Below, one piece after another: positions 1 through 64,000 of a stretch of 64,000 nt of DNA. Numbering within the stretch: the stretch's first letter is position 1; the number at the start of each line of letters is the position of its first letter. A program made the translations under genes and the position numbers. The notes under the pieces were generated by a model. The model saw only the letters and a list, made by a program, of their open reading frames with translations, ran no database searches and was not told the DNA's origin. The stretch lies in assembly GCF_006546655.1 (NCBI RefSeq), contig NZ_VIAQ01000015.1, positions 62,001 to 126,000 of the forward strand. The letters run 5' to 3'. This DNA is from Methanolobus vulcani (lineage in GTDB: Archaea; Halobacteriota; Methanosarcinia; Methanosarcinales; Methanosarcinaceae).

Positions 1-232
1 AACCCAGGTTCAAAACATCTCCTCCAAGCCGAAGCATTGCAGTTTCAAAAGACATTCTGGTTCTTGTACTTGGTTCAAAAAAAAGAACTGCAAGGATCTT
101 TCCTGAAAGCAGGTCCGACCTCTCTTCTCCGCGTGCAATCGGTTCCATCTTTTCAGCAGCAGCGAGAATATGGTCGATCATCTCTCTGGAGAAGTTCCGC
201 ATAGAAATGATAGGTTGGTCCTTAAAATTCAT
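1..232 (-). CDS. pyrB: Aspartate carbamoyltransferase catalytic subunit, N-terminal part (cut by window edge)
   Basis: Catalytic chain of aspartate transcarbamoylase, which joins carbamoyl phosphate to aspartate in the first committed step of pyrimidine synthesis. Only the first 77 codons lie in the window; the gene continues past position 1. The translation starts MNFKDQPIISMRNFSRE and contains FFEPSTRTRMSFE around residues 51-63, the S-T-R-T carbamoyl-phosphate loop typical of this family. The start at 232 is the first in-frame ATG and fits the usual family N-terminus. A DUF5788 gene lies upstream on the same strand. The identification rests on the diagnostic motif, so it is firm despite truncation. 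Confidence 0.9.
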   Translation of the reverse strand, partial: MNFKDQPIISMRNFSREMIDHILAAAEKMEPIARGEERSDLLSGKILAVLFFEPSTRTRMSFETAMLRLGGDVLNLG

Positions 233-277
233 CGACTACTAAAGGCAGTGCATGGGATATAATATTTGCCTGCGAAG

Positions 278-736
278 TCAGGACTCTTTGCTCCAGCATT
301 TATCCTTCATTTCTTCTGTAAGACTATCCCATTCGCATGTTTCCACATCGTCACAGATGCGTCTGCAGCTAAAAATTGCTTTTCTTTTTGCATATACTGT
401 CAGTTCTTTAAGGTCCATGATCGCCCTGCGTACACCTCCCGCCGTCTCCAAAATCTCATGTGCCTCCTCAGAGCTTATGTGTCCATGCTCAAGGCATTCT
501 TCGCATTCCTTTTCCTTAGCGTAGAGCAGTTTCAGGAGCTTATCAATGTTCTCAATATCATTTCTTTCTATTCTGGGTTTGTTGACAATTTCCCAGACGA
601 TTTCATGAAGGTTTACTTCCTCTTCATTGACCTTGACTTTATATGGAATCTCTTCTCCTACCCAGAAAAGACTGCTATGCAAACGCTTCAATAATTTTGC
701 TCTGTCACGGTCTGATATCTCGTCATTTTTCTCCAT
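278..736 (-). CDS. DUF5788-like conserved protein
   Basis: About 152 residues, acidic and largely helical, rich in Glu and Lys, with no signal peptide or membrane segment. It resembles the DUF5788 family of uncharacterised Methanosarcinales proteins; this is from memory of its overall look. Cysteines include a CEECLEHGH stretch mid-protein and CSRRICDDVETC-like spacing near the C-terminus, which could bind metal, but no catalytic motif is visible. The ATG at 736 is preferred over 748 because GGGAG lies five to six bases before it. It is read in the same direction as pyrB with a 45-base gap, so the two may share a transcript. Function unknown. Confidence 0.75.
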   Translation of the reverse strand: MEKNDEISDRDRAKLLKRLHSSLFWVGEEIPYKVKVNEEEVNLHEIVWEIVNKPRIERNDIENIDKLLKLLYAKEKECEECLEHGHISSEEAHEILETAGGVRRAIMDLKELTVYAKRKAIFSCRRICDDVETCEWDSLTEEMKDKCWSKES

Positions 737-814
737 TAGAACTCCCATTAATCTACAATATTAATTTTTACGTGATTAAATTTATAGGTTTTCAAGTATT
801 TTAGTAGTGTAAGT

Positions 815-2113
815 ATGTCCAAAGTTGATCCTAATAAACCAATTATTCAGGTTGCTCTTGATCTCCTGGAAACCGACAGGGCAATACAGATAGCAAAAGA
901 ATCTCTGGAAGGCGGTGCAGACTGGCTTGAAGTAGGTACTCCTCTCATTAAAAGCGAAGGCATGGATGTTATCAGGAAACTAAGGGAAACCTTTCCTGAG
1001 AATACCATTATTGCCGATATGAAAATAGCCGACACTGGCGCCATGGAAGTTGAAATGGGAGCAAAGGCTGGTGCTGATATCATAGTCGTGCTTGCAAGCG
1101 CAGATGATTCCACTATACTTGAGTCCGTGCGTGCAGCCCGCAAGTACGGTGCAAAGATCATGGCTGACCTGATATCTTCAAAAGACCCGGTTTCCCGCAG
1201 TATGGAAGTAGAAAAACTGGGTGTGGATTACATCAACGTACATTCAGGTATCGACCAGCAGATGGAGGGTCAGGATTCGCTTTCCATCATGAAGGAAGTT
1301 GTTAAAAAGGTCAACATTCCGGTTGCAATTGCAGGAGGCCTGGATGCTGATTCATGTGCAGAGGCTGTAAGTGCCGGTGCTAATATTGTTGTTGTTGGTG
1401 GAAATATTGTCCGCTCATCCAATGTAATTGCTTCTGCAAAAGCCATCAGGGGAAGTATAGATTCACCTACGACAGTTAAAGTAACAAGACTCTCGCATGA
1501 CGACGAGATTAGAGCAATATTAGAATCTGTTTCAACATCCAATATTTCAGATGCTATGCACAGAAAAGGTGCCATGCAGGATATCTTCCCTATGATGGAA
1601 GGTAAAAAGATGATTGGTACTGCGGTTACTGTTCAGACCTTCAAGGGCGACTGGGCTAAGGCGGTTGAGGCAATCGATGAGGCAAAGGAAGGCGATGTAA
1701 TCGTTATTTACAATGGGAGCCGGCACATTGCTCCCTGGGGAGGACTTGCTACTTTGAGTTGCCTTAACAAAGGAGTTGCCGGTGTTGTCGTCGATGGTGC
1801 CGTGAGGGACATCGATGAGATACGGAAAATAGGGCTACCTGTTTTTGCCACCTGTCATGTGCCCAATGCAGGCGAACCAAAAGGGTTCGGTGAAATTAAT
1901 TCCGAAATAGTTTGCGGGAACCAAACTGTAAATCCTGGTGATTATATTGTAGGGGATGACAACGGAGTCGTTGTTATTCCAAAGGAACGCGCCTATGAGA
2001 TTGCAAGACGTGCTAAAGAGGTCGAAAAGACCGAGCAACGTCTTTTTGAAGAGATTCGCAGGGGTGCGACATTATCTGAAGTCATGAAACTTAAGAAATG
2101 GGAGAAACACTGA
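815..2113 (+). CDS. Bifunctional 3-hexulose-6-phosphate synthase / RraA-like domain protein
   Basis: Fusion of two domains. Residues 1 to about 215 are a 3-hexulose-6-phosphate synthase of the orotidine-decarboxylase (OMPDC) superfamily: [12 protein letters not shown] at the start, then [22 protein letters not shown], then [11 protein letters not shown] for phosphate binding. In archaea lacking the oxidative pentose phosphate pathway this enzyme works in reverse, making ribulose 5-phosphate and formaldehyde. Residues about 225-432 match the RraA/HMG-aldolase-like fold, with [15 protein letters not shown]. The C-terminal role is not established; RraA members range from aldolases to RNase E-binding proteins. 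The stop is one base before the next ATG at 2115, so the downstream prepilin peptidase is probably translationally coupled. Confidence 0.9.
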
Positions 2114-2114
2114 A

Positions 2115-2873
2115 ATGATCGAATTATTAAAAGTGCTTGTATGCATGCCTTTTTTTTTATATTCATGCTATTCGGATATCAAAACACGGCGTGTTTCCAA
2201 TGATGTATGGTTTATGATGTTCGGTGTGGGATTCATATTCATCATGTATGACCTCATGACCTATGGCCTTCCGTATCTTATACGCAACATACTGTCATTC
2301 CTGTTCATATTTGCCTTTGTATACATCCTTTTCCAGTTTGGAGCCTTTGGTGGTGCAGATGCTAAGATTCTTATGGTCATTTCGCTGATAATTCCAACGT
2401 TCCCTGCAATTGAGCTGGGTTCCACAAGTCTTCCCATTAATGGTGTTCCACCCATCAACCTCTTTGCTTTCAGTGTATTCGGTAATTCGGTTATCCTTAC
2501 AGTGATCGTTCCTCTTGGACTATTCCTGTACAATCTGGTGAAAAACCCGTCTGAATCCCTGAAACGTCCGTTTTATATGTTCATAGGTTACATCACTCCA
2601 ATATCAAAACTGGAAAAAGGTCATTTCCGTATGATCGATTCATATAAGGAAACAAATGATGGGGTAAATTTCAGATTTTCCCGGTCAGGTACGGAACTTA
2701 GCTCTAATGTGATAAAAGAACTGAAAGCTTATCAGAAAGAAGGCAAGGTAAATGATGGAGTATGGATCACACCCGGTCTGCCATTTATGATTCCTATTAC
2801 AGCCGGTTTTATCACTGCTGTGGTTTTCGGTGATCTGATATTCTACCTGACAATGCAATTCATGATGATGTGA
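2115..2873 (+). CDS. Archaeal prepilin/preflagellin peptidase-like membrane protein (A24 family)
   Basis: About 252 residues with at least five hydrophobic segments. Two aspartates expected for membrane aspartyl prepilin peptidases are seen: YSDIKTRRVSN near residue 19-29 and GAFGGADAKILM near residue 75-86, matching the GxGD-type site. The family cleaves class III signal peptides from archaeal pilins and archaellins at the membrane. A polar insert at about residues 150-225 before the last membrane segments makes it longer than a minimal FlaK/PibD. It follows the HPS-RraA gene by one base, an odd functional pairing. Which pilins it processes cannot be seen here. Confidence 0.85.
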   Translation: MIELLKVLVCMPFFLYSCYSDIKTRRVSNDVWFMMFGVGFIFIMYDLMTYGLPYLIRNILSFLFIFAFVYILFQFGAFGGADAKILMVISLIIPTFPAIELGSTSLPINGVPPINLFAFSVFGNSVILTVIVPLGLFLYNLVKNPSESLKRPFYMFIGYITPISKLEKGHFRMIDSYKETNDGVNFRFSRSGTELSSNVIKELKAYQKEGKVNDGVWITPGLPFMIPITAGFITAVVFGDLIFYLTMQFMMM

Positions 2874-2955
2874 ATTGCCTTTTCTCTCTTTTTACTTCTG
2901 TTTGCATCAGGTTTTAATATCATTTCTTTCAGATTATTAATTGGAGATGGGTTCA

Positions 2956-3081
2956 ATGGAAGAAAAGAAACATGAGGACAAAAAGCAGAATGAAGATGAA
3001 CAGAAGGCAAAGGTTAACCCTATTCACCCTGGTGACCAGAGAGTTCGTCCAAAAAGACACCTTCTTGATACCTGTGAATAA
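2956..3081 (+). CDS. Small charged protein
   Basis: A 41-codon ORF, MEEKKHEDKKQNEDEQKA... followed by NPIHPGDQRVRPKRHLL and ending DTCE. GGAG at 2943-2946 lies nine bases before the ATG, a good archaeal ribosome site; an alternative ATG at 2947 would swallow part of that site. Composition is an acidic/lysine-rich head and a proline/arginine-rich tail, probably intrinsically disordered. It lies between the prepilin peptidase and the convergent recQ. No family recognised. The ribosome site and coding-like composition make it a plausible gene. Confidence 0.55.
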   Translation: MEEKKHEDKKQNEDEQKAKVNPIHPGDQRVRPKRHLLDTCE

Positions 3082-3101
3082 TATCAATTAATGATGTCTC
3101 A

Positions 3102-5177
3102 TCATTTTCTTTTGACAATTGACTGGTAAACATTTCTGATTTCATCATCGGAATACGTTCCTCCCAGTTTATCCTTTATACTTCTGATGAGGTCATCTTC
3201 CAGTTCATCCAGCGCTTTGAGAACTATTTCTTTTTTTAGAGCTGGTTTTTGGATGATGTTTCCGGAGACCCTAGTTTTAACTTCTTCCTTCAATGGATTT
3301 TTAGTTTTACTTTTTTTATTGTTCCTATTCGAAGGTTCCACAGTCTCTAAATGTTCCGCAATAGCCTTCAGGAACATCTCGCCATATTTCTTGAGTTTGT
3401 ACTCACCCACACCTGTGATCTTCAGCATTTCTTCTTTTGTAGCCGGTTTTCTGGCAGCCATCTGGCGAAGGCTCGTGTCGGCAAATATGATGTACGGCGG
3501 CACATCCTGCATCTGTGCCAGGGATATGCGCAGCTCTTTTAATTTATCGAAAAGAGCTTTGTCCGGGTCATCGTTGATTCTGCGGTGAACCACCGGATTG
3601 TATTCTTCCTCAAACTCTTCTTCCCCAATATCCGGTTTAATAGGTTCGTAGTCTGTCTGTGCGTCTTCGACTTTTCGGGTAAAAGTTACAGTTCTTTTTC
3701 CATCAAGTACTTCCAGGCTCTTTTTGTTAAGTTTAAGAAGCGGATAGCGTGTTCCTTCTACTTTGATGACATCCTGCCTGACCATCTCACGTGCCATATC
3801 CTGCCATTCATTCTTGGAATATGAATCTCCCTGGCCGAAACTTTTGAGCAGGTGGTGCTTTTTGTCTGTGATCTTCTTTGCCCGACTGCCGGTTAGCACG
3901 TCAACAACATGGGTCATTCCAAATCTCTGGCTGAGATCCTGTATGCATTTGATAATCAGTCTGGCTTCTGTAGTTCCGTCAACTTCTATACGTGGCTGGA
4001 GGCAGACATCACATTTCCCACAATTATCCTCGGGTATTTCTTCCCCAAAGTATCTCAACAATACTCTTCGGCGACATATGTTACTTTCACAGTAATCTAC
4101 CATGTCGTTGAGCTGCTTGATTGCGATGTCTCTTTCTTCCTTTTTGTCCTTTTGTTTGATGAAATACTCAATTTTGAATTTATCACCACGACTGAAAAAG
4201 AGTAAACACTCACACTCAAGCCCGTCCCGTCCACCTCTTCCTGTTTCCTGGTAATATCCTTCGAGGTTTTTGGGAAGGTCGTAGTGTATCACAAAACGAA
4301 CATTGGGTTTGTCGATTCCCATTCCAAATGCAATGGTGGCAACAACAATGTCTGCCCTGTCCTTGATGAACATTTCCTGGTTCTTTGCTCTCTGGAGGTC
4401 TGTGAGGCCTGCATGGTATGAAAGTGCATTGAATCCATCTTTCCTGAGTTTGGTGGTCAGGCTGTCCACAGTCCTGCGACTCTGACAGTAAATAATCCCG
4501 CTTTCACCTTTCTTTTTCCTGAGATACTGCAGAAGGTTGTTATAGGTGTCCTTTTTGGCACGCACGCGGTAGAACAGGTTCTGCCGGTTAAAGCTTGCAA
4601 TATATATTCCGCAATTTTCAATGCCAAGTTGCTTAATGGTATCTTCCCTTACTTTAGGAGTAGCTGTGGCAGTGAGTGCAATAATGGGTATTTTCGGGAA
4701 CTTCTTTTTTAACAAGCCGAGTTTTCTGTACTCCGGTCTGAAATCGTGTCCCCATTCGGATATGCAGTGGCTCTCATCGATTGCAAAAAGACTGACATTG
4801 AGACTTTTAAGAAGTGTAATGGTTCCTGACATTGTGAGTCTTTCAGGCGCAACATAGAGTATTTTGATTTCGCCTCTTTTCAGTTCGTCATAAATCCTTT
4901 TTGACTGGGCAGGTTTCAGTGTGCTGTTGAGATATGCGGCATCAACACCATTCTCTCTCAGGCTGTCCACCTGATCCTTCATAAGAGAAATAAGCGGGGA
5001 CACCACCACTGTAATGCCATCCTTTATAAGTGCGGGAAGCTGGTAACAAAGAGATTTTCCACCTCCGGTGGGCATCAGCACAAAAGTATCACGGTCATTT
5101 AGCACATCATTGATTATTTCCTCCTGTAAAGGACGAAAATCAGAATATCCAAAATACTTGCGGAGAGTCTCGTGCAT
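3102..5177 (-). CDS. recQ: RecQ family ATP-dependent DNA helicase
   Basis: 691 residues, a 3'-5' superfamily 2 helicase for recombination and stalled-fork repair. Walker A is LMPTGGGKSLCYQLPA near residue 35; motif II is AIDESHCISEWGHDFRPEYR; motif VI is YYQETGRGGRDG. The RecQ zinc-binding region follows (CRRRVLLRYFG, then CGKCDVC), then a winged-helix RQC segment and an HRDC domain at about residues 540-620 (LRQMAARKPATKEEMLKITGVG). A lysine-rich tail of about 70 residues follows. Domain order is that of bacterial RecQ. It is convergent with the small gene ending at 3081 and has no obvious operon partner. Confidence 0.95.
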   Translation of the reverse strand: MHETLRKYFGYSDFRPLQEEIINDVLNDRDTFVLMPTGGGKSLCYQLPALIKDGITVVVSPLISLMKDQVDSLRENGVDAAYLNSTLKPAQSKRIYDELKRGEIKILYVAPERLTMSGTITLLKSLNVSLFAIDESHCISEWGHDFRPEYRKLGLLKKKFPKIPIIALTATATPKVREDTIKQLGIENCGIYIASFNRQNLFYRVRAKKDTYNNLLQYLRKKKGESGIIYCQSRRTVDSLTTKLRKDGFNALSYHAGLTDLQRAKNQEMFIKDRADIVVATIAFGMGIDKPNVRFVIHYDLPKNLEGYYQETGRGGRDGLECECLLFFSRGDKFKIEYFIKQKDKKEERDIAIKQLNDMVDYCESNICRRRVLLRYFGEEIPEDNCGKCDVCLQPRIEVDGTTEARLIIKCIQDLSQRFGMTHVVDVLTGSRAKKITDKKHHLLKSFGQGDSYSKNEWQDMAREMVRQDVIKVEGTRYPLLKLNKKSLEVLDGKRTVTFTRKVEDAQTDYEPIKPDIGEEEFEEEYNPVVHRRINDDPDKALFDKLKELRISLAQMQDVPPYIIFADTSLRQMAARKPATKEEMLKITGVGEYKLKKYGEMFLKAIAEHLETVEPSNRNNKKSKTKNPLKEEVKTRVSGNIIQKPALKKEIVLKALDELEDDLIRSIKDKLGGTYSDDEIRNVYQSIVKRK

Positions 5178-5419
5178 CTTTAGACCATACTTGCTTTTCC
5201 TGAATATATGTTACTGATGTATTTAATCTTCAGGTATGCAGGGTGAAAGTATTTAGTTCTTCCAGGAAAGGATTATGCGACTTTCAATTCTTGTTAATGC
5301 ACATAGTATTCTTTCTTTATATCTTTGGCAAGGCTCTTATCTCTGGGCGAGCATTAATATGTACGAAACACTATTTCAGGGTAAAATCCCTAGTAATCTT
5401 ATATTTGGAGTTCTCATTC

Positions 5420-6334
5420 ATGGTAAAAGTAGACAAATTCATTCCTAAAGCAATTGAAAAAATCCAGAAGCAGATTGATGGTAAAGCTATCATCGCACTA
5501 TCTGGTGGTGTTGACAGTTCAGTTTGTGCAATACTTGCACACCGTGCAATCGGTGATAAACTTACACCAATTTACATTGATACAGGTCTTATGCGCAAAG
5601 GCGAAACCGAGAGGATAAAGGAAATCTTCTCTGATATGAACCTTGAAGTCGTTGATGCAAAAGACCGTTTCCTTTCAGCTCTTGCAGGTATTGATGATCC
5701 GGAAGAGAAGCGCAAGGCAGTTGGTGAGGCATTTATTCGTGTTTTTGAGGAAGAAGCAAAATTACTCAAGGCTGAGTACCTCATTCAGGGAACCATCTAC
5801 CCTGACAGAATTGAATCAGAGGGGGGCATCAAGTCCCATCACAATGTAGGCGGCCTTCCATCAGTTATGGACTTCAAGGCAATTGTTGAGCCAATAGATG
5901 ACCTTTATAAAGATGAGGTTCGTGAAGTTGCCCGTGCACTTGAGCTTCCACACGAGATATCTGAGAGAATGCCATTCCCTGGGCCCGGACTTTCCGTAAG
6001 GATTGTTGGCGAGGTAACTGAGGAACTTGTCGAGGCCGTAAGAGAGGCCAATGCAATCGTTGAGGAAGAACTCGTAGAGCAGTTCCACCCATGGCAGACC
6101 TTTGCCGCAATTGTTGGCAAAGGAACCGGTGTAAAGGGTGATGTCAGGGTTCACGGTTGGATCGTCGCTGTAAGGGCAGTAGGTTCAAGGGATGGAATGA
6201 CTGCAGAGGCAATGGAACTTCCATGGAGTGTCCTGAGAAAGATTGAGTCAAGGATTACTGCAGAGATCCCTTCTGTTGCAAGGGTGCTTTATGACCTGAC
6301 TCCTAAGCCACCTGCAACAATCGAGTTCGAGTAA
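5420..6334 (+). CDS. guaAb: GMP synthase (glutamine-hydrolysing), ATP-pyrophosphatase subunit
   Basis: 304 residues. In archaea GMP synthase is split, and this is the larger subunit, which adenylates XMP before amination with ammonia supplied by the separate glutaminase subunit. The P-loop-like SGGVDSSV lies near residue 30, followed by [11 protein letters not shown], and the C-terminal dimerisation domain ends [10 protein letters not shown] as usual. A longer in-frame extension back to 5243 exists, but ATG 5420 is chosen because it gives the family N-terminus ([15 protein letters not shown]) and GGAG sits at 5407-5410. The glutaminase subunit guaAa is not in the window. Confidence 0.95.
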
Positions 6335-6361
6335 TTATTTAAATTTACCAGAGAAAGACAA

Positions 6362-7402
6362 ATGTCACTTAATAAAGCAGTTCTTGATATCCGCAATCGT
6401 CAGAGGGTAAAACCCTCTCCTATAGATGTGCCTGCAGCCACATGGACTGGCAAGGATGTCATTGAATCCGGTGAAATAGATACAATTACTATCATCTTCA
6501 AGACTTCCGGATGCTGGTGGGGCAAGGCTGGAGGCTGTACCATGTGCGGTTATGTTTATGACAGTGCACAGGACGTTCCTTCAGACGATGACCTGATGGC
6601 CCAGCTTGAGAAAGCAATGAGGAAGGCTTCAGATTTTGACCGTTTCATGGTCAAGATTTTCACCTCAGGTAGTTTCCTTGATACAAAGGAAATTCCTATT
6701 GAGGTAAGGCACAGGATACTTGAAGAACTGGACGGCGATGAGAGGATCGTTAAAGTCCTGGCAGAGACCCGGCCGGAATTTGTAACTGAAGAGAATGTGA
6801 AAGATTGTGTTTCTGTTCTTAAAAATACAGACTTTGAAGTTGCAATGGGGCTAGAGACAAGTTCCGATGTCATACGCAAGCAATCAATTAACAAAGGCTT
6901 CACTTTCCAGAGCTTTGTAGATGCAGCGATCGCAGCAAGAGAAAACGGGGCAACTGTCAAATCATATCTCATGCTCAAGCCTTTGTTCCTCTCAGAGAAA
7001 GAAGCTCTTGAAGATATAGTCCAGACAGTCCGTGATGCAGCTGAGTACACTGACACTTTTTCAATCAACCTCTGCAATGTGCAGCGTGGTACTTATGTAG
7101 AATATCTCTGGGACAGGAAACAATATCGTCCGCCCTGGCTCTGGAGTATTGTAGATATTCTTCAGAGAACAAAGAAAGAGTTCCCTGATATGATCATCAC
7201 ATCTGATCCGGTTGGTGCAGGTTCAAAAAGAGGACCGCACAATTGCAGGGAATGCAGTCATGCTGTTGCTGATGCAATAAGGTTGTTCTCATTAACACAG
7301 GACCTCTCATGCTTTGAACATTTGTCCTGTGGTTGTAAAGATCTCTGGGAACAGGTTCTGGAACTGGAGGACCATACCTTCGGCAGTCCTATTCTTGATT
7401 GA
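6362..7402 (+). CDS. Archaeosine-synthesis radical SAM protein RaSEA
   Basis: 346 residues of the TIGR01210-type radical SAM family, which includes RaSEA. RaSEA acts with the lysine transferase ArcS to convert preQ0-lysine at position 15 of archaeal tRNA into archaeosine. The unusual cluster motif is visible around residues 53-63: SGCWWGKAGGCTMCGY, with widely spaced cysteines. A cysteine-rich C-terminus (CRECSHAVAD, then CFEHLSCGC) could hold a second metal site. The gene starts 27 bases after guaAb on the same strand, suggesting co-transcription. Family assignment is strong; the exact role is by homology. Confidence 0.85.
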   Translation: MSLNKAVLDIRNRQRVKPSPIDVPAATWTGKDVIESGEIDTITIIFKTSGCWWGKAGGCTMCGYVYDSAQDVPSDDDLMAQLEKAMRKASDFDRFMVKIFTSGSFLDTKEIPIEVRHRILEELDGDERIVKVLAETRPEFVTEENVKDCVSVLKNTDFEVAMGLETSSDVIRKQSINKGFTFQSFVDAAIAARENGATVKSYLMLKPLFLSEKEALEDIVQTVRDAAEYTDTFSINLCNVQRGTYVEYLWDRKQYRPPWLWSIVDILQRTKKEFPDMIITSDPVGAGSKRGPHNCRECSHAVADAIRLFSLTQDLSCFEHLSCGCKDLWEQVLELEDHTFGSPILD

Positions 7403-7438
7403 ATTTTTAATATTAAAACGAAATGTAAAGATGAGTTC

Positions 7439-8332
7439 TCACTCATCTTCCCTTTTAAACACCATTGTCCCTACTCCGGTGTCAGTGAATAATTCAAGTA
7501 ATATTGAGTGAGAGACACTTCCATCAATAATATGCACCTTTTCGACACCGCTTGTAACGGATGTTGCGGCACTTCTCATTTTAGGGATCATGCCACCTGA
7601 TATGAGGCCACTGTCTACCATGTTCTCTATATCTTCAATGGCAACTCTGGATATGCGTGAACTTTTATCTTTAATATCTCTTAGAAGGCCGGGAACATCT
7701 GTCATGAGTATGAGCTTTTTAGCTTTTAGTGCAGCAGCAATGTCTCCTGCAACAGTATCTGCATTTATGTTCAGGGCTTTTCCATTGATATCCATGGCAA
7801 TTGGTGAGATTACCGGGATGTAACTTTCTCTTATGAGTATGTTGAGAAGTTCTGTGTTGATTATCTCAGTGTCACCGACCCATCCAAGGTCCACTTCATG
7901 CTCAACGTTTTCAATAATAACCTTCTGTGATGGTTTTTTCTTTGCAATGAGCATTTTCCCATCTTTTCCGGAAAGTCCCACTCCTTTTCCACCATGCTTA
8001 CCTATAAGTGCTACAATTTCCGTATTGATGTTCCCTACAAGGACCATGCGTGCAATCTCAAGGGTTTCATCGTCTGTAACACGCAGACCGCCGACAAAAT
8101 GGGATTCTTTCCCCATACGTTTCATCTTTTCGGAGATTTCCGGGCCGCCACCGTGTACAATTATCGGGTGTATTCCTACATATCTCAGAAGGACCAGATC
8201 CTGTATGATGTCACTCATCACTTCCGGATTGACCATAGCGTGACCGCCGACTTTGATTACCATAATGGAGTCATAAAAATCCCTTATGTATGGTAATGCC
8301 TCAATTAGCACGTTCTCTCGGTTATGTGTCAT
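7439..8332 (-). CDS. argB: Acetylglutamate kinase
   Basis: 297 residues of the amino acid kinase fold, phosphorylating N-acetylglutamate in the second step of arginine and ornithine synthesis. Seen: VIKVGGHAMVNPEVM near residue 25 (phosphate loop), IHPIIVHGGGPEISEKM, GLSGKDGKMLIA, LNINADTVAGDIAAAL and the LMTDVPGLL nucleotide-site segment. Length fits the family. It is convergent with RaSEA (37-base gap). The C-rich GNAT gene at 13394 may supply its substrate. No other arg genes are adjacent. Confidence 0.95.
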   Translation of the reverse strand: MTHNRENVLIEALPYIRDFYDSIMVIKVGGHAMVNPEVMSDIIQDLVLLRYVGIHPIIVHGGGPEISEKMKRMGKESHFVGGLRVTDDETLEIARMVLVGNINTEIVALIGKHGGKGVGLSGKDGKMLIAKKKPSQKVIIENVEHEVDLGWVGDTEIINTELLNILIRESYIPVISPIAMDINGKALNINADTVAGDIAAALKAKKLILMTDVPGLLRDIKDKSSRISRVAIEDIENMVDSGLISGGMIPKMRSAATSVTSGVEKVHIIDGSVSHSILLELFTDTGVGTMVFKREDE

Positions 8333-8472
8333 GATGTTTACCTGTGATTATTTCTGCTTCCGGCAACTCATCAACTAATAGCCGGGGCTCTCTCTTAATA
8401 TGCTTAATAGATTTTAAAATAGTTTCTGCTACGATAGCAGCTACTTGTAGAATAAGAATTAAATAAGGAAAG

Positions 8473-8497
8473 TAAAAAAAGACCCAGTGTATGGGTC
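8473..8497 (-). terminator. Intrinsic-type terminator after mc1
   Basis: On the minus strand GACCCA-N5-TGGGTC forms a six-pair hairpin followed at once by a run of seven or more T residues, twelve bases past the mc1 stop. It fits efficient ending of a very abundant transcript. Confidence 0.7.
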
Positions 8498-8508
8498 CTT
8501 TATGAAAA

Positions 8509-8799
8509 TCAGACTTTTTCGAGTTTCTCGATGCCTACTTTCTTTACAAATGGCTTGTTGATCTTGTCAGGCATCCAGTCTGGCTTGTTCTTTGGAGCTT
8601 CGACAATTTCTTTCCAGCCCTTGAATACGTGTACCTTCTTTGTTCCACGCTCACGGAGTCTGATCTCCTCTGGCTTTGATTTCTTACCTTTACCTCTGTT
8701 TGCCACCTTCAAAGCTGCCTGTCTTGGCTGCTTTCCAGTGAATACCCCGTGTTCATTTCCTTTCTTGTCTCTTAACACAAAATTTCTTGTTTCAGACAT
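8509..8799 (-). CDS. Non-histone chromosomal protein MC1
   Basis: 96 residues, small and very basic. The MC1 family bends DNA and is the main chromosomal protein in Methanosarcinales. Recognisable family segments: NFVLRDKKGNEHGVFTGKQPRQAALKVA at residues 6-33, the basic loop NRGKGKKSKPEEIRLRERGTKKVHVFKG, then PKNKPDWMPDKINKPFVKKVGIEKL. Length matches the family. Preceded by a strong AT-rich promoter (TATA-like tatataaggtatatatat around 8850-8870) and followed by a hairpin-T-tract terminator, as expected for a highly expressed single gene. Confidence 0.95.
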   Translation of the reverse strand: MSETRNFVLRDKKGNEHGVFTGKQPRQAALKVANRGKGKKSKPEEIRLRERGTKKVHVFKGWKEIVEAPKNKPDWMPDKINKPFVKKVGIEKLEKV

Positions 8800-9007
8800 G
8801 ATGTCACCTCGGTAATCATTATGTGATTACATCTGCTAACCGTATTTAGTATATAAGGTATATATATTTTTCTTTTAATGTTGGCTTTTGTTCTCGTTTT
8901 ATCTCCATTTATGTAATTTGGAGCAATTATTTGGGCAGAATATGAGCTTATTTTTATATTATTTTGGAAAAGTAGTGTATGTTACTATAGCCGTATGTGG
9001 CAACATG

Positions 9008-9047
9008 TCAAGTTAACTTGATTTGTAAACCGGTAGTGTTTTATATA
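9008..9047 (+). promoter_or_regulatory. Palindrome and TATA box upstream of mptA
   Basis: TCAAGTTAACTTGA at 9008-9021 is a perfect 14-bp palindrome. A TATA-like TTTTATATAGTT follows at about 9036-9047. The palindrome sits just upstream of the promoter core, where archaeal activators bind. The leader to the mptA ATG would be about 165 bases. The divergent mc1 promoter lies near 8850-8870. The factor is unknown. Confidence 0.4.
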
Positions 9048-9234
9048 GTTTTTGAGGCCGGTTGCCATATTCTTACTTAGTGTATTCCTGTTTTCCTATT
9101 TTCTTTTATTCATTCTGAAGCCGTAACACAACATTTACATGTAATGACTCCCTTTCACCATGATATAATTACTATCCGGTATCTGTATTCGCAGAACGGA
9201 TCCTCATCCTTTATTTGATTTTAGAGGTATAATT

Positions 9235-10191
9235 ATGGAAGTCCCGGTTGTCAAATTACCAGATATACAGGCTAACAAGCCCCAGATACCCATTAACCTG
9301 ACACGTGTCGGTGTAACTAACGTCAAAAAACTCATACAGATAAAAAGGAGTGATAAGCGCCCTATTATTCTGATCTGCACTTTTGATATCTTCGTAGATC
9401 TGCCATCACACCTGAAAGGTGCCAACCTCTCACGTAACTTTGAGGCAGTCGATGAAGTTCTCGAGATGGCAGTCAATATGCCTGTCTATGAGATCGAGCA
9501 GCTTTGTAGTGATGTTGCCCAGAGTCTTTTGAAGCGTCACGAATACGCAACTCGTGCAGAAGTGATTCTCAAGAGCGAGTACGTTCTCAAAAGAGAATCT
9601 CCTTCTACAAAGATGGAATGCCAGGAAGTAGTGGATATCTTTGCTAAAGCTATTGCAATGCGTGATGACGTAGAAAATATGCAGGTCAAGAAACTGATTG
9701 GTGCTGAAGTTGTGGGAATGACTGCATGTCCATGTGCCCAGGAGATAATGAGGGACAACGCAAGACAGGAACTTGAAAAGATCGGTGTTGATAATAAGCA
9801 CATCGCAGAATTCCTTCACAGGGTTCCAATGGCAACACACAACCAGCGTGGCCGCGGTATAATCTCTATTGAGGTTGTCGGAAACGTTTATGTCTCACTC
9901 GAGAAGATCATCGAGATCATTGAGAAATCAATGAGTGCAAGTGTATTTGAGCTTCTTAAGAGGGCTGATGAGGCAGCAGTTGTCCAGAGAGCTCATAATA
10001 ATCCTAAGTTTGTAGAGGACTGTGTCAGGACAATGGCAAAGAATGTTGTCAAGGACTTTGAGCACCTTCCTGATGAGGCAATTGTCACAATCAAACAGAT
10101 AAATGAAGAAAGTATCCACAGGCACAACGCCTTTGCCGAAAGGGTTGCAACTATTGGTGACCTGCGTCTTGAGATATCCCAGGATGCTTAA
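9235..10191 (+). CDS. mptA: GTP cyclohydrolase IV (MptA)
   Basis: 318 residues of the GTP cyclohydrolase IB/IV family. MptA is an Fe(II) enzyme that converts GTP to 7,8-dihydroneopterin 2',3'-cyclic phosphate, the first step of tetrahydromethanopterin synthesis; the same family can feed preQ0/archaeosine. Seen: [22 protein letters not shown] at the N-terminus, [10 protein letters not shown] with the catalytic cysteine near residue 165, HNQRGRG for metal/GTP binding, and a C-terminal [15 protein letters not shown] segment. AGAGGTAT lies about six bases before the ATG. A DUF2098 gene follows 57 bases later. Confidence 0.93.
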
Positions 10192-10247
10192 CTATTAAAT
10201 CTGTGAGCTCATATACTTTCCAGAGTAACAATTAAAGGAGTTATATT

Positions 10248-10565
10248 GTGGACGATTCAGAAAAGATCGAAGCTTTGAGCATGGATGGCAGTCCCATTGA
10301 AGTTGGGTCTGTTGTCAGGTATCTGAATACAGGTACTGTGGGAAGAGTTACCGATCTTAAAGAAGATGAAGAAGGTATCTGGGTATTGCTTGACAGTACT
10401 GGCTTGTTCTATAAGCCAGAGTTACTTATTATCACAGATGAAAGTGAACTTAAAGGCGAAATGAAAGAGCGCTCATCTGCAGAAGCTGCAGAATCATACA
10501 TGCGTTCTTACAGTGCCGAAAATGAGGCTGGTTATGATATCAGCCAGGTAACAGGCGGTGGTTAA
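10248..10565 (+). CDS. DUF2098-like conserved protein
   Basis: 105 residues starting at GTG 10248, with AAGGAG eight bases upstream. A compact beta-rich N-terminal domain (PIEVGSVVRYLNTGTVGRVTDLKEDEEGIWVLLDSTGLFYKPELL) is characteristic of DUF2098, a KOW/SH3-like family found mainly in methanogens; function unknown. The tail beyond residue 70 is acidic and probably flexible. It follows mptA on the same strand, so it may be co-transcribed, and ends inside a terminator hairpin. Confidence 0.8.
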   Translation: MDDSEKIEALSMDGSPIEVGSVVRYLNTGTVGRVTDLKEDEEGIWVLLDSTGLFYKPELLIITDESELKGEMKERSSAEAAESYMRSYSAENEAGYDISQVTGGG

Positions 10566-10580
10566 ACCGCCTTTATGTAT
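10553..10580 (+). terminator. Hairpin terminator after DUF2098 gene
   Basis: AGGCGGT and ACCGCCT pair around a six-base loop and overlap the stop codon; T-rich sequence (TTATGTATTTTT) follows. Likely ends the mptA-DUF2098 transcript. Confidence 0.6.
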
Positions 10581-10616
10581 TTTTAAAAATCAATTTCCAA
10601 ATTTTAATTTTATATC

Positions 10617-11558
10617 TCAGATAAGTCCTTCTTTTTCAAGTAGTGTCAGTGAGCGAATCCATTCGCCTTTTGGTTCCCTGGAAGTGCCAACTACAAGTCT
10701 TTTAATGTCTCCGATCTGCTCCACGACACCCTGAGCTTCAATAGTCTCTCCTGCAAGAGCCTGTCCTGCATAAGTGTGTGTGTATGAGAGTACATGGTCT
10801 ATCTCATCGTGATCTACCTTGTAAACCGAAGGGGCATCATACGCAAGATCAGCATTTGTAACCTTTGCTTCTATTTTCAGAGTACCAATATCCTCGCCTC
10901 TCTGAGTAGGTTCTTTGATCTGTTCCCAGTCCCTGACAAAAAGAAGGTCAAAATAAGTTCCTTCTACCATTCCACGATTTCCTTTTCTTTTCTCGTGGGT
11001 TATGAATTCCTCAAATGAGATCTCAGGTATGCGCTTGTTGTATATGCGTTTCCACATGTTCTCATCGATATCCTCTATAGGTCCACCTTCTGACTTTGCT
11101 TTTGCAATAGCATCCCTTGCAATGAACCACTGTTCACCATAAACCACAAAATCAATGTCTGAACCTTCGTTCTGCAGTCCAGGCAACAGAGATCCTGTAA
11201 TTCCTATCATGTTTCTTGGAATACCTGCTTTTTCAAGCGTGTCAACGACAACTGTCACTCTGCTGTCAACGCCGTACCATTTTTCGATGGCACTTGTAGG
11301 TGGAAGTACTTTTTTGATCTGGTCTTCAGGGACCACATGTACATCCTCTACCCATTCAGGACGGTTCTGGCGCATAAAGTCAAAAGAAACGTCAAAATCA
11401 TATTTCTTATAGCGTTTGCCGTCAAGTTCACGCTCTCCATTCTCATCCGGTACATACCTGAGTGTTGACCTTATACCGTGTGGGTGGAAATAATCGGAAA
11501 CTGCAAAGATCCAGTCATCTTTTGTTACAATGAAATCCCGGAGTCGTATTTTAGTCAT
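10617..11558 (-). CDS. Nucleotidyltransferase-domain protein (Pol beta superfamily)
   Basis: 313 residues. A central Pol-beta-type nucleotidyltransferase core is seen at residues about 120-150: ITGSLLPGLQNEGSDIDFVVYG, giving the GS...D-x-D metal-binding signature. The N-terminal 90 residues (RDFIVTKDDWIFAVSDYFHPHG) and the C-terminal 90 residues (LKIEAKVTNADLAYDAPSVY, possibly a beta-barrel) are conserved-looking flanks without a named function. It stands alone between convergent neighbours. Annotations for similar archaeal proteins say only DNA polymerase beta domain protein; the substrate is unknown. Confidence 0.75.
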   Translation of the reverse strand: MTKIRLRDFIVTKDDWIFAVSDYFHPHGIRSTLRYVPDENGERELDGKRYKKYDFDVSFDFMRQNRPEWVEDVHVVPEDQIKKVLPPTSAIEKWYGVDSRVTVVVDTLEKAGIPRNMIGITGSLLPGLQNEGSDIDFVVYGEQWFIARDAIAKAKSEGGPIEDIDENMWKRIYNKRIPEISFEEFITHEKRKGNRGMVEGTYFDLLFVRDWEQIKEPTQRGEDIGTLKIEAKVTNADLAYDAPSVYKVDHDEIDHVLSYTHTYAGQALAGETIEAQGVVEQIGDIKRLVVGTSREPKGEWIRSLTLLEKEGLI

Positions 11559-11745
11559 ATTTAGCCTTCCTGTTTGTATTCAACTCTCTACAGGTAATTG
11601 TCTTTTCACATAAAAATGGTACGACTTTTATTATACCCGGCCGGATCTAATAAAATCTAATATATACTTCAGCAACATGTCTATCTGTGATTTTAAATTG
11701 ATAATCTCTATTTGCTTGAACATTTCTGCATAAACGGTGATATGA

Positions 11746-12936
11746 TTGCAATCATTTGAAAAATGGGTATGTGAGGTTCGAAGAGAGTTTCACAGGAATC
11801 CTGAACTCAGTTTTCACGAACATGGTACACAGGAACGAATAATGTCTATACTGGGGGAACTCGGGATAGATAGCAGGAAGATCGCTGATACGGGTGTCAT
11901 TGCAGAGGTAAGGGGCATGTTGCCCGGTCCATGTATTGCGATACGTTCTGACACTGATGCTCTTGCGGCACATGAGGTACTTTCTCCCCGAAATGAGGAC
12001 TACATCTCTCAGAATCCCGGTGTTATGCATGCGTGTGGCCATGACGGGCACATGGCTATTGTTCTGGGTGTTGCCAGAATGATTATGGAAAAACAAAAGG
12101 AAATATGTGGCACTGTCAGATTTATCTTCCAGCCTGCAGAAGAAATCCCTCCGGGAGGTGCGGCTAGGGTTATAGAAGAAGGTGGTCTGGAAGGTGTGGA
12201 CGCTATTATCGGTCTGCATATTTTTGGTGATGTGGATGTGGGTCAGGTAAACATACGTGCTGGTCCTTTAATGGCAAGTTCTAATCGCTTCACGGTAAAA
12301 ATATTTGGGAAGGGTGGTCATCATGCAACACCTGATATGTGTATTGATCCCATACAAATTGCCGCTGAATTCATTTCTTCTTTAAAGCCTGCCGTTTCTC
12401 AGAAAGTGAATACTTCTGGTCATGTGCTTGGATTTGGTATGGTGGATGCTGGTAAGCAATTCAACAGGTCACCGGACGAGCTTGAACTTGTAGGTAGCTT
12501 CAGGACCTTTGATGACAATGATATTGATACCATAGAACAGGTCATGATTACTCTGCTTGATTCTCTAATGGACTCATATTCAAATGATTTTATGGAAGGA
12601 GTTCCATCATATGATCTGGATGTTTATCGAGGTTATCCTGTTCTTTTCAATAATCCTCTTTTCACAGAAAACGCCTGTAATCTGCTACAAACCATTTTTA
12701 ATAATGTAAGTGCTCATCCGGACCCGATTTTTGGAGCGGAGGATTTTGCTTATTATCTGCGGGAAGTTCCCGGGATGTATGCAATAATAGGAACTAAAAA
12801 TCCGGAAAAAGGAATAGTTGAAGTAAACCACTCATCCGGTTTTGATATTGATGAGGATGTACTGTTAAACGGTGTTGAATTGCTTTACTCTTTGGCAACA
12901 GATTTCCTGAAAAACCCGGGAGAATATCTTGAATGA
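11746..12936 (+). CDS. M20-family amidohydrolase (aminoacylase / hippurate hydrolase type)
   Basis: 396 residues of the M20D metallopeptidase group, which removes N-acyl groups from amino acids or related amides using a two-metal centre. Seen: RREFHRNPELSFHEHGTQ at residues 10-27, AIRSDTDALAAHE, MHACGHDGHMAIVLG (metal-binding HxCGHD), FIFQPAEEIPPGGA with the catalytic Glu pair, and PIFGAEDFAYYL near the end. It begins with TTG at 11746, supported by GGTGAT at 11736-11741; the nearby ATG at 11742 is in a closed frame. It overlaps the next GNAT gene by four bases, so the pair is an operon. Confidence 0.9.
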   Translation: MQSFEKWVCEVRREFHRNPELSFHEHGTQERIMSILGELGIDSRKIADTGVIAEVRGMLPGPCIAIRSDTDALAAHEVLSPRNEDYISQNPGVMHACGHDGHMAIVLGVARMIMEKQKEICGTVRFIFQPAEEIPPGGAARVIEEGGLEGVDAIIGLHIFGDVDVGQVNIRAGPLMASSNRFTVKIFGKGGHHATPDMCIDPIQIAAEFISSLKPAVSQKVNTSGHVLGFGMVDAGKQFNRSPDELELVGSFRTFDDNDIDTIEQVMITLLDSLMDSYSNDFMEGVPSYDLDVYRGYPVLFNNPLFTENACNLLQTIFNNVSAHPDPIFGAEDFAYYLREVPGMYAIIGTKNPEKGIVEVNHSSGFDIDEDVLLNGVELLYSLATDFLKNPGEYLE

Positions 12937-13370
12937 AAATAGTACCATTCTCTGCTGAGTATTCTTCCATGACAAAGTCATTTGTAATCAGTGTACTTGC
13001 CGGTGAGGGGTTTGATTATGATCCCTTAAAGGATTTTGACCTGGATGATATTCGGGGTAATTATCTCGATAAAGGAGGTACTTTTTTCCTGTGTCTTTCA
13101 GGCGGGGAGGTTGTAGGCACGTCTGCTGTGAAGAATATAGGTTCAGGTGTTTGTGAGATCAAAAGGCTGTATGTAAAAAAAGAATGTCGTGGCAAAGGCG
13201 TTGGATTTGCTTTGTTTAGCAAGGCTCTCATATATGCTGAAAAAAACTATTCACATGCTCGCTTGAAAACAGATTCTTCCCTGAAAAATGCCATATCTAT
13301 CTATATAAAAAATGGTTTTTCAGTTGTAAAAGAAGAGAAAGGGACAGTTTATTTTGAAAAGTCCTTGTGA
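12933..13370 (+). CDS. GNAT-family N-acetyltransferase
   Basis: 145 residues with a single GNAT fold. The acetyl-CoA loop is KKECRGKGVGFALF near residues 83-96 (R/Q-x-x-G-x-G/A). The start ATG overlaps the stop of the M20 amidohydrolase by four bases, so the two are translationally coupled; one removes and the other adds acyl groups, but the substrates are unknown. The family is too broad for a more exact call. Confidence 0.8.
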   Translation: MKIVPFSAEYSSMTKSFVISVLAGEGFDYDPLKDFDLDDIRGNYLDKGGTFFLCLSGGEVVGTSAVKNIGSGVCEIKRLYVKKECRGKGVGFALFSKALIYAEKNYSHARLKTDSSLKNAISIYIKNGFSVVKEEKGTVYFEKSL

Positions 13371-13393
13371 TTTGAATTAAAGTGCATGATGGA

Positions 13394-13846
13394 TTATAAT
13401 ATTTTCATCATTGCTACTTCATCACAGTTAGGGAATTTGGGACATTTTATGCATCCTGTCCATACTTTATGAGGAAGCATCTGCTTGTCTATTATTTCAA
13501 ATCCCTGTTTCTCAAAGAAAGGAACTGCGTAGGTTAGTGTAAATATTTTGTTCAGTCCAAGTTCTCGGGTTTCACTCAGGCATGCTGCCATGAGTTTCGT
13601 TCCTATTCCCTTGTCTCTATATTCCTGCTTTACTGCAAATGATAATACTTCTGCCATATTCTCCCAGCTAACCTGCAGGGCGCAGCAGCCAATAATTTCT
13701 CCGTCTATCTCACATACATGGAAACTGCGGGTAAATTCATACAGCTCACTTAATGAACGAGGGAGCATCATCTCCTGTTTTGCATAGATATCTATGATGC
13801 TCTTTATTGCAGGAATATCATTTACATTAGCCTTTCTTATTATCAA
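13394..13846 (-). CDS. GNAT acetyltransferase, ArgA-like (possible N-acetylglutamate synthase)
   Basis: 150 residues. Acetyl-CoA loop KQEYRDKGIGTKLMAACL around residues 72-89. The C-terminus carries KVWTGCIKCPKFPNCDEVAM, a cysteine motif seen in short ArgA-like (COG1246) acetyltransferases proposed to make N-acetylglutamate. This would feed ArgB, encoded 5 kb away. Assignment to this subgroup is from the motif; the reaction is inferred. It is convergent with the GNAT gene ending at 13370 and lies just downstream of tRNA-Arg on the same strand. Confidence 0.75.
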   Translation of the reverse strand: MIIRKANVNDIPAIKSIIDIYAKQEMMLPRSLSELYEFTRSFHVCEIDGEIIGCCALQVSWENMAEVLSFAVKQEYRDKGIGTKLMAACLSETRELGLNKIFTLTYAVPFFEKQGFEIIDKQMLPHKVWTGCIKCPKFPNCDEVAMMKIL

Positions 13847-13883
13847 TCATCAATCTCCGGGAATTGTTAAAAAGAGAAGTAAC

Positions 13884-13957
13884 GAGCGTGAAGGGATTTG
13901 AACCCCTGGCTTGCAGCTTAGGAGGCTGCCGCCATATCCTGACTAGGCCACACGCTC
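13884..13957 (-). tRNA. tRNA-Arg (anticodon CCT)
   Basis: A 74-base cloverleaf on the minus strand. Acceptor GAGCGTG pairs with CACGCTC. The anticodon stem GCAGC/GCTGC closes a seven-base loop CTCCTAA, giving anticodon CCT for AGG arginine codons. The T arm is AGGGG-TTCAAAT-CCCTT. CCA is not encoded. No intron is needed to fold it. Confidence 0.93.
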
Positions 13958-14113
13958 ATGTTGTGCTACTCACGTAATAACATTCAATATGTTAAAGTTA
14001 TTGGTAAAAAAGCTTTCTTGCGGGAAATACGTTAAGTTTCGAAGCTAGTTTTTCTGTATTTTCAAAAAACAGTAATAGATAAAAGCATCAATAATTATAG
14101 AAAATCCTATATT

Positions 14114-15010
14114 CTAGGATTCAAGCTGAGAATCCAGCAGTTCCATGAGCTTTCTGTTCTTTTCAATACTTGTATCAATTCCAAGCATCTCTGCCGGAAA
14201 TCCCAGAGCAAGTCCTAAAAGCTGTGTGTAGTGAAGTACTGGAATTTCAAACTCAGTTCCGGTTAGTTCTTTTATGTCATCCTGTCCGCTGTCAAGCTGC
14301 ATGTGGCAGAAAGGACATGAATTTACTATACAATCTACACCCGCTTCCTGTATCTTTGCAAGCTTTGCCTCTGTCATTTTCAGGGAACGTTCCTTCATTG
14401 CAGAACGCATTCCTCCTCCAGCTCCACAGCATGCCATCTTATCAGGATAATCCACACTTGTTGCGCCAAGTGCGGTGATAAGTTCATCAAAGAAAACAGG
14501 TCTTTCTGAATTTCCAAGTCCTCTATCCTTTGTAGGTTTAATCAGATGACATCCGTAATGGACTGCAATTCTGACATCAAGCGGTCTTTCCACAAATGAA
14601 CTGATCTTTTCAGGACCATATTCCTGGTAAAGATACTCTATTATGTGTCTGACGTCAATATTTCCTTTCACTTGCCTGCCAATCTTTAGGAGGTGAATAT
14701 TTACCTTTTCTTTTGCTTTTTCATCATCCTGTATTATGTGATTAGCATCGGCAAGAGTACTGAAACATCCGTTGCAGATTGTGAGTACATCGCGCTCCAG
14801 CTCCTCGGACAGGACTATATTGCGACTAGCAAGTGTGAGCCAGCTAGTTTTATCGAAAGAACGGAATACGCCAGGAGCAGGGCAGCATGATGCACCGGGA
14901 AGGTCGCTGCAATCAATGTCCATTTTGGCAAGGCATAGTTTAGTAGCCAGTTCAATGCCCGGGTATCTGTTAGGTACAAGGCAGCCCAGAAAAAGTGAGA
15001 GTCCTCTCAT
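14114..15010 (-). CDS. hdrB: CoB-CoM heterodisulfide reductase subunit B
   Basis: 298 residues with two CCG domains that bind the unusual non-cubane iron-sulfur clusters where the CoM-S-S-CoB disulfide is split in cytoplasmic Hdr. First set: LFLGCLVPNRYPG, GASCCPAPG and CNGCFSTLAD. Second set: HYGCHLIKPT, MACCGAGGGMRSAMK and NSCPFCHMQLD. The start overlaps the hdrC stop by four bases (15007-15010), giving a tight hdrC-hdrB pair. No hdrA is adjacent; in Methanosarcinales hdrC-hdrB often sits apart from hdrA. Methanogenesis and energy conservation are the expected context. Confidence 0.93.
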   Translation of the reverse strand: MRGLSLFLGCLVPNRYPGIELATKLCLAKMDIDCSDLPGASCCPAPGVFRSFDKTSWLTLASRNIVLSEELERDVLTICNGCFSTLADANHIIQDDEKAKEKVNIHLLKIGRQVKGNIDVRHIIEYLYQEYGPEKISSFVERPLDVRIAVHYGCHLIKPTKDRGLGNSERPVFFDELITALGATSVDYPDKMACCGAGGGMRSAMKERSLKMTEAKLAKIQEAGVDCIVNSCPFCHMQLDSGQDDIKELTGTEFEIPVLHYTQLLGLALGFPAEMLGIDTSIEKNRKLMELLDSQLES

Positions 15011-15540
15011 GCTGTGTTCTCCATAGTTTTATTCTCATCCGTATTGTCTTCTGTGAATCTCTCAAAACCACAGGATGTCAGGAGTTCTTTTACTTCATTG
15101 AGAGAGTCCGTATATTTGTGTACGGTTTCCGGGAGTTCTTCCAGGCCCATCTCTGTTCGTTTTATTTTGTAATCATCATTTATTGGAACCGCATGTCCGT
15201 ATTTGAGTAGCATTTGACAGACAGCTCTGTGTTCGGGGAGAATTATATTATGATAGGCTGAAATTGATCTTATTTTCAGTATTGTGTCTACAATATCTAT
15301 TCCACGTGGACATCTTTCCTGACAGTTGTAGCAGGTTGTACACATCCATAATTCATCACTTTTGAGGATGTCTGAACTTCGACCTGCAATTTTTACAAGT
15401 TTGCGGATATTAAGGCTGGTATGTCTTCCGGAGGGACAACTACTGCTGCATACTCCGCATTGCATGCAACGAAGAGCGTTAGTTGATGCTTCTTTCAACT
15501 GCTCATTTATATTGATGTTTTCCCCTGTCATTTCGTCCAT
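15007..15540 (-). CDS. hdrC: CoB-CoM heterodisulfide reductase subunit C
   Basis: 177 residues carrying two [4Fe-4S] ferredoxin motifs, CMQCGVCSSSCPSGRHTS near residues 25-42 and CTTCYNCQERCPRGIDIV near residues 67-84. HdrC passes electrons between HdrA and HdrB in the soluble HdrABC complex. It lies upstream of hdrB with a four-base overlap on the minus strand. Its C-terminal 35 residues are acidic. The promoter lies in the 346-base gap shared divergently with glnA1. Confidence 0.92.
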   Translation of the reverse strand: MDEMTGENININEQLKEASTNALRCMQCGVCSSSCPSGRHTSLNIRKLVKIAGRSSDILKSDELWMCTTCYNCQERCPRGIDIVDTILKIRSISAYHNIILPEHRAVCQMLLKYGHAVPINDDYKIKRTEMGLEELPETVHKYTDSLNEVKELLTSCGFERFTEDNTDENKTMENTA

Positions 15541-15821
15541 ATTCTTTCCTGCCTGCTAAAATCACTACTTTTGCAAGAATAATAAAGTTTCCGAAGCTTT
15601 GCAGTAGTTGCGGCAACTTATGACACAAATATCCTTTTTCTTTTCTTTTAACTTTTTTCAGTCATATTGTCAGGAATTATTATATTATCTATCTATGGGA
15701 TTAATCATTTTCCACAAATTTGTTTATGTACTTTTTTATATCCCTGAATGGATAAGCTTTTAATATTATTCGCTTTTTTTATTTTTTGGAGGGTGGTGTG
15801 CTGAGCTCATAAAAAGGGAAT

Positions 15822-15886
15822 CTATATATAGCTCCTAATGGGTAATGGGATACTCACACCCCTTAGTGAATAGAGGAGTAATCAAA
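15822..15886 (+). promoter_or_regulatory. glnA1 promoter, possible operator and ribosome site
   Basis: A TATA box CTATATATAG at 15822-15831 places transcription start near 15850. GGTA-N6-TACT at 15841-15854 lies over that start; methanogen nitrogen repressors of the NrpR type bind short inverted repeats at this kind of position, so it is a weak operator candidate (one arm mismatched). GGAG at 15875-15878, eight bases before ATG 15887, fixes the glnA1 start. The rest of the 15541-15821 gap is AT-rich with no gene seen. Confidence 0.45.
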
Positions 15887-17227
15887 ATGGTAAAAGTATT
15901 TCCAACAACAAAGGAAGAAGTGTTACAGGCCGTAACCGAGAACGATGTCAAATTCATAAGAATCCAGTTCACCGATACCATGGGTATTATCAAAAGCTGG
16001 GCAATCCCTGCAGAAGATCTTGAGGGTGCATTTGAGAACGGTGTAATGTTCGATGGTTCATCAATCGAAGGTTTCACAAGAATCGAAGAATCCGACATGA
16101 TCCTCATGCCAGACCCAACCACCTTCAGGATTCTCCCATGGAGACCAAAGGAAGGCGCAGTTGCCCGTATCATTGGTGATGTATACAGACCTAACGGACA
16201 GCCATTCGAGGGCGACCCAAGATACGTTCTCAAGCAGGCTATTGCAAAGGCAGCAGAGAAAGGATACACAATGAACATTGGTCCAGAATGCGAGTTCTTC
16301 CTGTTCAAACTGGGCGAAAATGGTGAGCCAACTACAGAGCTTACAGATGTTGGTGGATACTTTGACTTTACACCTCTTGACAAGGCACAGGATGTCAGAA
16401 GAGCAATCGACTTCGCTCTTGAGGACATGGGCTTCAAACTGGAAGCATCCCACCATGAGGTAGCACCATCACAGCACGAGATCAACTTCAGATTCGGTGA
16501 TGTACTTACCACATGTGACAACATTGTAACATTCAAGTATGTTGTAAAGTCCATCGCAGCACACATGGGCTACTACGCAACATTCATGCCAAAACCACTC
16601 TTTGGTGAAAACGGTTCAGGTATGCACTCAAACCAGTCTCTCATGAAGGACGGAGAGAACGCATTCTTCGACCCAAGCACACCAGACCAGCTTTCAGCAA
16701 CTGCAAAGAATTACATCGCAGGTCTCCTCACACACATCCGTGAGTTCGCAGCAATTACAAACTCAACAGTTAACTCATACAAGAGACTTGTTCCTGGATA
16801 TGAGGCACCTATCTACTGTACATGGTCTGCATCAAACCGCAGTTCCCTTATCAGAATCCCTGCATCAAGAGGAAAGGGTACAAGAGTAGAACTCAGATGC
16901 CCAGACCCAGCATGTAACCCATACCTTGCATTCGCTGCAATGCTCTGTGCAGGTCTTGATGGAGTTGAGAAGGGAATGGACGCAGGACCTTCAACTGATG
17001 TAAACATCTTCAAGCTTACCGAAGAAGACAGAAAGGAAAGAGGTATCGAATCCATGCCAGGCAACCTTAAGGAAGCAATTGACCTTATGGCTGCAAGTGA
17101 ATTCGTCAAAGAAGTACTTGGTGACCACGTATTCGAAAACTACATCGAATCCAAGACTGCTCAGTGGGACGAATACAAGGCTCAGGTCCACCAGTGGGAA
17201 CTTGACAAATATCTCGGCATACTGTAA
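15887..17227 (+). CDS. glnA1: Glutamine synthetase, type I-alpha
   Basis: 446 residues, ATP-dependent conversion of glutamate and ammonium to glutamine. Beta-grasp N-terminus EVLQAVTENDVKFIRIQFTD, FDGSSIEGFTRIEESDM near residues 50-66 (Arg after SIEGFT is typical of the feedback-regulated I-alpha type), GPECEFFLF, NFRFGD, and NRSSLIRIP near residue 317. No adenylylation tyrosine of the I-beta type is seen. The start at 15887 rather than 15845 follows the ribosome site. The glutamate synthase operon follows after a terminator region. In Methanosarcina this enzyme is controlled by 2-oxoglutarate and GlnK; here that is by homology. Confidence 0.95.
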   Translation: MVKVFPTTKEEVLQAVTENDVKFIRIQFTDTMGIIKSWAIPAEDLEGAFENGVMFDGSSIEGFTRIEESDMILMPDPTTFRILPWRPKEGAVARIIGDVYRPNGQPFEGDPRYVLKQAIAKAAEKGYTMNIGPECEFFLFKLGENGEPTTELTDVGGYFDFTPLDKAQDVRRAIDFALEDMGFKLEASHHEVAPSQHEINFRFGDVLTTCDNIVTFKYVVKSIAAHMGYYATFMPKPLFGENGSGMHSNQSLMKDGENAFFDPSTPDQLSATAKNYIAGLLTHIREFAAITNSTVNSYKRLVPGYEAPIYCTWSASNRSSLIRIPASRGKGTRVELRCPDPACNPYLAFAAMLCAGLDGVEKGMDAGPSTDVNIFKLTEEDRKERGIESMPGNLKEAIDLMAASEFVKEVLGDHVFENYIESKTAQWDEYKAQVHQWELDKYLGIL

Positions 17228-17242
17228 GGGGAATCCCCTTAC
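17224..17242 (+). terminator. Hairpin overlapping the glnA1 stop
   Basis: GTAAGGGG-AAT-CCCCTTAC, eight pairs around a three-base loop, directly on the stop codon. A second hairpin (ACCAGCC/GGCTGGT, about 17279-17302) follows. The true end may be the T-tract hairpin at 17327. Confidence 0.45.
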
Positions 17243-17326
17243 TTTCACTTTATATTTCAAAAAACGACAACATATTTCAACCAGCCATTTTTTCAGGCTG
17301 GTAAAACGTGAATAGAAGTTGTTCAC

Positions 17327-17350
17327 GAAAACCGGGGTTTTCTTTTTATT
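17327..17350 (+). terminator. Intrinsic-type terminator after glnA1
   Basis: GAAAACC pairs with GGTTTTC across two bases and is followed by TTTTTATT. It separates glnA1 from the glutamate synthase genes, which begin about 85 bases later. Confidence 0.6.
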
Positions 17351-17433
17351 CTGAATGAATTTTTGCATGGTTAAGTTCATATTAGGTAAATACTATCTCA
17401 TAGCCCCAAGACTAAATACTCATAGTGATCAAC

Positions 17434-18486
17434 ATGTGCGGAATTATAGGCGTAATCGATCGGACCATGTCCAGAATGGACGGCTCCAGCATAAAGGAAG
17501 CCCTGAGTCTGATGGATGAAAGAGGAAGTGGAGAAGGCGCAGGATATGTAGCCTATGGCATATATCCTGATTATGCAGACTGCTATGCCATCCACGTATT
17601 TTTTGATAATCTGTTAGAACCTAAGACTAAGGTTGACGCAATACTCGAACAGTGGGGAAGGATAGTCCACCAGGAAGAAATCCCTACATATGAACAGCCA
17701 CGTCTTAAGAAGGAACACATATCCTGGAGATATTTCTTCAAACCATATGCCGACCAGACGGTGGGAACCACAAACCCTGATGATGATAACGTCAAGCATC
17801 TTGTGATGGACATAAATGCAAACGTGGAAGGCGCTCTGATATTCTCATCCGGCAAGAACCTTGGTGTTTTTAAGGCATCAGGATGGCCAGAGGATGTAGC
17901 AAACTACTTCAGGATCGAGGACTACAAAGGTTACATATGGCTTGCACACAACCGTTATCCAACCAATACGGCAGGATGGTGGGGTGGAGCTCACCCGTTC
18001 AATCTGCTTGACTGGTCAGTTGTGCACAATGGTGAGATTACCTCATACGGAACCAACCGTCGCTATGTAGAAGGACACGGGTACGAGTGTACAATGTTAA
18101 CTGATACCGAAGTTGTGGCTTATCTCTTTGACCTTCTTGGAAGGGAGCATGGCCTGCCACCAGAGGTGGTAGTTAAAGCACTGGCTCCACCTTTCTGGGA
18201 TGAGATTGATGAGATGCCTGAAAAGGATGAGGAGTTTATGCGTACACTGCGTCTGACATATGGTCCTGCTCTTATGAACGGTCCTTTCGCTATCGTTGTT
18301 GCAACTAAGGATGGAATTGTAGCTTTCACAGACAGGATCAAGCTGCGTCCTCTTATAGTAGGAGAGAACGGTCCTCGTCTTTATATATCAAGTGAAGAGG
18401 CAGCTATCCGTACAATGGACCCTGATGTGGAGAAAATATACATGCCAAGGGCAGGGGAGCCTGTTATCGGGAGGGTTATAGAATGA
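17434..18486 (+). CDS. Glutamate synthase, glutaminase (class II amidotransferase) subunit
   Basis: 350 residues of the Ntn amidotransferase class that releases ammonia from glutamine. The start is set at 17434 because the catalytic nucleophile must be Cys2: MCGIIGVIDRTMSRM. Other family segments are WLAHNRYPTNTAGWWGGAHPF and VVHNGEITSYGTNRRYVE. In archaea glutamate synthase is divided into separate genes; this one is followed, with a four-base overlap, by the FMN subunit and then the GXGXG subunit. Together they make glutamate from glutamine and 2-oxoglutarate. Confidence 0.92.
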   Translation: MCGIIGVIDRTMSRMDGSSIKEALSLMDERGSGEGAGYVAYGIYPDYADCYAIHVFFDNLLEPKTKVDAILEQWGRIVHQEEIPTYEQPRLKKEHISWRYFFKPYADQTVGTTNPDDDNVKHLVMDINANVEGALIFSSGKNLGVFKASGWPEDVANYFRIEDYKGYIWLAHNRYPTNTAGWWGGAHPFNLLDWSVVHNGEITSYGTNRRYVEGHGYECTMLTDTEVVAYLFDLLGREHGLPPEVVVKALAPPFWDEIDEMPEKDEEFMRTLRLTYGPALMNGPFAIVVATKDGIVAFTDRIKLRPLIVGENGPRLYISSEEAAIRTMDPDVEKIYMPRAGEPVIGRVIE

Positions 18487-19991
18487 GTCTTGGTAGTGTA
18501 CCACTCAAGTACAAGATCAGTATCGACCGTGATCAGTGTATGAAGTGTATGCGCTGTGTCGATAACTGTTCCTATGGTGTTTATCGTGTAGAGGATGACA
18601 AGATCCTCATCGACTCACGCAAATGTACTGCATGCCACCGCTGTATCTCAATGTGCCCAAGGGATGCTATCAGCCTGCAGGAAAGGCCTGTTGACTATCG
18701 CAGTCACCCTGTCTGGACAGTTGAAGCACGTGAAGATGTAATTAACCAGGCACGCACAGGAAAAATCATCCTTTCCGGAATGGGCAATGCAGTTGATTAT
18801 CCTATTATATTTGACAGGCTGTTACTTGACGCATGTCAGGTAACAAACCCAAGTATCGATCCTCTTAGAGAGCCAATGGAGCTGAGGACATACATTGGAA
18901 AGAAGCCTTCTAAACTCGAATTTACAAAGAATAATGGAGATATTGATCTCCAGACAAAACTGACTCCAAATCTCAAACTTGACACACCAATAATGGTGGG
19001 TCACATGAGCTATGGTGCTATCAGTCTTCCTGCACAGCTCAGTATTGCAAAGGCAGTAAAAAAGACCGGCACTTTCATGGGAACCGGGGAAGGAGGAATG
19101 CACGAGGCTATCTATCCTTATCAGGATCATTCAATAGTCCAGATCGCATCAGGACGTTTCGGTGTCGATATCGACTATCTGGAGCGCGGTGCAGCCATTG
19201 AGATTAAGGTAGGTCAGGGTGCAAAGCCAGGCATTGGCGGTCACCTTCCAGGAGAGAAGGTTTGTGCAGATGTATCATGCACACGTATGATTCCACTGGG
19301 TTCAGACGCAATCAGCCCGGCTCCTCATCATGATATTTACAGTATAGAGGACCTTGCCCAGCTTGTTCGCAGTCTTAAGGAAGCTACAAACTGGGAAAAA
19401 CCTGTCTTCGTAAAGATCGCTGCGGTACACAACGTAGCCGCAATTGCAGCAGGTATTGCAAAATCATCTGCAGATGCCGTTGTAATTGATGGTTTCAAGG
19501 GCGGTACAGGTGCAGCACCAAAGGTATTCAGGGACAATGTAGGTCTTCCAATCGAGGCAGCAATTGCTGCAGTTGACCAGAAGCTCAACGATCAGGGTAT
19601 CAGGAATGAAGTATCCATTATAGCCAGTGGTGGAATACGCAACAGTGGTGACCTTGCAAAATCCATTGCACTTGGTGCTGATGCAGTCTATATTGGAACT
19701 GCTTCACTTATCGCACTGGGATGCCGTGTTTGTGGTAACTGTTACCGTGGACTCTGTCCGTGGGGTATTGCAACCCAGAGGCCGGAACTTGTTAGCCGTA
19801 TTGATTCTGATGTTGGCGCAGAGAACATTGCAAACCTTATCCATGCATGGACACTTGAACTGAGTGAACTCATGGGTGCAGCAGGTCTTAACAGTATTGA
19901 GAGCCTGCGCGGTAACCGTGAACGTCTCAGAGGATACATGCTTGATCAGGGATTACTTGACGTACTTAAAATTGAGCCAATGGGGGTCTAA
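18483..19991 (+). CDS. Glutamate synthase, FMN-binding synthase subunit with ferredoxin domain
   Basis: 502 residues. Two [4Fe-4S] motifs at the N-terminus (CMKCMRCVDNCSYG and CTACHRCISMCPRDA, residues 19-60) precede the TIM-barrel FMN synthase domain: MVGHMSYGAISLPAQLS, GTGEGGMHEA, KVGQGAKPGIGGHLPG, GFKGGTGAAPKVF and SGGIRNSGDLAKSIALGADAVYIG. The cluster-binding CRVCGNCYRGLCPWG lies near residue 412, as in bacterial GltB. It is the central catalytic part, forming glutamate from ammonia and 2-oxoglutarate. It overlaps the preceding glutaminase gene by four bases and is two bases from the GXGXG gene. Confidence 0.93.
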   Translation: MSLGSVPLKYKISIDRDQCMKCMRCVDNCSYGVYRVEDDKILIDSRKCTACHRCISMCPRDAISLQERPVDYRSHPVWTVEAREDVINQARTGKIILSGMGNAVDYPIIFDRLLLDACQVTNPSIDPLREPMELRTYIGKKPSKLEFTKNNGDIDLQTKLTPNLKLDTPIMVGHMSYGAISLPAQLSIAKAVKKTGTFMGTGEGGMHEAIYPYQDHSIVQIASGRFGVDIDYLERGAAIEIKVGQGAKPGIGGHLPGEKVCADVSCTRMIPLGSDAISPAPHHDIYSIEDLAQLVRSLKEATNWEKPVFVKIAAVHNVAAIAAGIAKSSADAVVIDGFKGGTGAAPKVFRDNVGLPIEAAIAAVDQKLNDQGIRNEVSIIASGGIRNSGDLAKSIALGADAVYIGTASLIALGCRVCGNCYRGLCPWGIATQRPELVSRIDSDVGAENIANLIHAWTLELSELMGAAGLNSIESLRGNRERLRGYMLDQGLLDVLKIEPMGV

Positions 19992-19993
19992 AG

Positions 19994-20737
19994 ATGGCAG
20001 AACCTTTGGTTATAGATGTAAAGGGCATGCATTACTCTCCACTGAACAAAATGATTCGTAAAGCAGTGGCTACAGGTGTAAAGGAGATAGTGCTCAATAA
20101 TGTTCTTGGACAGCGTTTCATCGGAAATGGTGTAAGAGGCGATGCAAAGATTATTGTAAATGGTGTTCCGGGAGGAGATCTTGGAATGTTCATGAGCGGT
20201 CCCGAATGTGAGGTATTCGGTAATGCAGAGCATGCTCCAGGAAACACAATGGACCAGGGATCACTGATTATCCACGGAAGCGCCGGAGATGCCGTTGCAC
20301 ACAGCATGCGTGGCGGGAAGGTATTTGTGGAAGGCAATATCGGTTACCGTGGAGGAATTCACATGAAGGAGTATGAGGGCAAACGTCCTATTCTTGTAGT
20401 AGGCGGTACATCCCATGCGTTCCTCGGTGAATACATGGCTGGAGGACTGATCCTTGTTCTTGGCATTGGTAATGAACCGGCAGTACAGGACCGTGGTATC
20501 GGTAGTGGTATACATGGCGGAGAGATCATCATAAGAGGCGATGTGGATGATAAGCTGCTTGGAGTCGGAGCCAAGAAGGTTGAATTTACTGATGATGACC
20601 TGATAAGGCTCACTCCTGTGATAGAAGACTTCTGTGGAAGGTTCGATATTGATCCAAAACCTTTCCTGGACACGAACTATTCAAGAATCATCCCTGCAAG
20701 CGCCAGACCATTTGCAGGTAAATACACATGGGAGTGA
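19994..20737 (+). CDS. Glutamate synthase, GXGXG (alpha-subunit C-terminal) domain protein
   Basis: 247 residues of the right-handed beta-helix that closes the GltB barrel in bacteria and is a separate gene in archaea. Repeating G-x-x-G-x-x-x-G units are clear: NGVRGDAKIIVNGVPGGDLG, then VAHSMRGGKVFVEGNIGYRGG and GIGSGIHGGEIIIRGDV. The role is structural: it supports the ammonia channel and active-site geometry. It sits two bases after the FMN subunit, and its last codons overlap the first possible start of the FrhB-like gene, so all four genes appear to be one operon. Confidence 0.9.
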   Translation: MAEPLVIDVKGMHYSPLNKMIRKAVATGVKEIVLNNVLGQRFIGNGVRGDAKIIVNGVPGGDLGMFMSGPECEVFGNAEHAPGNTMDQGSLIIHGSAGDAVAHSMRGGKVFVEGNIGYRGGIHMKEYEGKRPILVVGGTSHAFLGEYMAGGLILVLGIGNEPAVQDRGIGSGIHGGEIIIRGDVDDKLLGVGAKKVEFTDDDLIRLTPVIEDFCGRFDIDPKPFLDTNYSRIIPASARPFAGKYTWE

Positions 20738-20742
20738 TTACA

Positions 20743-21765
20743 ATGGCAGGCAAAAATTATCTTGATCTTAAAGCAGAAATCTGGGACACCGGAAAATGTG
20801 CAGCATGTGGTGCATGTGTAGCTGTGTGTCCGGCAGATGCTATTTATTTCGAAATGAAAAGTGACTCCACTCATCCTCTCAACAGTGGATACTGTAAGGA
20901 TGCCAACGACGGGGTTCCATGTGGAGCATGCTATGAAGTATGCCCAAGAGTTGAGAAACCATCAACAGAAGTTCTTGGAAATTACCTTGATATCGTAACT
21001 GCAAAAGCAGAGATGGATATTCCAAGAAAACAGAGTGGCGGTGCAGTAACAGCAATCCTTTCCAATGCACTTGATGAGGGTATGATTGATGCAGTAGTAA
21101 CTGTTGTTGAAGACCCATGGACACTGAAACCATCATCAGCTGTAATTACATCTACTGATGTACTGGTACACCAGGCAGGAAGCCGTTATAACTGGTGGGT
21201 TCCACTTGTCGCATCACTCAAAGAAGCTGTAATGAAACGTAAGTTCACCAATATAGCAGTTGTAGGTGTGCCATGTGTAACACAGGCAATGAAAGAAATG
21301 AGGACCAGCGAACTTGACCTCTTACGTCCTTTCAGGAAGAACATCCGTCTTGTAGTAGGACTCTTCTGTACTGAGACATTCGATTATGAAAAGCTCGTAG
21401 AGAACAAGCTCATTTCAGAAAACAAGATTGATCCTCTTGATATCATACACTTTGATGTAAAGGGCAAGCTTGAGATAACTCTCAAAGACGGAAGCATGAC
21501 AGTTATCCCTCTGAAAGATGTAGAGGACTGTGTCCGTCCGGGATGCCACATATGTACAGACCTCACTGCCGTCAATGCAGATATATCTGCAGGTTCCATT
21601 GGTAGTGCAAAAGGTCACACAACATTGATAATACGCAATCCTGTTGGAAAAGAGTTCGTAAACAGTGCTATCAGGAATGGTAAATTATCACTTGAAGATG
21701 ATGTAAATCTGGAATTGATTGAAAAGCTCTCTAAGAAGAAGCTTGAAAGAATGCCAGAGGAGTAA
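20743..21765 (+). CDS. FrhB-like F420/iron-sulfur protein of the glutamate synthase operon
   Basis: 340 residues. Two [4Fe-4S] motifs, CAACGACVAVCPADA and GVPCGACYEVCPR, are followed by the F420-hydrogenase/dehydrogenase beta-subunit (FrhB) domain: PRKQSGGAVTAILSNALDEG, VGVPCVTQAMKEM, LVVGLFCTETFDYEKL and a late cysteine motif DCVRPGCHICTDLTA. FrhB proteins bind FAD and exchange hydride with coenzyme F420. Its place as the last gene of the glutamate synthase operon suggests it supplies electrons, perhaps from F420H2, to the FMN subunit; this is inference. ATG 20743 is chosen over 20728 because GGAGTGA ends six bases before it. Confidence 0.85.
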   Translation: MAGKNYLDLKAEIWDTGKCAACGACVAVCPADAIYFEMKSDSTHPLNSGYCKDANDGVPCGACYEVCPRVEKPSTEVLGNYLDIVTAKAEMDIPRKQSGGAVTAILSNALDEGMIDAVVTVVEDPWTLKPSSAVITSTDVLVHQAGSRYNWWVPLVASLKEAVMKRKFTNIAVVGVPCVTQAMKEMRTSELDLLRPFRKNIRLVVGLFCTETFDYEKLVENKLISENKIDPLDIIHFDVKGKLEITLKDGSMTVIPLKDVEDCVRPGCHICTDLTAVNADISAGSIGSAKGHTTLIIRNPVGKEFVNSAIRNGKLSLEDDVNLELIEKLSKKKLERMPEE

Positions 21766-21790
21766 ACCAAAAACGAAAAATGATGTTTAT

Positions 21791-21862
21791 GGACACGGTG
21801 CCTATCCACTTCCTCTATTCTTCCTAACCATGCAATAGGCACTCGTGTCCTGTCTTTTTTCA
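21791..21862 (+). terminator. Long hairpin terminator of the glutamate synthase operon
   Basis: GGACACG-GTGCCTAT (21791-21805) pairs with ATAGGCAC-T-CGTGTCC (21835-21850), 15 pairs with one bulged T, around a pyrimidine-rich loop of about 29 bases holding repeated CTTCC motifs. TGTCTTTTTTC follows. The opposing GNAT gene ends about 75 bases further on. Confidence 0.75.
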
Positions 21863-21938
21863 ATCAAAGCGGTCTGCTTCAGATTCTAAAGATCTTATAA
21901 CTTCCCGCAATGAAAGGGATGTTTCAGGAAGAGCTCTA

Positions 21939-22490
21939 CTACCGAGACTCTGATGATATATTATTGTTTTGCATATTTTGCGAGCATATCAAAATCTTTT
22001 TGTAATAGATGGTATTCACTCCATTTCCTCTGTCGTTAAGGACAACTGCATACCTGTAATATCCAAGTGACTCATAGAACCGGATAGCAGCAGGGTTTCC
22101 TGACCATGTACAGAGATAAATCCTATTCACTCCAGATTTTGAAAGTTCCTTTTCAAGCTGCAGACATAATGCTCTGCTAATGCCTGAATTCCTGCAGTTC
22201 GGATGCGTTGCAAGAAAATTGATGTAAGCACTATCATTACCTTTCCAGTTTTTAGTGCAGCCTATCATTCCGATGAATGTTTCATGCAGGGAATTCTCAT
22301 AGCTACTATCAGGTTCAGCAACAAGGAAATTTGCATTATCAGTATCAAGGCATTTATCCACCCTTTCAGGTATGCCTCCTTCTCTTTTACTTAAAGGCGG
22401 GTAGAACTCTTTATCCACAAGTTCGATGAAGTTTGTGACCTGCAGCTTGTCAACTTTGCTGGCATACCTAATAGAAAAATCTTCTGCCAT
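21939..22490 (-). CDS. GNAT-family N-acetyltransferase coupled to glnA2
   Basis: 183 residues. Acetyl-CoA loop THPNCRNSGISRALCLQLEKEL and a C-terminal NPAAIRFYESLGYYRYAV segment mark the GNAT fold. The ATG at 22490 lies one base past the glnA2 stop (TGA-A-ATG), so translation is coupled; a longer in-frame start at 22568 lies inside glnA2 and is rejected. The pairing with glutamine synthetase hints at an amino-acid or amine substrate, but nothing in the sequence fixes it. Confidence 0.8.
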   Translation of the reverse strand: MAEDFSIRYASKVDKLQVTNFIELVDKEFYPPLSKREGGIPERVDKCLDTDNANFLVAEPDSSYENSLHETFIGMIGCTKNWKGNDSAYINFLATHPNCRNSGISRALCLQLEKELSKSGVNRIYLCTWSGNPAAIRFYESLGYYRYAVVLNDRGNGVNTIYYKKILICSQNMQNNNISSESR

Positions 22491-22491
22491 T

Positions 22492-23820
22492 TCAGATAGT
22501 GTTAAGGTAACGCTGTATCTCCCAATCATGCACCTGGGTTCTGTATGCATCCCACTCGGCTCTTGCAAGCCTTAGAATATTGTCGTGGACATGTACTCCC
22601 AATGTGTTTTTAAGAAGTTCGTCTTTCTCAAGGTAATCTGCGCTTTCACTGATAGTAGATGGCAGCGTATCAATACCTCTTTCCACACGCTCTTCTTTTG
22701 TCAGTTCAAATACATTGTAATCCATGATCTTCCCTGGGTCCATCTTGTTCTTTATTCCATCAAGACCTGCGGCAAGAATTGCTGCAAATGTAAGATAAGG
22801 GTTACATGAGGGGTCAGGATTTCTGAGTTCCACTCTGGTGCTTTTTCCCCTTGCCGTAGGAATTCGTATAAGTGAACTGCGGTTTGCACCTGACCATGTG
22901 ATATAAACAGGCGCCTCATAGCCGGGAATAAGTCTCTTGTACGAGTTCACAAGTGGATTTGAGATACATGAGATCGCTTTGATATGTTTCAAAACACCTG
23001 CAATGAATTGTCTGGTAGTTTCACTTATTGCCATCTCTGCATTTGGATCATAAAATGCATTCTCATCACCTTTTGAAAGCGAGAGGTTGACGTGCATTCC
23101 TGAACCATTCTCCACAGCTATGGGTTTTGGCATAAATGTCGCATGCAGACCATACAGTTTTGCAATAGTCCTTGTAACATATTTGAAAGTCATCACATTG
23201 TCTGCAGTTGTCAGGGCATCTCCATACTTAAAATCAATTTCATGCTGGCCAAAAGCAACTTCGTGATGGGAAGCCTCAATGTCAAAATTAAGATCGGTTA
23301 GTGTCAGCACGATATCTCTTCGTATGTCTTCTGCGAGATCAGTTGGTGCGAACTCAAAATATCTCCCATAGTCATGAGGGGTTGTTGTTGCTTTTCCATC
23401 AACTTTCTCAAAAAGGAAAAATTCAAGTTCAGGTCCTACATTAAGGGAAAAACCCATATCTTCTGCTTCTTTCATCACCTTCTTGAGTACATAGCGCGGA
23501 TCAGCTTCGAAATGTCTTCCATCTGGCATTTCTATGTCACAGATTATTCTTGCAACTCCGCCTTTGTCCTTACTCCATGGGAGTATTGCGAAAGTTCTGA
23601 CATCAGGTTTTAATGTCATGTCTGATTCGTCTATCCTGACAAAACCCTCGATGGATGATCCGTCAAAGTATATTCCACTTGACAGTGCCTTTTCTATCTG
23701 GGTAACAGGGATTTCAACATCTTTAACCACTCCCTGTATGTCTGTAAACTGCAAACGTATGAATTTCACGTTATGCGTTTCAATGGCTTTGATAACGTCT
23801 TCCTTATTGCAAATTATCAT
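22492..23820 (-). CDS. glnA2: Second glutamine synthetase, type I-alpha-like
   Basis: 442 residues, clearly paralogous to the protein at 15887. Shared landmarks: NVKFIRLQFTDIQG, FDGSSIEGFVRIDESDM, GPELEFFLF, ASHHEVAFGQHEIDFKYGD and NRSSLIRIPTARGKSTRVELRNPDPSCNPYL. Catalytic and metal-binding positions look intact, so it should be active, though a different amine acceptor is possible. It is transcribed away from the glutamate-synthase-like gene at 24251 across a 430-base gap. AGGCGATC before the ATG is the likely ribosome site. In Methanosarcina mazei a second glnA is known to be regulated separately. Confidence 0.92.
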   Translation of the reverse strand: MIICNKEDVIKAIETHNVKFIRLQFTDIQGVVKDVEIPVTQIEKALSSGIYFDGSSIEGFVRIDESDMTLKPDVRTFAILPWSKDKGGVARIICDIEMPDGRHFEADPRYVLKKVMKEAEDMGFSLNVGPELEFFLFEKVDGKATTTPHDYGRYFEFAPTDLAEDIRRDIVLTLTDLNFDIEASHHEVAFGQHEIDFKYGDALTTADNVMTFKYVTRTIAKLYGLHATFMPKPIAVENGSGMHVNLSLSKGDENAFYDPNAEMAISETTRQFIAGVLKHIKAISCISNPLVNSYKRLIPGYEAPVYITWSGANRSSLIRIPTARGKSTRVELRNPDPSCNPYLTFAAILAAGLDGIKNKMDPGKIMDYNVFELTKEERVERGIDTLPSTISESADYLEKDELLKNTLGVHVHDNILRLARAEWDAYRTQVHDWEIQRYLNTI

Positions 23821-24250
23821 TTGATCGCCTGCTATTCTTCCTCTATATATTGCACATGCAATGCAAAATTATTTTAGGCTATCTAAGTTCATGAAGTTAT
23901 AGTTTGCTGTATGAATAATTGTTCTATCTGAAATCCCGTTTATTTATTAAAAGAAAAATATGTTGTTATTTTGCTAAAATATGTAATTTGATTAGTTGCG
24001 GCAAAATATATATGTTGCACTTTTATTTTTTGGCTTTAAATATTCAATTATTTCTAAATAGAACAAGTAGGCATGAGGTTACTGAGTAGTGATATTGAGT
24101 CCGAATATCTCCACTAAAATAATAACCTATATATATTCGCATAAGCCAACCGTTATCCTACTATTATTTTTCCAAATGGTTAGGAAAAGGTCGGAGGTAG
24201 GAAGACCGGCCTGAAAAATAGTATTGTAAAATAGAGGAAGTGACTAAAGC
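23821..24250. other. Divergent intergenic region with long AT-rich leader
   Basis: No gene seen. For the plus strand, a TATA box CTATATATATT at about 24128-24139 predicts a start near 24160 and a leader of about 90 bases with inverted repeats (CCTAC with GTAGG; GGTC with GACC). GGAAGTGA about nine bases before ATG 24251 is the ribosome site. On the minus strand AATATATAG at about 23841-23851 lies only some 25 bases from the glnA2 ATG, so that transcript may be nearly leaderless or use a more distant promoter. Confidence 0.4.
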
Positions 24251-25843
24251 ATGGGTAATCTTAGGAAACCAAATTCAAATGACGCTACTCAGACTTTTAA
24301 CAGGTCAAAGAGCGTGGTACCGATGTCAGGACTCTGCACACGTTGTGTGGACGGATGTCGTGGCAATTGTGAAACTTTTAAATCTTCTTTCAGGGGGCGT
24401 GAAGTCCTGTACCCCGGACCTTTTGGTGAGATTACAGCCGGTGCAGACAAAGACTATCCGATAGACTACTCCCACCTAAACATCCAGGGATATGCCGTTG
24501 GAGCCATCGGTATGCCCGAAGACATGGTGCCTGGCCCCGAAACAGCAAGATTCCCAAACGTCAGCACTGATACAGAATACGGATGGGATAAGAAAGTCAA
24601 GATGAAAGTTCCAATATTTACCGGAGCACTGGGTTCTACAGAAATCGCAAGAAAGAACTGGGAGCATTTCGCAATTGGTGCAGCTATTTCAGGTGTCACC
24701 ATTGTCTGTGGTGAGAATGTTTGTGGTATTGACCCTGAACTTAAAAGAGGCAGTGATGGACTTTTAACAGAATCTCCGGAGATGGACCGCAGGATTGAGC
24801 TTTACAAAAAGTTCTATGATGGATACGGTGAAATGCTCGTTCAGATGAATGTGGAAGACACCAATCTTGGTGTTGCAGAATACCTTTCCAGCAAACATGA
24901 AATGGACACTATTGAACTCAAGTGGGGACAGGGTGCAAAATGTATTGGTGGAGAAATAAAGGTCAAAGAACTTGACCGTGCAATTGAGCTCAAAAAGAGA
25001 GGCTACATTGTGACGCCTGACCCGGAACTTGCATCAGTGCAGGAAGCTTACAAGGTTGGTGCAATAAGAGAATTCGAAAGGCATTCAAGACTTGGATTTG
25101 TAACCGAAGAAGGATTCCATGCAGAATGTGACAGGTTAAGAGACCTCGGATTTAAGCGCATTACCTTAAAGACCGGTGCTTACTCCATGGCAGAAACTGC
25201 AATGGCACTCAAGTACAGTTCTGATGCAAAGATAGACCTGCTGACTTATGATGGTGCACCTGGAGGTACCGGAATGAGCCCATGGCCAATGATGGAGGAA
25301 TGGGGAACACCAACATTCTATTTGCAGTCACTTGTATATGAGTTTGCAGAGAAGCTAAAATCCAAAGGCAAGAGAGTATCAGACCTTGCAATGGCTGGTG
25401 GATTCTCAACTGAGGATGGAATCTACAAGGTTCTTGCAATGGGTGCCCCATACTTCAAGGCAGTATGTATGGGTCGTGGACTAATGATTCCTGGAATGGT
25501 AGGAAAGAACATCGGCAAGTGGCTTGAGGAAGGAGACCTTCCAAAGACTATATCCGAGTTTGGACATAGGAAAGAAGAAATATTCGTTCACTATGAAGAA
25601 CTTGAGGAACGCTATGGAAGCGAGATAGATGATATTCCACTGGGTGCCATTGGTATTTACTCCTATGCCCAGAAAACAAAGGTTGGACTCCAGCAGCTTA
25701 TGGCTGGTTCCAGAAGGTTCAATACCAGTACACTCTCACGTAAGGATCTCATGGCACTTACCGAAGAGGCGGCAAAGGTTTCAGGCATCGCCTATGTCAT
25801 GGAAGCATACAGGGATATTGCAGAAGAGATTCTTGACGGATAA
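24251..25843 (+). CDS. FMN-binding glutamate-synthase-like protein (stand-alone GltB-domain paralogue)
   Basis: 530 residues. The TIM-barrel FMN synthase domain is clear: VPIFTGALGSTEIARKNWEHFAIG, ELKWGQGAKCIGGEIKV, LKTGAYSMAETAMALKYSSDA, DLLTYDGAPGGTGMSPWPM and LAMAGGFSTEDGIYKVLAMGAPYFKAVCMGRG. An N-terminal cysteine cluster GLCTRCVDGCRGNCETF (residues 27-43) differs from the ferredoxin-type one of the 18483 gene and may bind a cluster. It lacks the glutaminase and GXGXG parts. It could be an ammonia-using glutamate synthase variant or act on another 2-oxo acid. Divergent from glnA2; role uncertain. Confidence 0.8.
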   Translation: MGNLRKPNSNDATQTFNRSKSVVPMSGLCTRCVDGCRGNCETFKSSFRGREVLYPGPFGEITAGADKDYPIDYSHLNIQGYAVGAIGMPEDMVPGPETARFPNVSTDTEYGWDKKVKMKVPIFTGALGSTEIARKNWEHFAIGAAISGVTIVCGENVCGIDPELKRGSDGLLTESPEMDRRIELYKKFYDGYGEMLVQMNVEDTNLGVAEYLSSKHEMDTIELKWGQGAKCIGGEIKVKELDRAIELKKRGYIVTPDPELASVQEAYKVGAIREFERHSRLGFVTEEGFHAECDRLRDLGFKRITLKTGAYSMAETAMALKYSSDAKIDLLTYDGAPGGTGMSPWPMMEEWGTPTFYLQSLVYEFAEKLKSKGKRVSDLAMAGGFSTEDGIYKVLAMGAPYFKAVCMGRGLMIPGMVGKNIGKWLEEGDLPKTISEFGHRKEEIFVHYEELEERYGSEIDDIPLGAIGIYSYAQKTKVGLQQLMAGSRRFNTSTLSRKDLMALTEEAAKVSGIAYVMEAYRDIAEEILDG

Positions 25844-25953
25844 AAAAGTAAGCTAATGCTTACTTTTCCTTTTTTATTCAAGATGAGATATTAAAGTCTG
25901 CATTTTAAACTAACAACAATGAATAAAAAATAGACTAAAGTTAAAATCGCAGA

Positions 25954-26673
25954 TCAGATGAATTTTAGACTAACGTCTTTCATCTTGTTCCTTGCGGCAA
26001 CATTGATAAGTAAAGGCGTAAGGGATTCGATCATTCCTGCGGTATCAAGAGGTCCGATATCAAGTGGTCTCATATTGGAAATGTCTTTTACAAGGCCAAA
26101 CACAATCTCTTTTGCATGTGTAGAGTTACCGCAGACACCAATGTCATAATCAAGTTCCATATCCAGATTTGCCAGTTTCTTTGCAGGTACCGTATGGAAA
26201 GCTGCGACAAGTTCGGTGCTGTCAGGTATCATGGTAAAGATCTCCTGGGCGGCACTTCCAAGTTCAGGCATTGAGAAACAGAAGTATTCAGTATTGAAAT
26301 CCTTACTCTCAATTGGAGTTCTGGGATAATTGCTTCCCGGACTGATGTAGCACATGTTCCTTTCCATAGGAACAACAACACTGATGACTATTTTATTTTC
26401 GATAGCAGGCTTTATAAGATCCATTACGGGAGCAAGCTGATTATACCTGATGGCAACGACTATTATCTCTGCTTTTTCGGCAGCTGTTTTGTTATCAGTA
26501 CCCGTTATACTTGTGTTATGGCCGTATTTCTCAAGTATTTCGTTGTATTCTGATGCAACTGCTTTGGCTTTATCCTGTTCCCTGGAACCTATGATAATCT
26601 CATGCTTCTGGCCCCATCGCAGTGCAAACCCCTTGCCAATATTACCTGTGCCTCCAAGTATTGCAATTTTCAT
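25954..26673 (-). CDS. fno: F420H2:NADP+ oxidoreductase (NADPH-dependent F420 reductase)
   Basis: 239 residues. The N-terminal dinucleotide fold starts MKIAILGGTGNIGKGFALRWG, then IIIGSREQDKAKA, which suits NADP binding; IVVAIRYNQLAPVMDLIKPA and VVPMERNMCYISPGSNYP follow. A C-terminal VAAFHTVPAKKLANLDMELDYDIGVCGN segment and a final TAGMIESLTPLLINVAARNKMKD helix are typical of Fno. The enzyme passes hydride between F420 and NADP(H), giving NADPH for biosynthesis. It is a single gene, convergent with the 24251 gene. Confidence 0.9.
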   Translation of the reverse strand: MKIAILGGTGNIGKGFALRWGQKHEIIIGSREQDKAKAVASEYNEILEKYGHNTSITGTDNKTAAEKAEIIVVAIRYNQLAPVMDLIKPAIENKIVISVVVPMERNMCYISPGSNYPRTPIESKDFNTEYFCFSMPELGSAAQEIFTMIPDSTELVAAFHTVPAKKLANLDMELDYDIGVCGNSTHAKEIVFGLVKDISNMRPLDIGPLDTAGMIESLTPLLINVAARNKMKDVSLKFI

Positions 26674-26820
26674 GACATTTCTCCTGATGTAGTGGGAATA
26701 TTACCATAATCTATTGTATGTTAATGTTTTTGGTAATAATCGATAGAGATTGTTGACTGTGTTAATCAGTGTCATGGTATTTATAGTAACTCCTATCACT
26801 CTGATTGTTACATCACAAGT

Positions 26821-29800
26821 TCAAATTTCCTTTAAAGTTTCCACCAACAGGTCATATTGCTTTTCAAGCTCTTCAAGGTCTGTCTTGATATTTTCCATAT
26901 TCTTTTCACTGGTTTCATGTTCTATCTTTGAAGCTATTTCACTAAGTGCCATTCCCCCAACACTCACTGCAGATCCTTTTATAGAGTGTGCCTTCATTAT
27001 TACTTCATCTTTATTCATTTTGTCAATAGCTTCTTTAAGAGCACTAAGTTGTATAGGCATATTTCTGTTAAAAATTTCAATGATCTGTCTTGCCATTTCA
27101 ATATCGCCCATTACATTATACAAAAATGAATCCTTATCAAATATCACAGGCTCAACTATGTTTTTACTGAGCGATTTATCCGGTATTTCATTTTCAGTGG
27201 ATAGTCCTGACCATTTTTCAATTATCCTGACAAGTGATTTCGGATTGATTGGTTTTGAAAGGTAGTCATTCATTCCTGCATCCTTACAATGTTCTTTATC
27301 CCCTTTCATTGCATGGGCTGTCAGTGCAATGATTGGTATATCGTGGTTCAGTACAGAGGATTCTTTGTTGCGGATATTTTTTGTAGCTTCCAATCCATCC
27401 ATTTCCGGCATCTGTACATCCATAAGAACAAGGTCATACTCTTTCTTTTCAAGAGCTTCGATTGCTTCAAGACCATTATTAGCAACATCTGCGGTGATAC
27501 CTATTTTTTGCAGTAGACCCTGTGCAACACGCTGGTTAATAGCATTATCTTCAACTAGCAAAACCCTCACATTTTTGTTCAGGTTGCTGTTCTGTTCAGC
27601 TATATCTCCACTCATGGCAGGATAATTCTGTTGTTTTTTGCCAACAGCAATTTCGTATAACCGGTTGAAAAGCTCCGATACCTTAACAGGTTTTGTGATA
27701 TAAGCATTAAAATAATCCTTGTTTTCTTCCCATATATCTGAGCTCTCGATCGTAGATCCTAACATTATCAAGTGGACATCTTTAATGTCTTTGTCTGATT
27801 TGATTATACGTCCAAGTAACAGCCCATCCATTTCCGGCATCTGCATATCAAGCAGAACTATCTGGTAAGGGTCACCTGATTTATGTGATTTTAAAAGAGC
27901 GTTAAGTGCTGATGCCCCACTTGAAGCTTCTTCTACGCGCATGTTCCATGAACTTAGCAGTTTGGTGAGAACTTCACGATTAGTTTTATTATCGTCTACT
28001 ATCAGTGCATGCATTCCGTTTAGTACGTCAGTACATACTTTCTTTCCATCTTTACACGAGTGTTTATCAAAAGTAACTTTGAACCAGAACTTAGAACCTT
28101 TTCCTATTTCGCTTTCAACGCCAATCTCGCCATTCATCAGTTCGACAAGCTGCTTTGAAAGAGCAAGTCCCAGCCCGGTTCCGCCATAGTTTCGTGTTGT
28201 TGACGCATCAACCTGGGAGAATTTCTGGAAAAGAAGTTTCTTCTTATCATCAGGAATTCCAATTCCTGTGTCAGTTACAGTAAATAGCAACGTGGCCTGT
28301 GAATCTGTTTCAGAGTCAAGGCTAATGAGAATAACAACTTCTCCCTGATGACTGAATTTGATGGCATTGGAACCCAGATTTATAATAATTTGCTTCAACC
28401 TTACAGGATCAGTTGTGATATTCATGGGTACACCAGGTTCTGCCATGCATATCAGTTCCAGGTCTTTATCACTTATTCTCATGGAGAGCAGTGATGCTAC
28501 TTCTTCCAGAGTATCATTAAGGTCTATATTGAGCTCTTCAAGTTCCAGCTTACCTGCTTCGATCTTTGAGATATCAAGTATATCGTTTATAAGCTCCAGT
28601 AAAACCTCGCCACTCATTTTTATGGTTTCAACATAGTGTCGCTGTTGTTCATCAAGGTGCGTATCAGTCAGCAGACGTGTCATTCCGATAACACCATTCA
28701 TTGGTGTACGTATCTCATGGGACATGTTTGCAAGGAAATCACTCTTTGCCTGTGTGGTTTCCTCTGCTGCATTTTTTGCCTCTATCAGTTTCTTCTCTAT
28801 TTCTTTCCTATCCGAAAGATCATAGAAACTCTCTATGATGTATCTCCTATCATTCATTTTTACAGCAATAGCAGACTTCACAATGGGTATTTCAGTTCCA
28901 TCATGTTTATGCAGAGTGCACTCAGATTTAGAGATTTTCTGATGCATGTCGATAACCGGGCATTTGTCTTTGTTATCAGCACAGACAAAAGTGTTGCAGA
29001 GATTTCCTGTTATCTTTTCTTTTGGCAGGCCGATGAGCTTTTCTGCAATTGGGTTTGCATCAATTATCTCTTTTGTTTCAGCATCTATCATGATAAGGCC
29101 AGTATCAATATTATTGATGATAGTTGCCATTCTTTCGAGGTTCTCTTTTTCCATTTTTTCTATTTTCTTGCGTTCGGTTATATCACGTACCGTCACAAGT
29201 ATAAGTTCCTCTGAACCAAAAAAGACATTAGTTGCAGTAATTTCTACCGGGTAGATTTTTCCACTCTTATGGATATGCTGCGTTTCCTGAGTTACGGATG
29301 TTCCCGGTGGCCGATGTGTCCATTGATGTATGATATCTTCACGCTTACGGTCTGCCGGTAAAAAATCAAATACTGTAAGGTTTAACAGTTCTTCTTTGCT
29401 ATATCCTGATTGATGAACAGCTTCATTGTTGGCATCAATTATATTCCCTTTAAGGTCATGCAGGTAAATTCCTTCCGCAGACTGGTTGAACAACAAGCGA
29501 TATTTTTGTTCACGTTCGCGCAATTCATTTTCAATTTTCTTTTGATGTGTAATGTCCCTGGCAATCCCTTCAATTGATAGCAGGTTCCCTACATCGTCAT
29601 AATTATGGATGGTCTTTTGTTCCAGCCAAAAAATTTCGCCGTTCTTTTTAATCCAGCGGAATGTATTAGTATCTCGTTTGCAATTTTTCTTACTGGTCAT
29701 TCTGAGATTTGTTTCATCATCAGGATGAACCATCTTAAATATGAGTTTGGGATCGGTATAGAATTCATCAGGAGTATAACCTGAGATCTTGAACACAGCA

Positions 29801-30813
29801 GGACTGATGTACGAGAATCCTTCATTAAGTTCATAATGATAGACTATATCATCAGCATTTTCAGCTAAGGTTCTGAACTTTTCTTCACTCTTTTTGAGCG
29901 CTTCTTCTGTTCCTATTTGCCCTATGATATTCCATACGGAATCCATAAGAAGGCTTACCTGAAGCGAATCGTTCTCAGTATAATCATTATCTTTGTTTGC
30001 AACCCCTATTACAGCAACAATTTTTCCTTTTCTGAAAATAGGGATGGTCATAAATTTCTCAATTTCAACGTGTCCATGAGGATAGCCCCTGATCAATGGA
30101 TTTGGTTGATGACAATCATTGACTATGATTGCTTTTCGCTGCCTGACAGGCTCTCCCCAGATACCGGTATCCTCAAGATTATAAAGAAAATCTATTTTTG
30201 AAACATTACATTGTTCCATTACATTCCTTGACCACGAGTTAAGTGTAAATTTTTTCTCTTCTTCGTTGTAGTCAAAAATATAACCAACTTTACTTTTGCT
30301 GAGTATAATAGCTTTTTCAAGTGCAAGGTCAAGTGCTTCATTAATTGAATCGTGCTTTGTCTGAAGTATCTCTACAAGGATTTTTAATCTTTCATCCCTG
30401 GCACGCAATTCATTTTCTGCTTTTTTTGTTTCAGTGATGTCTTGCAGAGCAAAGCAAATGAGTTCTTTTTCATCGATTATAATAGGAATTGTGCGGATTT
30501 CAATATTGCATTCTTTTTCTGCATATATATGGCTGAAGGAAAAGTCATTTTGAATACCTTCACCTGTTTTGTCTATGCACAACTTGATCTCTTTCTCGGG
30601 TAATGCATTGATATCAGATACTTTTTTTCCGATTACGGATTTATAAGAACACTTATAGTAATCACAGGCAGCATTATTTGCATCCAGTATCTCAAGACTT
30701 TCAGGGTCTATAAGCAGCATTACAGCATTGTTATTTTCAAATAATGCTTTGTATCTTTTAGAATCATTGTTCTTGATCATTTCTGCTTTTCCGTTATTGC
30801 ATCCAATCATCAT
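26821..30813 (-). CDS. Hybrid sensor histidine kinase (PAS-GAF-PAS3-HisKA-HATPase-REC-REC-Hpt)
   Basis: 1330 residues, no membrane segment. Order seen: PAS (about 20-130), GAF (about 150-305), three PAS/PAC units (about 315-690; [11 protein letters not shown] between them), HisKA with [15 protein letters not shown] near residue 697, HATPase with [15 protein letters not shown] and [10 protein letters not shown], receiver 1 ([12 protein letters not shown] near 986), receiver 2 ([13 protein letters not shown] near 1129) and an Hpt domain ([15 protein letters not shown], His near 1276). All phosphotransfer residues look present, so a full internal relay is possible. The GAF region ([10 protein letters not shown]) may bind a small ligand. 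No partner regulator adjoins. Confidence 0.92.
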
Positions 30814-31153
30814 ATCTCCTTGCCAGGTGATTTTCCTGGTAAAGAATCACTTTCTTTAGAGGCATTTGTTCACTATAAGTTCCTTGTAAGTGAAACAAAT
30901 AACACATATGCATTGCTCATTTATATGAGTTATATTATATATGGTGCTGTATTATATAACTTCTCTGAGCCACAACTTTTTAAAAAACAATATAAGTCAG
31001 CACAGATTGAACAGTCAATATAGTAAGTGAGAACAATATCATACGATATGTTCTCTAATCTCAAAATAAACTTTATTAAATCATGGAAAAGGCCTACCTG
31101 ATTAATGATATCAGGAGAATATATTTAATTTCAGGTAAACCGTGGTGTCATAG
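30814..31153. other. Non-coding gap between kinase and acidic protein gene
   Basis: About 340 AT-rich bases with no credible gene. TATATTATATATGG near 30929-30945 on the minus-strand side could form the promoter of the sensor kinase. Nothing else is evident. Confidence 0.4.
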
Positions 31154-31181
31154 GAAGGTCATTGTATCAGAACAATGACTT
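31154..31181 (-). terminator. Hairpin at the end of the acidic protein gene
   Basis: GTCATTGT and ACAATGAC pair across six bases and overlap the stop codon of the gene ending at 31167. No long T-tract follows, so it may stabilise or process the RNA rather than terminate. Confidence 0.4.
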
Positions 31182-31802
31182 AAGCATATTGATAAGGCCG
31201 CTGAGAAGCCCTGTGGTCTCTTCATTCGAGTCTGTAGTAGAATCTGCACTATTGTCGGAATCACTATCAGTTGATCCTTCGTCCGGTCTTCCCATCTGAG
31301 CTCCATCGCCCATACTTCCATTTCCAGGGAATTCTCCATCTGGTGCTCCTTCAGGTGCCTGCATGGTTCCGTTTCCCATCATGCTTTCACCTTCCATGGG
31401 TTCCATTTCACCCATTCCTCTTTCTCCACCAGGTCCATTTTGCTGCATCAGGGATTCACGGACTTCTTCCGGTGCCTCTTCCATCATTGTTCTGAGTTCA
31501 TTCATTATGTCCTCAACAGCATCTTCATCATCTGTGTCTTCTAGTTCTGTTTTCAGTGACTCCATCTGCTCAAGAAGGCTGTCTATGGATTCTAATGTGT
31601 CATCATCGTCCGTTTCTGATTGAAGGGTGGTAAGTGCATCTATATTGTTCTCTATCATTTCAAGTGTCATTTCTTTCATCTGGGTAGCATCCATTTCCGG
31701 TATTTCCATGCTGTCACTGTCTTCCAGTGCATAAACTCCCGGTATTGCGGTGCTAAACATTATCATTAGTAAAGCAAATGATATCGTTAACTCTCTTCTC
31801 AT
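31167..31802 (-). CDS. Secreted acidic Met/Gly-rich protein
   Basis: 211 residues. A signal peptide is clear (MRRELTISFALLMIMFSTAIPGVYA). Residues 26-110 are a highly acidic helical segment with ESIDSLLEQMESLKTELEDTDDEDAVEDIMNEL, resembling the unit repeated in the neighbour at 31899. Residues 115-165 are Gly/Met/Pro-rich and 165-190 Ser/Asp-rich; the last residues LLSGLINMLKSLF form an amphipathic helix. No enzymatic motif is seen. An extracellular, possibly metal- or envelope-binding role can only be guessed. Confidence 0.7.
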   Translation of the reverse strand: MRRELTISFALLMIMFSTAIPGVYALEDSDSMEIPEMDATQMKEMTLEMIENNIDALTTLQSETDDDDTLESIDSLLEQMESLKTELEDTDDEDAVEDIMNELRTMMEEAPEEVRESLMQQNGPGGERGMGEMEPMEGESMMGNGTMQAPEGAPDGEFPGNGSMGDGAQMGRPDEGSTDSDSDNSADSTTDSNEETTGLLSGLINMLKSLF

Positions 31803-31898
31803 GTTAAAACTCCTTTAATTTAGATTTATGAGATAGGAATGATCCTATCTCATAGAGGTTGGTGGTAGTGATTATATCACAGACTATTCCTTTTCTTC

Positions 31899-32678
31899 TT
31901 ACTCTTCGGTTACCTCTTCCTCAAGTTCAGGAGCAGGGCCCATTGGTCTGTGTTCTCCTCCATACCCTTCAGGACGTGGGTTGTTTTCCCTGTATTCTTC
32001 CAGTATTTCCTTTAGTTCATCAAGTGAATCTACACTGTCGATGTCTTCAAGAAGCTCATCAAGTTCAGTTATCTGCTTCTCTATTTCTGCTTCTTCGTCA
32101 TCATCTTCAGTGTCTGCAAGCTTTTCATCGAGCATTTCGATTCTTTTGGTTATGTGTTCTGTTTCTCTCTCTACAAGATACTCCATTTCTTCATCATCTG
32201 AATCGAATACCATCTCTTTTACATCCGGTCTTTCACCCTTTACCGGATTCTCCGTCATCATAGATTCCCTGGCAGTTTCCATTATTTCTTTGATATCATC
32301 GAGTGTAGTTGCATCTTCGATGTCTTCAAGAAGCTCATTAAGTTCAGTTATCTGCTCTTCAATTTCTGCTTCTTCATCTTCATCATCTGTGTCTGCAAGT
32401 TTTTCTTCAAGCATTTCTATTTGCCTGGAGATGGATTCATTTGCTCTTTCTACAAGGAAGTCCATTTCTTCTTCTTCGGTATCAAAGACTGGAGCCTCCA
32501 TGTCATCACTGTCCATATCGGGAGCTCCGCAAGGACCGTGTCCCATCTTATGATCTACAGCTCCTCCGGAGTCATCTGATGTTTCTGTTTCATCGGCAAA
32601 GGCGCCTGGTGTCACAGCACATAACACCATTGCTACCAATGAAATACAGGTCAGTATTTTCAAGACTTTGTGTTTCAT
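31899..32678 (-). CDS. Secreted acidic coiled-coil protein with internal duplication
   Basis: 259 residues with a signal peptide (MKHKVLKILTCISLVAMVLCAVTPGAFA). Two copies of a roughly 73-residue unit follow, at about residues 67-139 and 157-229: each begins F-D-x-E/D-x-E-E-M-x-x-L-V-E-R, passes IEMLEEKLADTDD/IEMLDEKLADTED and EEQITELNELLEDI, and ends with a D-x-I/L-K-E-I helix. The pattern is strongly coiled-coil and acidic. The copies diverge evenly, so the duplication is not recent. Function unknown. It probably shares a transcript with the related protein at 31167, 96 bases downstream. Confidence 0.75.
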   Translation of the reverse strand: MKHKVLKILTCISLVAMVLCAVTPGAFADETETSDDSGGAVDHKMGHGPCGAPDMDSDDMEAPVFDTEEEEMDFLVERANESISRQIEMLEEKLADTDDEDEEAEIEEQITELNELLEDIEDATTLDDIKEIMETARESMMTENPVKGERPDVKEMVFDSDDEEMEYLVERETEHITKRIEMLDEKLADTEDDDEEAEIEKQITELDELLEDIDSVDSLDELKEILEEYRENNPRPEGYGGEHRPMGPAPELEEEVTEE

Positions 32679-33442
32679 TTTCTGTCTCCTTTTTCTCTGC
32701 CCTGTCAGAGAATTGCCTCAATTATTGGCGTGCTTCTGACATTTTCCAGATTTGCAGGCTTAAATATAAGGATACTTAGCAAAAAGAAGTTCAATTACGT
32801 CTTTAAATTTAAAAATAAAACTTCTATAAAGTTTTATTATTCGGGGAAACCTTTGAAATGCTTAAAACAAAAGATTAAATTTAAAATCTGATGTTGGATA
32901 TGTTGATGTCCGGAAGAAATTTGCAGATTTTATGTAATCTAATATCAAAGAAAAGCCTATGATGTGGTAATATTAAACCGGCTATTATTTTATTGTAATT
33001 GATTTCAATAAATGAGCTGTATGTAAGTTCAATTTTTAAAAGTTCGAATTTTCAATGCTATTAATAGTCATGTCCGATCTGTTTCTATGGTGTTGACAAA
33101 TGCCAATCTGTTCTCATCTCTTCTCAGAACTACTCTGATCAATCAATTTATAAATGTCGATATAACAAGTTTAAATCGATTATAAATTGATATTTTTAGT
33201 TTTTAACAGCTTTTGTCTATCTATATAGTTTTAATTTTAAATTATATTCTCAAAAAAGCTTTATAAAGCTTAAAATGCCTGATACTTGCTTATTATTTTC
33301 CTGAAAATCTCTTTCGCTTTAAGTATGTTTATATTTTAATCTCCCAATTCGGAGTATAATTCAAAAAACGTAAAGGTGCATTATACTATGTTAATTTGCT
33401 ATACACAATACCATAAAAAGAGAATAATCAGGAGGTGATCCC
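32679..33442. other. 764-base divergent intergenic region
   Basis: AT-rich and without a credible gene. It holds a repeated AAATCGATTATAAATTGATAT-type stretch near 33173-33193 and, before the 33443 gene, GTATGTTTATATTTTAATC (about 33323-33341), which resembles the promoters of the two C-rich RNAs. GGAGGTGATC at 33431-33440 is a full anti-16S match and gives the 33443 gene a very strong ribosome site. Confidence 0.45.
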
Positions 33443-34336
33443 ATGAAAAAGTTACCACTTATAGTATTGGGAGTTCTCGTAGTGATGGTGTTAATAATGG
33501 GTCTGTCGGATCGTGACAGGCACCATGGCTATGAAGGCAATTCTAAAATGTCTTCCAGCCCGCCGGAATACACATTATATGGTGAAGTCCAATCACCTGT
33601 TTCGAATGAAAAAATAAATCCAAAAGATGAGAAGTCATTTCTGGAGGATAATGTAGAGAAATCTGATGAGATAATTCTACGTCTTGAAGATTCCATAGAG
33701 CGTCTGGAAAACGAAGGAAAGGATGTAAGTGATCTTCAGGAAATGGTTACAGATTATTCATCACTGGTTTCCGATGCAAAGGCGTATCTTGAAAAGGCAG
33801 ATAGTGCAGAATCCGCCTCTGAAGAGGAGAAATACATTTCTTTGTCCAGAGAAAAGATGATCCAGTCTGATATCTTGCTGAAAAAGATATTTGTGGACAT
33901 GCACAATTATATGCCAGGGCCTGTTGAAATAACGGGAAATGAAAGTCTTGATGCCAATGGAAGCGGAGTAATAATTCTCTCCGGTGATCTTGATGCCGAT
34001 ATCAGTATGTCTTCTGGAAAAATCTCTGTAGTAGACTTTGAAGGTGACATGTCTATTGATACGGATGAATTGGAAAATGCAAATATAGTTACTGAATCTG
34101 CAATTTCCACATCTGCAAATAATGAATCACATAGAATGATTTCTTATGTGGATGTTCAGGGCAATGTGAGCCTGTCAGGTTCAAGTATGACAATTGCTGT
34201 TATGGGTGACAATACAACTCTGCATGTAACTGGTTCTGGAGAAATCCAGCTCTATGGAAATGGAAGTTATTGTCTGGATAATTCCGGTTCTGTAACTGAA
34301 GGGTTCTGGTTAGCACCTATATTTGATACTGTATGA
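33443..34336 (+). CDS. Secreted protein of duplicated envelope module, copy 1
   Basis: 297 residues. An N-terminal hydrophobic segment (KKLPLIVLGVLVVMVLIMGL) is followed by a His/Asp-rich linker, a helical middle of about residues 65-155 (EDNVEKSDEIILRLEDSIERLENEGKDV, likely coiled coil) and a beta-rich C-terminal half with SGVIILSGDLDADISMSSGKISVVDFEGDMSID and YVDVQGNVSLSGSSMTIAVMGDNTTL, resembling a repetitive adhesin or DUF4097-like strand pattern. The paralogue at 36170 has the same layout. It is followed 45 bases later by a membrane regulator. No known family recognised; surface-exposed by inference. Confidence 0.75.
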   Translation: MKKLPLIVLGVLVVMVLIMGLSDRDRHHGYEGNSKMSSSPPEYTLYGEVQSPVSNEKINPKDEKSFLEDNVEKSDEIILRLEDSIERLENEGKDVSDLQEMVTDYSSLVSDAKAYLEKADSAESASEEEKYISLSREKMIQSDILLKKIFVDMHNYMPGPVEITGNESLDANGSGVIILSGDLDADISMSSGKISVVDFEGDMSIDTDELENANIVTESAISTSANNESHRMISYVDVQGNVSLSGSSMTIAVMGDNTTLHVTGSGEIQLYGNGSYCLDNSGSVTEGFWLAPIFDTV

Positions 34337-34381
34337 CACTGTATAGCACCAAAATAAAACCACCCTGGATGGTATTGTAAC

Positions 34382-35191
34382 ATGAAAGTGACATCCTTTG
34401 CAGGTTGCATTGCCATCCTTCTTATTTTATCTACAGTAGCTGGTGCAGAGAACACTGCAACTGTTCATGGTGTGGCTTATGACTGGAGTACTCTTGCTCC
34501 TCTGGATAATGTTATAATTGAAGTAAACTCCACTCCTGCGCAATCCATAGTTGCAAAATATGGAGTGTATTCTTTTGATCTTCCGGAAGGGAACTATCGT
34601 ATAACTGCAAGTTATTACATGAATAATGATCTTATTTGCTATGACGAGGAAGATATTACGATCGCAGATGAAGGAAATTATGTCGTAGATCTGCTATTGA
34701 TTCCTTCATATTCGAATAACAGTACACAAGAAACTATTAGTTCTATTAGTTCTAGTTCTGTCCATTCTTCTATCAACCTTCTAACGTTATCTGTTATCGT
34801 AGTCCTGATTTTACTTGCTTCACTGGTTTTCAAAATACGGAACCCCGAGAAAACAGGGGTATTGGCGAAAAAACAGGAAAACAGGTCAAAATCATTTCCA
34901 AATAATACAGGCAAAACGAATTCGAGTCATTTAGTTCTTCAAAATACGTCCGCATCCAAAAATAGCATGCATAATCAACAATCAGCCGCATTGAGTTCCG
35001 AGCATCTGGAAATACTTGATATTATTCGCTCTGCCGGTGGAACAATGTCACAAAAAGAATTACGTAAACATCTGAGCTATTCAGAAGGTAAGGCAAGTGT
35101 AATGATTTTTGACCTTGAAAATAGAGGTTATATAAAGAAAGTAAAAAAAGGCCGTGGAAATATCCTGTATCTTATCGAAATGGATGCCTGA
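34382..35191 (+). CDS. Membrane-anchored winged-helix regulator with extracellular domain, copy 1
   Basis: 269 residues. Signal peptide (to about residue 22), an outside carboxypeptidase-regulatory/PEGA-like beta domain at 23-105 (ATVHGVAYDWSTLAPLDNVIIEVNSTPAQS), one membrane helix near 135-155 (LTLSVIVVLILLASLVF), a Ser/Asn-rich linker and a C-terminal winged helix at about 205-269 (EILDIIRSAGGTMSQKELRKHLSYSEGKASVMIFDLENRGYIKKVKKGRGNILYL). This is a one-component sensor design: outside domain, membrane helix, DNA-binding domain inside. The paralogue is at 37081. The operon partner at 33443 may present the signal; this is inference. Confidence 0.8.
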   Translation: MKVTSFAGCIAILLILSTVAGAENTATVHGVAYDWSTLAPLDNVIIEVNSTPAQSIVAKYGVYSFDLPEGNYRITASYYMNNDLICYDEEDITIADEGNYVVDLLLIPSYSNNSTQETISSISSSSVHSSINLLTLSVIVVLILLASLVFKIRNPEKTGVLAKKQENRSKSFPNNTGKTNSSHLVLQNTSASKNSMHNQQSAALSSEHLEILDIIRSAGGTMSQKELRKHLSYSEGKASVMIFDLENRGYIKKVKKGRGNILYLIEMDA

Positions 35192-35473
35192 TTCGGCAAA
35201 TCTGAAGGCCAAATGCCCTGTTTTTGTGTTCTCTTATCCTATCATACATAATTACAATTTCCCATGTATCATATCTTTTAATTGATATCATAAATTTACG
35301 CATTTATAAGGCTCAATGTGTGTTTTAAAAGTTCCAAACTCTCCTAATAAGCGTTAAAACATCTATATGATCTTTTTTTATGATTTAATGTAGCTATAAA
35401 GTATTAAATCCAATATTTGGTGGATGATCCTTTTTCTTGTAAGTATGCTTTTATTTAAAATTACCAATTGGTG

Positions 35474-35631
35474 AATTGCCCGACAACTACTATGTTGGAG
35501 GGCACCACCCCACTTAGGTGGCACCTAACCCCCAACCACATCCAGCCTAAGGTGCCACCACTGTACCAACAACCCCCTCCTCGCTTAAGAGGTGCCCACC
35601 CTATCCGGGGCATCTCTTAACCGATACGGAG
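35474..35631 (+). ncRNA. C-rich structured RNA element, copy 1
   Basis: A TATA box TTTTATTTAAAA (35449-35460) predicts transcription from about 35475. Three hairpins follow. P1 (35478-35503): GCCC, GA/GA internal loop, CAAC/GTTG, GGGC. P2: GGTGGCACCT 35517-35526 with AGGTGCCACC 35550-35559. P3: TTAAGAGGTGCCC 35585-35597 with its complement 35608-35620, one G-U pair. The tail CCGATACGGAG ends just before a small ORF. The same architecture recurs at 38311-38478 with compensating base changes in P2. Cytosine content is far above the surrounding DNA. Confidence 0.7.
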
Positions 35632-35655
35632 TAAAAAGGTGAATATTTGCCTGAT

Positions 35656-35886
35656 ATGAAAGATACCTTAAAGCAATTCATAGACTCAAGGCTTCAGGAA
35701 GCAACTCGTGCCCAGGCCATTTATCCCAATAATGTATATGTTGCATCCGGTCTGATCAAACAGCTTAAATCCGATAAGTTACATGACCTCTCAGAGTCAT
35801 CCTCACGTGATTCTGACTTTAAGGATATTGACATTTCCAGATGTCACCATATAAAGACGCCAGCAAAGAAGGATTTCCTTTGGTGA
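35656..35886 (+). CDS. Small hypothetical protein after C-rich RNA, copy 1
   Basis: 76 residues from ATG 35656 (MKDTLKQFIDSRLQEATRAQ); a TTG at 35647 is also in frame and is closer to AGGTGA at 35637-35642, so the true start is uncertain. Soluble, mixed charge, ending HHIKTPAKKDFLW. No family recognised. It begins 25 bases after the conserved RNA tail, so the RNA may control its translation. Confidence 0.5.
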   Translation: MKDTLKQFIDSRLQEATRAQAIYPNNVYVASGLIKQLKSDKLHDLSESSSRDSDFKDIDISRCHHIKTPAKKDFLW

Positions 35887-36169
35887 TATTTTATATTTGT
35901 TTGTTCTTATCTTTGCTAGTTTGTTCCTATGGTCTTCAGGCCGTTTTCTGCTTTATCGGCCCAAGTCCATATTTTTATATTTTGGATACTTGATTTCAAT
36001 TGGTCGATTTTTATTTATAAAACGGGCAGTCTCATGGCTATCTTTTTATATAAATACAATTCATTGAAAGAGAGAAAACGTTTAATGCAGATGATATCTG
36101 TTACCTTGTAATAGTGCAGACACATAATTATAATTAATTTAATTAATTGATCTCAGGATGTGGCCATCA

Positions 36170-37066
36170 ATGAAAAAAATGCCTCTTACAGTATTAATTA
36201 TCCTTATGTTAATGGTTGTAATTTCAGGTTTGGCTGATTCTGATGATTCACATCCGTATTCTGATGACAGACAGGATGATCACAGAGGTCGTTCTGCACC
36301 TCCTTTAGATGTGTTTACTCTATCTCCCACGATGAATGAAGAAAGTTTCCTTGAAGATAATATAGATAAATCCGAATCAATGGTTCTAAGGCTTGAAAAT
36401 GCCAGCCAGGAACTGGAGAATAAAGGGAATGATGTTTCTGATCTTAAGGGAATGATAACGTATTACTCTCATTTAGTATCTGAATCCCGTTCTTATCTTG
36501 AAATGGCGAATTCTGCGTATTCAGAAGATGAAAAACAGAAGTTTCTGGGACTGTCCAGAGAGAGTATAATCAAGGCGAATTCAGAACTCAAACCAATACT
36601 GGATGAAATGAAGGAATATCTTCCTGGTCCTGTTATACTGGAGAACAACACACTCAATGCACAAGGTAGCGGAGTTGCCATTCTATCAGGCGATCTCGAA
36701 ATGAGTTTTTTCCTGACAGAAGGCAAATTCTCTGTGGTTGATTTTGATGGCAACATGATTATTGATATGGATGCTGATTATAGTATGGAATCCCCATCAG
36801 AAAGGATGCTTCCGACTGATTTGGCTAAATCTCACACAATGGAATCATATATCGATGTAACAGGTAATGTTTCCATATCAGGTTCTGCCTGTACAGTAGC
36901 TATTATGGCAGATAATATGACCCTGACTGCAACCGGACAGGGTGAGATTGAACTTATAGGAAATGGAACTTATTATCTCGATAACGGTATATCTGAAGAA
37001 CAAGAAAATGTGTGGATGATACCAATATTTGAAAGGACAGATGTTGGAAAACCGTTCAAGGAATGA
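36170..37066 (+). CDS. Secreted protein of duplicated envelope module, copy 2
   Basis: 298 residues and paralogous to 33443. N-terminal hydrophobic segment MKKMPLTVLIILMLMVVISGLA, then an Asp/His-rich linker (DSHPYSDDRQDDHRG). The middle is helical (LEDNIDKSESMVLRLENASQELENKGNDVSDLKGMITYYSHLVSESRSYLE), aligning closely with copy 1. The C-terminal beta part includes GSGVAILSGDLEMSFFLTEGKFSVVDFDGNMIIDMD and YIDVTGNVSISGSACTVAIMADNMTLTATGQGEIELIGNGTYYLD. ATG 36170 is preferred to 36158 by alignment with copy 1. The membrane regulator follows 14 bases later or overlaps, depending on its start. Confidence 0.75.
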   Translation: MKKMPLTVLIILMLMVVISGLADSDDSHPYSDDRQDDHRGRSAPPLDVFTLSPTMNEESFLEDNIDKSESMVLRLENASQELENKGNDVSDLKGMITYYSHLVSESRSYLEMANSAYSEDEKQKFLGLSRESIIKANSELKPILDEMKEYLPGPVILENNTLNAQGSGVAILSGDLEMSFFLTEGKFSVVDFDGNMIIDMDADYSMESPSERMLPTDLAKSHTMESYIDVTGNVSISGSACTVAIMADNMTLTATGQGEIELIGNGTYYLDNGISEEQENVWMIPIFERTDVGKPFKE

Positions 37067-37080
37067 CAGGGTTGCGTGAC

Positions 37081-38052
37081 ATGAAATCAGTATATTATAT
37101 CTGCTGTATTGTAATTCTCCTGGCAATGACAGGTATTGGGTCAGCAGCTAATATTGCAACAGTGCATGGCGTAGCCTATGAATGGAGTACGTTTGATCCT
37201 CTTGACAATGCTATCATTGAGGTAAACTCAACACCTGCACAGTCAATGGTGGCTCCGTATGGTGTATATTCCTTTGAACTGGCAAATGGCACATACACAA
37301 TCACTGCAAGTTATTATGAGGATGATCAGCTTACTTATTATGCAGAGGATGTAATTACAGTTTCAGAAGAAGGAAACTATGTTCTTGATCTATTACTGGT
37401 TCCTTCCTATTCCAGTTCCAATGAATCAGCATCGGATACGGAGAGTTCATCAGATACTAACAGTAATTCTCTTCTTTACGGTTCCATACTGCTTATCGCT
37501 GTTCTTCTTGTTCTTCTTATATCCCAGATGAAACAAAAACCACAAACTTCAAAGCACGCCGGTGTAAAGAAGGAAGAAGTTTATCATGCTGCTGTGGAAG
37601 TTCCTGCTAAGGTTGAACAAAAACCTATACAGCATGAGGAAAAAACAGTGGTCACTGAGATAGAGACTTCAAACACGACAGATATTATGCAGGAACCAGA
37701 GCAGGATATCATCGAATTAGAAGAACCCGATACTAAAATTGAGGAACCTGTGGATGAAATATCTGCTCCTTCCATGAAGTCTGAATCAGTGGTTGAGGGG
37801 CGTGAAACAGTGTCCTCCTCCCCTCAGGAAACGGTTATTTCAAATGAGCCTGTTCCTGCTGACCTTCAGGAAATACTGGACATACTGAAATCCCAGGGAG
37901 GAAGGATGACGCAGAAAGATATGCGTAAGCGCCTGAAGTACTCAGAAGGAAAGGTAAGTCTTATGCTTCTTGATCTTGAGAAGAGGGGTAAGATCCAGAA
38001 ATTCAAGAAAGGGCGTGGTAATGTCCTTTTCCTCGTGGAATCTGAGGAATAA
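37081..38052 (+). CDS. Membrane-anchored winged-helix regulator with extracellular domain, copy 2
   Basis: 323 residues from ATG 37081 (37063 is an in-frame alternative). Signal peptide, PEGA-like outside domain (ATVHGVAYEWSTFDPLDNAIIEVNSTPAQS), membrane helix near residues 137-155 (LYGSILLIAVLLVLLIS), a Glu/Val-rich cytoplasmic linker of about 105 residues, longer than in copy 1, and a C-terminal winged helix (LQEILDILKSQGGRMTQKDMRKRLKYSEGKVSLMLLDLEKRGKIQKFKKGRGNVLFL). The DNA-binding domain is the most conserved part between copies, so both may read similar operators. Followed by the second C-rich RNA. Confidence 0.8.
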   Translation: MKSVYYICCIVILLAMTGIGSAANIATVHGVAYEWSTFDPLDNAIIEVNSTPAQSMVAPYGVYSFELANGTYTITASYYEDDQLTYYAEDVITVSEEGNYVLDLLLVPSYSSSNESASDTESSSDTNSNSLLYGSILLIAVLLVLLISQMKQKPQTSKHAGVKKEEVYHAAVEVPAKVEQKPIQHEEKTVVTEIETSNTTDIMQEPEQDIIELEEPDTKIEEPVDEISAPSMKSESVVEGRETVSSSPQETVISNEPVPADLQEILDILKSQGGRMTQKDMRKRLKYSEGKVSLMLLDLEKRGKIQKFKKGRGNVLFLVESEE

Positions 38053-38310
38053 TTTCTTCTTTTTATGTTATGATTTAATTCCTGATATCCTATATTTGCC
38101 AATTTTTTCCAAAACTATCTTTAATGTGTAATATTCAATGATAACTCTTTAAATGTAGATTAGTTATACTATACGTCATTGATAAGTTTTGAAGTCACTT
38201 ATAACTCTCTGTTTATCTATTATATGCTCTATAAAGCTTCATTACCAAATTCTAACTGATTTTGACTCTTTTTGAAATAAGTATGCTTTTATTTAAAACT
38301 GCTAATTTGG

Positions 38311-38478
38311 GGATTGCTTGTCAGCAGTGAGCTGGCAGGCAACCACCCAAGCTAAGGTGGCACCAACCCCAACCACATCCAGCCTGGTGCCACCAATGTA
38401 CCAACAACCAACAACCCCCCCACTCGTGTAAGGGACACCTGTTACCTATCCATCAGGTGTCTCTTATCCGACACAGAG
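38311..38478 (+). ncRNA. C-rich structured RNA element, copy 2
   Basis: Same order as at 35474: TATA TTTTATTTAAAA (38287-38298); P1 38314-38342, 12 pairs with loop AGTGA; P2 GGTGGCACCA 38356-38365 with TGGTGCCACC 38385-38394; P3 TAAGGGACACCTG 38429-38441 with 38454-38466. The P2 closing pair changes from T-A in copy 1 to A-T here, a compensating change, and P3 differs in sequence while keeping 13 pairs. Loop strings CCCCAACCACATCCAGCC and CCTATCC and the joint TGTACCAACAACC are kept. The tail CCGACACAGAG precedes a small ORF. Confidence 0.7.
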
Positions 38479-38487
38479 GCATGAATT

Positions 38488-38664
38488 ATGAACACTAATA
38501 ACATGCAGATTATGTTTGAAGAGAAAGCTACTGGCGGTTCTACTGAGCAGAGAGGAGCAAACGAACATGAAAATGCAATATCTTCTTTGTGTAGAAAACT
38601 GAATTCAGAACAGATGTGTCGTTTGATCAGAATCTCTCCGTCAGAGTATGTGGGGGAGAAATAA
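38488..38664 (+). CDS. Small hypothetical protein after C-rich RNA, copy 2
   Basis: 58 residues, MNTNNMQIMFEEKATGGSTE..., ending RISPSEYVGEK. The purine-rich CAGAGG at 38474-38479, nine bases before ATG 38488, is a likely ribosome site and overlaps the conserved RNA tail. It is unlike the small protein after copy 1, so the RNA, not the protein, is the shared part. No family recognised; could be a short regulatory or leader peptide. Confidence 0.5.
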   Translation: MNTNNMQIMFEEKATGGSTEQRGANEHENAISSLCRKLNSEQMCRLIRISPSEYVGEK

Positions 38665-38761
38665 GTTGTTACCTACGGCAATTTGATAAAATATAATTAT
38701 ATACAATTTAATATTTATTATAGGGTATTATGATAAACACGGGAATGATTTGAGGTATATC

Positions 38762-39517
38762 ATGGACGAGAATCTCAATAATACTGAACAAGAAAAACAG
38801 CCGCAAAATGGCACTCCAGATACTCTCATGCGTCTTACAGACGTATGGAAGATCTACAAAATGGGAGAGGTCGAGTTTGCAGCACTAAAAGGTATTGATC
38901 TGGAGATCATGCATGGTGAATTTGTAGTTATACTTGGTCCAAGTGGAAGCGGTAAGAGTACAATGATGAACCTTCTGGGCTGCCTTGATCTCCCAAGCAA
39001 GGGAGTTGTTGAACTCAACAACAAGGACATTGCTAAAATGAAAGAATCCGAGCTTGCCCAGATAAGGGGCCAGTTAATTGGTTTCATTTTCCAGACATTC
39101 AACCTGCTTCCTACATTAAACACCATTGAAAATGTGATGCTGCCTCTTGAATTTCAGGAAGCAGATCCGGATGAATCATGGAAAAGAGCAGAGGAACTCT
39201 TAGATGTAGTAAGTCTTGGAAATAAAAAATACAATCTTCCTTCCCAATTATCAGGAGGACAGAGGCAGAGGGTTGCTATTGCACGATCACTTGCAGTAGA
39301 TCCGAAAGTAATCCTTGCGGATGAACCAACTGGTAACCTCGACAGTGAAACAGGAAATTACATACTTGAATTCCTGGACGATCTTCACAGAAGAGAAGGC
39401 AAGACAATCATAATGATTACTCACGACCCGGAACTGACAAAGTATGCGGATCGTGTTGTTCATATCAAAGACGGAATGGTCGATAATATAGAGATAATAA
39501 AGCGTGAAGCAATGTGA
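38762..39517 (+). CDS. ABC transporter ATP-binding protein (MacB/LolD type)
   Basis: 251 residues. Walker [16 protein letters not shown] near residue 57, Q-loop [23 protein letters not shown], signature [16 protein letters not shown], Walker [18 protein letters not shown] and H-loop [14 protein letters not shown]. The DEPTGNLDS string marks the LolD/MacB subfamily, whose members work with FtsX-type permeases to move proteins, lipids or peptides by mechanotransmission. ATG 38762 has GAGGTAT upstream and is preferred to TTG 38750. The stop overlaps the next gene's earliest start, so 38762-42155 is one operon. Confidence 0.92.
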
Positions 39518-39522
39518 TAAAA

Positions 39523-40893
39523 ATGAAAAAAATTCTATTATTAATGTTAGTATTGCTGCTGCCAATAAGTAATGCAGCAGCAAGTTTAAGCGCAGCTGCA
39601 TCTGGAGTGAGTGTGGATCTGATGACTCAGAGTCCCTATCCTGCAAGACCAGGTGAAACAGTAGAATTGACAGTTAGTCTTCAGAACCAGGGAAGTAGCG
39701 ATCTCTCTGATATAACTGTTAGTGTAGATGCCGAATATCCTTTTAGTCAGGTATCCGGTGAGTCCTTGACCAAGACGATTTCTTTCCTTGAAGCTCGTCA
39801 GGACGAGGAAGATGCAACACTTATAAAATTTAAGCTAAAAGTAGATTCAGATGTATCAGATGGCACTTACGATGTAGATGTAATTGTAAAAGACAGTGAC
39901 TCAGATTCAAGTTCCCGCACAACCCTCGAAGTTGAAGTACAGGGTAAGGAGTATGCACAGATTGTTACCATAAGTGATTCAAGCATCGATGTTGCAACTG
40001 TAGAACCTCTTGAGTTTGTCATAACCAATACAGGTTCATCAGATCTACAGAATATAGAGGTTTCATGGGAAGAGGCAACCGGTGTAGTTCTGCCTGTATA
40101 TTCATCTAATACTAAGTACATAAATTCCCTGGGTGTCGGTGAATCTGCCACAGTGGTATACTCTGTGATGGCAGATGTAGATGCGGATCCAGGATTGTAT
40201 CAGCTTGATATCACACTTGAGTTTGAGGATTATGACTCCGACACGACCTTGATAGAAACGAAAGCCGGTCTGTTTGTAGGAGGCACCACTGACTTTGACC
40301 TGAGTTATTCCGAAAGTGACGAAGGTGAAGTTTCACTGTCCCTTGCAAACGTAGGTAACAATGAGGCTTACTCTGTAAAGGTATCAATACCTGAACAGGA
40401 CAATTTCCAGGCAACAGGAAGTACCTCAACAATTGTCGGTAACCTTGAGAAAGGTGACTATACAATCACCTCATTCTCAATAAGTCAGACCAGTTCAATG
40501 TCTTCAATGGATGAAGACTCTGATGATGGAACTGCCAGTGCAGAACCTGGTGAGATGACAGAAGAGGACATGGAGGCCATGCAGGAAGAAATGGAAGCAA
40601 AGAGTGAGCTCCTTGTCAACATTGAATACACAGACTCTGCAGGTCAGAGGCACACCGTTGAAAAGGCTGTTCAGATCGAGGAATTGACTGGCGGCACAAT
40701 GGGAGATATGGCCGGCGGACCAGGAGGTCAGAGCTCATCATCTAACAGTTACCTGTTGTACGGTGCTGTTGCACTGGTAGTAGTAGTTGTAGGATTCAAT
40801 TACAGAAAGAAGAAGATGATGAAAGCAGGTAACTATGTTCCACTCAACGTAGAGCTAAGAAATCTCAAGGCTAAAATACTGAAGAAGGACTAA
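39523..40893 (+). CDS. COG1361-like surface protein with NEW3-type domains, partner of ABC exporter
   Basis: 456 residues. Signal peptide (MKKILLLMLVLLLPISNAAA), several beta-sandwich repeats typical of NPCBM-associated NEW3/CARDB domains (PARPGETVELTVSLQNQGSSDLSDITVSVD, and VEPLEFVITNTGSSDLQNIEVSWE), a Met/Glu/Ser-rich acidic stalk (about 325-370) and a C-terminal membrane helix YLLYGAVALVVVVVGFNY followed by RKKKMMK. So it faces outside with a short basic tail inside. It sits between the ATPase and the permease genes; a periplasm-like adaptor role is inferred. Confidence 0.85.
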   Translation: MKKILLLMLVLLLPISNAAASLSAAASGVSVDLMTQSPYPARPGETVELTVSLQNQGSSDLSDITVSVDAEYPFSQVSGESLTKTISFLEARQDEEDATLIKFKLKVDSDVSDGTYDVDVIVKDSDSDSSSRTTLEVEVQGKEYAQIVTISDSSIDVATVEPLEFVITNTGSSDLQNIEVSWEEATGVVLPVYSSNTKYINSLGVGESATVVYSVMADVDADPGLYQLDITLEFEDYDSDTTLIETKAGLFVGGTTDFDLSYSESDEGEVSLSLANVGNNEAYSVKVSIPEQDNFQATGSTSTIVGNLEKGDYTITSFSISQTSSMSSMDEDSDDGTASAEPGEMTEEDMEAMQEEMEAKSELLVNIEYTDSAGQRHTVEKAVQIEELTGGTMGDMAGGPGGQSSSSNSYLLYGAVALVVVVVGFNYRKKKMMKAGNYVPLNVELRNLKAKILKKD

Positions 40894-40895
40894 AA

Positions 40896-42155
40896 ATGAG
40901 GCGCAGTACCTATATCAAGCTTGCTACTAACATCCTGGTTCACAGCAAGATCAGAAGCTGGCTCACTATAATAGGTATCGTCATAGGTGTAGGATCAGTT
41001 GTCACCATCATGGCACTGAGTGATAGTATGGCTGCAGATATGGAAGAACAATTTGCAGATATGGACCTTACTTTGATTCAGATAACTCCTGGTTATTCCC
41101 ATGCATCATCTGGAGGGCCAGGAGGAGGAGGTCCGCCTGGCATGGGAGGTAGTTCGTCAAGTGCTTCCTCCGATGACGATGACCCGGAGTTGACAAAAAA
41201 GGATATACAGGCCTTAAAAGCGGTTGACAACTTAGATTACATCTATGGAGAGATATCCGGCAGTGATCTGGAAGTTTACTTCATGGGTGAGACTGCGGAT
41301 CTTTCGATAACAGGTGTTGATAGTCAGGTGTGGCAATACACCGTAACCTATGAGCTGGAATCCGGCAGATTGCTGGATGCCTCTGATGCTAACGTCTTTG
41401 TAATAGGATATGGTATAGCTCATGACATGTTTGACGATGAAGTCGGCCTGAACCGTGTGTTAACCATCGAAGGTAAATCCTACAGGGTCGTCGGCATACT
41501 GGCAGAAGATGAAGATGACAATTCAATATTCATGCCGATAGATGCAGCAGTTGAGATCATTGAAGACGCAGAAGATGGTGTATATGATACTATTGTCGTA
41601 AAAGCATCTGATGTAGATTACGTTGAAACGGCCGTTGACGATATCGAAGAACGTTTGATGCTATCAAGAGGTATCATGGACGAAGATGACAGGGATTTCT
41701 CTGTTTCAGATTCATTATCACGGGCAGAATCTGCCAGTGAGATGATGGAGTCCATGACAATATTCCTTGGAGCCATAGCAGGAGTTTCACTTCTTGTGGG
41801 TTCTGTGGGTATTGCGAACACGATGTTCACATCAGTAATGGAAAAAACCAAGGAAATAGGAACTATGAAAGCTATCGGTGCCAAGAACGGAGATATTTTG
41901 ATGATATTCCTGTTCAACTCAGCGCTTGTAGGCTTTGTCGGAGGTGTGCTTGGTATAATACTAAGTCTTGTGCTGACATCGCTGATGCCGTACCTTGGAA
42001 TTTCTATGATGCGCTCATCCATGGGTATGACCGTTGCTCCATATCTGATGGTGCTGGGTATCTCCATTGCGGTGCTTATAGGAGTAATATCAGGTATTAT
42101 CCCGGCATACAATGCTTCAAAGATGAAGCCGGTAGATGCACTGAGATACGAATAA
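40896..42155 (+). CDS. ABC transporter permease (MacB/FtsX type)
   Basis: 419 residues. First membrane helix near residues 22-43 (IRSWLTIIGIVIGVGSVVTIMAL), a large outside domain of about 230 residues (MacB-PCD-like, with a Gly/Ser/Asp-rich insert near 70-95), then three C-terminal membrane helices (MTIFLGAIAGVSLLVGSVGIANTMFTSVMEKTKEIGTMKAIGAKNGDI, GGVLGIILSLVLTSL and VLGISIAVLIGVISGIIPAYNASKMKPVDALRYE). The EIGTMKAIGA and P-A-x-x-A-S-K-M-x-P-V-D-A-L-R motifs are typical. It starts two bases after the surface-protein gene. Confidence 0.92.
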   Translation: MRRSTYIKLATNILVHSKIRSWLTIIGIVIGVGSVVTIMALSDSMAADMEEQFADMDLTLIQITPGYSHASSGGPGGGGPPGMGGSSSSASSDDDDPELTKKDIQALKAVDNLDYIYGEISGSDLEVYFMGETADLSITGVDSQVWQYTVTYELESGRLLDASDANVFVIGYGIAHDMFDDEVGLNRVLTIEGKSYRVVGILAEDEDDNSIFMPIDAAVEIIEDAEDGVYDTIVVKASDVDYVETAVDDIEERLMLSRGIMDEDDRDFSVSDSLSRAESASEMMESMTIFLGAIAGVSLLVGSVGIANTMFTSVMEKTKEIGTMKAIGAKNGDILMIFLFNSALVGFVGGVLGIILSLVLTSLMPYLGISMMRSSMGMTVAPYLMVLGISIAVLIGVISGIIPAYNASKMKPVDALRYE

Positions 42156-42335
42156 GTATAGTAAGTCAAAGCAAAACCAGAACTTAAGATTCCTTTCCTG
42201 AAGGGAATCGATGGGTTTCATATGAGGCTTCCTGCTTCATATGATGCTTTACTATATTCAGGAACAAGTGGGGTAAGTAAGAGAAAATGAACATGATCGA
42301 ATAGAGTATCGTATAGAAAATTAAGGTGAAATGCT

Positions 42336-43412
42336 ATGAAGAAACTGATATTGTCTACTTTTGTGGCACTTGTACTAATGTTTTCAGCCTACGCCGTGGC
42401 TGTTGAAAATGACGATGCGACTCTATCCTTTTCTTCTGTTTCCATAGAGGATGGTGTTTCAGGTCGCATGCATGCAAAAGCCCAGCAGATATATGCGACT
42501 GGCCAGCAGTTCTTTAGTTCCCAGATGGCTCAGAGATTAGGATTCAGTCAGGGTCAGATGCAGAGTTCTCAAAATATGCAGACCCCGCAATCGACCCAAA
42601 CTCCGCAGAACAACATGCAAAACCAGAAATCACAAAATCAGCAGAACATGCAGAATATGATGCAACAGGGTCAAATGAATACTGCTCCTTCTAGCATGCC
42701 TGCCCAGAATGTTCCTATGCAGCAGCCAGTTCCAAGGATGCAGCAGGAAATGATGGACAGGGAAGATCTGATGGATTTCCTGCGGGAGAATACTTTCTCA
42801 GTAACAGATGTCTCTGGATTACAGGAATATGTCACTCCTTATGCAGATGCAGTTCAGGATTATCTTGACGATGAAGACCTCGATGATGAGGATGAGATAT
42901 ATGAGGCTGCTGTTGAATGGATATGGGTATCTGATAGTACCTTGAACGGCCAGCAGGAAAAATGGTTGACTCCAACTGAGTTCCTTGAGGAAACTCCTGA
43001 CTATGATTCAAACCCGGTTCCCGGTGAGATAGTAAGCGACTGTGAAGATCAGGCCAATACTCTAGCATCATTGCTTATAGGCTCCGGCGAATATGACAAG
43101 AGCGAAGTAAGGGTTGCCATAGGTCTTGTGAACTTTGACGGTAGTACCGGCGGACACGCATGGGTAGAGGTCTACGAGGACGGAGAATGGTTCCCAGTGG
43201 ATGCTACAGTAGGTCCATACTATGACGATGACGAGGAAGAAGTGATCTATCCCGATGACTATGAGGATATAGACTTCGATTATTTCCAGGATGAAGAATA
43301 CTCTGTCGTGGAAATATGGTACTACTACAACAACGAGTACTTCATGGACATGAGTTCGGGTACAGGAGATGCTCCGGATAACTGGGATGAAACACCATCC
43401 GGTTATAACTGA
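42336..43412 (+). CDS. Secreted transglutaminase-like protein with Gln/Met/Asn-rich linker
   Basis: 358 residues with a signal peptide (to about residue 23). Residues 65-140 are dominated by Gln, Asn, Met and Ser (QNMQTPQSTQTPQNNMQNQ), a low-complexity linker. The C-terminal 200 residues hold a transglutaminase-like core: Cys in SDCEDQANTLASLLIGSG, His in GGHAWVEVYEDGEW and Asp in PVDATVGPYY form the expected triad. The surface is very acidic near the end. The gene follows the MacB-like operon after 180 bases with inverted repeats. Such proteins cross-link or hydrolyse peptide bonds; the target here is unknown. Confidence 0.8.
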   Translation: MKKLILSTFVALVLMFSAYAVAVENDDATLSFSSVSIEDGVSGRMHAKAQQIYATGQQFFSSQMAQRLGFSQGQMQSSQNMQTPQSTQTPQNNMQNQKSQNQQNMQNMMQQGQMNTAPSSMPAQNVPMQQPVPRMQQEMMDREDLMDFLRENTFSVTDVSGLQEYVTPYADAVQDYLDDEDLDDEDEIYEAAVEWIWVSDSTLNGQQEKWLTPTEFLEETPDYDSNPVPGEIVSDCEDQANTLASLLIGSGEYDKSEVRVAIGLVNFDGSTGGHAWVEVYEDGEWFPVDATVGPYYDDDEEEVIYPDDYEDIDFDYFQDEEYSVVEIWYYYNNEYFMDMSSGTGDAPDNWDETPSGYN

Positions 43413-43601
43413 GCATTTTCTTCTTTTTTTATTTTATTAAAAACTATTTTTGATTTTAAATATGTTTATATCTCAACAAAGATATTTTATCTTGTACTAA
43501 TAATGTGTTTTAGCACTAAAGTGATAGAATTAAGCATGTATATGTAACGTTCTTCAGTATGTTCGTTGTATTAATCATGCTTGTATTTTTGTGGTGGTAT
43601 A

Positions 43602-44561
43602 ATGGTTGTAACTAATAAAATGTGGAAACATTTAATGATTCTATTTCTTGTTGTATTGCTCTCAATTAGCTATACAAGTGCTGCAACTGATGCGTTTGAA
43701 GAATATGCAGAAGATTCTCATTTCATAGCTAGCAGAGGAAATTTGCCTGATACAATTGATCAGGAATGGAAGAATACAATTGTTGATTGCTGGTCAAATC
43801 TTCCTGATTCTTTTTCTTATTACAAATTTGATGAAGCTCTATACGGATTTGCATCGAATAGTGAGTTCATAATAGTTGAGCTGAAATCAGAATGCAAAGG
43901 AAAGATCAACGATTCCAGAATCGATCAGTTGTACCAGAAAATCGAAGCTCATTGTGAAGAAAATTCAGGTTTAAGTGAAGTTCCTGTTGTTTTTATGTGG
44001 GCAGAAGATGAAGAAGATTTGAAATTTGAATACGATCCGGATGCATTTGAAAAAGCAAAAAATAGTTCATGGTTTGTAGCTTCTATGGGAACTGTTCCAG
44101 AATTTGCTGATGAGGGTGAATGGCTGGAATGGTCTGAGAAAATTCATGAAGCCAGGCTCATCTTTGAACTTCAATCTTATAATCCTTCAAACGGTGGTCC
44201 TCTTTTGTCATTTGGATTCAAAAAATATAGTGGATATATTGAAGTTGGGGTCAATAAAGAAACGCCGGATATTGTAAATGATTCATCTCTAAACGAAATA
44301 TACCAAACAATTGATGAACACTTTGAAGATGCAGGTATAAGTGATATTCCAGTTGTTTTTGTGTGGGAACTACCAGCACAAACAGACGAGGCTTTGGAAG
44401 AGGAACCACCTTCTATGGAAAAGGATACTTCTCAAACGGTAGAAAATCCCACTGAAAACGAAACTACTGATGACAATCAAGAAGCTTCACAAACCACGCC
44501 GGGTTTCACTTCTATCATGCTCATTCTCTGTCTGTTGATAGTAACTCGATTTATTGAATGA
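43602..44561 (+). CDS. Surface protein with internal repeat and PGF-CTERM-like anchor
   Basis: 319 residues from ATG 43602, with GGTGGT a few bases upstream. Signal peptide to about residue 28. Two diverged repeats of about 115 residues: SHFIASRGNLPDTI with LYQKIEAHCEENSGLSEVPVVFMW, then SWFVASMGTVPEFADEGEW with IYQTIDEHFEDAGISDIPVVFVW. A Thr/Glu-rich stalk is followed by TTPGFTSIMLILCLLIVTRF, which matches the PGF-CTERM archaeosortase signal in form. The repeat family is not recognised. Likely processed and lipid-anchored on the outside. Confidence 0.75.
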   Translation: MVVTNKMWKHLMILFLVVLLSISYTSAATDAFEEYAEDSHFIASRGNLPDTIDQEWKNTIVDCWSNLPDSFSYYKFDEALYGFASNSEFIIVELKSECKGKINDSRIDQLYQKIEAHCEENSGLSEVPVVFMWAEDEEDLKFEYDPDAFEKAKNSSWFVASMGTVPEFADEGEWLEWSEKIHEARLIFELQSYNPSNGGPLLSFGFKKYSGYIEVGVNKETPDIVNDSSLNEIYQTIDEHFEDAGISDIPVVFVWELPAQTDEALEEEPPSMEKDTSQTVENPTENETTDDNQEASQTTPGFTSIMLILCLLIVTRFIE

Positions 44562-44628
44562 TATCAGAATACTCATTCTGACGGGATAAAAGTATCATTT
44601 GTCCTTTTTATTTTTCATTTAGATTAGC

Positions 44629-44678
44629 TTTATATATTAGTTTCACGTTAAACCAATTAGTTTTACATGAAACTAATT
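44629..44678 (+). promoter_or_regulatory. marR promoter with two overlapping palindromic operators
   Basis: TATA-like TTTATATATTAG at about 44629-44640. Site 2, AATTAGTTT-N6-AAACTAATT (44655-44678), is a perfect inverted repeat with nine-base arms; site 1 (44636-44657) is a weaker version, ATTAGTTT-N6-AAACCAAT. Both lie on the predicted start region just before the MarR gene, as expected for self-repression. Confidence 0.7.
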
Positions 44679-44692
44679 AAAACGGGAATAAT

Positions 44693-45166
44693 ATGAAGCA
44701 GTCTGAAAGAATCGGTGCAAAGATCGCATACATCTTTTCGCACAACCATCGGTATATCGAGAGAGCGCTTGAATCATACAACCTGAAAGGTCCGATGTTT
44801 GCATTTTTGCTTACACTCTCGCATAAAGATGGTTGCTCTCAGGAATGTCTGGCACGTTATCTCAAATTTAGCAAAGCCACGGCAACCAGGGTTATAACAA
44901 CGCTTGAAAAACAAGGTTATGTCTATCGTGAGAAGGATGAGGATGACAGGCGTATATACCGGGTTTTCATCTCTGATGAAGGCAGGGGACTTATTCCGGC
45001 GATAAACAGTGCTCTTCAGGAATGGAATGATATTTTTCTTTCAGATCTGTCTGATGAAGAGGAGCAAATCTTCAGAAATCTCCTCGATAAAACAAAAAAT
45101 ACCCTTGTGGAATTTGACAGGAAATCATCTAAACAAATGAAAAACAATTACCAGATTTCAGGATAA
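44693..45166 (+). CDS. MarR-family transcriptional regulator
   Basis: 157 residues. The winged-helix core is CSQECLARYLKFSKATATRVITTLEKQGYVYREKDEDDRRIYRVFISDEGRGL at about residues 44-97, with the D-x-R wing motif (DEDDRR) typical of MarR proteins that respond to small aromatic or toxic ligands. Flanking helices form the dimer. The gene lies four bases ahead of a MATE efflux pump, and palindromic operators sit in the promoter; likely a drug- or metabolite-responsive repressor of the pair. Confidence 0.9.
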   Translation: MKQSERIGAKIAYIFSHNHRYIERALESYNLKGPMFAFLLTLSHKDGCSQECLARYLKFSKATATRVITTLEKQGYVYREKDEDDRRIYRVFISDEGRGLIPAINSALQEWNDIFLSDLSDEEEQIFRNLLDKTKNTLVEFDRKSSKQMKNNYQISG

Positions 45167-45170
45167 CATC

Positions 45171-46532
45171 ATGAATGAAAAAAGTGAGTTTTTAGGTACT
45201 GAGAAGATCAATAAACTTCTCTGGCAGCTGGCCACACCGGCAATAATAGGACTTCTTGTACAGGCATTCTACAATCTTGTAGATACCTTCTTTGTAGGAA
45301 GGGCACTTGGAGATCAAAGTGTACTTGGAATTGCAGGAGTAGCAGTTGCTTTTCCTCTGCAGATGCTTATGATGGCAATTTCTATCGGTATAGGAGTAGG
45401 TGGTTCTTCTGTAATTTCAAGGATGCTTGGTTCCGGGGATGTAAGTAAGGCGGAAAGGACTCTTGGAAATGTATTTACCTATACACTTGTACTTAGTATT
45501 ATCTTTGAAATTCTGTTCTTCCTGAATGTTGATACGGTACTGAATCTCTTCGGTGCCACAGTAGATAATCTTCCTTATGCAAAGGAATACGCTGTTGTCA
45601 TATTGCAGGGAACACTTGCCTTTACGTTTGGATTTGTATTGAACAACCTTGTAAGGGCGGAAGGTAATTCTAAGATTGCCATGAACAACATGGTATTTTC
45701 AGGTGTCCTGAATATTTTCCTCGATGCCATCCTTATGTTTGGATTTGACATGGGTGTAAAGGGTGCAGCTCTTGCAACCGTACTCTCACAACTTATTGGC
45801 ACTCTCTATCTCCTGCATTATTACGTAACCGGAAAAAGCCCTCTCAGACTGGAGTTCTCAGCTTTTACTCCTAAGTTCGATTTGATTAAGGAAATAACAC
45901 TGATAGGATTCGGTTCCTTTGTGATGGGTGCATCCAACAGTTTAATGATGCTTGTACTGAACAATGTGCTTGAGATTTATGGTGGTGACCTCTCAATAGC
46001 TGTATTTGGTGTTGCAGGCAAACTCATGATGCTGGTATTCATGCCTATTATTGGTATATCACATGGCCTTCAGCCAATACTTGGTTATAATTACGGGGCA
46101 GAGAATTATGAAAGGGTAAATGAATCTCTCAGGCTTTCACTGAAGATCACCACTCTTTTCGGCGTAGCAGGCTTAATAGTACTGTCAATTTTCCCGGGTA
46201 CTTTCTTTAGCCTATTCAGTACCGATGCCGAGCTCATAAACAGTGGTGCATCTGCTTTGAGGATAATAATGCTTGCAAGTCCATTAATTGGTCTGAATGT
46301 AATTGGTACCACATTGTTCCAGTCTGTAGGCAAGGCTAGGCCATCATTCGTTCTTTCATTGTGTCGTCAGATTTTATTCCTAATCCCTATGGTGCTCTTC
46401 CTTCCACATTACTTTGATCTTATAGGGGTGTGGATGGCATTTCCTATATCTGATTTAATGGCTGCTTTTCTAAGTATGTTCCTTGTATGGAAGGAATACC
46501 GTTATTTCCAGCACAGGAGTAGCAATGCATGA
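45171..46532 (+). CDS. MATE-family multidrug efflux transporter
   Basis: 453 residues and about 12 membrane helices. Two homologous halves are visible: KLLWQLATPAIIGLLVQAFYNLVDTFFVGRALG at the N-terminus and IKEITLIGFGSFVMGASNSLMMLVLNNVLEI near residue 238. MATE pumps export cationic drugs or metabolites in exchange for Na+ or H+. It is co-transcribed with the MarR regulator (four-base gap), which predicts induction by its substrate. Confidence 0.92.
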   Translation: MNEKSEFLGTEKINKLLWQLATPAIIGLLVQAFYNLVDTFFVGRALGDQSVLGIAGVAVAFPLQMLMMAISIGIGVGGSSVISRMLGSGDVSKAERTLGNVFTYTLVLSIIFEILFFLNVDTVLNLFGATVDNLPYAKEYAVVILQGTLAFTFGFVLNNLVRAEGNSKIAMNNMVFSGVLNIFLDAILMFGFDMGVKGAALATVLSQLIGTLYLLHYYVTGKSPLRLEFSAFTPKFDLIKEITLIGFGSFVMGASNSLMMLVLNNVLEIYGGDLSIAVFGVAGKLMMLVFMPIIGISHGLQPILGYNYGAENYERVNESLRLSLKITTLFGVAGLIVLSIFPGTFFSLFSTDAELINSGASALRIIMLASPLIGLNVIGTTLFQSVGKARPSFVLSLCRQILFLIPMVLFLPHYFDLIGVWMAFPISDLMAAFLSMFLVWKEYRYFQHRSSNA

Positions 46533-46606
46533 TATTGCTACAATCTTTTTTATTTCACGACAACTATTTATATTTTTGAACCCCTGAATATTTATGGGAG
46601 ATTTAA

Positions 46607-46921
46607 ATGCCAGAAGAATCATGGTTCTTTGCTATAAAAGACGATGACCTTAAAGAAGGCAGTATGGAGTTTACAAGGGTAAAAGGGACACCTATACTTC
46701 TTATCAGGAAAAATAATGCCGTATATTCCCTTTCCGGGAAATGTAAACATATGGGCTGTCGTCTGTCAAAAGGTACTTTCAGTGAGGAATATGTGCTCAA
46801 ATGTCCGTGCCATGGCTGGGAATACGATATAAGGACCGGTAAGTATCTTGGAGATAAGGATGAAGAGCTTTCAGTCTTTGAGAACAAGGTGGAAGACGGG
46901 GAAATATTTGTCCTTCTTTAG
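46607..46921 (+). CDS. Rieske [2Fe-2S] ferredoxin-like protein 1
   Basis: 104 residues. The Rieske ligands are clear: CKHMGC...(two-loop spacing)...CPCHGWEYDIRTG, giving C-x-H near residue 47 and C-x-x-H (here CPCH) near 66. GGGAG lies six bases before the ATG. First of three related genes in tandem. Small soluble Rieske proteins carry single electrons to oxygenases or reductases; no oxygenase is near. The partner may be the thiol enzymes downstream. Confidence 0.87.
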   Translation: MPEESWFFAIKDDDLKEGSMEFTRVKGTPILLIRKNNAVYSLSGKCKHMGCRLSKGTFSEEYVLKCPCHGWEYDIRTGKYLGDKDEELSVFENKVEDGEIFVLL

Positions 46922-46944
46922 ATTCCGGATTGCGGAGCGTACAA

Positions 46945-47250
46945 ATGACTTCATGGCTGGTAGCTGCAACTGAAAATGATGTCCGTGAAGGCAAAATTAA
47001 ACCCGTGGAAGTAGGAGGTACGAGACTTCTCCTGATCCGTGTTGAAGGGGAAATATTTGCCATTGAGAATCGTTGTCCTCACATGAATTGTCCTCTCCAG
47101 GGAGGCGTCCTTGTGGACCATTCGATCAAATGTCCCTGTCATAGCTGGAGTTTTGATCTGCGCACCGGGGCATATGTAGCATCAGACAAAATTAAGGTTA
47201 ATGTATATGAAACACAGCTAAAGGATGGAAACATATCTGTCCTTGTGTGA
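46945..47250 (+). CDS. Rieske [2Fe-2S] ferredoxin-like protein 2
   Basis: 101 residues. Ligand motifs CPHMNCPLQGGVL and CPCHSWSFDLRTG. ATG 46945 is chosen because GCGGAG at 46932-46937 precedes it; TTG 46930 is in frame but lies before that site. It is paralogous to the proteins on both sides, 24 bases after the first. All four cluster ligands are kept, so it should bind a cluster. Confidence 0.87.
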   Translation: MTSWLVAATENDVREGKIKPVEVGGTRLLLIRVEGEIFAIENRCPHMNCPLQGGVLVDHSIKCPCHSWSFDLRTGAYVASDKIKVNVYETQLKDGNISVLV

Positions 47251-47266
47251 TAGCGGGAATGTATCT

Positions 47267-47602
47267 ATGAAACAGGAAGATAACTGGATATTCGCACTTA
47301 AGGAGGATGAACTTAGTAACGGCGAAAAGAAGCCTCTACTTATTGAAGGTAATAAAGTCCTCGTTCTGAAGATCGATGGTGATTTTTTCGCAATATCCAA
47401 CAAATGTCCGCATATGGAGTGTCCTCTTTCAAAGGGAACTCTTGAACAATACGTGATCAAATGCCCCTGTCATGACTGGAGATTTGATGTCCGTGAAGGC
47501 AAATTCCTTGATGCAGAAGAGATCAGGGTACCTATCTATGAAACCAAGGTTATGGAAGAAGGTGTTTTTATAAAATTAAGTAAGGAAGGTGCAGGCAAAT
47601 GA
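47267..47602 (+). CDS. Rieske [2Fe-2S] ferredoxin-like protein 3
   Basis: 111 residues from ATG 47267 (an in-frame extension to 47225 overlaps the previous gene). Ligands CPHMECPLSKGTL and CPCHDWRFDVREG. GCGGGAAT is about seven bases upstream. Its C-terminal stop overlaps the glutaredoxin start by four bases, tying the Rieske set to thiol-redox genes. The three paralogues differ mostly in surface charge, so they may serve different partners. Confidence 0.87.
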   Translation: MKQEDNWIFALKEDELSNGEKKPLLIEGNKVLVLKIDGDFFAISNKCPHMECPLSKGTLEQYVIKCPCHDWRFDVREGKFLDAEEIRVPIYETKVMEEGVFIKLSKEGAGK

Positions 47603-47847
47603 AGAAAGTAGTAATGTACACCCTGAGCACCTGTCCCTGGTGTATGAGGGCAAAGAAATTTTTCAGGGAGCATGATATCCCCTTTGAATATACTGATTAT
47701 GACAAAGCGGATGACAGGACCAAGGAAGCTATAAAGGAAGATTGTCTGGCCCATGGGTCTGAAATGTCTTTTCCGTTTGTGAAAATTGATGATAAGGTTG
47801 TAGTTGGTTACAACCCGGAAAAATACGCAACGTTATTGGATCTTTGA
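47599..47847 (+). CDS. Glutaredoxin-like protein
   Basis: 82 residues with the redox motif CPWC (MYTLSTCPWCMRAKKFF, residues 6-22) and the cis-Pro region SFPFVKIDDKVVVGYNPEK. It is short, as usual for glutaredoxin/NrdH types. It overlaps the Rieske gene by four bases and is six bases from the FTR-like gene. In Methanosarcina a glutaredoxin-like protein works with an FTR-type disulfide reductase reduced by ferredoxin; that system is the likely role here. Confidence 0.88.
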   Translation: MKKVVMYTLSTCPWCMRAKKFFREHDIPFEYTDYDKADDRTKEAIKEDCLAHGSEMSFPFVKIDDKVVVGYNPEKYATLLDL

Positions 47848-47853
47848 TCTACT

Positions 47854-48201
47854 ATGGATGACGAAAAGCGCAAAGAACAGTTGAGAACCATGTTCTCAAA
47901 AGTTGTGGATCCTCTGGGATACAAGTTCAGTACCGATGAGGAATTAGTTGAATTCCTGCTTGAACAGGAAGTCAACATTGAAAAAGAAAAAGGTAGTCCG
48001 TTCTGTCCCTGTCAGGGACTTACGGGTGAAAGGGAACATGACATGAAACTTGTGTGTCCATGTATTCCATTCCACCGGGAACACTATGATGCGATGAAAC
48101 GGTGTTGGTGTGGTCTCTACGTCCATAAGGATGTTGATGACCCGGACAGCCTGATGCAGATCTCGCTGAAAGAGTTCCTGGAATCTAAAAATAAGGATTG
48201 A
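47854..48201 (+). CDS. Ferredoxin-thioredoxin reductase catalytic subunit-like protein
   Basis: 115 residues with all cysteine motifs of the FTR catalytic chain: FCPCQG near residue 51, VCPCIPFHRE near 70 and RCWCGLYVHKD near 89. The [4Fe-4S] cluster beside a redox disulfide lets one-electron ferredoxin reduce a disulfide. There is no FTR variable subunit, as in methanogens. The adjacent glutaredoxin is the probable acceptor, giving a ferredoxin-driven thiol repair path. Confidence 0.9.
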   Translation: MDDEKRKEQLRTMFSKVVDPLGYKFSTDEELVEFLLEQEVNIEKEKGSPFCPCQGLTGEREHDMKLVCPCIPFHREHYDAMKRCWCGLYVHKDVDDPDSLMQISLKEFLESKNKD

Positions 48202-48240
48202 AAGGAAAGAATAGTAAAAATGGGAAAAGGGAGTGAATTT

Positions 48241-48822
48241 ATGGGAGTGGCAGAAAATGCTGTAATTGAAAATATAAAGTCCAGAAGAAGCGTTCGTGAA
48301 TACACGGATGAGGATGTAAGTGATGAGGACATCAAAACCATAATTGATGCAGGCATCCATGCTCCTTCAGGCTTCGACAGCCAGCCATGGTTCTTTGTTG
48401 TTGTAAAGAACCGTGAAATGATGAAAAGGATGTCCGATCACTGCAAACCACGTCTTTTGGCAATGCTGGATGAAGCCACCAATGATGCAGCCATGGAGTT
48501 CAAAAAGGAACTTGCAGATGAAGAGTTCCATATATTCTACGATGCTCCGGTTCTTATTATCGTGCTCGGAAACAATGCAAGTGTAACTGCTGATATTGAT
48601 TGTTCCCTCTGTGCCGAGAACATGATGCTTGCAGCTCATTCAATGGATATAGGAAGCTGCTGGATAGGAACCGGATGTTTCATTCAGGATAATCCTGAGT
48701 TGTTGGAAGAACTGGGAATCACACCGGATTACAGGGTCATTGCACCAATTATATTTGGCTATCCTGCAAAGGAATACCACGAAACTGAAAAGAGAGAGCC
48801 TGAGGTCGTGTGGGTCGATTGA
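48241..48822 (+). CDS. Nitroreductase-family FMN oxidoreductase
   Basis: 193 residues from ATG 48241, with GGGAGTGA ending three to six bases before it (48220 is an in-frame alternative). FMN-binding segments ENIKSRRSVREYTDE (residues 9-23) and INAGIHAPSG-like IIDAGIHAPSGFDSQPWFFVVV, then CSLCAENMMLAAHSMDIGSCWIGTG, and the end FGYPAKEYHETEKREPEVVWVD. These flavoenzymes reduce nitro compounds, quinones or flavins. It closes the Rieske-glutaredoxin-FTR operon before a bidirectional terminator. Confidence 0.9.
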   Translation: MGVAENAVIENIKSRRSVREYTDEDVSDEDIKTIIDAGIHAPSGFDSQPWFFVVVKNREMMKRMSDHCKPRLLAMLDEATNDAAMEFKKELADEEFHIFYDAPVLIIVLGNNASVTADIDCSLCAENMMLAAHSMDIGSCWIGTGCFIQDNPELLEELGITPDYRVIAPIIFGYPAKEYHETEKREPEVVWVD

Positions 48823-48864
48823 GTAGGAAAATAGTTGTATTTTAAGTTAAAAAGAAAAAAATTA

Positions 48865-48906
48865 ATGCAGGATTATCTTTGCGTTTTTCATCCTGCATCG
48901 TTTTTT
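48865..48906. terminator. Bidirectional terminator between nitroreductase and nifN
   Basis: ATGCAGGAT (48865-48873) pairs with ATCCTGCAT (48890-48898). A T-run (TTTTTT, 48901-48906) follows on the plus strand and an A-run precedes it, which reads as a T-run for the convergent nif transcript. It separates the two convergent operons. Confidence 0.7.
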
Positions 48907-48926
48907 ACACATTTTTTGTTTAGTCC

Positions 48927-50342
48927 TCACGCTTCTGCGGAGTGAAAGCTACTTTCGCTGAGCGGAACGTAGCTTTCCGGTTCAGACCATTTCGCAGCTA
49001 ATTCAGTATCCTCGACTTCGAGGATAGTATTGGTAATTCTGTCAAGCATGCGCATTGCTCCCTTGTATCCAAGTGTCAGTAACCTCTGGGCACCAACTCT
49101 GTCATGGATCGGGAATCCAAATCTAATCAATGGGATGTTCATTTCCTTTGCAATGTACTTTCCATTAGAGTTACCAATAAGCATCTGTGGCTTTGCCTTC
49201 TTGACAGCGTCATTGAAGGTATCAAAGTCAACATCCTCAAGGATCGTGACATCACAGTCAGGCTTAACCTGCTTCACTCTTTCCATGGCCTGTTCAGCAA
49301 ATCTTGGGGACTTGCTGGAAGCAACCACTAGAATTGGGTGCATTCCGTTCTCAAGCGCAAGTGAAAGCATTCCAAGTACGTTGTTCGGGTCACCATAGAT
49401 AGCAACCTTAGTTCCGTAAACGTACTTGTGGGAGTCTACCATGGCATCGATAAGCCTTCCGCGTTCCTTCTGGAACTCATCTGGTATTTCTACCCCGGAT
49501 ATATTAGACAATGCGGCCAAAACCCTGTCAGTGTATTCAAGTCCTATCGGGAGGGGCAGATTCTGCGAAGGGATGTCAAAAGTCTGTTCAAGGTAGTTGA
49601 CCGCTTTGTTATCATTGGTAATTCCAAGTCCGATGGTTGCAGCACTGTTCTTCATGTCTGCAATATCAGAATGGGTTGTGCCACCTAACGGGATCTTATG
49701 AAGATCACCTGTCATAGGGGCATCAAAGGTTTCAGAGATATCAGGGAGAAGTATGTATGAATTCTGCCCCACAATACTGTCAAATACGTGCTTGAGTTCC
49801 CTCGTATCTTCAGGTGAGATGTTCTCAGAAAGCACAACATTAAGCTTGTTGTTGAATATCTCCTTCTTCGAATCATTCAGTGTGAAGGTCTTGACAATAG
49901 CTTCAACAGCTTTAATGTATCCGCTGTTGTGGCTCTCCTCGTAACTTGGTGTTGGAACAGGGATAATTATTCTCTCATCACCAATGCCTTCCTCTTCTAT
50001 GAATTCACTGATAATGCGTGAAATGTCATCTCCGATTGTCTCTGCAAGACATGTTGTAGAGACACCAATGACCTTAGGGTCATAACGCAGTATGAGGTTC
50101 TTAAGTCCCTTCTTGAGGTTCTCACTTCCACCATACACGGCTCCCTTCTCACTCAGTGAACTTGAACCGATATCAACGGGTTCTCTGAAATGGTGTGCAA
50201 GGTGCAGTCTCATATAGGTACTGCAACCCTGTGATCCATGTAAGAGGACCATTGAATCTTCGATTCCCTTAAAAGCCATTACACTGCCAATAGGCTGGCA
50301 CATGATACATGGATTTACAGTGGTATAGTTACGTTCACTCAT
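48927..50342 (-). CDS. nifN: Nitrogenase cofactor assembly scaffold NifN
   Basis: 471 residues. Cluster ligand region NPCIMCQPIGSVMAFKGIEDSMVLLHGSQGCSTYMRLHLAHHFREP near residues 11-57 and TTCLAETIGDD near residue 116 mark the NifN/NifK family; it is last in the operon and more divergent than NifK, as expected for NifN. NifEN is the scaffold on which the iron-molybdenum cofactor is matured before transfer to NifDK. It overlaps nifE by four bases. No nifX or nifB follows in the window. Confidence 0.92.
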   Translation of the reverse strand: MSERNYTTVNPCIMCQPIGSVMAFKGIEDSMVLLHGSQGCSTYMRLHLAHHFREPVDIGSSSLSEKGAVYGGSENLKKGLKNLILRYDPKVIGVSTTCLAETIGDDISRIISEFIEEEGIGDERIIIPVPTPSYEESHNSGYIKAVEAIVKTFTLNDSKKEIFNNKLNVVLSENISPEDTRELKHVFDSIVGQNSYILLPDISETFDAPMTGDLHKIPLGGTTHSDIADMKNSAATIGLGITNDNKAVNYLEQTFDIPSQNLPLPIGLEYTDRVLAALSNISGVEIPDEFQKERGRLIDAMVDSHKYVYGTKVAIYGDPNNVLGMLSLALENGMHPILVVASSKSPRFAEQAMERVKQVKPDCDVTILEDVDFDTFNDAVKKAKPQMLIGNSNGKYIAKEMNIPLIRFGFPIHDRVGAQRLLTLGYKGAMRMLDRITNTILEVEDTELAAKWSEPESYVPLSESSFHSAEA

Positions 50343-51829
50343 GCCACTGGCTCCTGATGTAATGTAATGGGGTCGATTTTTTGCATATTTCTCTCCCCTG
50401 TTATCTTGTTGGATGCCTTTGTCTTTTCTTCAGCTTCGCAGTCTGCCCTGCTGCCTTCTGAATAAGCTCCTTCTATCTTACTACCAACGTACTTCCAGAC
50501 CGGAGTGTTGACTGAGGTATCAAGTTCCCTTGCAAAGTTGAGGAAACCATCGTAACCTTCAAATTCGACTGTCCTGTCATGGTTAAAGTCACAGAATGAA
50601 ATTCCAAGCTTATAAGCCAGGAATCTTTCCTTGACACCTGCTACCATGAGGTCAGCCTTCTGATTAATAAGAAGACCAGCAAGTTCCAGTGGATTTGCAT
50701 CATCTACAATGACAGTTCCATCCTTAACCTGGTAACTTATCTCCTTGTAATCATCACGCTTTCCTGTCTGTGTTCCTATTATAACGACTTCCATTCCAAG
50801 TTCACGGAAGCCCTTGATCAATGTTAATGCCTTGGCCGCCCCGCCCATATAAATTGCTGCAGTCTTCCCTTCAAGCCTGCTTCTGATTTTCTTAATTTCA
50901 GGCATTATCCTGTTTGTTTCCTGCTCGATTATTTCTTCTGCAATGTTCATCATTTCTTCTGAACCGAAGAATTCAGCAGTTGTTCTAAGTGCAATTGCAA
51001 TGTCCTCTATTCCAAAATAGCTGACTCTTCTGAAAGGAATCCCGTATTCCTTCATCATCCACTTCGCGAGATATGTCATGGAACCTGAACACTGAACCAG
51101 ATTCAGTTGTGCTCCATGAGCCTTTGAGATGCTATCTGCCGTCGCATCTCCTGTCATAGAAGTGATAACCTGTATTCCCATCTTCTCAAAGAGGGGCTTT
51201 ACTAACCAGATATCTCCTGCCACGTTGTAATCGCCAAGAATGTTGATCCTGTATTCAGATGTGATCTCAGGTTCCTTTGTTCCGATAAGTTGCATAAGTG
51301 CATGACATGCAGCCTTATATCCATCGGACTTTGTACCCTTGAATCCTTCTGACTTAACAGGTATAACAGGTATTCCTACCCTTTCGGTTGCTTCCTTACA
51401 AACGGCTTCGAGATCATCGCCGATTATACCGACAATACAGGTTGAATAGACAAATATGACCGGTGGGTTGTATAACTCGACCAGTTCGTCAATGCTCTTT
51501 GAAAGTTTTTTCTCGCCACCGAATATAACATCGAGCTCCTTCATGTCAGTTGAAAAACTGGTTCTGAAGGTCTCCTTGTCACTTGACAGGCTCCCTCTGA
51601 TATCCCAGGTGTAACTTGCACATCCAATGGGACCGTGTACGAGGTGAACTGCATCGGTTACGGGGTTAAGTGCCACACGTGCTCCTGAATATACACAGGC
51701 TCTCTGGCTCATTGAACCGGCAACTGATGTACTATCACATGCAAGTTCTCCTGATTTGTTTGCCTGCTTCAGCTCTATATATGGCTTTCTTTCATCCAGC
51801 GTGTCTACCACGCTTGTAATCTCTGGCAT
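50339..51829 (-). CDS. nifE: Nitrogenase cofactor assembly scaffold NifE
   Basis: 496 residues. ATG 51829 is chosen because GGAGTGAGAAC precedes it; a 16-codon extension to 51877 lacks support. Segments include GSMSQRACVYSGARVALNPV, LVHGPIGCASYTWDIRG and STCIVGIIGDD, equivalent to NifD cluster positions, and SGSMTYLAKWMMKEYGIPF. The cofactor-ligand equivalents of NifD are not kept in the same form, as expected for NifE. It pairs with NifN downstream (four-base overlap). The C-terminal 40 residues are a charged tail (AEEKTKASNKITGERN). Confidence 0.93.
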   Translation of the reverse strand: MPEITSVVDTLDERKPYIELKQANKSGELACDSTSVAGSMSQRACVYSGARVALNPVTDAVHLVHGPIGCASYTWDIRGSLSSDKETFRTSFSTDMKELDVIFGGEKKLSKSIDELVELYNPPVIFVYSTCIVGIIGDDLEAVCKEATERVGIPVIPVKSEGFKGTKSDGYKAACHALMQLIGTKEPEITSEYRINILGDYNVAGDIWLVKPLFEKMGIQVITSMTGDATADSISKAHGAQLNLVQCSGSMTYLAKWMMKEYGIPFRRVSYFGIEDIAIALRTTAEFFGSEEMMNIAEEIIEQETNRIMPEIKKIRSRLEGKTAAIYMGGAAKALTLIKGFRELGMEVVIIGTQTGKRDDYKEISYQVKDGTVIVDDANPLELAGLLINQKADLMVAGVKERFLAYKLGISFCDFNHDRTVEFEGYDGFLNFARELDTSVNTPVWKYVGSKIEGAYSEGSRADCEAEEKTKASNKITGERNMQKIDPITLHQEPVA

Positions 51830-51847
51830 GTTCTCACTCCAAAAATG

Positions 51848-51925
51848 TATGGTGAGGTCGTTACTGGACGACCTCAAGTTCTTCTTATTATGAGATCATT
51901 ACTGAACGATCTCAAGTTCTTCTTC
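51848..51925 (-). repeat. Tandem repeat with hairpins across the nifK-nifE junction
   Basis: Two near copies, roughly 38 bases apart, of a string reading TTACTGxACGAxCTCAAG then TTCTTCTT on the plus strand (at about 51861 and 51899). The inner copy encodes the last codons of NifK; the outer copy is non-coding. Each can form a hairpin: GAGGTCGT-N6-ACGACCTC and, weaker, GAGATC-N10-GATCTC. It sits in the 69-base gap before nifE, so it could tune expression of nifEN against nifHDK. Confidence 0.6.
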
Positions 51926-53269
51926 AGGAACTGTCTTGTCCTTGATGTCAAGGAAAGTGTTTCCTATCCACTCTATCAAGCGAGCTGCTCCAGCGTATCC
52001 CATAACTGGGAAGTGGTGCAAGTTTGCCCTGTCCATGATTGGGAATCCTACTCTGATAAGTGGGATATCCTCGGCAAGAGCAATATGCTTACCATAGGTG
52101 TTACCGATCAGCATGTCTACTGGCTCGTTCTTTATGATCTGGTGGAGTGTGAAAAGGTCAGCATCGTCAAGAATATGTGCGTCAGGGTACAGTGGGTGTA
52201 CCATTTCAGAAACTCTTTCTACGAATGCCTTGCTAATTGATCCTGAAAGGATCACTACAGGCTCCATTCCCATTTCAAGCACAAGGCTTGTGAGACCTTC
52301 TATTATGTCACAGTCACCGAATATGGCTACCTTCTTTCCATAGAAGTGTGCGTGAGCATCTGTCATCATGTCAACGACCTTTGCCCTTTCCTTTTCCATC
52401 TCTGGTGGGATTGCAACATTTGCCATCTCAGCTGCTTTCATGACAAACCTGTCTGTGTAGCGTATGCCTATTGGTGCAGGTCCGATCTGGACTGGCATCT
52501 TGAACTTGTTCTGGAATACCTTTGCTGCTGCTCCTCCTGCCATTCCGCAGAGTGCGATGGTACCCATGGAGTTTGCACTGTCCTCTACGTCACCGATTGG
52601 TGTTCCGCCATTTGCGAACAATTCTCTTTCCATTCCCATTCCGGTGTCCATAACATCTGTCTGGTCAGGGAAAACAATTGCAGGGATATTCATGATGGAG
52701 AGTAATCTCTTCATCTCACGAATGTCTCCTGGGTCAACGAAACCAGGAATCAGGTTCAGCTTTCCGTTTGGCTTTGACTTCTGTGCAAAGGTTGTGACAA
52801 ATGACTTTACCATGGCATCGTAACCTGTTACGTGGGAACCCACATAACTTGGGGTTGATGCTGCACAAAGCTTGATGGATGGGTCGATGAGTTCTTCTTC
52901 CTTTACATCTTCGATCATTGAGTTTACATCGTCACCAATTGTCTCTGAGAGGCATGTTGTGTGTATTGCAACGACTTCAGGTCTGTACACAGCCTCGATG
53001 TTCTCAAGTGATTTCTTAAGGTTTGATGCACCACCGAATACAGCAGTACCTTCATAGAAACTGCTGGTTGTACCGACGGTTGGTTCTCTAAAGTGTCTTG
53101 TAAGAGCCATTCTCAGGTATGAAAGACATCCCTGTGAACCATGGCTGTGTGGCATACAGTTGCGTATACCCAGTGCAGCATATGTTGCACCAATTGGCTG
53201 GCAGATCTTTGCAGGGTTAAGGACCAAAGCTTCTCTCTCAACCTTTTCCTTTGGTGTGTAATCTAACAT
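51899..53269 (-). CDS. nifK: Nitrogenase molybdenum-iron protein beta chain
   Basis: 456 residues, shorter than bacterial NifK because of a reduced N-terminus. P-cluster ligands fall in KICQPIGATYAALGIRNCMPHSHGSQGCLSYLRMALTRHFREP (residues 21-64) and TTCLSETIGDD (near 118). Other marks: CAASTPSYVGSHVTGYDAMVKSF and the FANGGTPIGDVEDSANSMG segment. With NifD it forms the alpha2-beta2 dinitrogenase. It lies 14 bases after nifD and is followed by a repeat-hairpin gap before nifE. Confidence 0.95.
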   Translation of the reverse strand: MLDYTPKEKVEREALVLNPAKICQPIGATYAALGIRNCMPHSHGSQGCLSYLRMALTRHFREPTVGTTSSFYEGTAVFGGASNLKKSLENIEAVYRPEVVAIHTTCLSETIGDDVNSMIEDVKEEELIDPSIKLCAASTPSYVGSHVTGYDAMVKSFVTTFAQKSKPNGKLNLIPGFVDPGDIREMKRLLSIMNIPAIVFPDQTDVMDTGMGMERELFANGGTPIGDVEDSANSMGTIALCGMAGGAAAKVFQNKFKMPVQIGPAPIGIRYTDRFVMKAAEMANVAIPPEMEKERAKVVDMMTDAHAHFYGKKVAIFGDCDIIEGLTSLVLEMGMEPVVILSGSISKAFVERVSEMVHPLYPDAHILDDADLFTLHQIIKNEPVDMLIGNTYGKHIALAEDIPLIRVGFPIMDRANLHHFPVMGYAGAARLIEWIGNTFLDIKDKTVPEEELEIVQ

Positions 53270-53283
53270 TTTTTAGTCCTCCT

Positions 53284-54867
53284 TTATTCTCCCTTCCATG
53301 GGGTCTTCTGGAGTTTCCAGCTTGGGTTGTTTATTGCCATGTCCATATCTCTTGCGAAGTTAATTACGCCAGTAAATCCGGTGTAACGACCGCTGTAGTC
53401 ATATGAGTGTATCTGTCTGGATGGAACTCCCATCTTCATTGCCCAGTACTTGTCCTTGATACCTGAACAGAATATATCTGGCTTGAGTTCCTTTATAAGG
53501 AATTCTGTTTCATGGTGGTTCAGGTCATCCACTGCGATTGTACCGTCTGGCATTTCAGGGATCATTCCTTCATATTGCATAAGGCCTATCTTTTCCTTGA
53601 GTTCTTCCATACGTTCTGGACTGATGGCTGGTGTGAAGTCTGGATCTGGCTCATAATGAATATCTTCAAGGATTCCACTGGATGCCTTTTCCTTCAATGT
53701 TGCAAGAACCTGCCTACCTTCATAGTCGTCACGGTGCGCAAACTGATATCCTGCTACAAGGACCTTCATACCGAGATCTTCAAAGAGATTCTGGTAGTGG
53801 TGAGCTCTGGATCCACCAGCATAGATAAATGCTGTCTTACCCTGAAGCTTGTTCTTGTACTTCTCAAGTTCTGGCTGGATCTTTGCCATTTCTTCTTCAA
53901 TGACTTCTTCTGTCTTCTTTGTAAGTTCAGCGTCATCGAAGAACTCTGCCATCTTCCTGAGTGACTTCTTTGTTCCTTCGACACCTATGTAGTTGACCTT
54001 GAGCCATGGTACTCCATACTTCTGTTCCATCATGCGGTTAGTGTAGTTGATGGACCTGTGACAGAGCAATATGCTAAGCTTTGCCATGTGTGCCTGAGAG
54101 ATGTTGTGGAATGAACCATCTCCTGTCAAACTTGATACGATACGGTATCCTATCTTCTCCATGATTGGTGTTATCTCCCATAGGTCTCCACCAATGTTGT
54201 ATTCACCAAAGATGTTGATATCAAATGGAGTTGGGTTTTCAAGTTCTTCAGTACCGATCAACTTCTCCATGAGGACGTTACTTGCAATGTGGTGTCCGGA
54301 TGACTGACTTACACCTCTGTAACCTTCACAGCGGAAAGCCAGGACCTTTAAACCGGGATAGTCCTTCTCTGCAGCACGTGCTACTTCTTCAATATCGTCA
54401 CCGATAAGTCCTACTGGGCAGGTTGCCTCGATAGCGATTGCACCAGGGTTGAAGATCTTTACTATATCATCAATTGCTGCCCTGAGCCTCTTCTCACCAC
54501 CGAATACAATATCTGTTTCCCTCATATCAGTTGTGAAACAGTATTGCATGAAGTTGTCTCCACCTTCTGTTGCCTTGGCAAAATTACGTCTGGTTCCCCA
54601 GGTGTAGTATCCACAGCCAATTGGTCCGTGTGTGAGGTTAACGATATCCTTCACAGGTCCCATTACCACACCCTTACATCCGGCATATGCACAACCACGG
54701 TTTGTCATTATACCTGGGATGGTCTTGGCATTGGCTTCGATGTGTTGTTCTGCTTCGCAGGAGTCCTTAACTACAAAGTGCTTCCTTCTATCCTTTTCAG
54801 TCTTCTTAGGGTAGACCTTCATCATCTCGTCGACGACGTGCTGTGACTTCTCTACTTCAGAACTCAT
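53284..54867 (-). CDS. nifD: Nitrogenase molybdenum-iron protein alpha chain
   Basis: 527 residues. P-cluster cysteines in [31 protein letters not shown] and [14 protein letters not shown]. Substrate-site Gln and His are in [18 protein letters not shown]. The cofactor ligands are present: Cys in [19 protein letters not shown] and His in [17 protein letters not shown]. All catalytic residues are therefore intact, in favour of an active Mo enzyme; no vnfG/anfG gene splits nifD from nifK. It overlaps nifI2 by four bases. Confidence 0.96.
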
Positions 54868-55241
54868 TCTACATTCCTCCCGACGGTCTCTTCTCCAGAT
54901 TCTCCGGTCCTTACCCTGATAGCTTCAGGTATGTCTGTGACGAAAATCTTTCCATCTCCTGCATGACCTGTCTGGTTGATCTTGATTATCTTCTGTATTA
55001 CCTTGTCTGCTGCCTTGTCATCCACAACGATTGTAAACATTCTCTTTGGGACAAAAGGTACGTGAGTAAGTTCTGGCTCTGGCTGTTCTGGGAGTGGAGG
55101 GTTGAACTCAAAGCACAATCCCTTTTGCTTACCACGGCCCATCACCTTTTCTACGGTGAATGAGGGGTAGCCGCATCCGTCAAGGGCATCAAGTGTCTTT
55201 TGCACCTTGTTCATGCGGATGATTGCCGTTATTTCCTTCAT
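54864..55241 (-). CDS. nifI2: Nitrogenase PII-like regulator NifI2
   Basis: 125 residues of the PII family. T-loop region [43 protein letters not shown] is longer than in GlnK and lacks the usual uridylylation tyrosine, as in NifI2. The C-terminus [21 protein letters not shown] is standard PII. In methanogens NifI1 and NifI2 together bind NifDK and switch it off when ammonium appears; 2-oxoglutarate and ATP relieve this. It sits between nifI1 and nifD. Confidence 0.93.
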
Positions 55242-55259
55242 TTGAAAATCCCTCCGGAT

Positions 55260-55577
55260 TTAAAGTCCGCTTGCGCCTGTACGGATTGTGTATGCGTTTT
55301 CTACTGGGTTTACGAAGATCTTTCCGTCTCCGTACTTTCCTGTGTGTGCTGAGGCAGTGATGATCTCAAGGACCTTGTCCTTGTCAGCATCTTCAACTAC
55401 CAACATAAGCATTGTTTTTGGGAGTTCGTTAAACTGTAAATCTGCTGTGTGGATACCTCTCTGCTTTCCTCTTCCGAATACATCGGTCTTGGTAAGGGAT
55501 ACAAAGTCTTCCTTTTCGAGTGCATCTACAACATCAACTACCTTCTCAGGTCTGACTATCGCACGAATCATCTGCAT
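55260..55577 (-). CDS. nifI1: Nitrogenase PII-like regulator NifI1
   Basis: 105 residues of the PII family. DVFGRGKQRGIHTADLQFNELPKTMLMLVVED replaces the GlnK T-loop and KIFVNPVENAYTIRTGASG ends the fold. It is shorter than GlnK. Placed directly after nifH (26-base gap), as in other methanogen nif operons. Partner of NifI2 in post-translational switch-off. Confidence 0.93.
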   Translation of the reverse strand: MQMIRAIVRPEKVVDVVDALEKEDFVSLTKTDVFGRGKQRGIHTADLQFNELPKTMLMLVVEDADKDKVLEIITASAHTGKYGDGKIFVNPVENAYTIRTGASGL

Positions 55578-55602
55578 TGTTATTTCACCTCAGATTTTAT
55601 GT

Positions 55603-56442
<840 letters not shown>

Positions 56443-56516
56443 TTATTTGATGTGTTTTTTTGTGTTTGTTTTGTTGTACGACTGTGTTATTTTTTGGAGC
56501 TGCGTTGCTTTGTATC

Positions 56517-56558
56517 GTACAACGGAATCCTATGTACTATGTTGCCATATATAAAACT
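56517..56558 (-). promoter_or_regulatory. nifH promoter with 21-bp palindromic operator
   Basis: A TATA box (TTTATATATGG on the minus strand, about 56548-56558) lies 20-25 bases upstream of a 21-bp palindrome at 56517-56537 of the form GTACA-N2-GGA-N-TCC-N2-TGTAC. The palindrome covers the expected start site, the usual place for a repressor such as NrpR, which controls nif genes in methanogens. A related but imperfect copy lies at 60719-60740. The rest of the upstream region, 56559-56975, is AT-rich with no gene seen. Confidence 0.7.
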
Positions 56559-56982
56559 ATTCACTAGTGGTCTATTGAAATTTTTCGAAATATTGCTCTT
56601 AATCAACAGCATGAGGCTTTTCAGCGGCAGTCCCTAAAAAAAGATGGATTGTAGATGACATTCATCTCATTTAGTCCAAAATTGGTACTTTTTATCCTTT
56701 TTAGGTATACCTTTATATACAAGTTCAATCTGAATTCTTATTGTCTCATTGCACCTTTTGGTTAAGGCAATATATTCGATTTTTATACAATTCTAACAGA
56801 TAAAATACGGACCAGGTTTTAGTTTTGAACTCTTCCCTGAAATAATTCACTTACCTCTGATTTTTCCCACAGTTTATAGTTATCTATCTATTGATGGATC
56901 GATAGTCTATTTATGTGCCGTTGTTCTCACATACATCGGCATCCCATGTTTCGCCTTCTATTATTTAAACTTATCCTTATGG

Positions 56983-57005
56983 GGATTCTGTTAACTTATT
57001 GTGTA
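56983..57005 (+). repeat. Left terminal inverted repeat of the transposon
   Basis: 23 bases identical to the inverted right end; begins GGATTCTGTTAACTTATTGT. CTTATGG precedes it. Confidence 0.88.
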
Positions 57006-57267
57006 CAGGAAAATAAACATAACGCACTGTCATAATTACTATTTTAATATATAGAAAATCAATTAACTTTAGTTAAAATTAAATTTTTTGAACATGCCTT
57101 ATACTATTTAAACAGAACTGTTGTTATTTTATTATTTATAAAAAACAGTGTTTTTTAATACCCAAACACACACAGTCCAAATCCCCATAACACACAAAAC
57201 AAATCATATAACAAAAAGCTTTAAATATGTTATAATCCAATGTTGTATTGAACAAAGAGGTTATAAC

Positions 57268-57741
57268 ATGGAATATGTTGAACTGAGTGTATACGGTAAC
57301 GTTTACAGATTTGAAAATGTTTCAAATGAAGATACAAGTAAAATCTTTGAACAATTGTCTGGAGCAAAGATACTGAATAAAAATGCGGACATTAGTGTAA
57401 AAAACAGTGGTTCTACTGAACAAATGACAAAAGATACATCAGATTTGTGTGATAGTAGTTCATATGACATCATCAATCCAACAACCGATGAAATAAAAGA
57501 TTATATTTTGGCACAACCAAATTATGAGCACAGCGTTAAAGCCATTTTGTCATACTATAACAATGGCAAAAAATATACATTGGGTAAAAACGCAACCGAT
57601 GAACTGTTTAATATATGGAATAGTGTGTCACAGAGAACATCTGATATTAGGGACAGTATCAAAAGCGAAAATGTGAACAATGGCAAATGGGAAGGAAAGA
57701 GGGTAGGAAAAGGAAAGGTGTTTTTATTTGTAAATGAATAG
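57268..57741 (+). CDS. Transposon cargo: hypothetical protein
   Basis: 157 residues from ATG 57268, supported by AAAGAGG about eight bases upstream; a longer frame back to 57148 has Thr/His-rich sequence unlike a gene. An N-terminal beta segment (MEYVELSVYGNVYRFENVS), an Asn/Ser-rich middle and a C-terminal helical part with DEIKDYILAQPNYEHSVKAILSYYNNGKKYT and a basic end (GKWEGKRVGKGKVFLFVNE), a possible DNA- or RNA-binding tail. No family recognised. AT-rich codon use suits the mobile element. Confidence 0.65.
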   Translation: MEYVELSVYGNVYRFENVSNEDTSKIFEQLSGAKILNKNADISVKNSGSTEQMTKDTSDLCDSSSYDIINPTTDEIKDYILAQPNYEHSVKAILSYYNNGKKYTLGKNATDELFNIWNSVSQRTSDIRDSIKSENVNNGKWEGKRVGKGKVFLFVNE

Positions 57742-57783
57742 ACGGTTGAACAAAGAGGTAATAAAACCGCATTCCGTCTATTC
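57736..57783 (+). terminator. Hairpin after the cargo gene
   Basis: GAATAGACGG (57736-57745) pairs with CCGTCTATTC (57774-57783), overlapping the stop codon. The loop repeats the TTGAACAAAGAGGT string found before the gene's start (57248). Confidence 0.55.
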
Positions 57784-57797
57784 AATTTATTCAATTT

Positions 57798-57872
57798 GCC
57801 CTTGTGGTCTAGCTAGGATATGATTTGGCATCGACGAAGCTAAGATCGCGGGTTCGAATCCCGCCAAGGGCA
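57798..57872 (+). tRNA. tRNA-like sequence with irregular anticodon arm
   Basis: 75 bases. Acceptor GCCCTTG pairs with CAAGGGC, discriminator A; the T arm GCGGG-TTCGAAT-CCCGC is perfect, and the start GTGGTCTAGCTAGGATATGAT is a good archaeal D arm. The anticodon arm is odd: TTGGC pairs with GCTAA but leaves a nine-base loop ATCGACGAA; a seven-base loop needs an A-A mismatch and would lack T33 (anticodon GAC). Identity therefore cannot be set. It is either a decayed tRNA or a tRNA-like element carried by the transposon. Confidence 0.6.
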
Positions 57873-58033
57873 CACTTAACCAAAGTTACCTCTGGATGTA
57901 GATATATATGCTTCAATCAAATAAATACTTATCGCATGTCGATTTTACACAACACGAAATAATAAAGTCTAGACTTTTTACTACCTTAACTTTATATAGT
58001 TTGGTGTCGTATTAGTATATAGGGGCATATGAT

Positions 58034-58906
58034 ATGAACTGTAAGAAATGTGATTCTCAAAAGGTTGTCAAAATCGGAAAAATAAAGGGTGTACAGCGTT
58101 ACAAATGCAAAGAATGTAAGGCTACTTTCCTTGAAAATGATAATTTTGATGGTATGAGGACACAAAAACACGTTATTGCAGTTGCTATTGGTTTTTACTT
58201 TGACGGTATGAGCGTAAGAAAGATTCAGGAACAAATTGCATACATCTTTAAAGTTGAAGTTTCACAAGTCACCATACACAAATGGATTATGAAATACTCA
58301 AATCTCGTTTATGATTACGTTTCTAGCCTCAAAGTAGAATTTGGTGACAATTGGCATGTTGATGAAACAGCGATTAAGATCAAAGGCAATCAGCATTGGT
58401 TTTGGGAAATGATAGACGAGGACACTCGTTTTATGGTTGCTGGACATCTATCTAAAACACGCACAAACAAAGATTGTACTATTTTATTTCAGGATGCAGC
58501 AACCAGAGCAGTTAACAAGCCTCGTTTTATCTTTGCTGATGGCTGTTTTGCATATAGAAAACCATTTAATAAGGTCTTTTATGAACGTTGTAACAAATAT
58601 ACCGAGCTTATACAAAATGTAGGTATCAATAGCAGAAGAACTAATAACATTGTTGAAAGACTGCATGGTAGCCTTAAAGATATGCTTAGAGCAAGACGTG
58701 GACTCGATTCAATGGAAAAGACAGAGTTGCTTTTGAAAGGTTGGTTTGTTCATTATAATTTCCTTAGACCACATAGCACACTAAAAGGAAAGACTCCTGC
58801 GCAGGCAGCAGGACTTGATATTGATGTGTCTAATAAGTGGGAAAGTCTGATAGACCAAGCCACTAAATGGCAAGCAACACAAAACGGAGTGCGATATTGT
58901 GAGTAA
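58034..58906 (+). CDS. IS6/IS240-like DDE transposase with zinc-ribbon N-terminus
   Basis: 290 residues. The N-terminus is a zinc ribbon: CKKCDSQKVVKIGKIKGVQRYKCKECKATF (residues 3-32). An HTH follows (MSVRKIQEQIAYIFKVEVSQVTIHKWI) and then the DDE core: WHVDETAIKIKGNQHWFWEMID, FADGCFAYRKPF and NNIVERLHGSLKDMLRARRG, giving D, D and E. The gene is full length. The stop overlaps the AbrB-like gene by eight bases. No frameshift is seen, so the element may still be active. Confidence 0.9.
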   Translation: MNCKKCDSQKVVKIGKIKGVQRYKCKECKATFLENDNFDGMRTQKHVIAVAIGFYFDGMSVRKIQEQIAYIFKVEVSQVTIHKWIMKYSNLVYDYVSSLKVEFGDNWHVDETAIKIKGNQHWFWEMIDEDTRFMVAGHLSKTRTNKDCTILFQDAATRAVNKPRFIFADGCFAYRKPFNKVFYERCNKYTELIQNVGINSRRTNNIVERLHGSLKDMLRARRGLDSMEKTELLLKGWFVHYNFLRPHSTLKGKTPAQAAGLDIDVSNKWESLIDQATKWQATQNGVRYCE

Positions 58907-59057
58907 AGGCTTTAAAACAACCGTCCAAGAATCAAAGGGGAAATATACAACATCTATCCCCACTGCATTAGTAAATATCATGGATTTAAACAAGGGTGAT
59001 AATTTTATGTGGACAATGAAAGATGATAAAATTATAATTGAGGTTGTGAAACAATGA
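58899..59057 (+). CDS. AbrB/SpoVT-like small DNA-binding protein
   Basis: 52 residues from GTG 58899, with GGAG at 58885-58888. GKYTTSIPTALVNIMDLNKGDNFMWTMKDDKIIIEVV has the swapped-hairpin AbrB pattern (x-T-S-I-P...L-x-x-G-D). Such proteins are autoregulatory repressors or VapB-type antitoxins. It overlaps the transposase stop by eight bases and its stop overlaps the next gene by four, so it is co-translated with the transposase and might regulate it. No PIN-domain toxin is seen next to it. Confidence 0.7.
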   Translation: MSKGFKTTVQESKGKYTTSIPTALVNIMDLNKGDNFMWTMKDDKIIIEVVKQ

Positions 59058-59224
59058 CAGAAGACATCAAAGAAGAAATATACATTTTAGATAAGATGAT
59101 TACATCCCTTGTAGAATTGCTTGAAGAAAAGGGGATTTTAGAGTATGAAGAATGGGAAAACAAGTTACATGAAAAATTGAATGCGGTTAAGGGGTTAACC
59201 AAGTTTGAAGATTTGGAAGAATAA
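59054..59224 (+). CDS. Small acidic helical protein in the transposon
   Basis: 56 residues, MTEDIKEEIYILDKMITSLVELLEEKG..., almost entirely amphipathic helix with heptad-like leucines and isoleucines. ATG overlaps the AbrB-like stop by four bases. No family recognised. Position after an AbrB-like gene is where a toxin or partner would lie, but it has no nuclease motif; a partner or adaptor is only a guess. Confidence 0.6.
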   Translation: MTEDIKEEIYILDKMITSLVELLEEKGILEYEEWENKLHEKLNAVKGLTKFEDLEE

Positions 59225-59253
59225 CTTATAAAACGGGTTTAGTGAGGAACAAC

Positions 59254-59691
59254 ATGGTTTCGGATAAAGAATATAGGAACAATATCATAAAGATTGTACT
59301 TGCGTTATTTGTTTTTTTGACTGGGGCTAATTTAGTATCGGATGTATTTAGAACCGTAGATGAAATTGAATATCGTGCAACCGAACCCAAGCAAATGAAT
59401 ATGCACGTGGGTGGCATCATTGCAGAAAAAAGTACAATTTTTGGATATGGGTATTATGGCTACAATGTAAAAACAACCATTATAAACAATGGAAAATCAG
59501 GTTATGCAAATATAACATGTAACGCATATGACCAAAACAATATACAAGTAAGCAGTGAAACCGCATATCCGTACCCTCACTTCGAACGAGATGCAAACAC
59601 AGAAGTTACATTTTACTTCGATTCGGATAAATTGCCAGACGGTGACTATAATTTTAACATCGTTGTCAGTGACCAGTTAACAGATTCATAG
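59254..59691 (+). CDS. Transposon cargo: membrane-anchored beta-domain protein
   Basis: 145 residues. One N-terminal membrane helix (IIKIVLALFVFLTGANLVSDVF), then an outside domain with KTTIINNGKSGYANITCNAYDQNNIQVSSETAYPYPHFERDANTEVTFYFDSD, a FxLYD-like immunoglobulin-type fold. ATG 59254 follows GTGAGGA. It is convergent with, and overlaps by 26 bases, the minus-strand gene at 59666. Role unknown. Confidence 0.65.
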   Translation: MVSDKEYRNNIIKIVLALFVFLTGANLVSDVFRTVDEIEYRATEPKQMNMHVGGIIAEKSTIFGYGYYGYNVKTTIINNGKSGYANITCNAYDQNNIQVSSETAYPYPHFERDANTEVTFYFDSDKLPDGDYNFNIVVSDQLTDS

Positions 59692-60145
59692 TTGCAGTAT
59701 ATGTTATAAATAACCCGAACAATAAATTATGCCAATCAATTAAATGTACTCCAAAAATCAAAGAAAACGAATACACATACCCCAATAGCCCAAAATACAA
59801 TGAACAAACCCTCAACGTTGTATTTTTACTTATTGATACTAAAATAATCGACATCATGGGGAATAATAAAGATATTATTGTAGGTACATACCAACGTTCG
59901 GTGCCTAAGCTATTTCTCACAATTTCGTTTTGTTCACATAAATAAAACATATCTGGACTTGTTATCATAACATGGCTTGTTAGATCATTATCAATAATAA
60001 TGCCAGAATATATAACAATTGCAAAAAACAACGGATACAACGGACTAAGAAATATATTAGATATATTTTGATATACTTTTTTTGATAAATCTGTAATATA
60101 AAAAACTATTTTGTTAGTCGTATCCATACAAATTTCTTTGTTCAT
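59666..60145 (-). CDS. Transposon cargo: multi-pass membrane protein
   Basis: 159 residues with four likely membrane helices (LYPLFFAIVIYSGIIIDN, VPTIISLLFPMMSIILVSI, VCSLYFGLLGYVYSFSLIFGV, WHNLLFGLFITYTATMNLLTG). No motif for a known transporter. The gene begins 25 bases inside the right inverted repeat, with AAAGGAAG before the ATG. AT-rich codon use. Might give immunity or envelope effects, but this is unsupported. Confidence 0.6.
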   Translation of the reverse strand: MNKEICMDTTNKIVFYITDLSKKVYQNISNIFLSPLYPLFFAIVIYSGIIIDNDLTSHVMITSPDMFYLCEQNEIVRNSLGTERWYVPTIISLLFPMMSIILVSISKNTTLRVCSLYFGLLGYVYSFSLIFGVHLIDWHNLLFGLFITYTATMNLLTGH

Positions 60146-60169
60146 TTCGATACTTCCTTTAATTTTTCA

Positions 60170-60192
60170 TACACAATAAGTTAACAGAATCC
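60170..60192 (-). repeat. Right terminal inverted repeat of the transposon
   Basis: Inverted copy of the left end, perfect over 23 bases; followed by the CTTATGG target duplicate at 60193-60199. The region 60200-60530 beyond is non-coding, AT-rich, with no feature seen. Confidence 0.88.
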
Positions 60193-60530
60193 CTTATGGG
60201 TGCTAATATGCTCTATATATTACCCTGTATTTATTGACGATTTCAGCATCGGTAGCAATTATTTTGTAGTTGTGTTGTTTAGGGTCTGCTCTATTGCCTG
60301 CTTGTACTCTCTTCTGCTTCTTTTTTTTAATTATTCTTTTATGGTTTGCGATACACTTAAATTCTATAACATAAGAACTACGTGTATCATCTGTAATAAT
60401 TTAATATTTGCATATTTTATATATACTGTATATTTTGTTCCACTTGGCAAATCCTAGTTATGGCGTAAAATTGGAAATCTCTATGCAATCATTTTTAAAA
60501 TGTAAGGCGCTATTTGTCTATCCGCCTATC

Positions 60531-60726
60531 AAAAAAAGGAAGGTGCCCATTCTGGCCAACAGTTGCTGTGTCAGGAGGGTAATTACCTAAGAGGTAGTTA
60601 GCACCATTTCCCTGTGTACGTTTTTCTCATGCTGGTCTTTCATGATGTACAGGGTATAATATGTGTTTCGTTTTGTTTCGTTTTTGTGTTTTAGGAAGCA
60701 GGTTCTATGCTTGCCATGGTACTAAC
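60531..60726 (-). ncRNA. Candidate nitrogen-regulated small RNA (sRNA154-like in context)
   Basis: No protein frame fits this stretch. On the minus strand it reads: A/C-rich leader, a hairpin CCCTG...CAGGG (60610-60654) with inner CATGA/TCATG, the self-complementary GGTAATTACC near 60579-60588, two anti-ribosome-site strings (ACCTCTT and CCCTCCTGA), and a closing stem GGTGC/GCACC (60601-60605 with 60542-60546) followed by a run of seven T. The promoter shares element and leader with nifH. In Methanosarcina mazei the nitrogen-induced sRNA154 acts on nif and glnA transcripts; identity with it is inference. Confidence 0.5.
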
Positions 60727-60757
60727 GGAATCACATGTACTATGTCATTATACTTAA
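60719..60757 (-). promoter_or_regulatory. Promoter sharing the nifH operator-like element
   Basis: GTAC...ACGGAATC...TGTAC at 60719-60740, with AAGTATAAT (minus strand, about 60749-60757) as the TATA box. The element-to-TATA distance equals that at nifH, and the neighbouring bases also match (ATGTACTATGT on the plus strand in both). The core has one extra base and fewer paired positions than at nifH. Confidence 0.6.
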
Positions 60758-61014
60758 GAATACTTATGTGAAGTTTTTACATAAGATTCCTACTTTGCAA
60801 AATATATGGGTTGTATACTTCTAACACCATCTCTTTGCATTTGACTTTTTGTAGGTGTATATGGTTCTCATCTATGTCTCTTTAGGGATGTATCATACAA
60901 TAAAAAATATCTTAGTTTCTCCCCTTATTTCTGGTGCAATTGTATATGGCACTCACTGGAATAATATAAAAAGGTCGTTCAACACTGTGCACTATTTTTT
61001 TCTCATTTTTATAA

Positions 61015-62486
61015 TCAAAACGCTTTTTTCAGGGTGAACCAGAATATGCTTCCATGTCCTTGAGGATTATCAATGACACCAACATTTTCTCCATGGAGGT
61101 CTGTGATTCTTTTAACAATAGCAAGTCCGATTCCATTGCCCTTGATATTTTCCTTGTGTAACCTGTTAAAACGTGTGAATACTGCCTCTTTATCCTTATC
61201 AGGAACTCCGTCTCCCTGATCGATCACAGATATCTTCCATTTATCGGCCAGCTCTTCTACCTTTACGGTAATGCTGGTGTTGTAAGGGCTGTATTTGATA
61301 GCATTTGAAATGAGATTGGTGAATACTCCTTCAATCATTGGATTGGCAAGTGTGAAGCATGTTTCTGGTTTATCAAATACTAACTTCATATTCTGGTCGC
61401 TGAGACTCTGTTCGAAGCTATTTCCTACGGATTCTATCATGGAAGCAATATCAGTCCTCACAAATGCCATCTCATTAATCGATTCAAGTTTGGCAAGCTT
61501 TGCTGCATTCTCTATCAGTTCCATGAGTTTGATATTTGATCTTTTAATGTTCTCTATGATGCGTTCCTGTTTCTCACTGGTTGCCGTCTCTTCAAGAAGC
61601 TCTGTGAATGATTTGATAAGTCCTGCAGGGTTTAGCAGGTCATGGCGAAGAACATCTGTAAAAAGGTCTTTTATTTCATTGGATTTCTGAAGCTCTTTGG
61701 CATATTCCATGAGCTTTATCTCATCCTTTCTTTTTTCAGTGATGTCTTCTCCAGACATCAGAATATTTGTAATATCACCCTTTGCATCTTTCAGGACTGA
61801 ATAGTGCCATTTGAATAAATTCTCCTTGCGTGTAATTGTCATTATGGGGTATTCTGGGCATTCTGGTTCATTCATAATGCCATTTATGAGCATGTCACAT
61901 TTACTCTTAACAAGGTCCGTATAGCTCTCAGAAACGATGAGATCTATCCAATCTCTGTTTATGATATTGTTCCTGTTGTATCCAAGAATATCTGCACCTT
62001 TCTGATTGATGTGAATGAGTTTGTAGTCTTTGTTCAGGACAGCTATTAAAACACCTACATAGTCCAGATATTCATATGCTTTATTGCGATCATGCAGAAG
62101 TGAGTCGTGTTGTTCTTTGATACGCAAAAGTGCTGTGATCTTCTTGTCCAGTTCAAACCTATCGGCAGGCTTTTTAAGAAAATCATCTGCACCGACTTCT
62201 ATACCTTTCTGGTGATCGTCCCTTGATGAAAGGGCGGTAAGCATTATTATAGGTATAAAATCGAGTTTATAGTCATGTTTGATGTCTTGCATACATCAAA
62301 ACCATCCATTCCCAGCATGACGATATCAAGTAAGATTAGGTCCGGCTCTTCTTTTTTCACTATTTTTAGTGCTTCCTCACCTGTGGAGGCCGTGATCACA
62401 TCATAATTGTCCGTAAGGTATGATGTAAGAACCGCGACGTTGATCTTCTCATCGTCTACTATCAGTATTTTATCCTTCCCCGTCAA
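61015..62486 (-). pseudogene. Receiver-PAS-histidine kinase interrupted by a frameshift
   Basis: Two frames make one protein. The start (62486) encodes DKILIVDDEKINVAVLTSYL and DLILLDIVMLGMDGFDVC, then shifts near 62287; the second frame continues DIKHDYKLDFIPIIMLTALSSRDDHQKGIEVGADDFLKKPAD, completing the receiver. A PAS domain (AVLNKDYKLIHINQKGADILGY), a HisKA with VLRHDLLNPAGLIKSF and an ATPase with NLISNAIKYSP, DQGDGVPD and GNGIGLAIV follow. The break lies at AAG, where one missing A of AAA would restore the frame. Either a real mutation or a sequencing error. It lies near glnK but no link is shown. Confidence 0.8.
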
Positions 62487-62740
62487 AATATCACGGGTAT
62501 AATTATATCATCCGCACGTATATTATATTATTGTTTTTATACAGCAGTCAACATTATTTTACAAAAGTCAGTACTTTTAGGGAAGAGCCCTGAAACTATG
62601 GAAGTGCTATATTGTGACAACTGGACTGCAGAATCCTTTTACAATAGGTATATGTTGAATTCCCAGGGCTCGCGGTGATTGTTTTAAGAACTTATAGTTG
62701 AAGTTGAAAGTCAAAAAATAAAAAAGGATGGAGGGAGCAC

Positions 62741-63079
62741 TTAGAGTGCTTCTCCGTCTGTTTCTCCTGTACGGATCCTGATGATCTTGGTTACAGGTGT
62801 GATGAATATTTTTCCATCTCCAATGGAACCTGTTGCAGCAACCTTCATGATTATGTCTACAATTTTGTCTACATTATCATCGTCTACTACCATTTCCATC
62901 TTTATCTTTGGCAACAGGTCGACACAGTACTTGCGTCCTCTCCACTGCTGCATAACGCCCTTTTGCTTACCACGGCCTTTTACATCGGTCACGGTTATAC
63001 TTTCAAATCCAGCTTCATCAAGGGCATCCTTGACCTCGTGGATCTTTGTTGGCCTTATTATTGCTTCGATTTTCATCAT
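62741..63079 (-). CDS. glnK: PII nitrogen regulatory protein GlnK
   Basis: 112 residues. The PII fold is clear: IEAIIRPTKIHEVKDALDEAGF, the T-loop VKGRGKQKGVMQQWRGRKYCVDLLPKIKMEMVVDD with a tyrosine in the RGRKY position, and the end GDGKIFITPVTKIIRIRTGETDGEAL. GlnK senses 2-oxoglutarate and ATP/ADP and blocks AmtB when ammonium is plentiful; in methanogens it also acts on glutamine synthetase. It lies six bases after amtB, the usual pair. Confidence 0.95.
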   Translation of the reverse strand: MMKIEAIIRPTKIHEVKDALDEAGFESITVTDVKGRGKQKGVMQQWRGRKYCVDLLPKIKMEMVVDDDNVDKIVDIIMKVAATGSIGDGKIFITPVTKIIRIRTGETDGEAL

Positions 63080-63085
63080 TTAACA

Positions 63086-64000
63086 TCACTCCTTCAGGAT
63101 TGCAAATTCTGGGTATGCACTGATTCCGTGTTCTACTACATCAAGTCCGGCGATCTCGTCTTCTTCAGATACGCGGAGTCCGATAATTGCATCGATTATC
63201 TTGAAGACTATGAATGAGATCACAAATGCCCATACTATACTGAGTATTGCACCTACGACCTGGATCATGAACTGTGCGGTACCGCCGTAGAGAAGTCCTG
63301 CTCCAGCTGCTGTGTATGCTGCATCTGCAAGCATTGAACCATCGCCCTGGCCGAGTGCGAAGATACCTACAGAGATTACTCCCCATGTACCACAGTATCC
63401 GTGTACTGCTACTGCACCGACTGGGTCATCCAGCTTGAGTGTGTTTTCATTGAACATTACACCTGCGTATACTACAATACCTGCAATGATACCTATTACT
63501 ACTGCTGCCCAGTTTGCTACTGAACCACAAGGTGCTGTGATTGCTACAAGACCTGCAAGCATACCGTTTGCAGTAAGTGATGGATCTGGCTTTCCAGTCT
63601 TCATCCAGGTAATTATCATTACCATGATTGCTCCTGCACCTGCTGCAAGGAATGTGTTTACAATAACAAGATTTGCGTATGGGTCGTTTCCATCGAGGGT
63701 ACTACCACCGTTGAATCCTACCCATCCAAGTGCAAGGATAAGTGTACCGAGGAATGCCAGTGGAAGGCTGTGACCTGGAATTGCTACTGCCTTACCATTC
63801 TTGAACTTGCCGATCCTTGGACCTACAATCATTATACCTGCGAGTGCCGAGTATCCACCAATTGAGTGTACAACACTGGAACCTGCAAAGTCATGGAATG
63901 TTTCTCCAATTGCATCGACGAGGAAACCGCTTGTAAGAATTCCTGAACCGCTCCATACCCAGTGTCCGTATACAGGGTAAATGAATGCGACCAACAGGAC
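63086..64000 (-). CDS. amtB: Ammonium transporter AmtB, C-terminal part (cut by window edge)
   Basis: At least 302 residues; the N-terminus is beyond 64000. Family marks: VDAIGETFHDFAGSSVVHSIGGYSALAG, WVGFNGGSTLDGN, ANGMLAGLVAITAPCGSVANWAAVVIG, DPVGAVAVHGYCGTWGVISVGIF and FIVFKIIDAIIGLRVSEEDEIAGLDVVEHGISAYPEF. The twin-histidine pore residues lie in DFAGSSVVHSIG and VAVHGYCGTWG. It is the ammonium channel of the membrane, followed by glnK. The promoter of the pair lies outside the window. Confidence 0.95.
   Translation of the reverse strand, partial: VLLVAFIYPVYGHWVWSGSGILTSGFLVDAIGETFHDFAGSSVVHSIGGYSALAGIMIVGPRIGKFKNGKAVAIPGHSLPLAFLGTLILALGWVGFNGGSTLDGNDPYANLVIVNTFLAAGAGAIMVMIITWMKTGKPDPSLTANGMLAGLVAITAPCGSVANWAAVVIGIIAGIVVYAGVMFNENTLKLDDPVGAVAVHGYCGTWGVISVGIFALGQGDGSMLADAAYTAAGAGLLYGGTAQFMIQVVGAILSIVWAFVISFIVFKIIDAIIGLRVSEEDEIAGLDVVEHGISAYPEFAILKE

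Follow-up and report, generated by a model that had tools for sequence, protein, structure and literature searches.

Archaea have so far yielded few examples of conserved cis-regulatory RNAs. The closest described systems are the structured mRNA leaders and riboswitches of bacteria and, within the Methanosarcinales, the Methanosarcina mazei trans-acting RNAs sRNA162, sRNA154 and sRNA41, which feature exposed loops, some of them C-rich. In the genus analyzed here, long 5' UTRs are common in Methanolobus psychrophilus R15 (PMC5378194), and the main text of that report makes no mention of a three-hairpin RNA. Two copies of such an RNA reside in the window (the whole stretch of 64,000 nucleotides of Methanolobus vulcani DNA analyzed). 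As in bacterial leaders and riboswitches, its hairpins are conserved and feature compensating changes, it lies directly before a ribosome site, and its presence is tied to one kind of operon. Unlike them, the Methanolobus RNA is archaeal, has no Rfam match, evolves fast between genera, and is followed by small proteins and an exporter, not by a metabolic pathway; no small-molecule ligand candidate emerges from the gene content of the locus. Unlike the M. mazei RNAs, with which it was compared in sequence through Rfam only, it adjoins a ribosome site and a reading frame. No account of it was found in open-licence papers. The RNA represents a real and apparently undescribed archaeal leader RNA family, and probably serves small proteins and an exporter operon as a structured 5' leader, rather than being a free-standing duplicated RNA. 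The two copies are organized as follows.

35475 to 35627, + strand: RNA1 (copy 1), three hairpins; 167.4 bits in cmsearch, being itself in the training set; fold z -6.2
35477 to 35504, + strand: P1 of RNA1, arms 35477-35487 and 35494-35504, from the fold and the pairing simulation
35517 to 35559, + strand: P2 of RNA1, arms GGTGGCACCT (35517-35526) and AGGTGCCACC (35550-35559), C-rich loop AACCCCCAACCACATCCAGCCTA
35581 to 35624, + strand: P3 of RNA1, TCG 35581-35583 plus 35585-35597 paired with 35608-35620 plus CGA 35622-35624, CCTATCC in the loop
38313 to 38474, + strand: RNA2 (copy 2), three hairpins; 152.7 bits in cmsearch; fold z -5.3
38314-38325 and 38331-38342, + strand: P1 of RNA2
38356-38365 and 38385-38394, + strand: P2 of RNA2
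38424-38426 plus 38428-38441 paired with 38454-38467 plus 38469-38471, + strand: P3 of RNA2

Each RNA folds better than 200 out of 200 dinucleotide shuffles, and no ORF of at least 60 aa covers RNA1 or RNA2. The 18-nt loop string CCCCAACCACATCCAGCC is found exactly twice in the window, 0.01 occurrences being expected even at up to 3 mismatches. A first-pass annotation had described two copies sharing a TATA box, three hairpins and a CCTATCC loop, with a tail placed at the ribosome site in both, and had recognized no known riboswitch class. The layout is as described there, and Rfam holds no match for the RNAs: at the curated gathering score Rfam 15 detects two tRNAs only in the whole window, a permissive search of positions 35300-38800 yields sub-threshold chance matches only, all outside the RNAs, and no family is matched in 15 related loci.

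Pairing was monitored in 27 Methanolobus sequences over 35 named pairs. Standard pairs make up 95.2% of the cells, and pairing drops to 37-47% when the 3' partner is shifted by 1-3 columns. Changes on both sides are found in 16 of the 35 pairs, and stems vary by compensating steps, GU intermediates being seen. Covariation over all column pairs, measured against an AliSim null, gave 0 significant pairs, annotated or not, a test of low power over 11,026 pairs. The named-structure test, picked after the all-pairs test had failed, relies on 500 simulations of independently evolving sites on the ML tree, site rates included, the root being the paired consensus, so that simulations begin fully paired. 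Paired cells amount to 79.1 ± 3.4% in the null (maximum 89.7), and both-side cells to 18 ± 8 (maximum 51) vs. 76 observed; neither observed value is reached in any of the 500 runs. The same holds true separately for P2 (99.2% of cells paired) and P3 (97.9%), while the figure for P1 (87.4%) is equalled in 4 runs. Sequence comparison establishes selected RNA structure at P2 and P3, and makes it probable at P1, the structure being derived in all three cases from the same sequences as the test. P2 and P3 had been said to keep pairing while their sequence changes, and this is borne out.

The RNAs are part of a four-part cassette (A, B, RNA, small ORF) duplicated in tandem, and three exporter genes come after the second small ORF, those for the ABC ATPase, the CARDB-domain protein and the MacB/LolC-type permease, in this order.

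33443 to 34336, + strand: A1, 297 aa, signal-peptide protein
34382 to 35191, + strand: B1, 269 aa, membrane protein with a CarboxypepD_reg-like N-terminal part and a C-terminal winged helix (DUF7343)
35637 to 35642, + strand: ribosome site AGGTGA of s1
35647 to 35886, + strand: small ORF s1, 79 aa, TTG start (ATG there in genome G061)
36158 to 37066, + strand: A2, paralogue of A1
37063 to 38052, + strand: B2, paralogue of B1
38475 to 38479, + strand: ribosome site AGAGG of s2
38488 to 38664, + strand: small ORF s2, 58 aa, homologue of s1
38750 to 39517, + strand: ABC ATPase, MacB/LolD type; best model LolD, under the equivalog cut-off
39514 to 40893, + strand: exporter-operon protein, secreted, with CARDB domain; partner of the ATPase family-wide
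40896 to 42155, + strand: MacB/LolC-type permease

A1 and A2 are 48% identical; B1 and B2 align in two blocks, at 62% and 65% identity. Profile comparison by hhalign shows s1 to be a homologue of s2 (probability 98.4, E 7.6e-15), with a common core around KLxPEQMxRLxxIS, a result contradicting the first-pass statement that the downstream proteins are unrelated; the companion statement, that the RNA is the conserved part, fails because the whole cassette is duplicated. The copy-1 sequences of different species group together, apart from the copy-2 sequences (support 0.97), and the duplication is therefore older than those species and has not been homogenized. The tandem arrangement could suggest that conservation reflects a recent duplication, or a constraint at the DNA level such as protein-binding inverted repeats, rather than RNA. 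This is highly improbable in view of the old, separate clades, of the compensating stem changes with GU intermediates, and of the strand-specific position of the RNAs after a TATA box. B1 and B2 resemble winged-helix regulators that are anchored in the membrane and have a domain on the outside, and each of the 27 Methanolobus genomes has a more distant paralogue of them. G061 carries another exporter operon (L220, C1:890000-894500), the ATPase of which is about 90% identical; no promoter element of the kind described below was found upstream of it, nor any third RNA by a genome-wide model search of G061.

The element AAGTATNYTTWTATT has 4 matches in the window vs. 0.02 expected, all within 5.6 kb, and its sites precede RNA1, RNA2 and the nearby envelope genes, namely A1 and a divergent secreted-protein gene.

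32763 to 32777, - strand: promoter element upstream of the divergent gene 31899-32678, encoding a secreted acidic protein
33321 to 33335, + strand: promoter element upstream of A1
35441 to 35455, + strand: RNA1 promoter element AAGTATGCTTTTATT, the imperfect palindrome AAGTATGCTT leading into the TATA box
38279 to 38293, + strand: promoter element AAGTATGCTTTTATT of RNA2

The element marks four transcription units of one locus, is kept in all aligned RNA copies, and recurs in other genera before the homologous operon. With one mismatch allowed, a stricter pattern has 3 sites in the M. vulcani genome, all at the RNA locus; over 44 genomes of the family its sites number about 100, vs. 2 for the reversed pattern. 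Stretches similar to AAGCTTTATAAAGCTT were observed in several cases approximately 45-65 bp further upstream. As the element overlaps the expected BRE/TATA position, it could plausibly be bound by a regulator or act as a special core promoter; the gene neighbourhood makes the membrane winged-helix proteins B1 and B2 plausible candidates for regulators of these promoters, as a guess. The divergent gene may feature a 5' hairpin of its own (GTCAGA...TCTGAC, about 32740-32700, - strand), downstream of the promoter.

A small ORF begins at -4 to +33 nt relative to the end of the RNA in 28 of 31 copies, and GGTGA, GGAG or GAGG usually comes before it. In G054 the exporter ATPase comes directly after the RNA; the copy-1 loci of G046 and G059 have no clear ORF, the reading frames there looking degenerate. 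Because it is found just before ribosome sites in 28 of 31 copies, the RNA is most likely a structured 5' leader.

By BLASTN against 112 genomes of the family, copies were found in Methanolobus. The first-pass annotation had proposed a covariance model search of relatives, and this too yielded further copies: the model (27 sequences), searched against 186 genomes of the order, matched 21 at E ≤ 1. The last two of these matches (G111, G145) were judged due to chance, as was a pattern match in G109; R1 matches lying antisense to P3, which are hairpin palindromes, were left out of the counts, and the match in G068 is weak if taken alone. Two RNA copies reside in 13 Methanolobus genomes and one in G054, and a single unit with altered loops in the divergent genomes G040, G044, G047, G050 and G056. 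The exporter CARDB protein is encoded by 19 of 27 Methanolobus genomes. The RNA was found in all 19, two weakly by model score, and in none of the 8 lacking the exporter, one of which (G048) is only 70% complete. Seventeen of the 19 were detected by the whole-genome model search; in G044 the RNA was found at E 0.002 by a local search, and G050 shares promoter and architecture, the RNA scoring only E 0.19-0.31.

The arrangement A, B, promoter, leader, exporter is shared with other genera of the family, the part from B onward being seen in g2, g5, g7, g10, g11 and g13. Alignment with the Methanolobus RNA fails for most leaders of these genera. Several have folds more stable than those of shuffles (z -1.2 to -6.0), and many end with a GAGGCAYC...GRTGCCTC hairpin, as judged by eye. 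Since most of them miss the model, the leader sequence is dispensable for the operon in general. In G002 (g2), a match of 27.1 bits (E 5e-6 in 27 kb), the model being aligned to its last hairpins, is only suggestive of homology. Two clear copies (48.9 and 46.4 bits) are found in G081, a member of the Methanosarcina-like genus g13:

L098, 5845-6000 and 8483-8638, - strand: two RNA copies of G081 with promoter and 11-codon ORF (MKIMGCTYYSK)

One precedes a gene of no assigned function, the other a gene for a cytochrome-like membrane protein together with a dehydrogenase-like one; a module of about 335 nt (upstream region, promoter, RNA, 11-codon ORF), followed by AT-rich sequence, is duplicated before these unrelated genes. 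Methanolobus and G081 sequences make up one RNA family, leaders elsewhere being analogous in position only.

The duplication of the G081 module away from the exporter keeps alive the idea of a free-standing, trans-acting small RNA, the C-rich loops of which would pair with G-rich ribosome sites elsewhere, the small ORF being incidental or the RNA cut from the mRNA. A promoter of its own, predicted by sequence, and the C-rich, G-poor loops, strongly conserved in Methanolobus, fit this idea, which is nevertheless unlikely: a ribosome site and a reading frame come directly after the RNA, no T-run terminator hairpin was found after P3 on the + strand by a scan covering archaeal termination signals weakly, and the divergent Methanolobus group lacks the C-rich P2 loop, the position being kept. 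Complements of the P2 loop are no more frequent in the M. vulcani genome than matches of the reversed control (32+23 sites vs. 28+21, at up to 3 mismatches), hence long antisense pairing is unsupported; short seeds would escape this count. What was found is a conserved structured RNA at a fixed spot before a ribosome site, and a cis-regulatory leader is favoured on comparative grounds by pairing conservation, fixed position, co-occurrence with the exporter, shared order in other genera and the promoter element. Counted against it are the other-genus leaders, mostly off the model, the missing small ORF in G054, the degenerate-looking ORFs at two copy-1 loci, the G081 copies before unrelated genes, the null result over all column pairs, and a ribosome site no more paired than in shuffles.

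As a leader, the RNA would be transcribed from P1 onward or from a start immediately ahead of it, some 25 nt past the TATA box of the AAGTATNYTTWTATT promoter, P1 being followed by P2, with its C-rich loop, and by P3, with CCUAUCC in the loop, ending a few nt short of the ribosome site of the small protein gene. The transcript would continue to A2-B2 (copy 1) or to the MacB/Lol-type exporter operon (copy 2), and the leader may gate the mRNA of the small ORF and the exporter, in its translation or its stability. Plain masking of the ribosome site is unsupported, because in Methanolobus sequences folded at 37 °C the site pairs no more than it does behind shuffled leaders (mean unpaired 0.34 vs. 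0.27). Masking by the C-rich linker was also rejected: changing linker C to A lifts mean openness only from 0.38 to 0.43, and shuffles mask at least as well. A leader controlling temperature response or stability with no specific partner, the hairpins shielding the 5' end or melting with temperature, would agree with P1 at the predicted 5' end, and with M. psychrophilus, in which long 5' UTRs are numerous and the choice of start site depends on temperature (PMC5378194). It is quite improbable, as loop sequences, not stems alone, are conserved in all main-group Methanolobus copies, and the predicted fold hides the ribosome site no more than shuffles do; pairing of the site at low temperature, the mark of an RNA thermometer, was not found, folding being at 37 °C only. 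For the gated leader, the same conserved, G-poor loops point to a partner, be it protein, RNA or ligand, by which they would be read.

The Methanolobus leader RNA combines clear comparative support with a defined gene context, would place small proteins and membrane-bound regulators in one regulon with an uncharacterized exporter, and its function is directly testable in the sequenced strains existing for M. vulcani, M. profundi and M. bombayensis. A bolder and rather doubtful possibility is a new archaeal switch class, in which a fast-evolving Methanosarcinaceae leader family, a membrane winged-helix regulator and the AAGTATNYTT promoter would tune an envelope-stress exporter, a molecule or protein being sensed via the G-poor, C-rich loops.

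Further variation was observed in leaders of other genera. The G002 leader (L219, 281-440, - strand, and upstream) has two GAGGCAYC hairpins along with a P2-like loop that is C-rich, CCCCCAATCCAACCACA, and a homologous exporter downstream. In g7 (L110, L111, L109 and L113, from G020, G021, G018 and G025, respectively), a long-range helix of 13-16 bp competes with the 5' hairpin GCUACCAC/GUGGUAGC, a predicted switch-like layout of the exporter operon leaders which is poorly kept in a fifth sequence (G019); this alternative helix is confined to the unrelated-looking leaders of g7. In the Methanosarcina-like G094 (L062, about 6090-6160), the promoter element and a P1-like hairpin, with neither P2 nor P3, precede a gene for a secreted coiled-coil protein.
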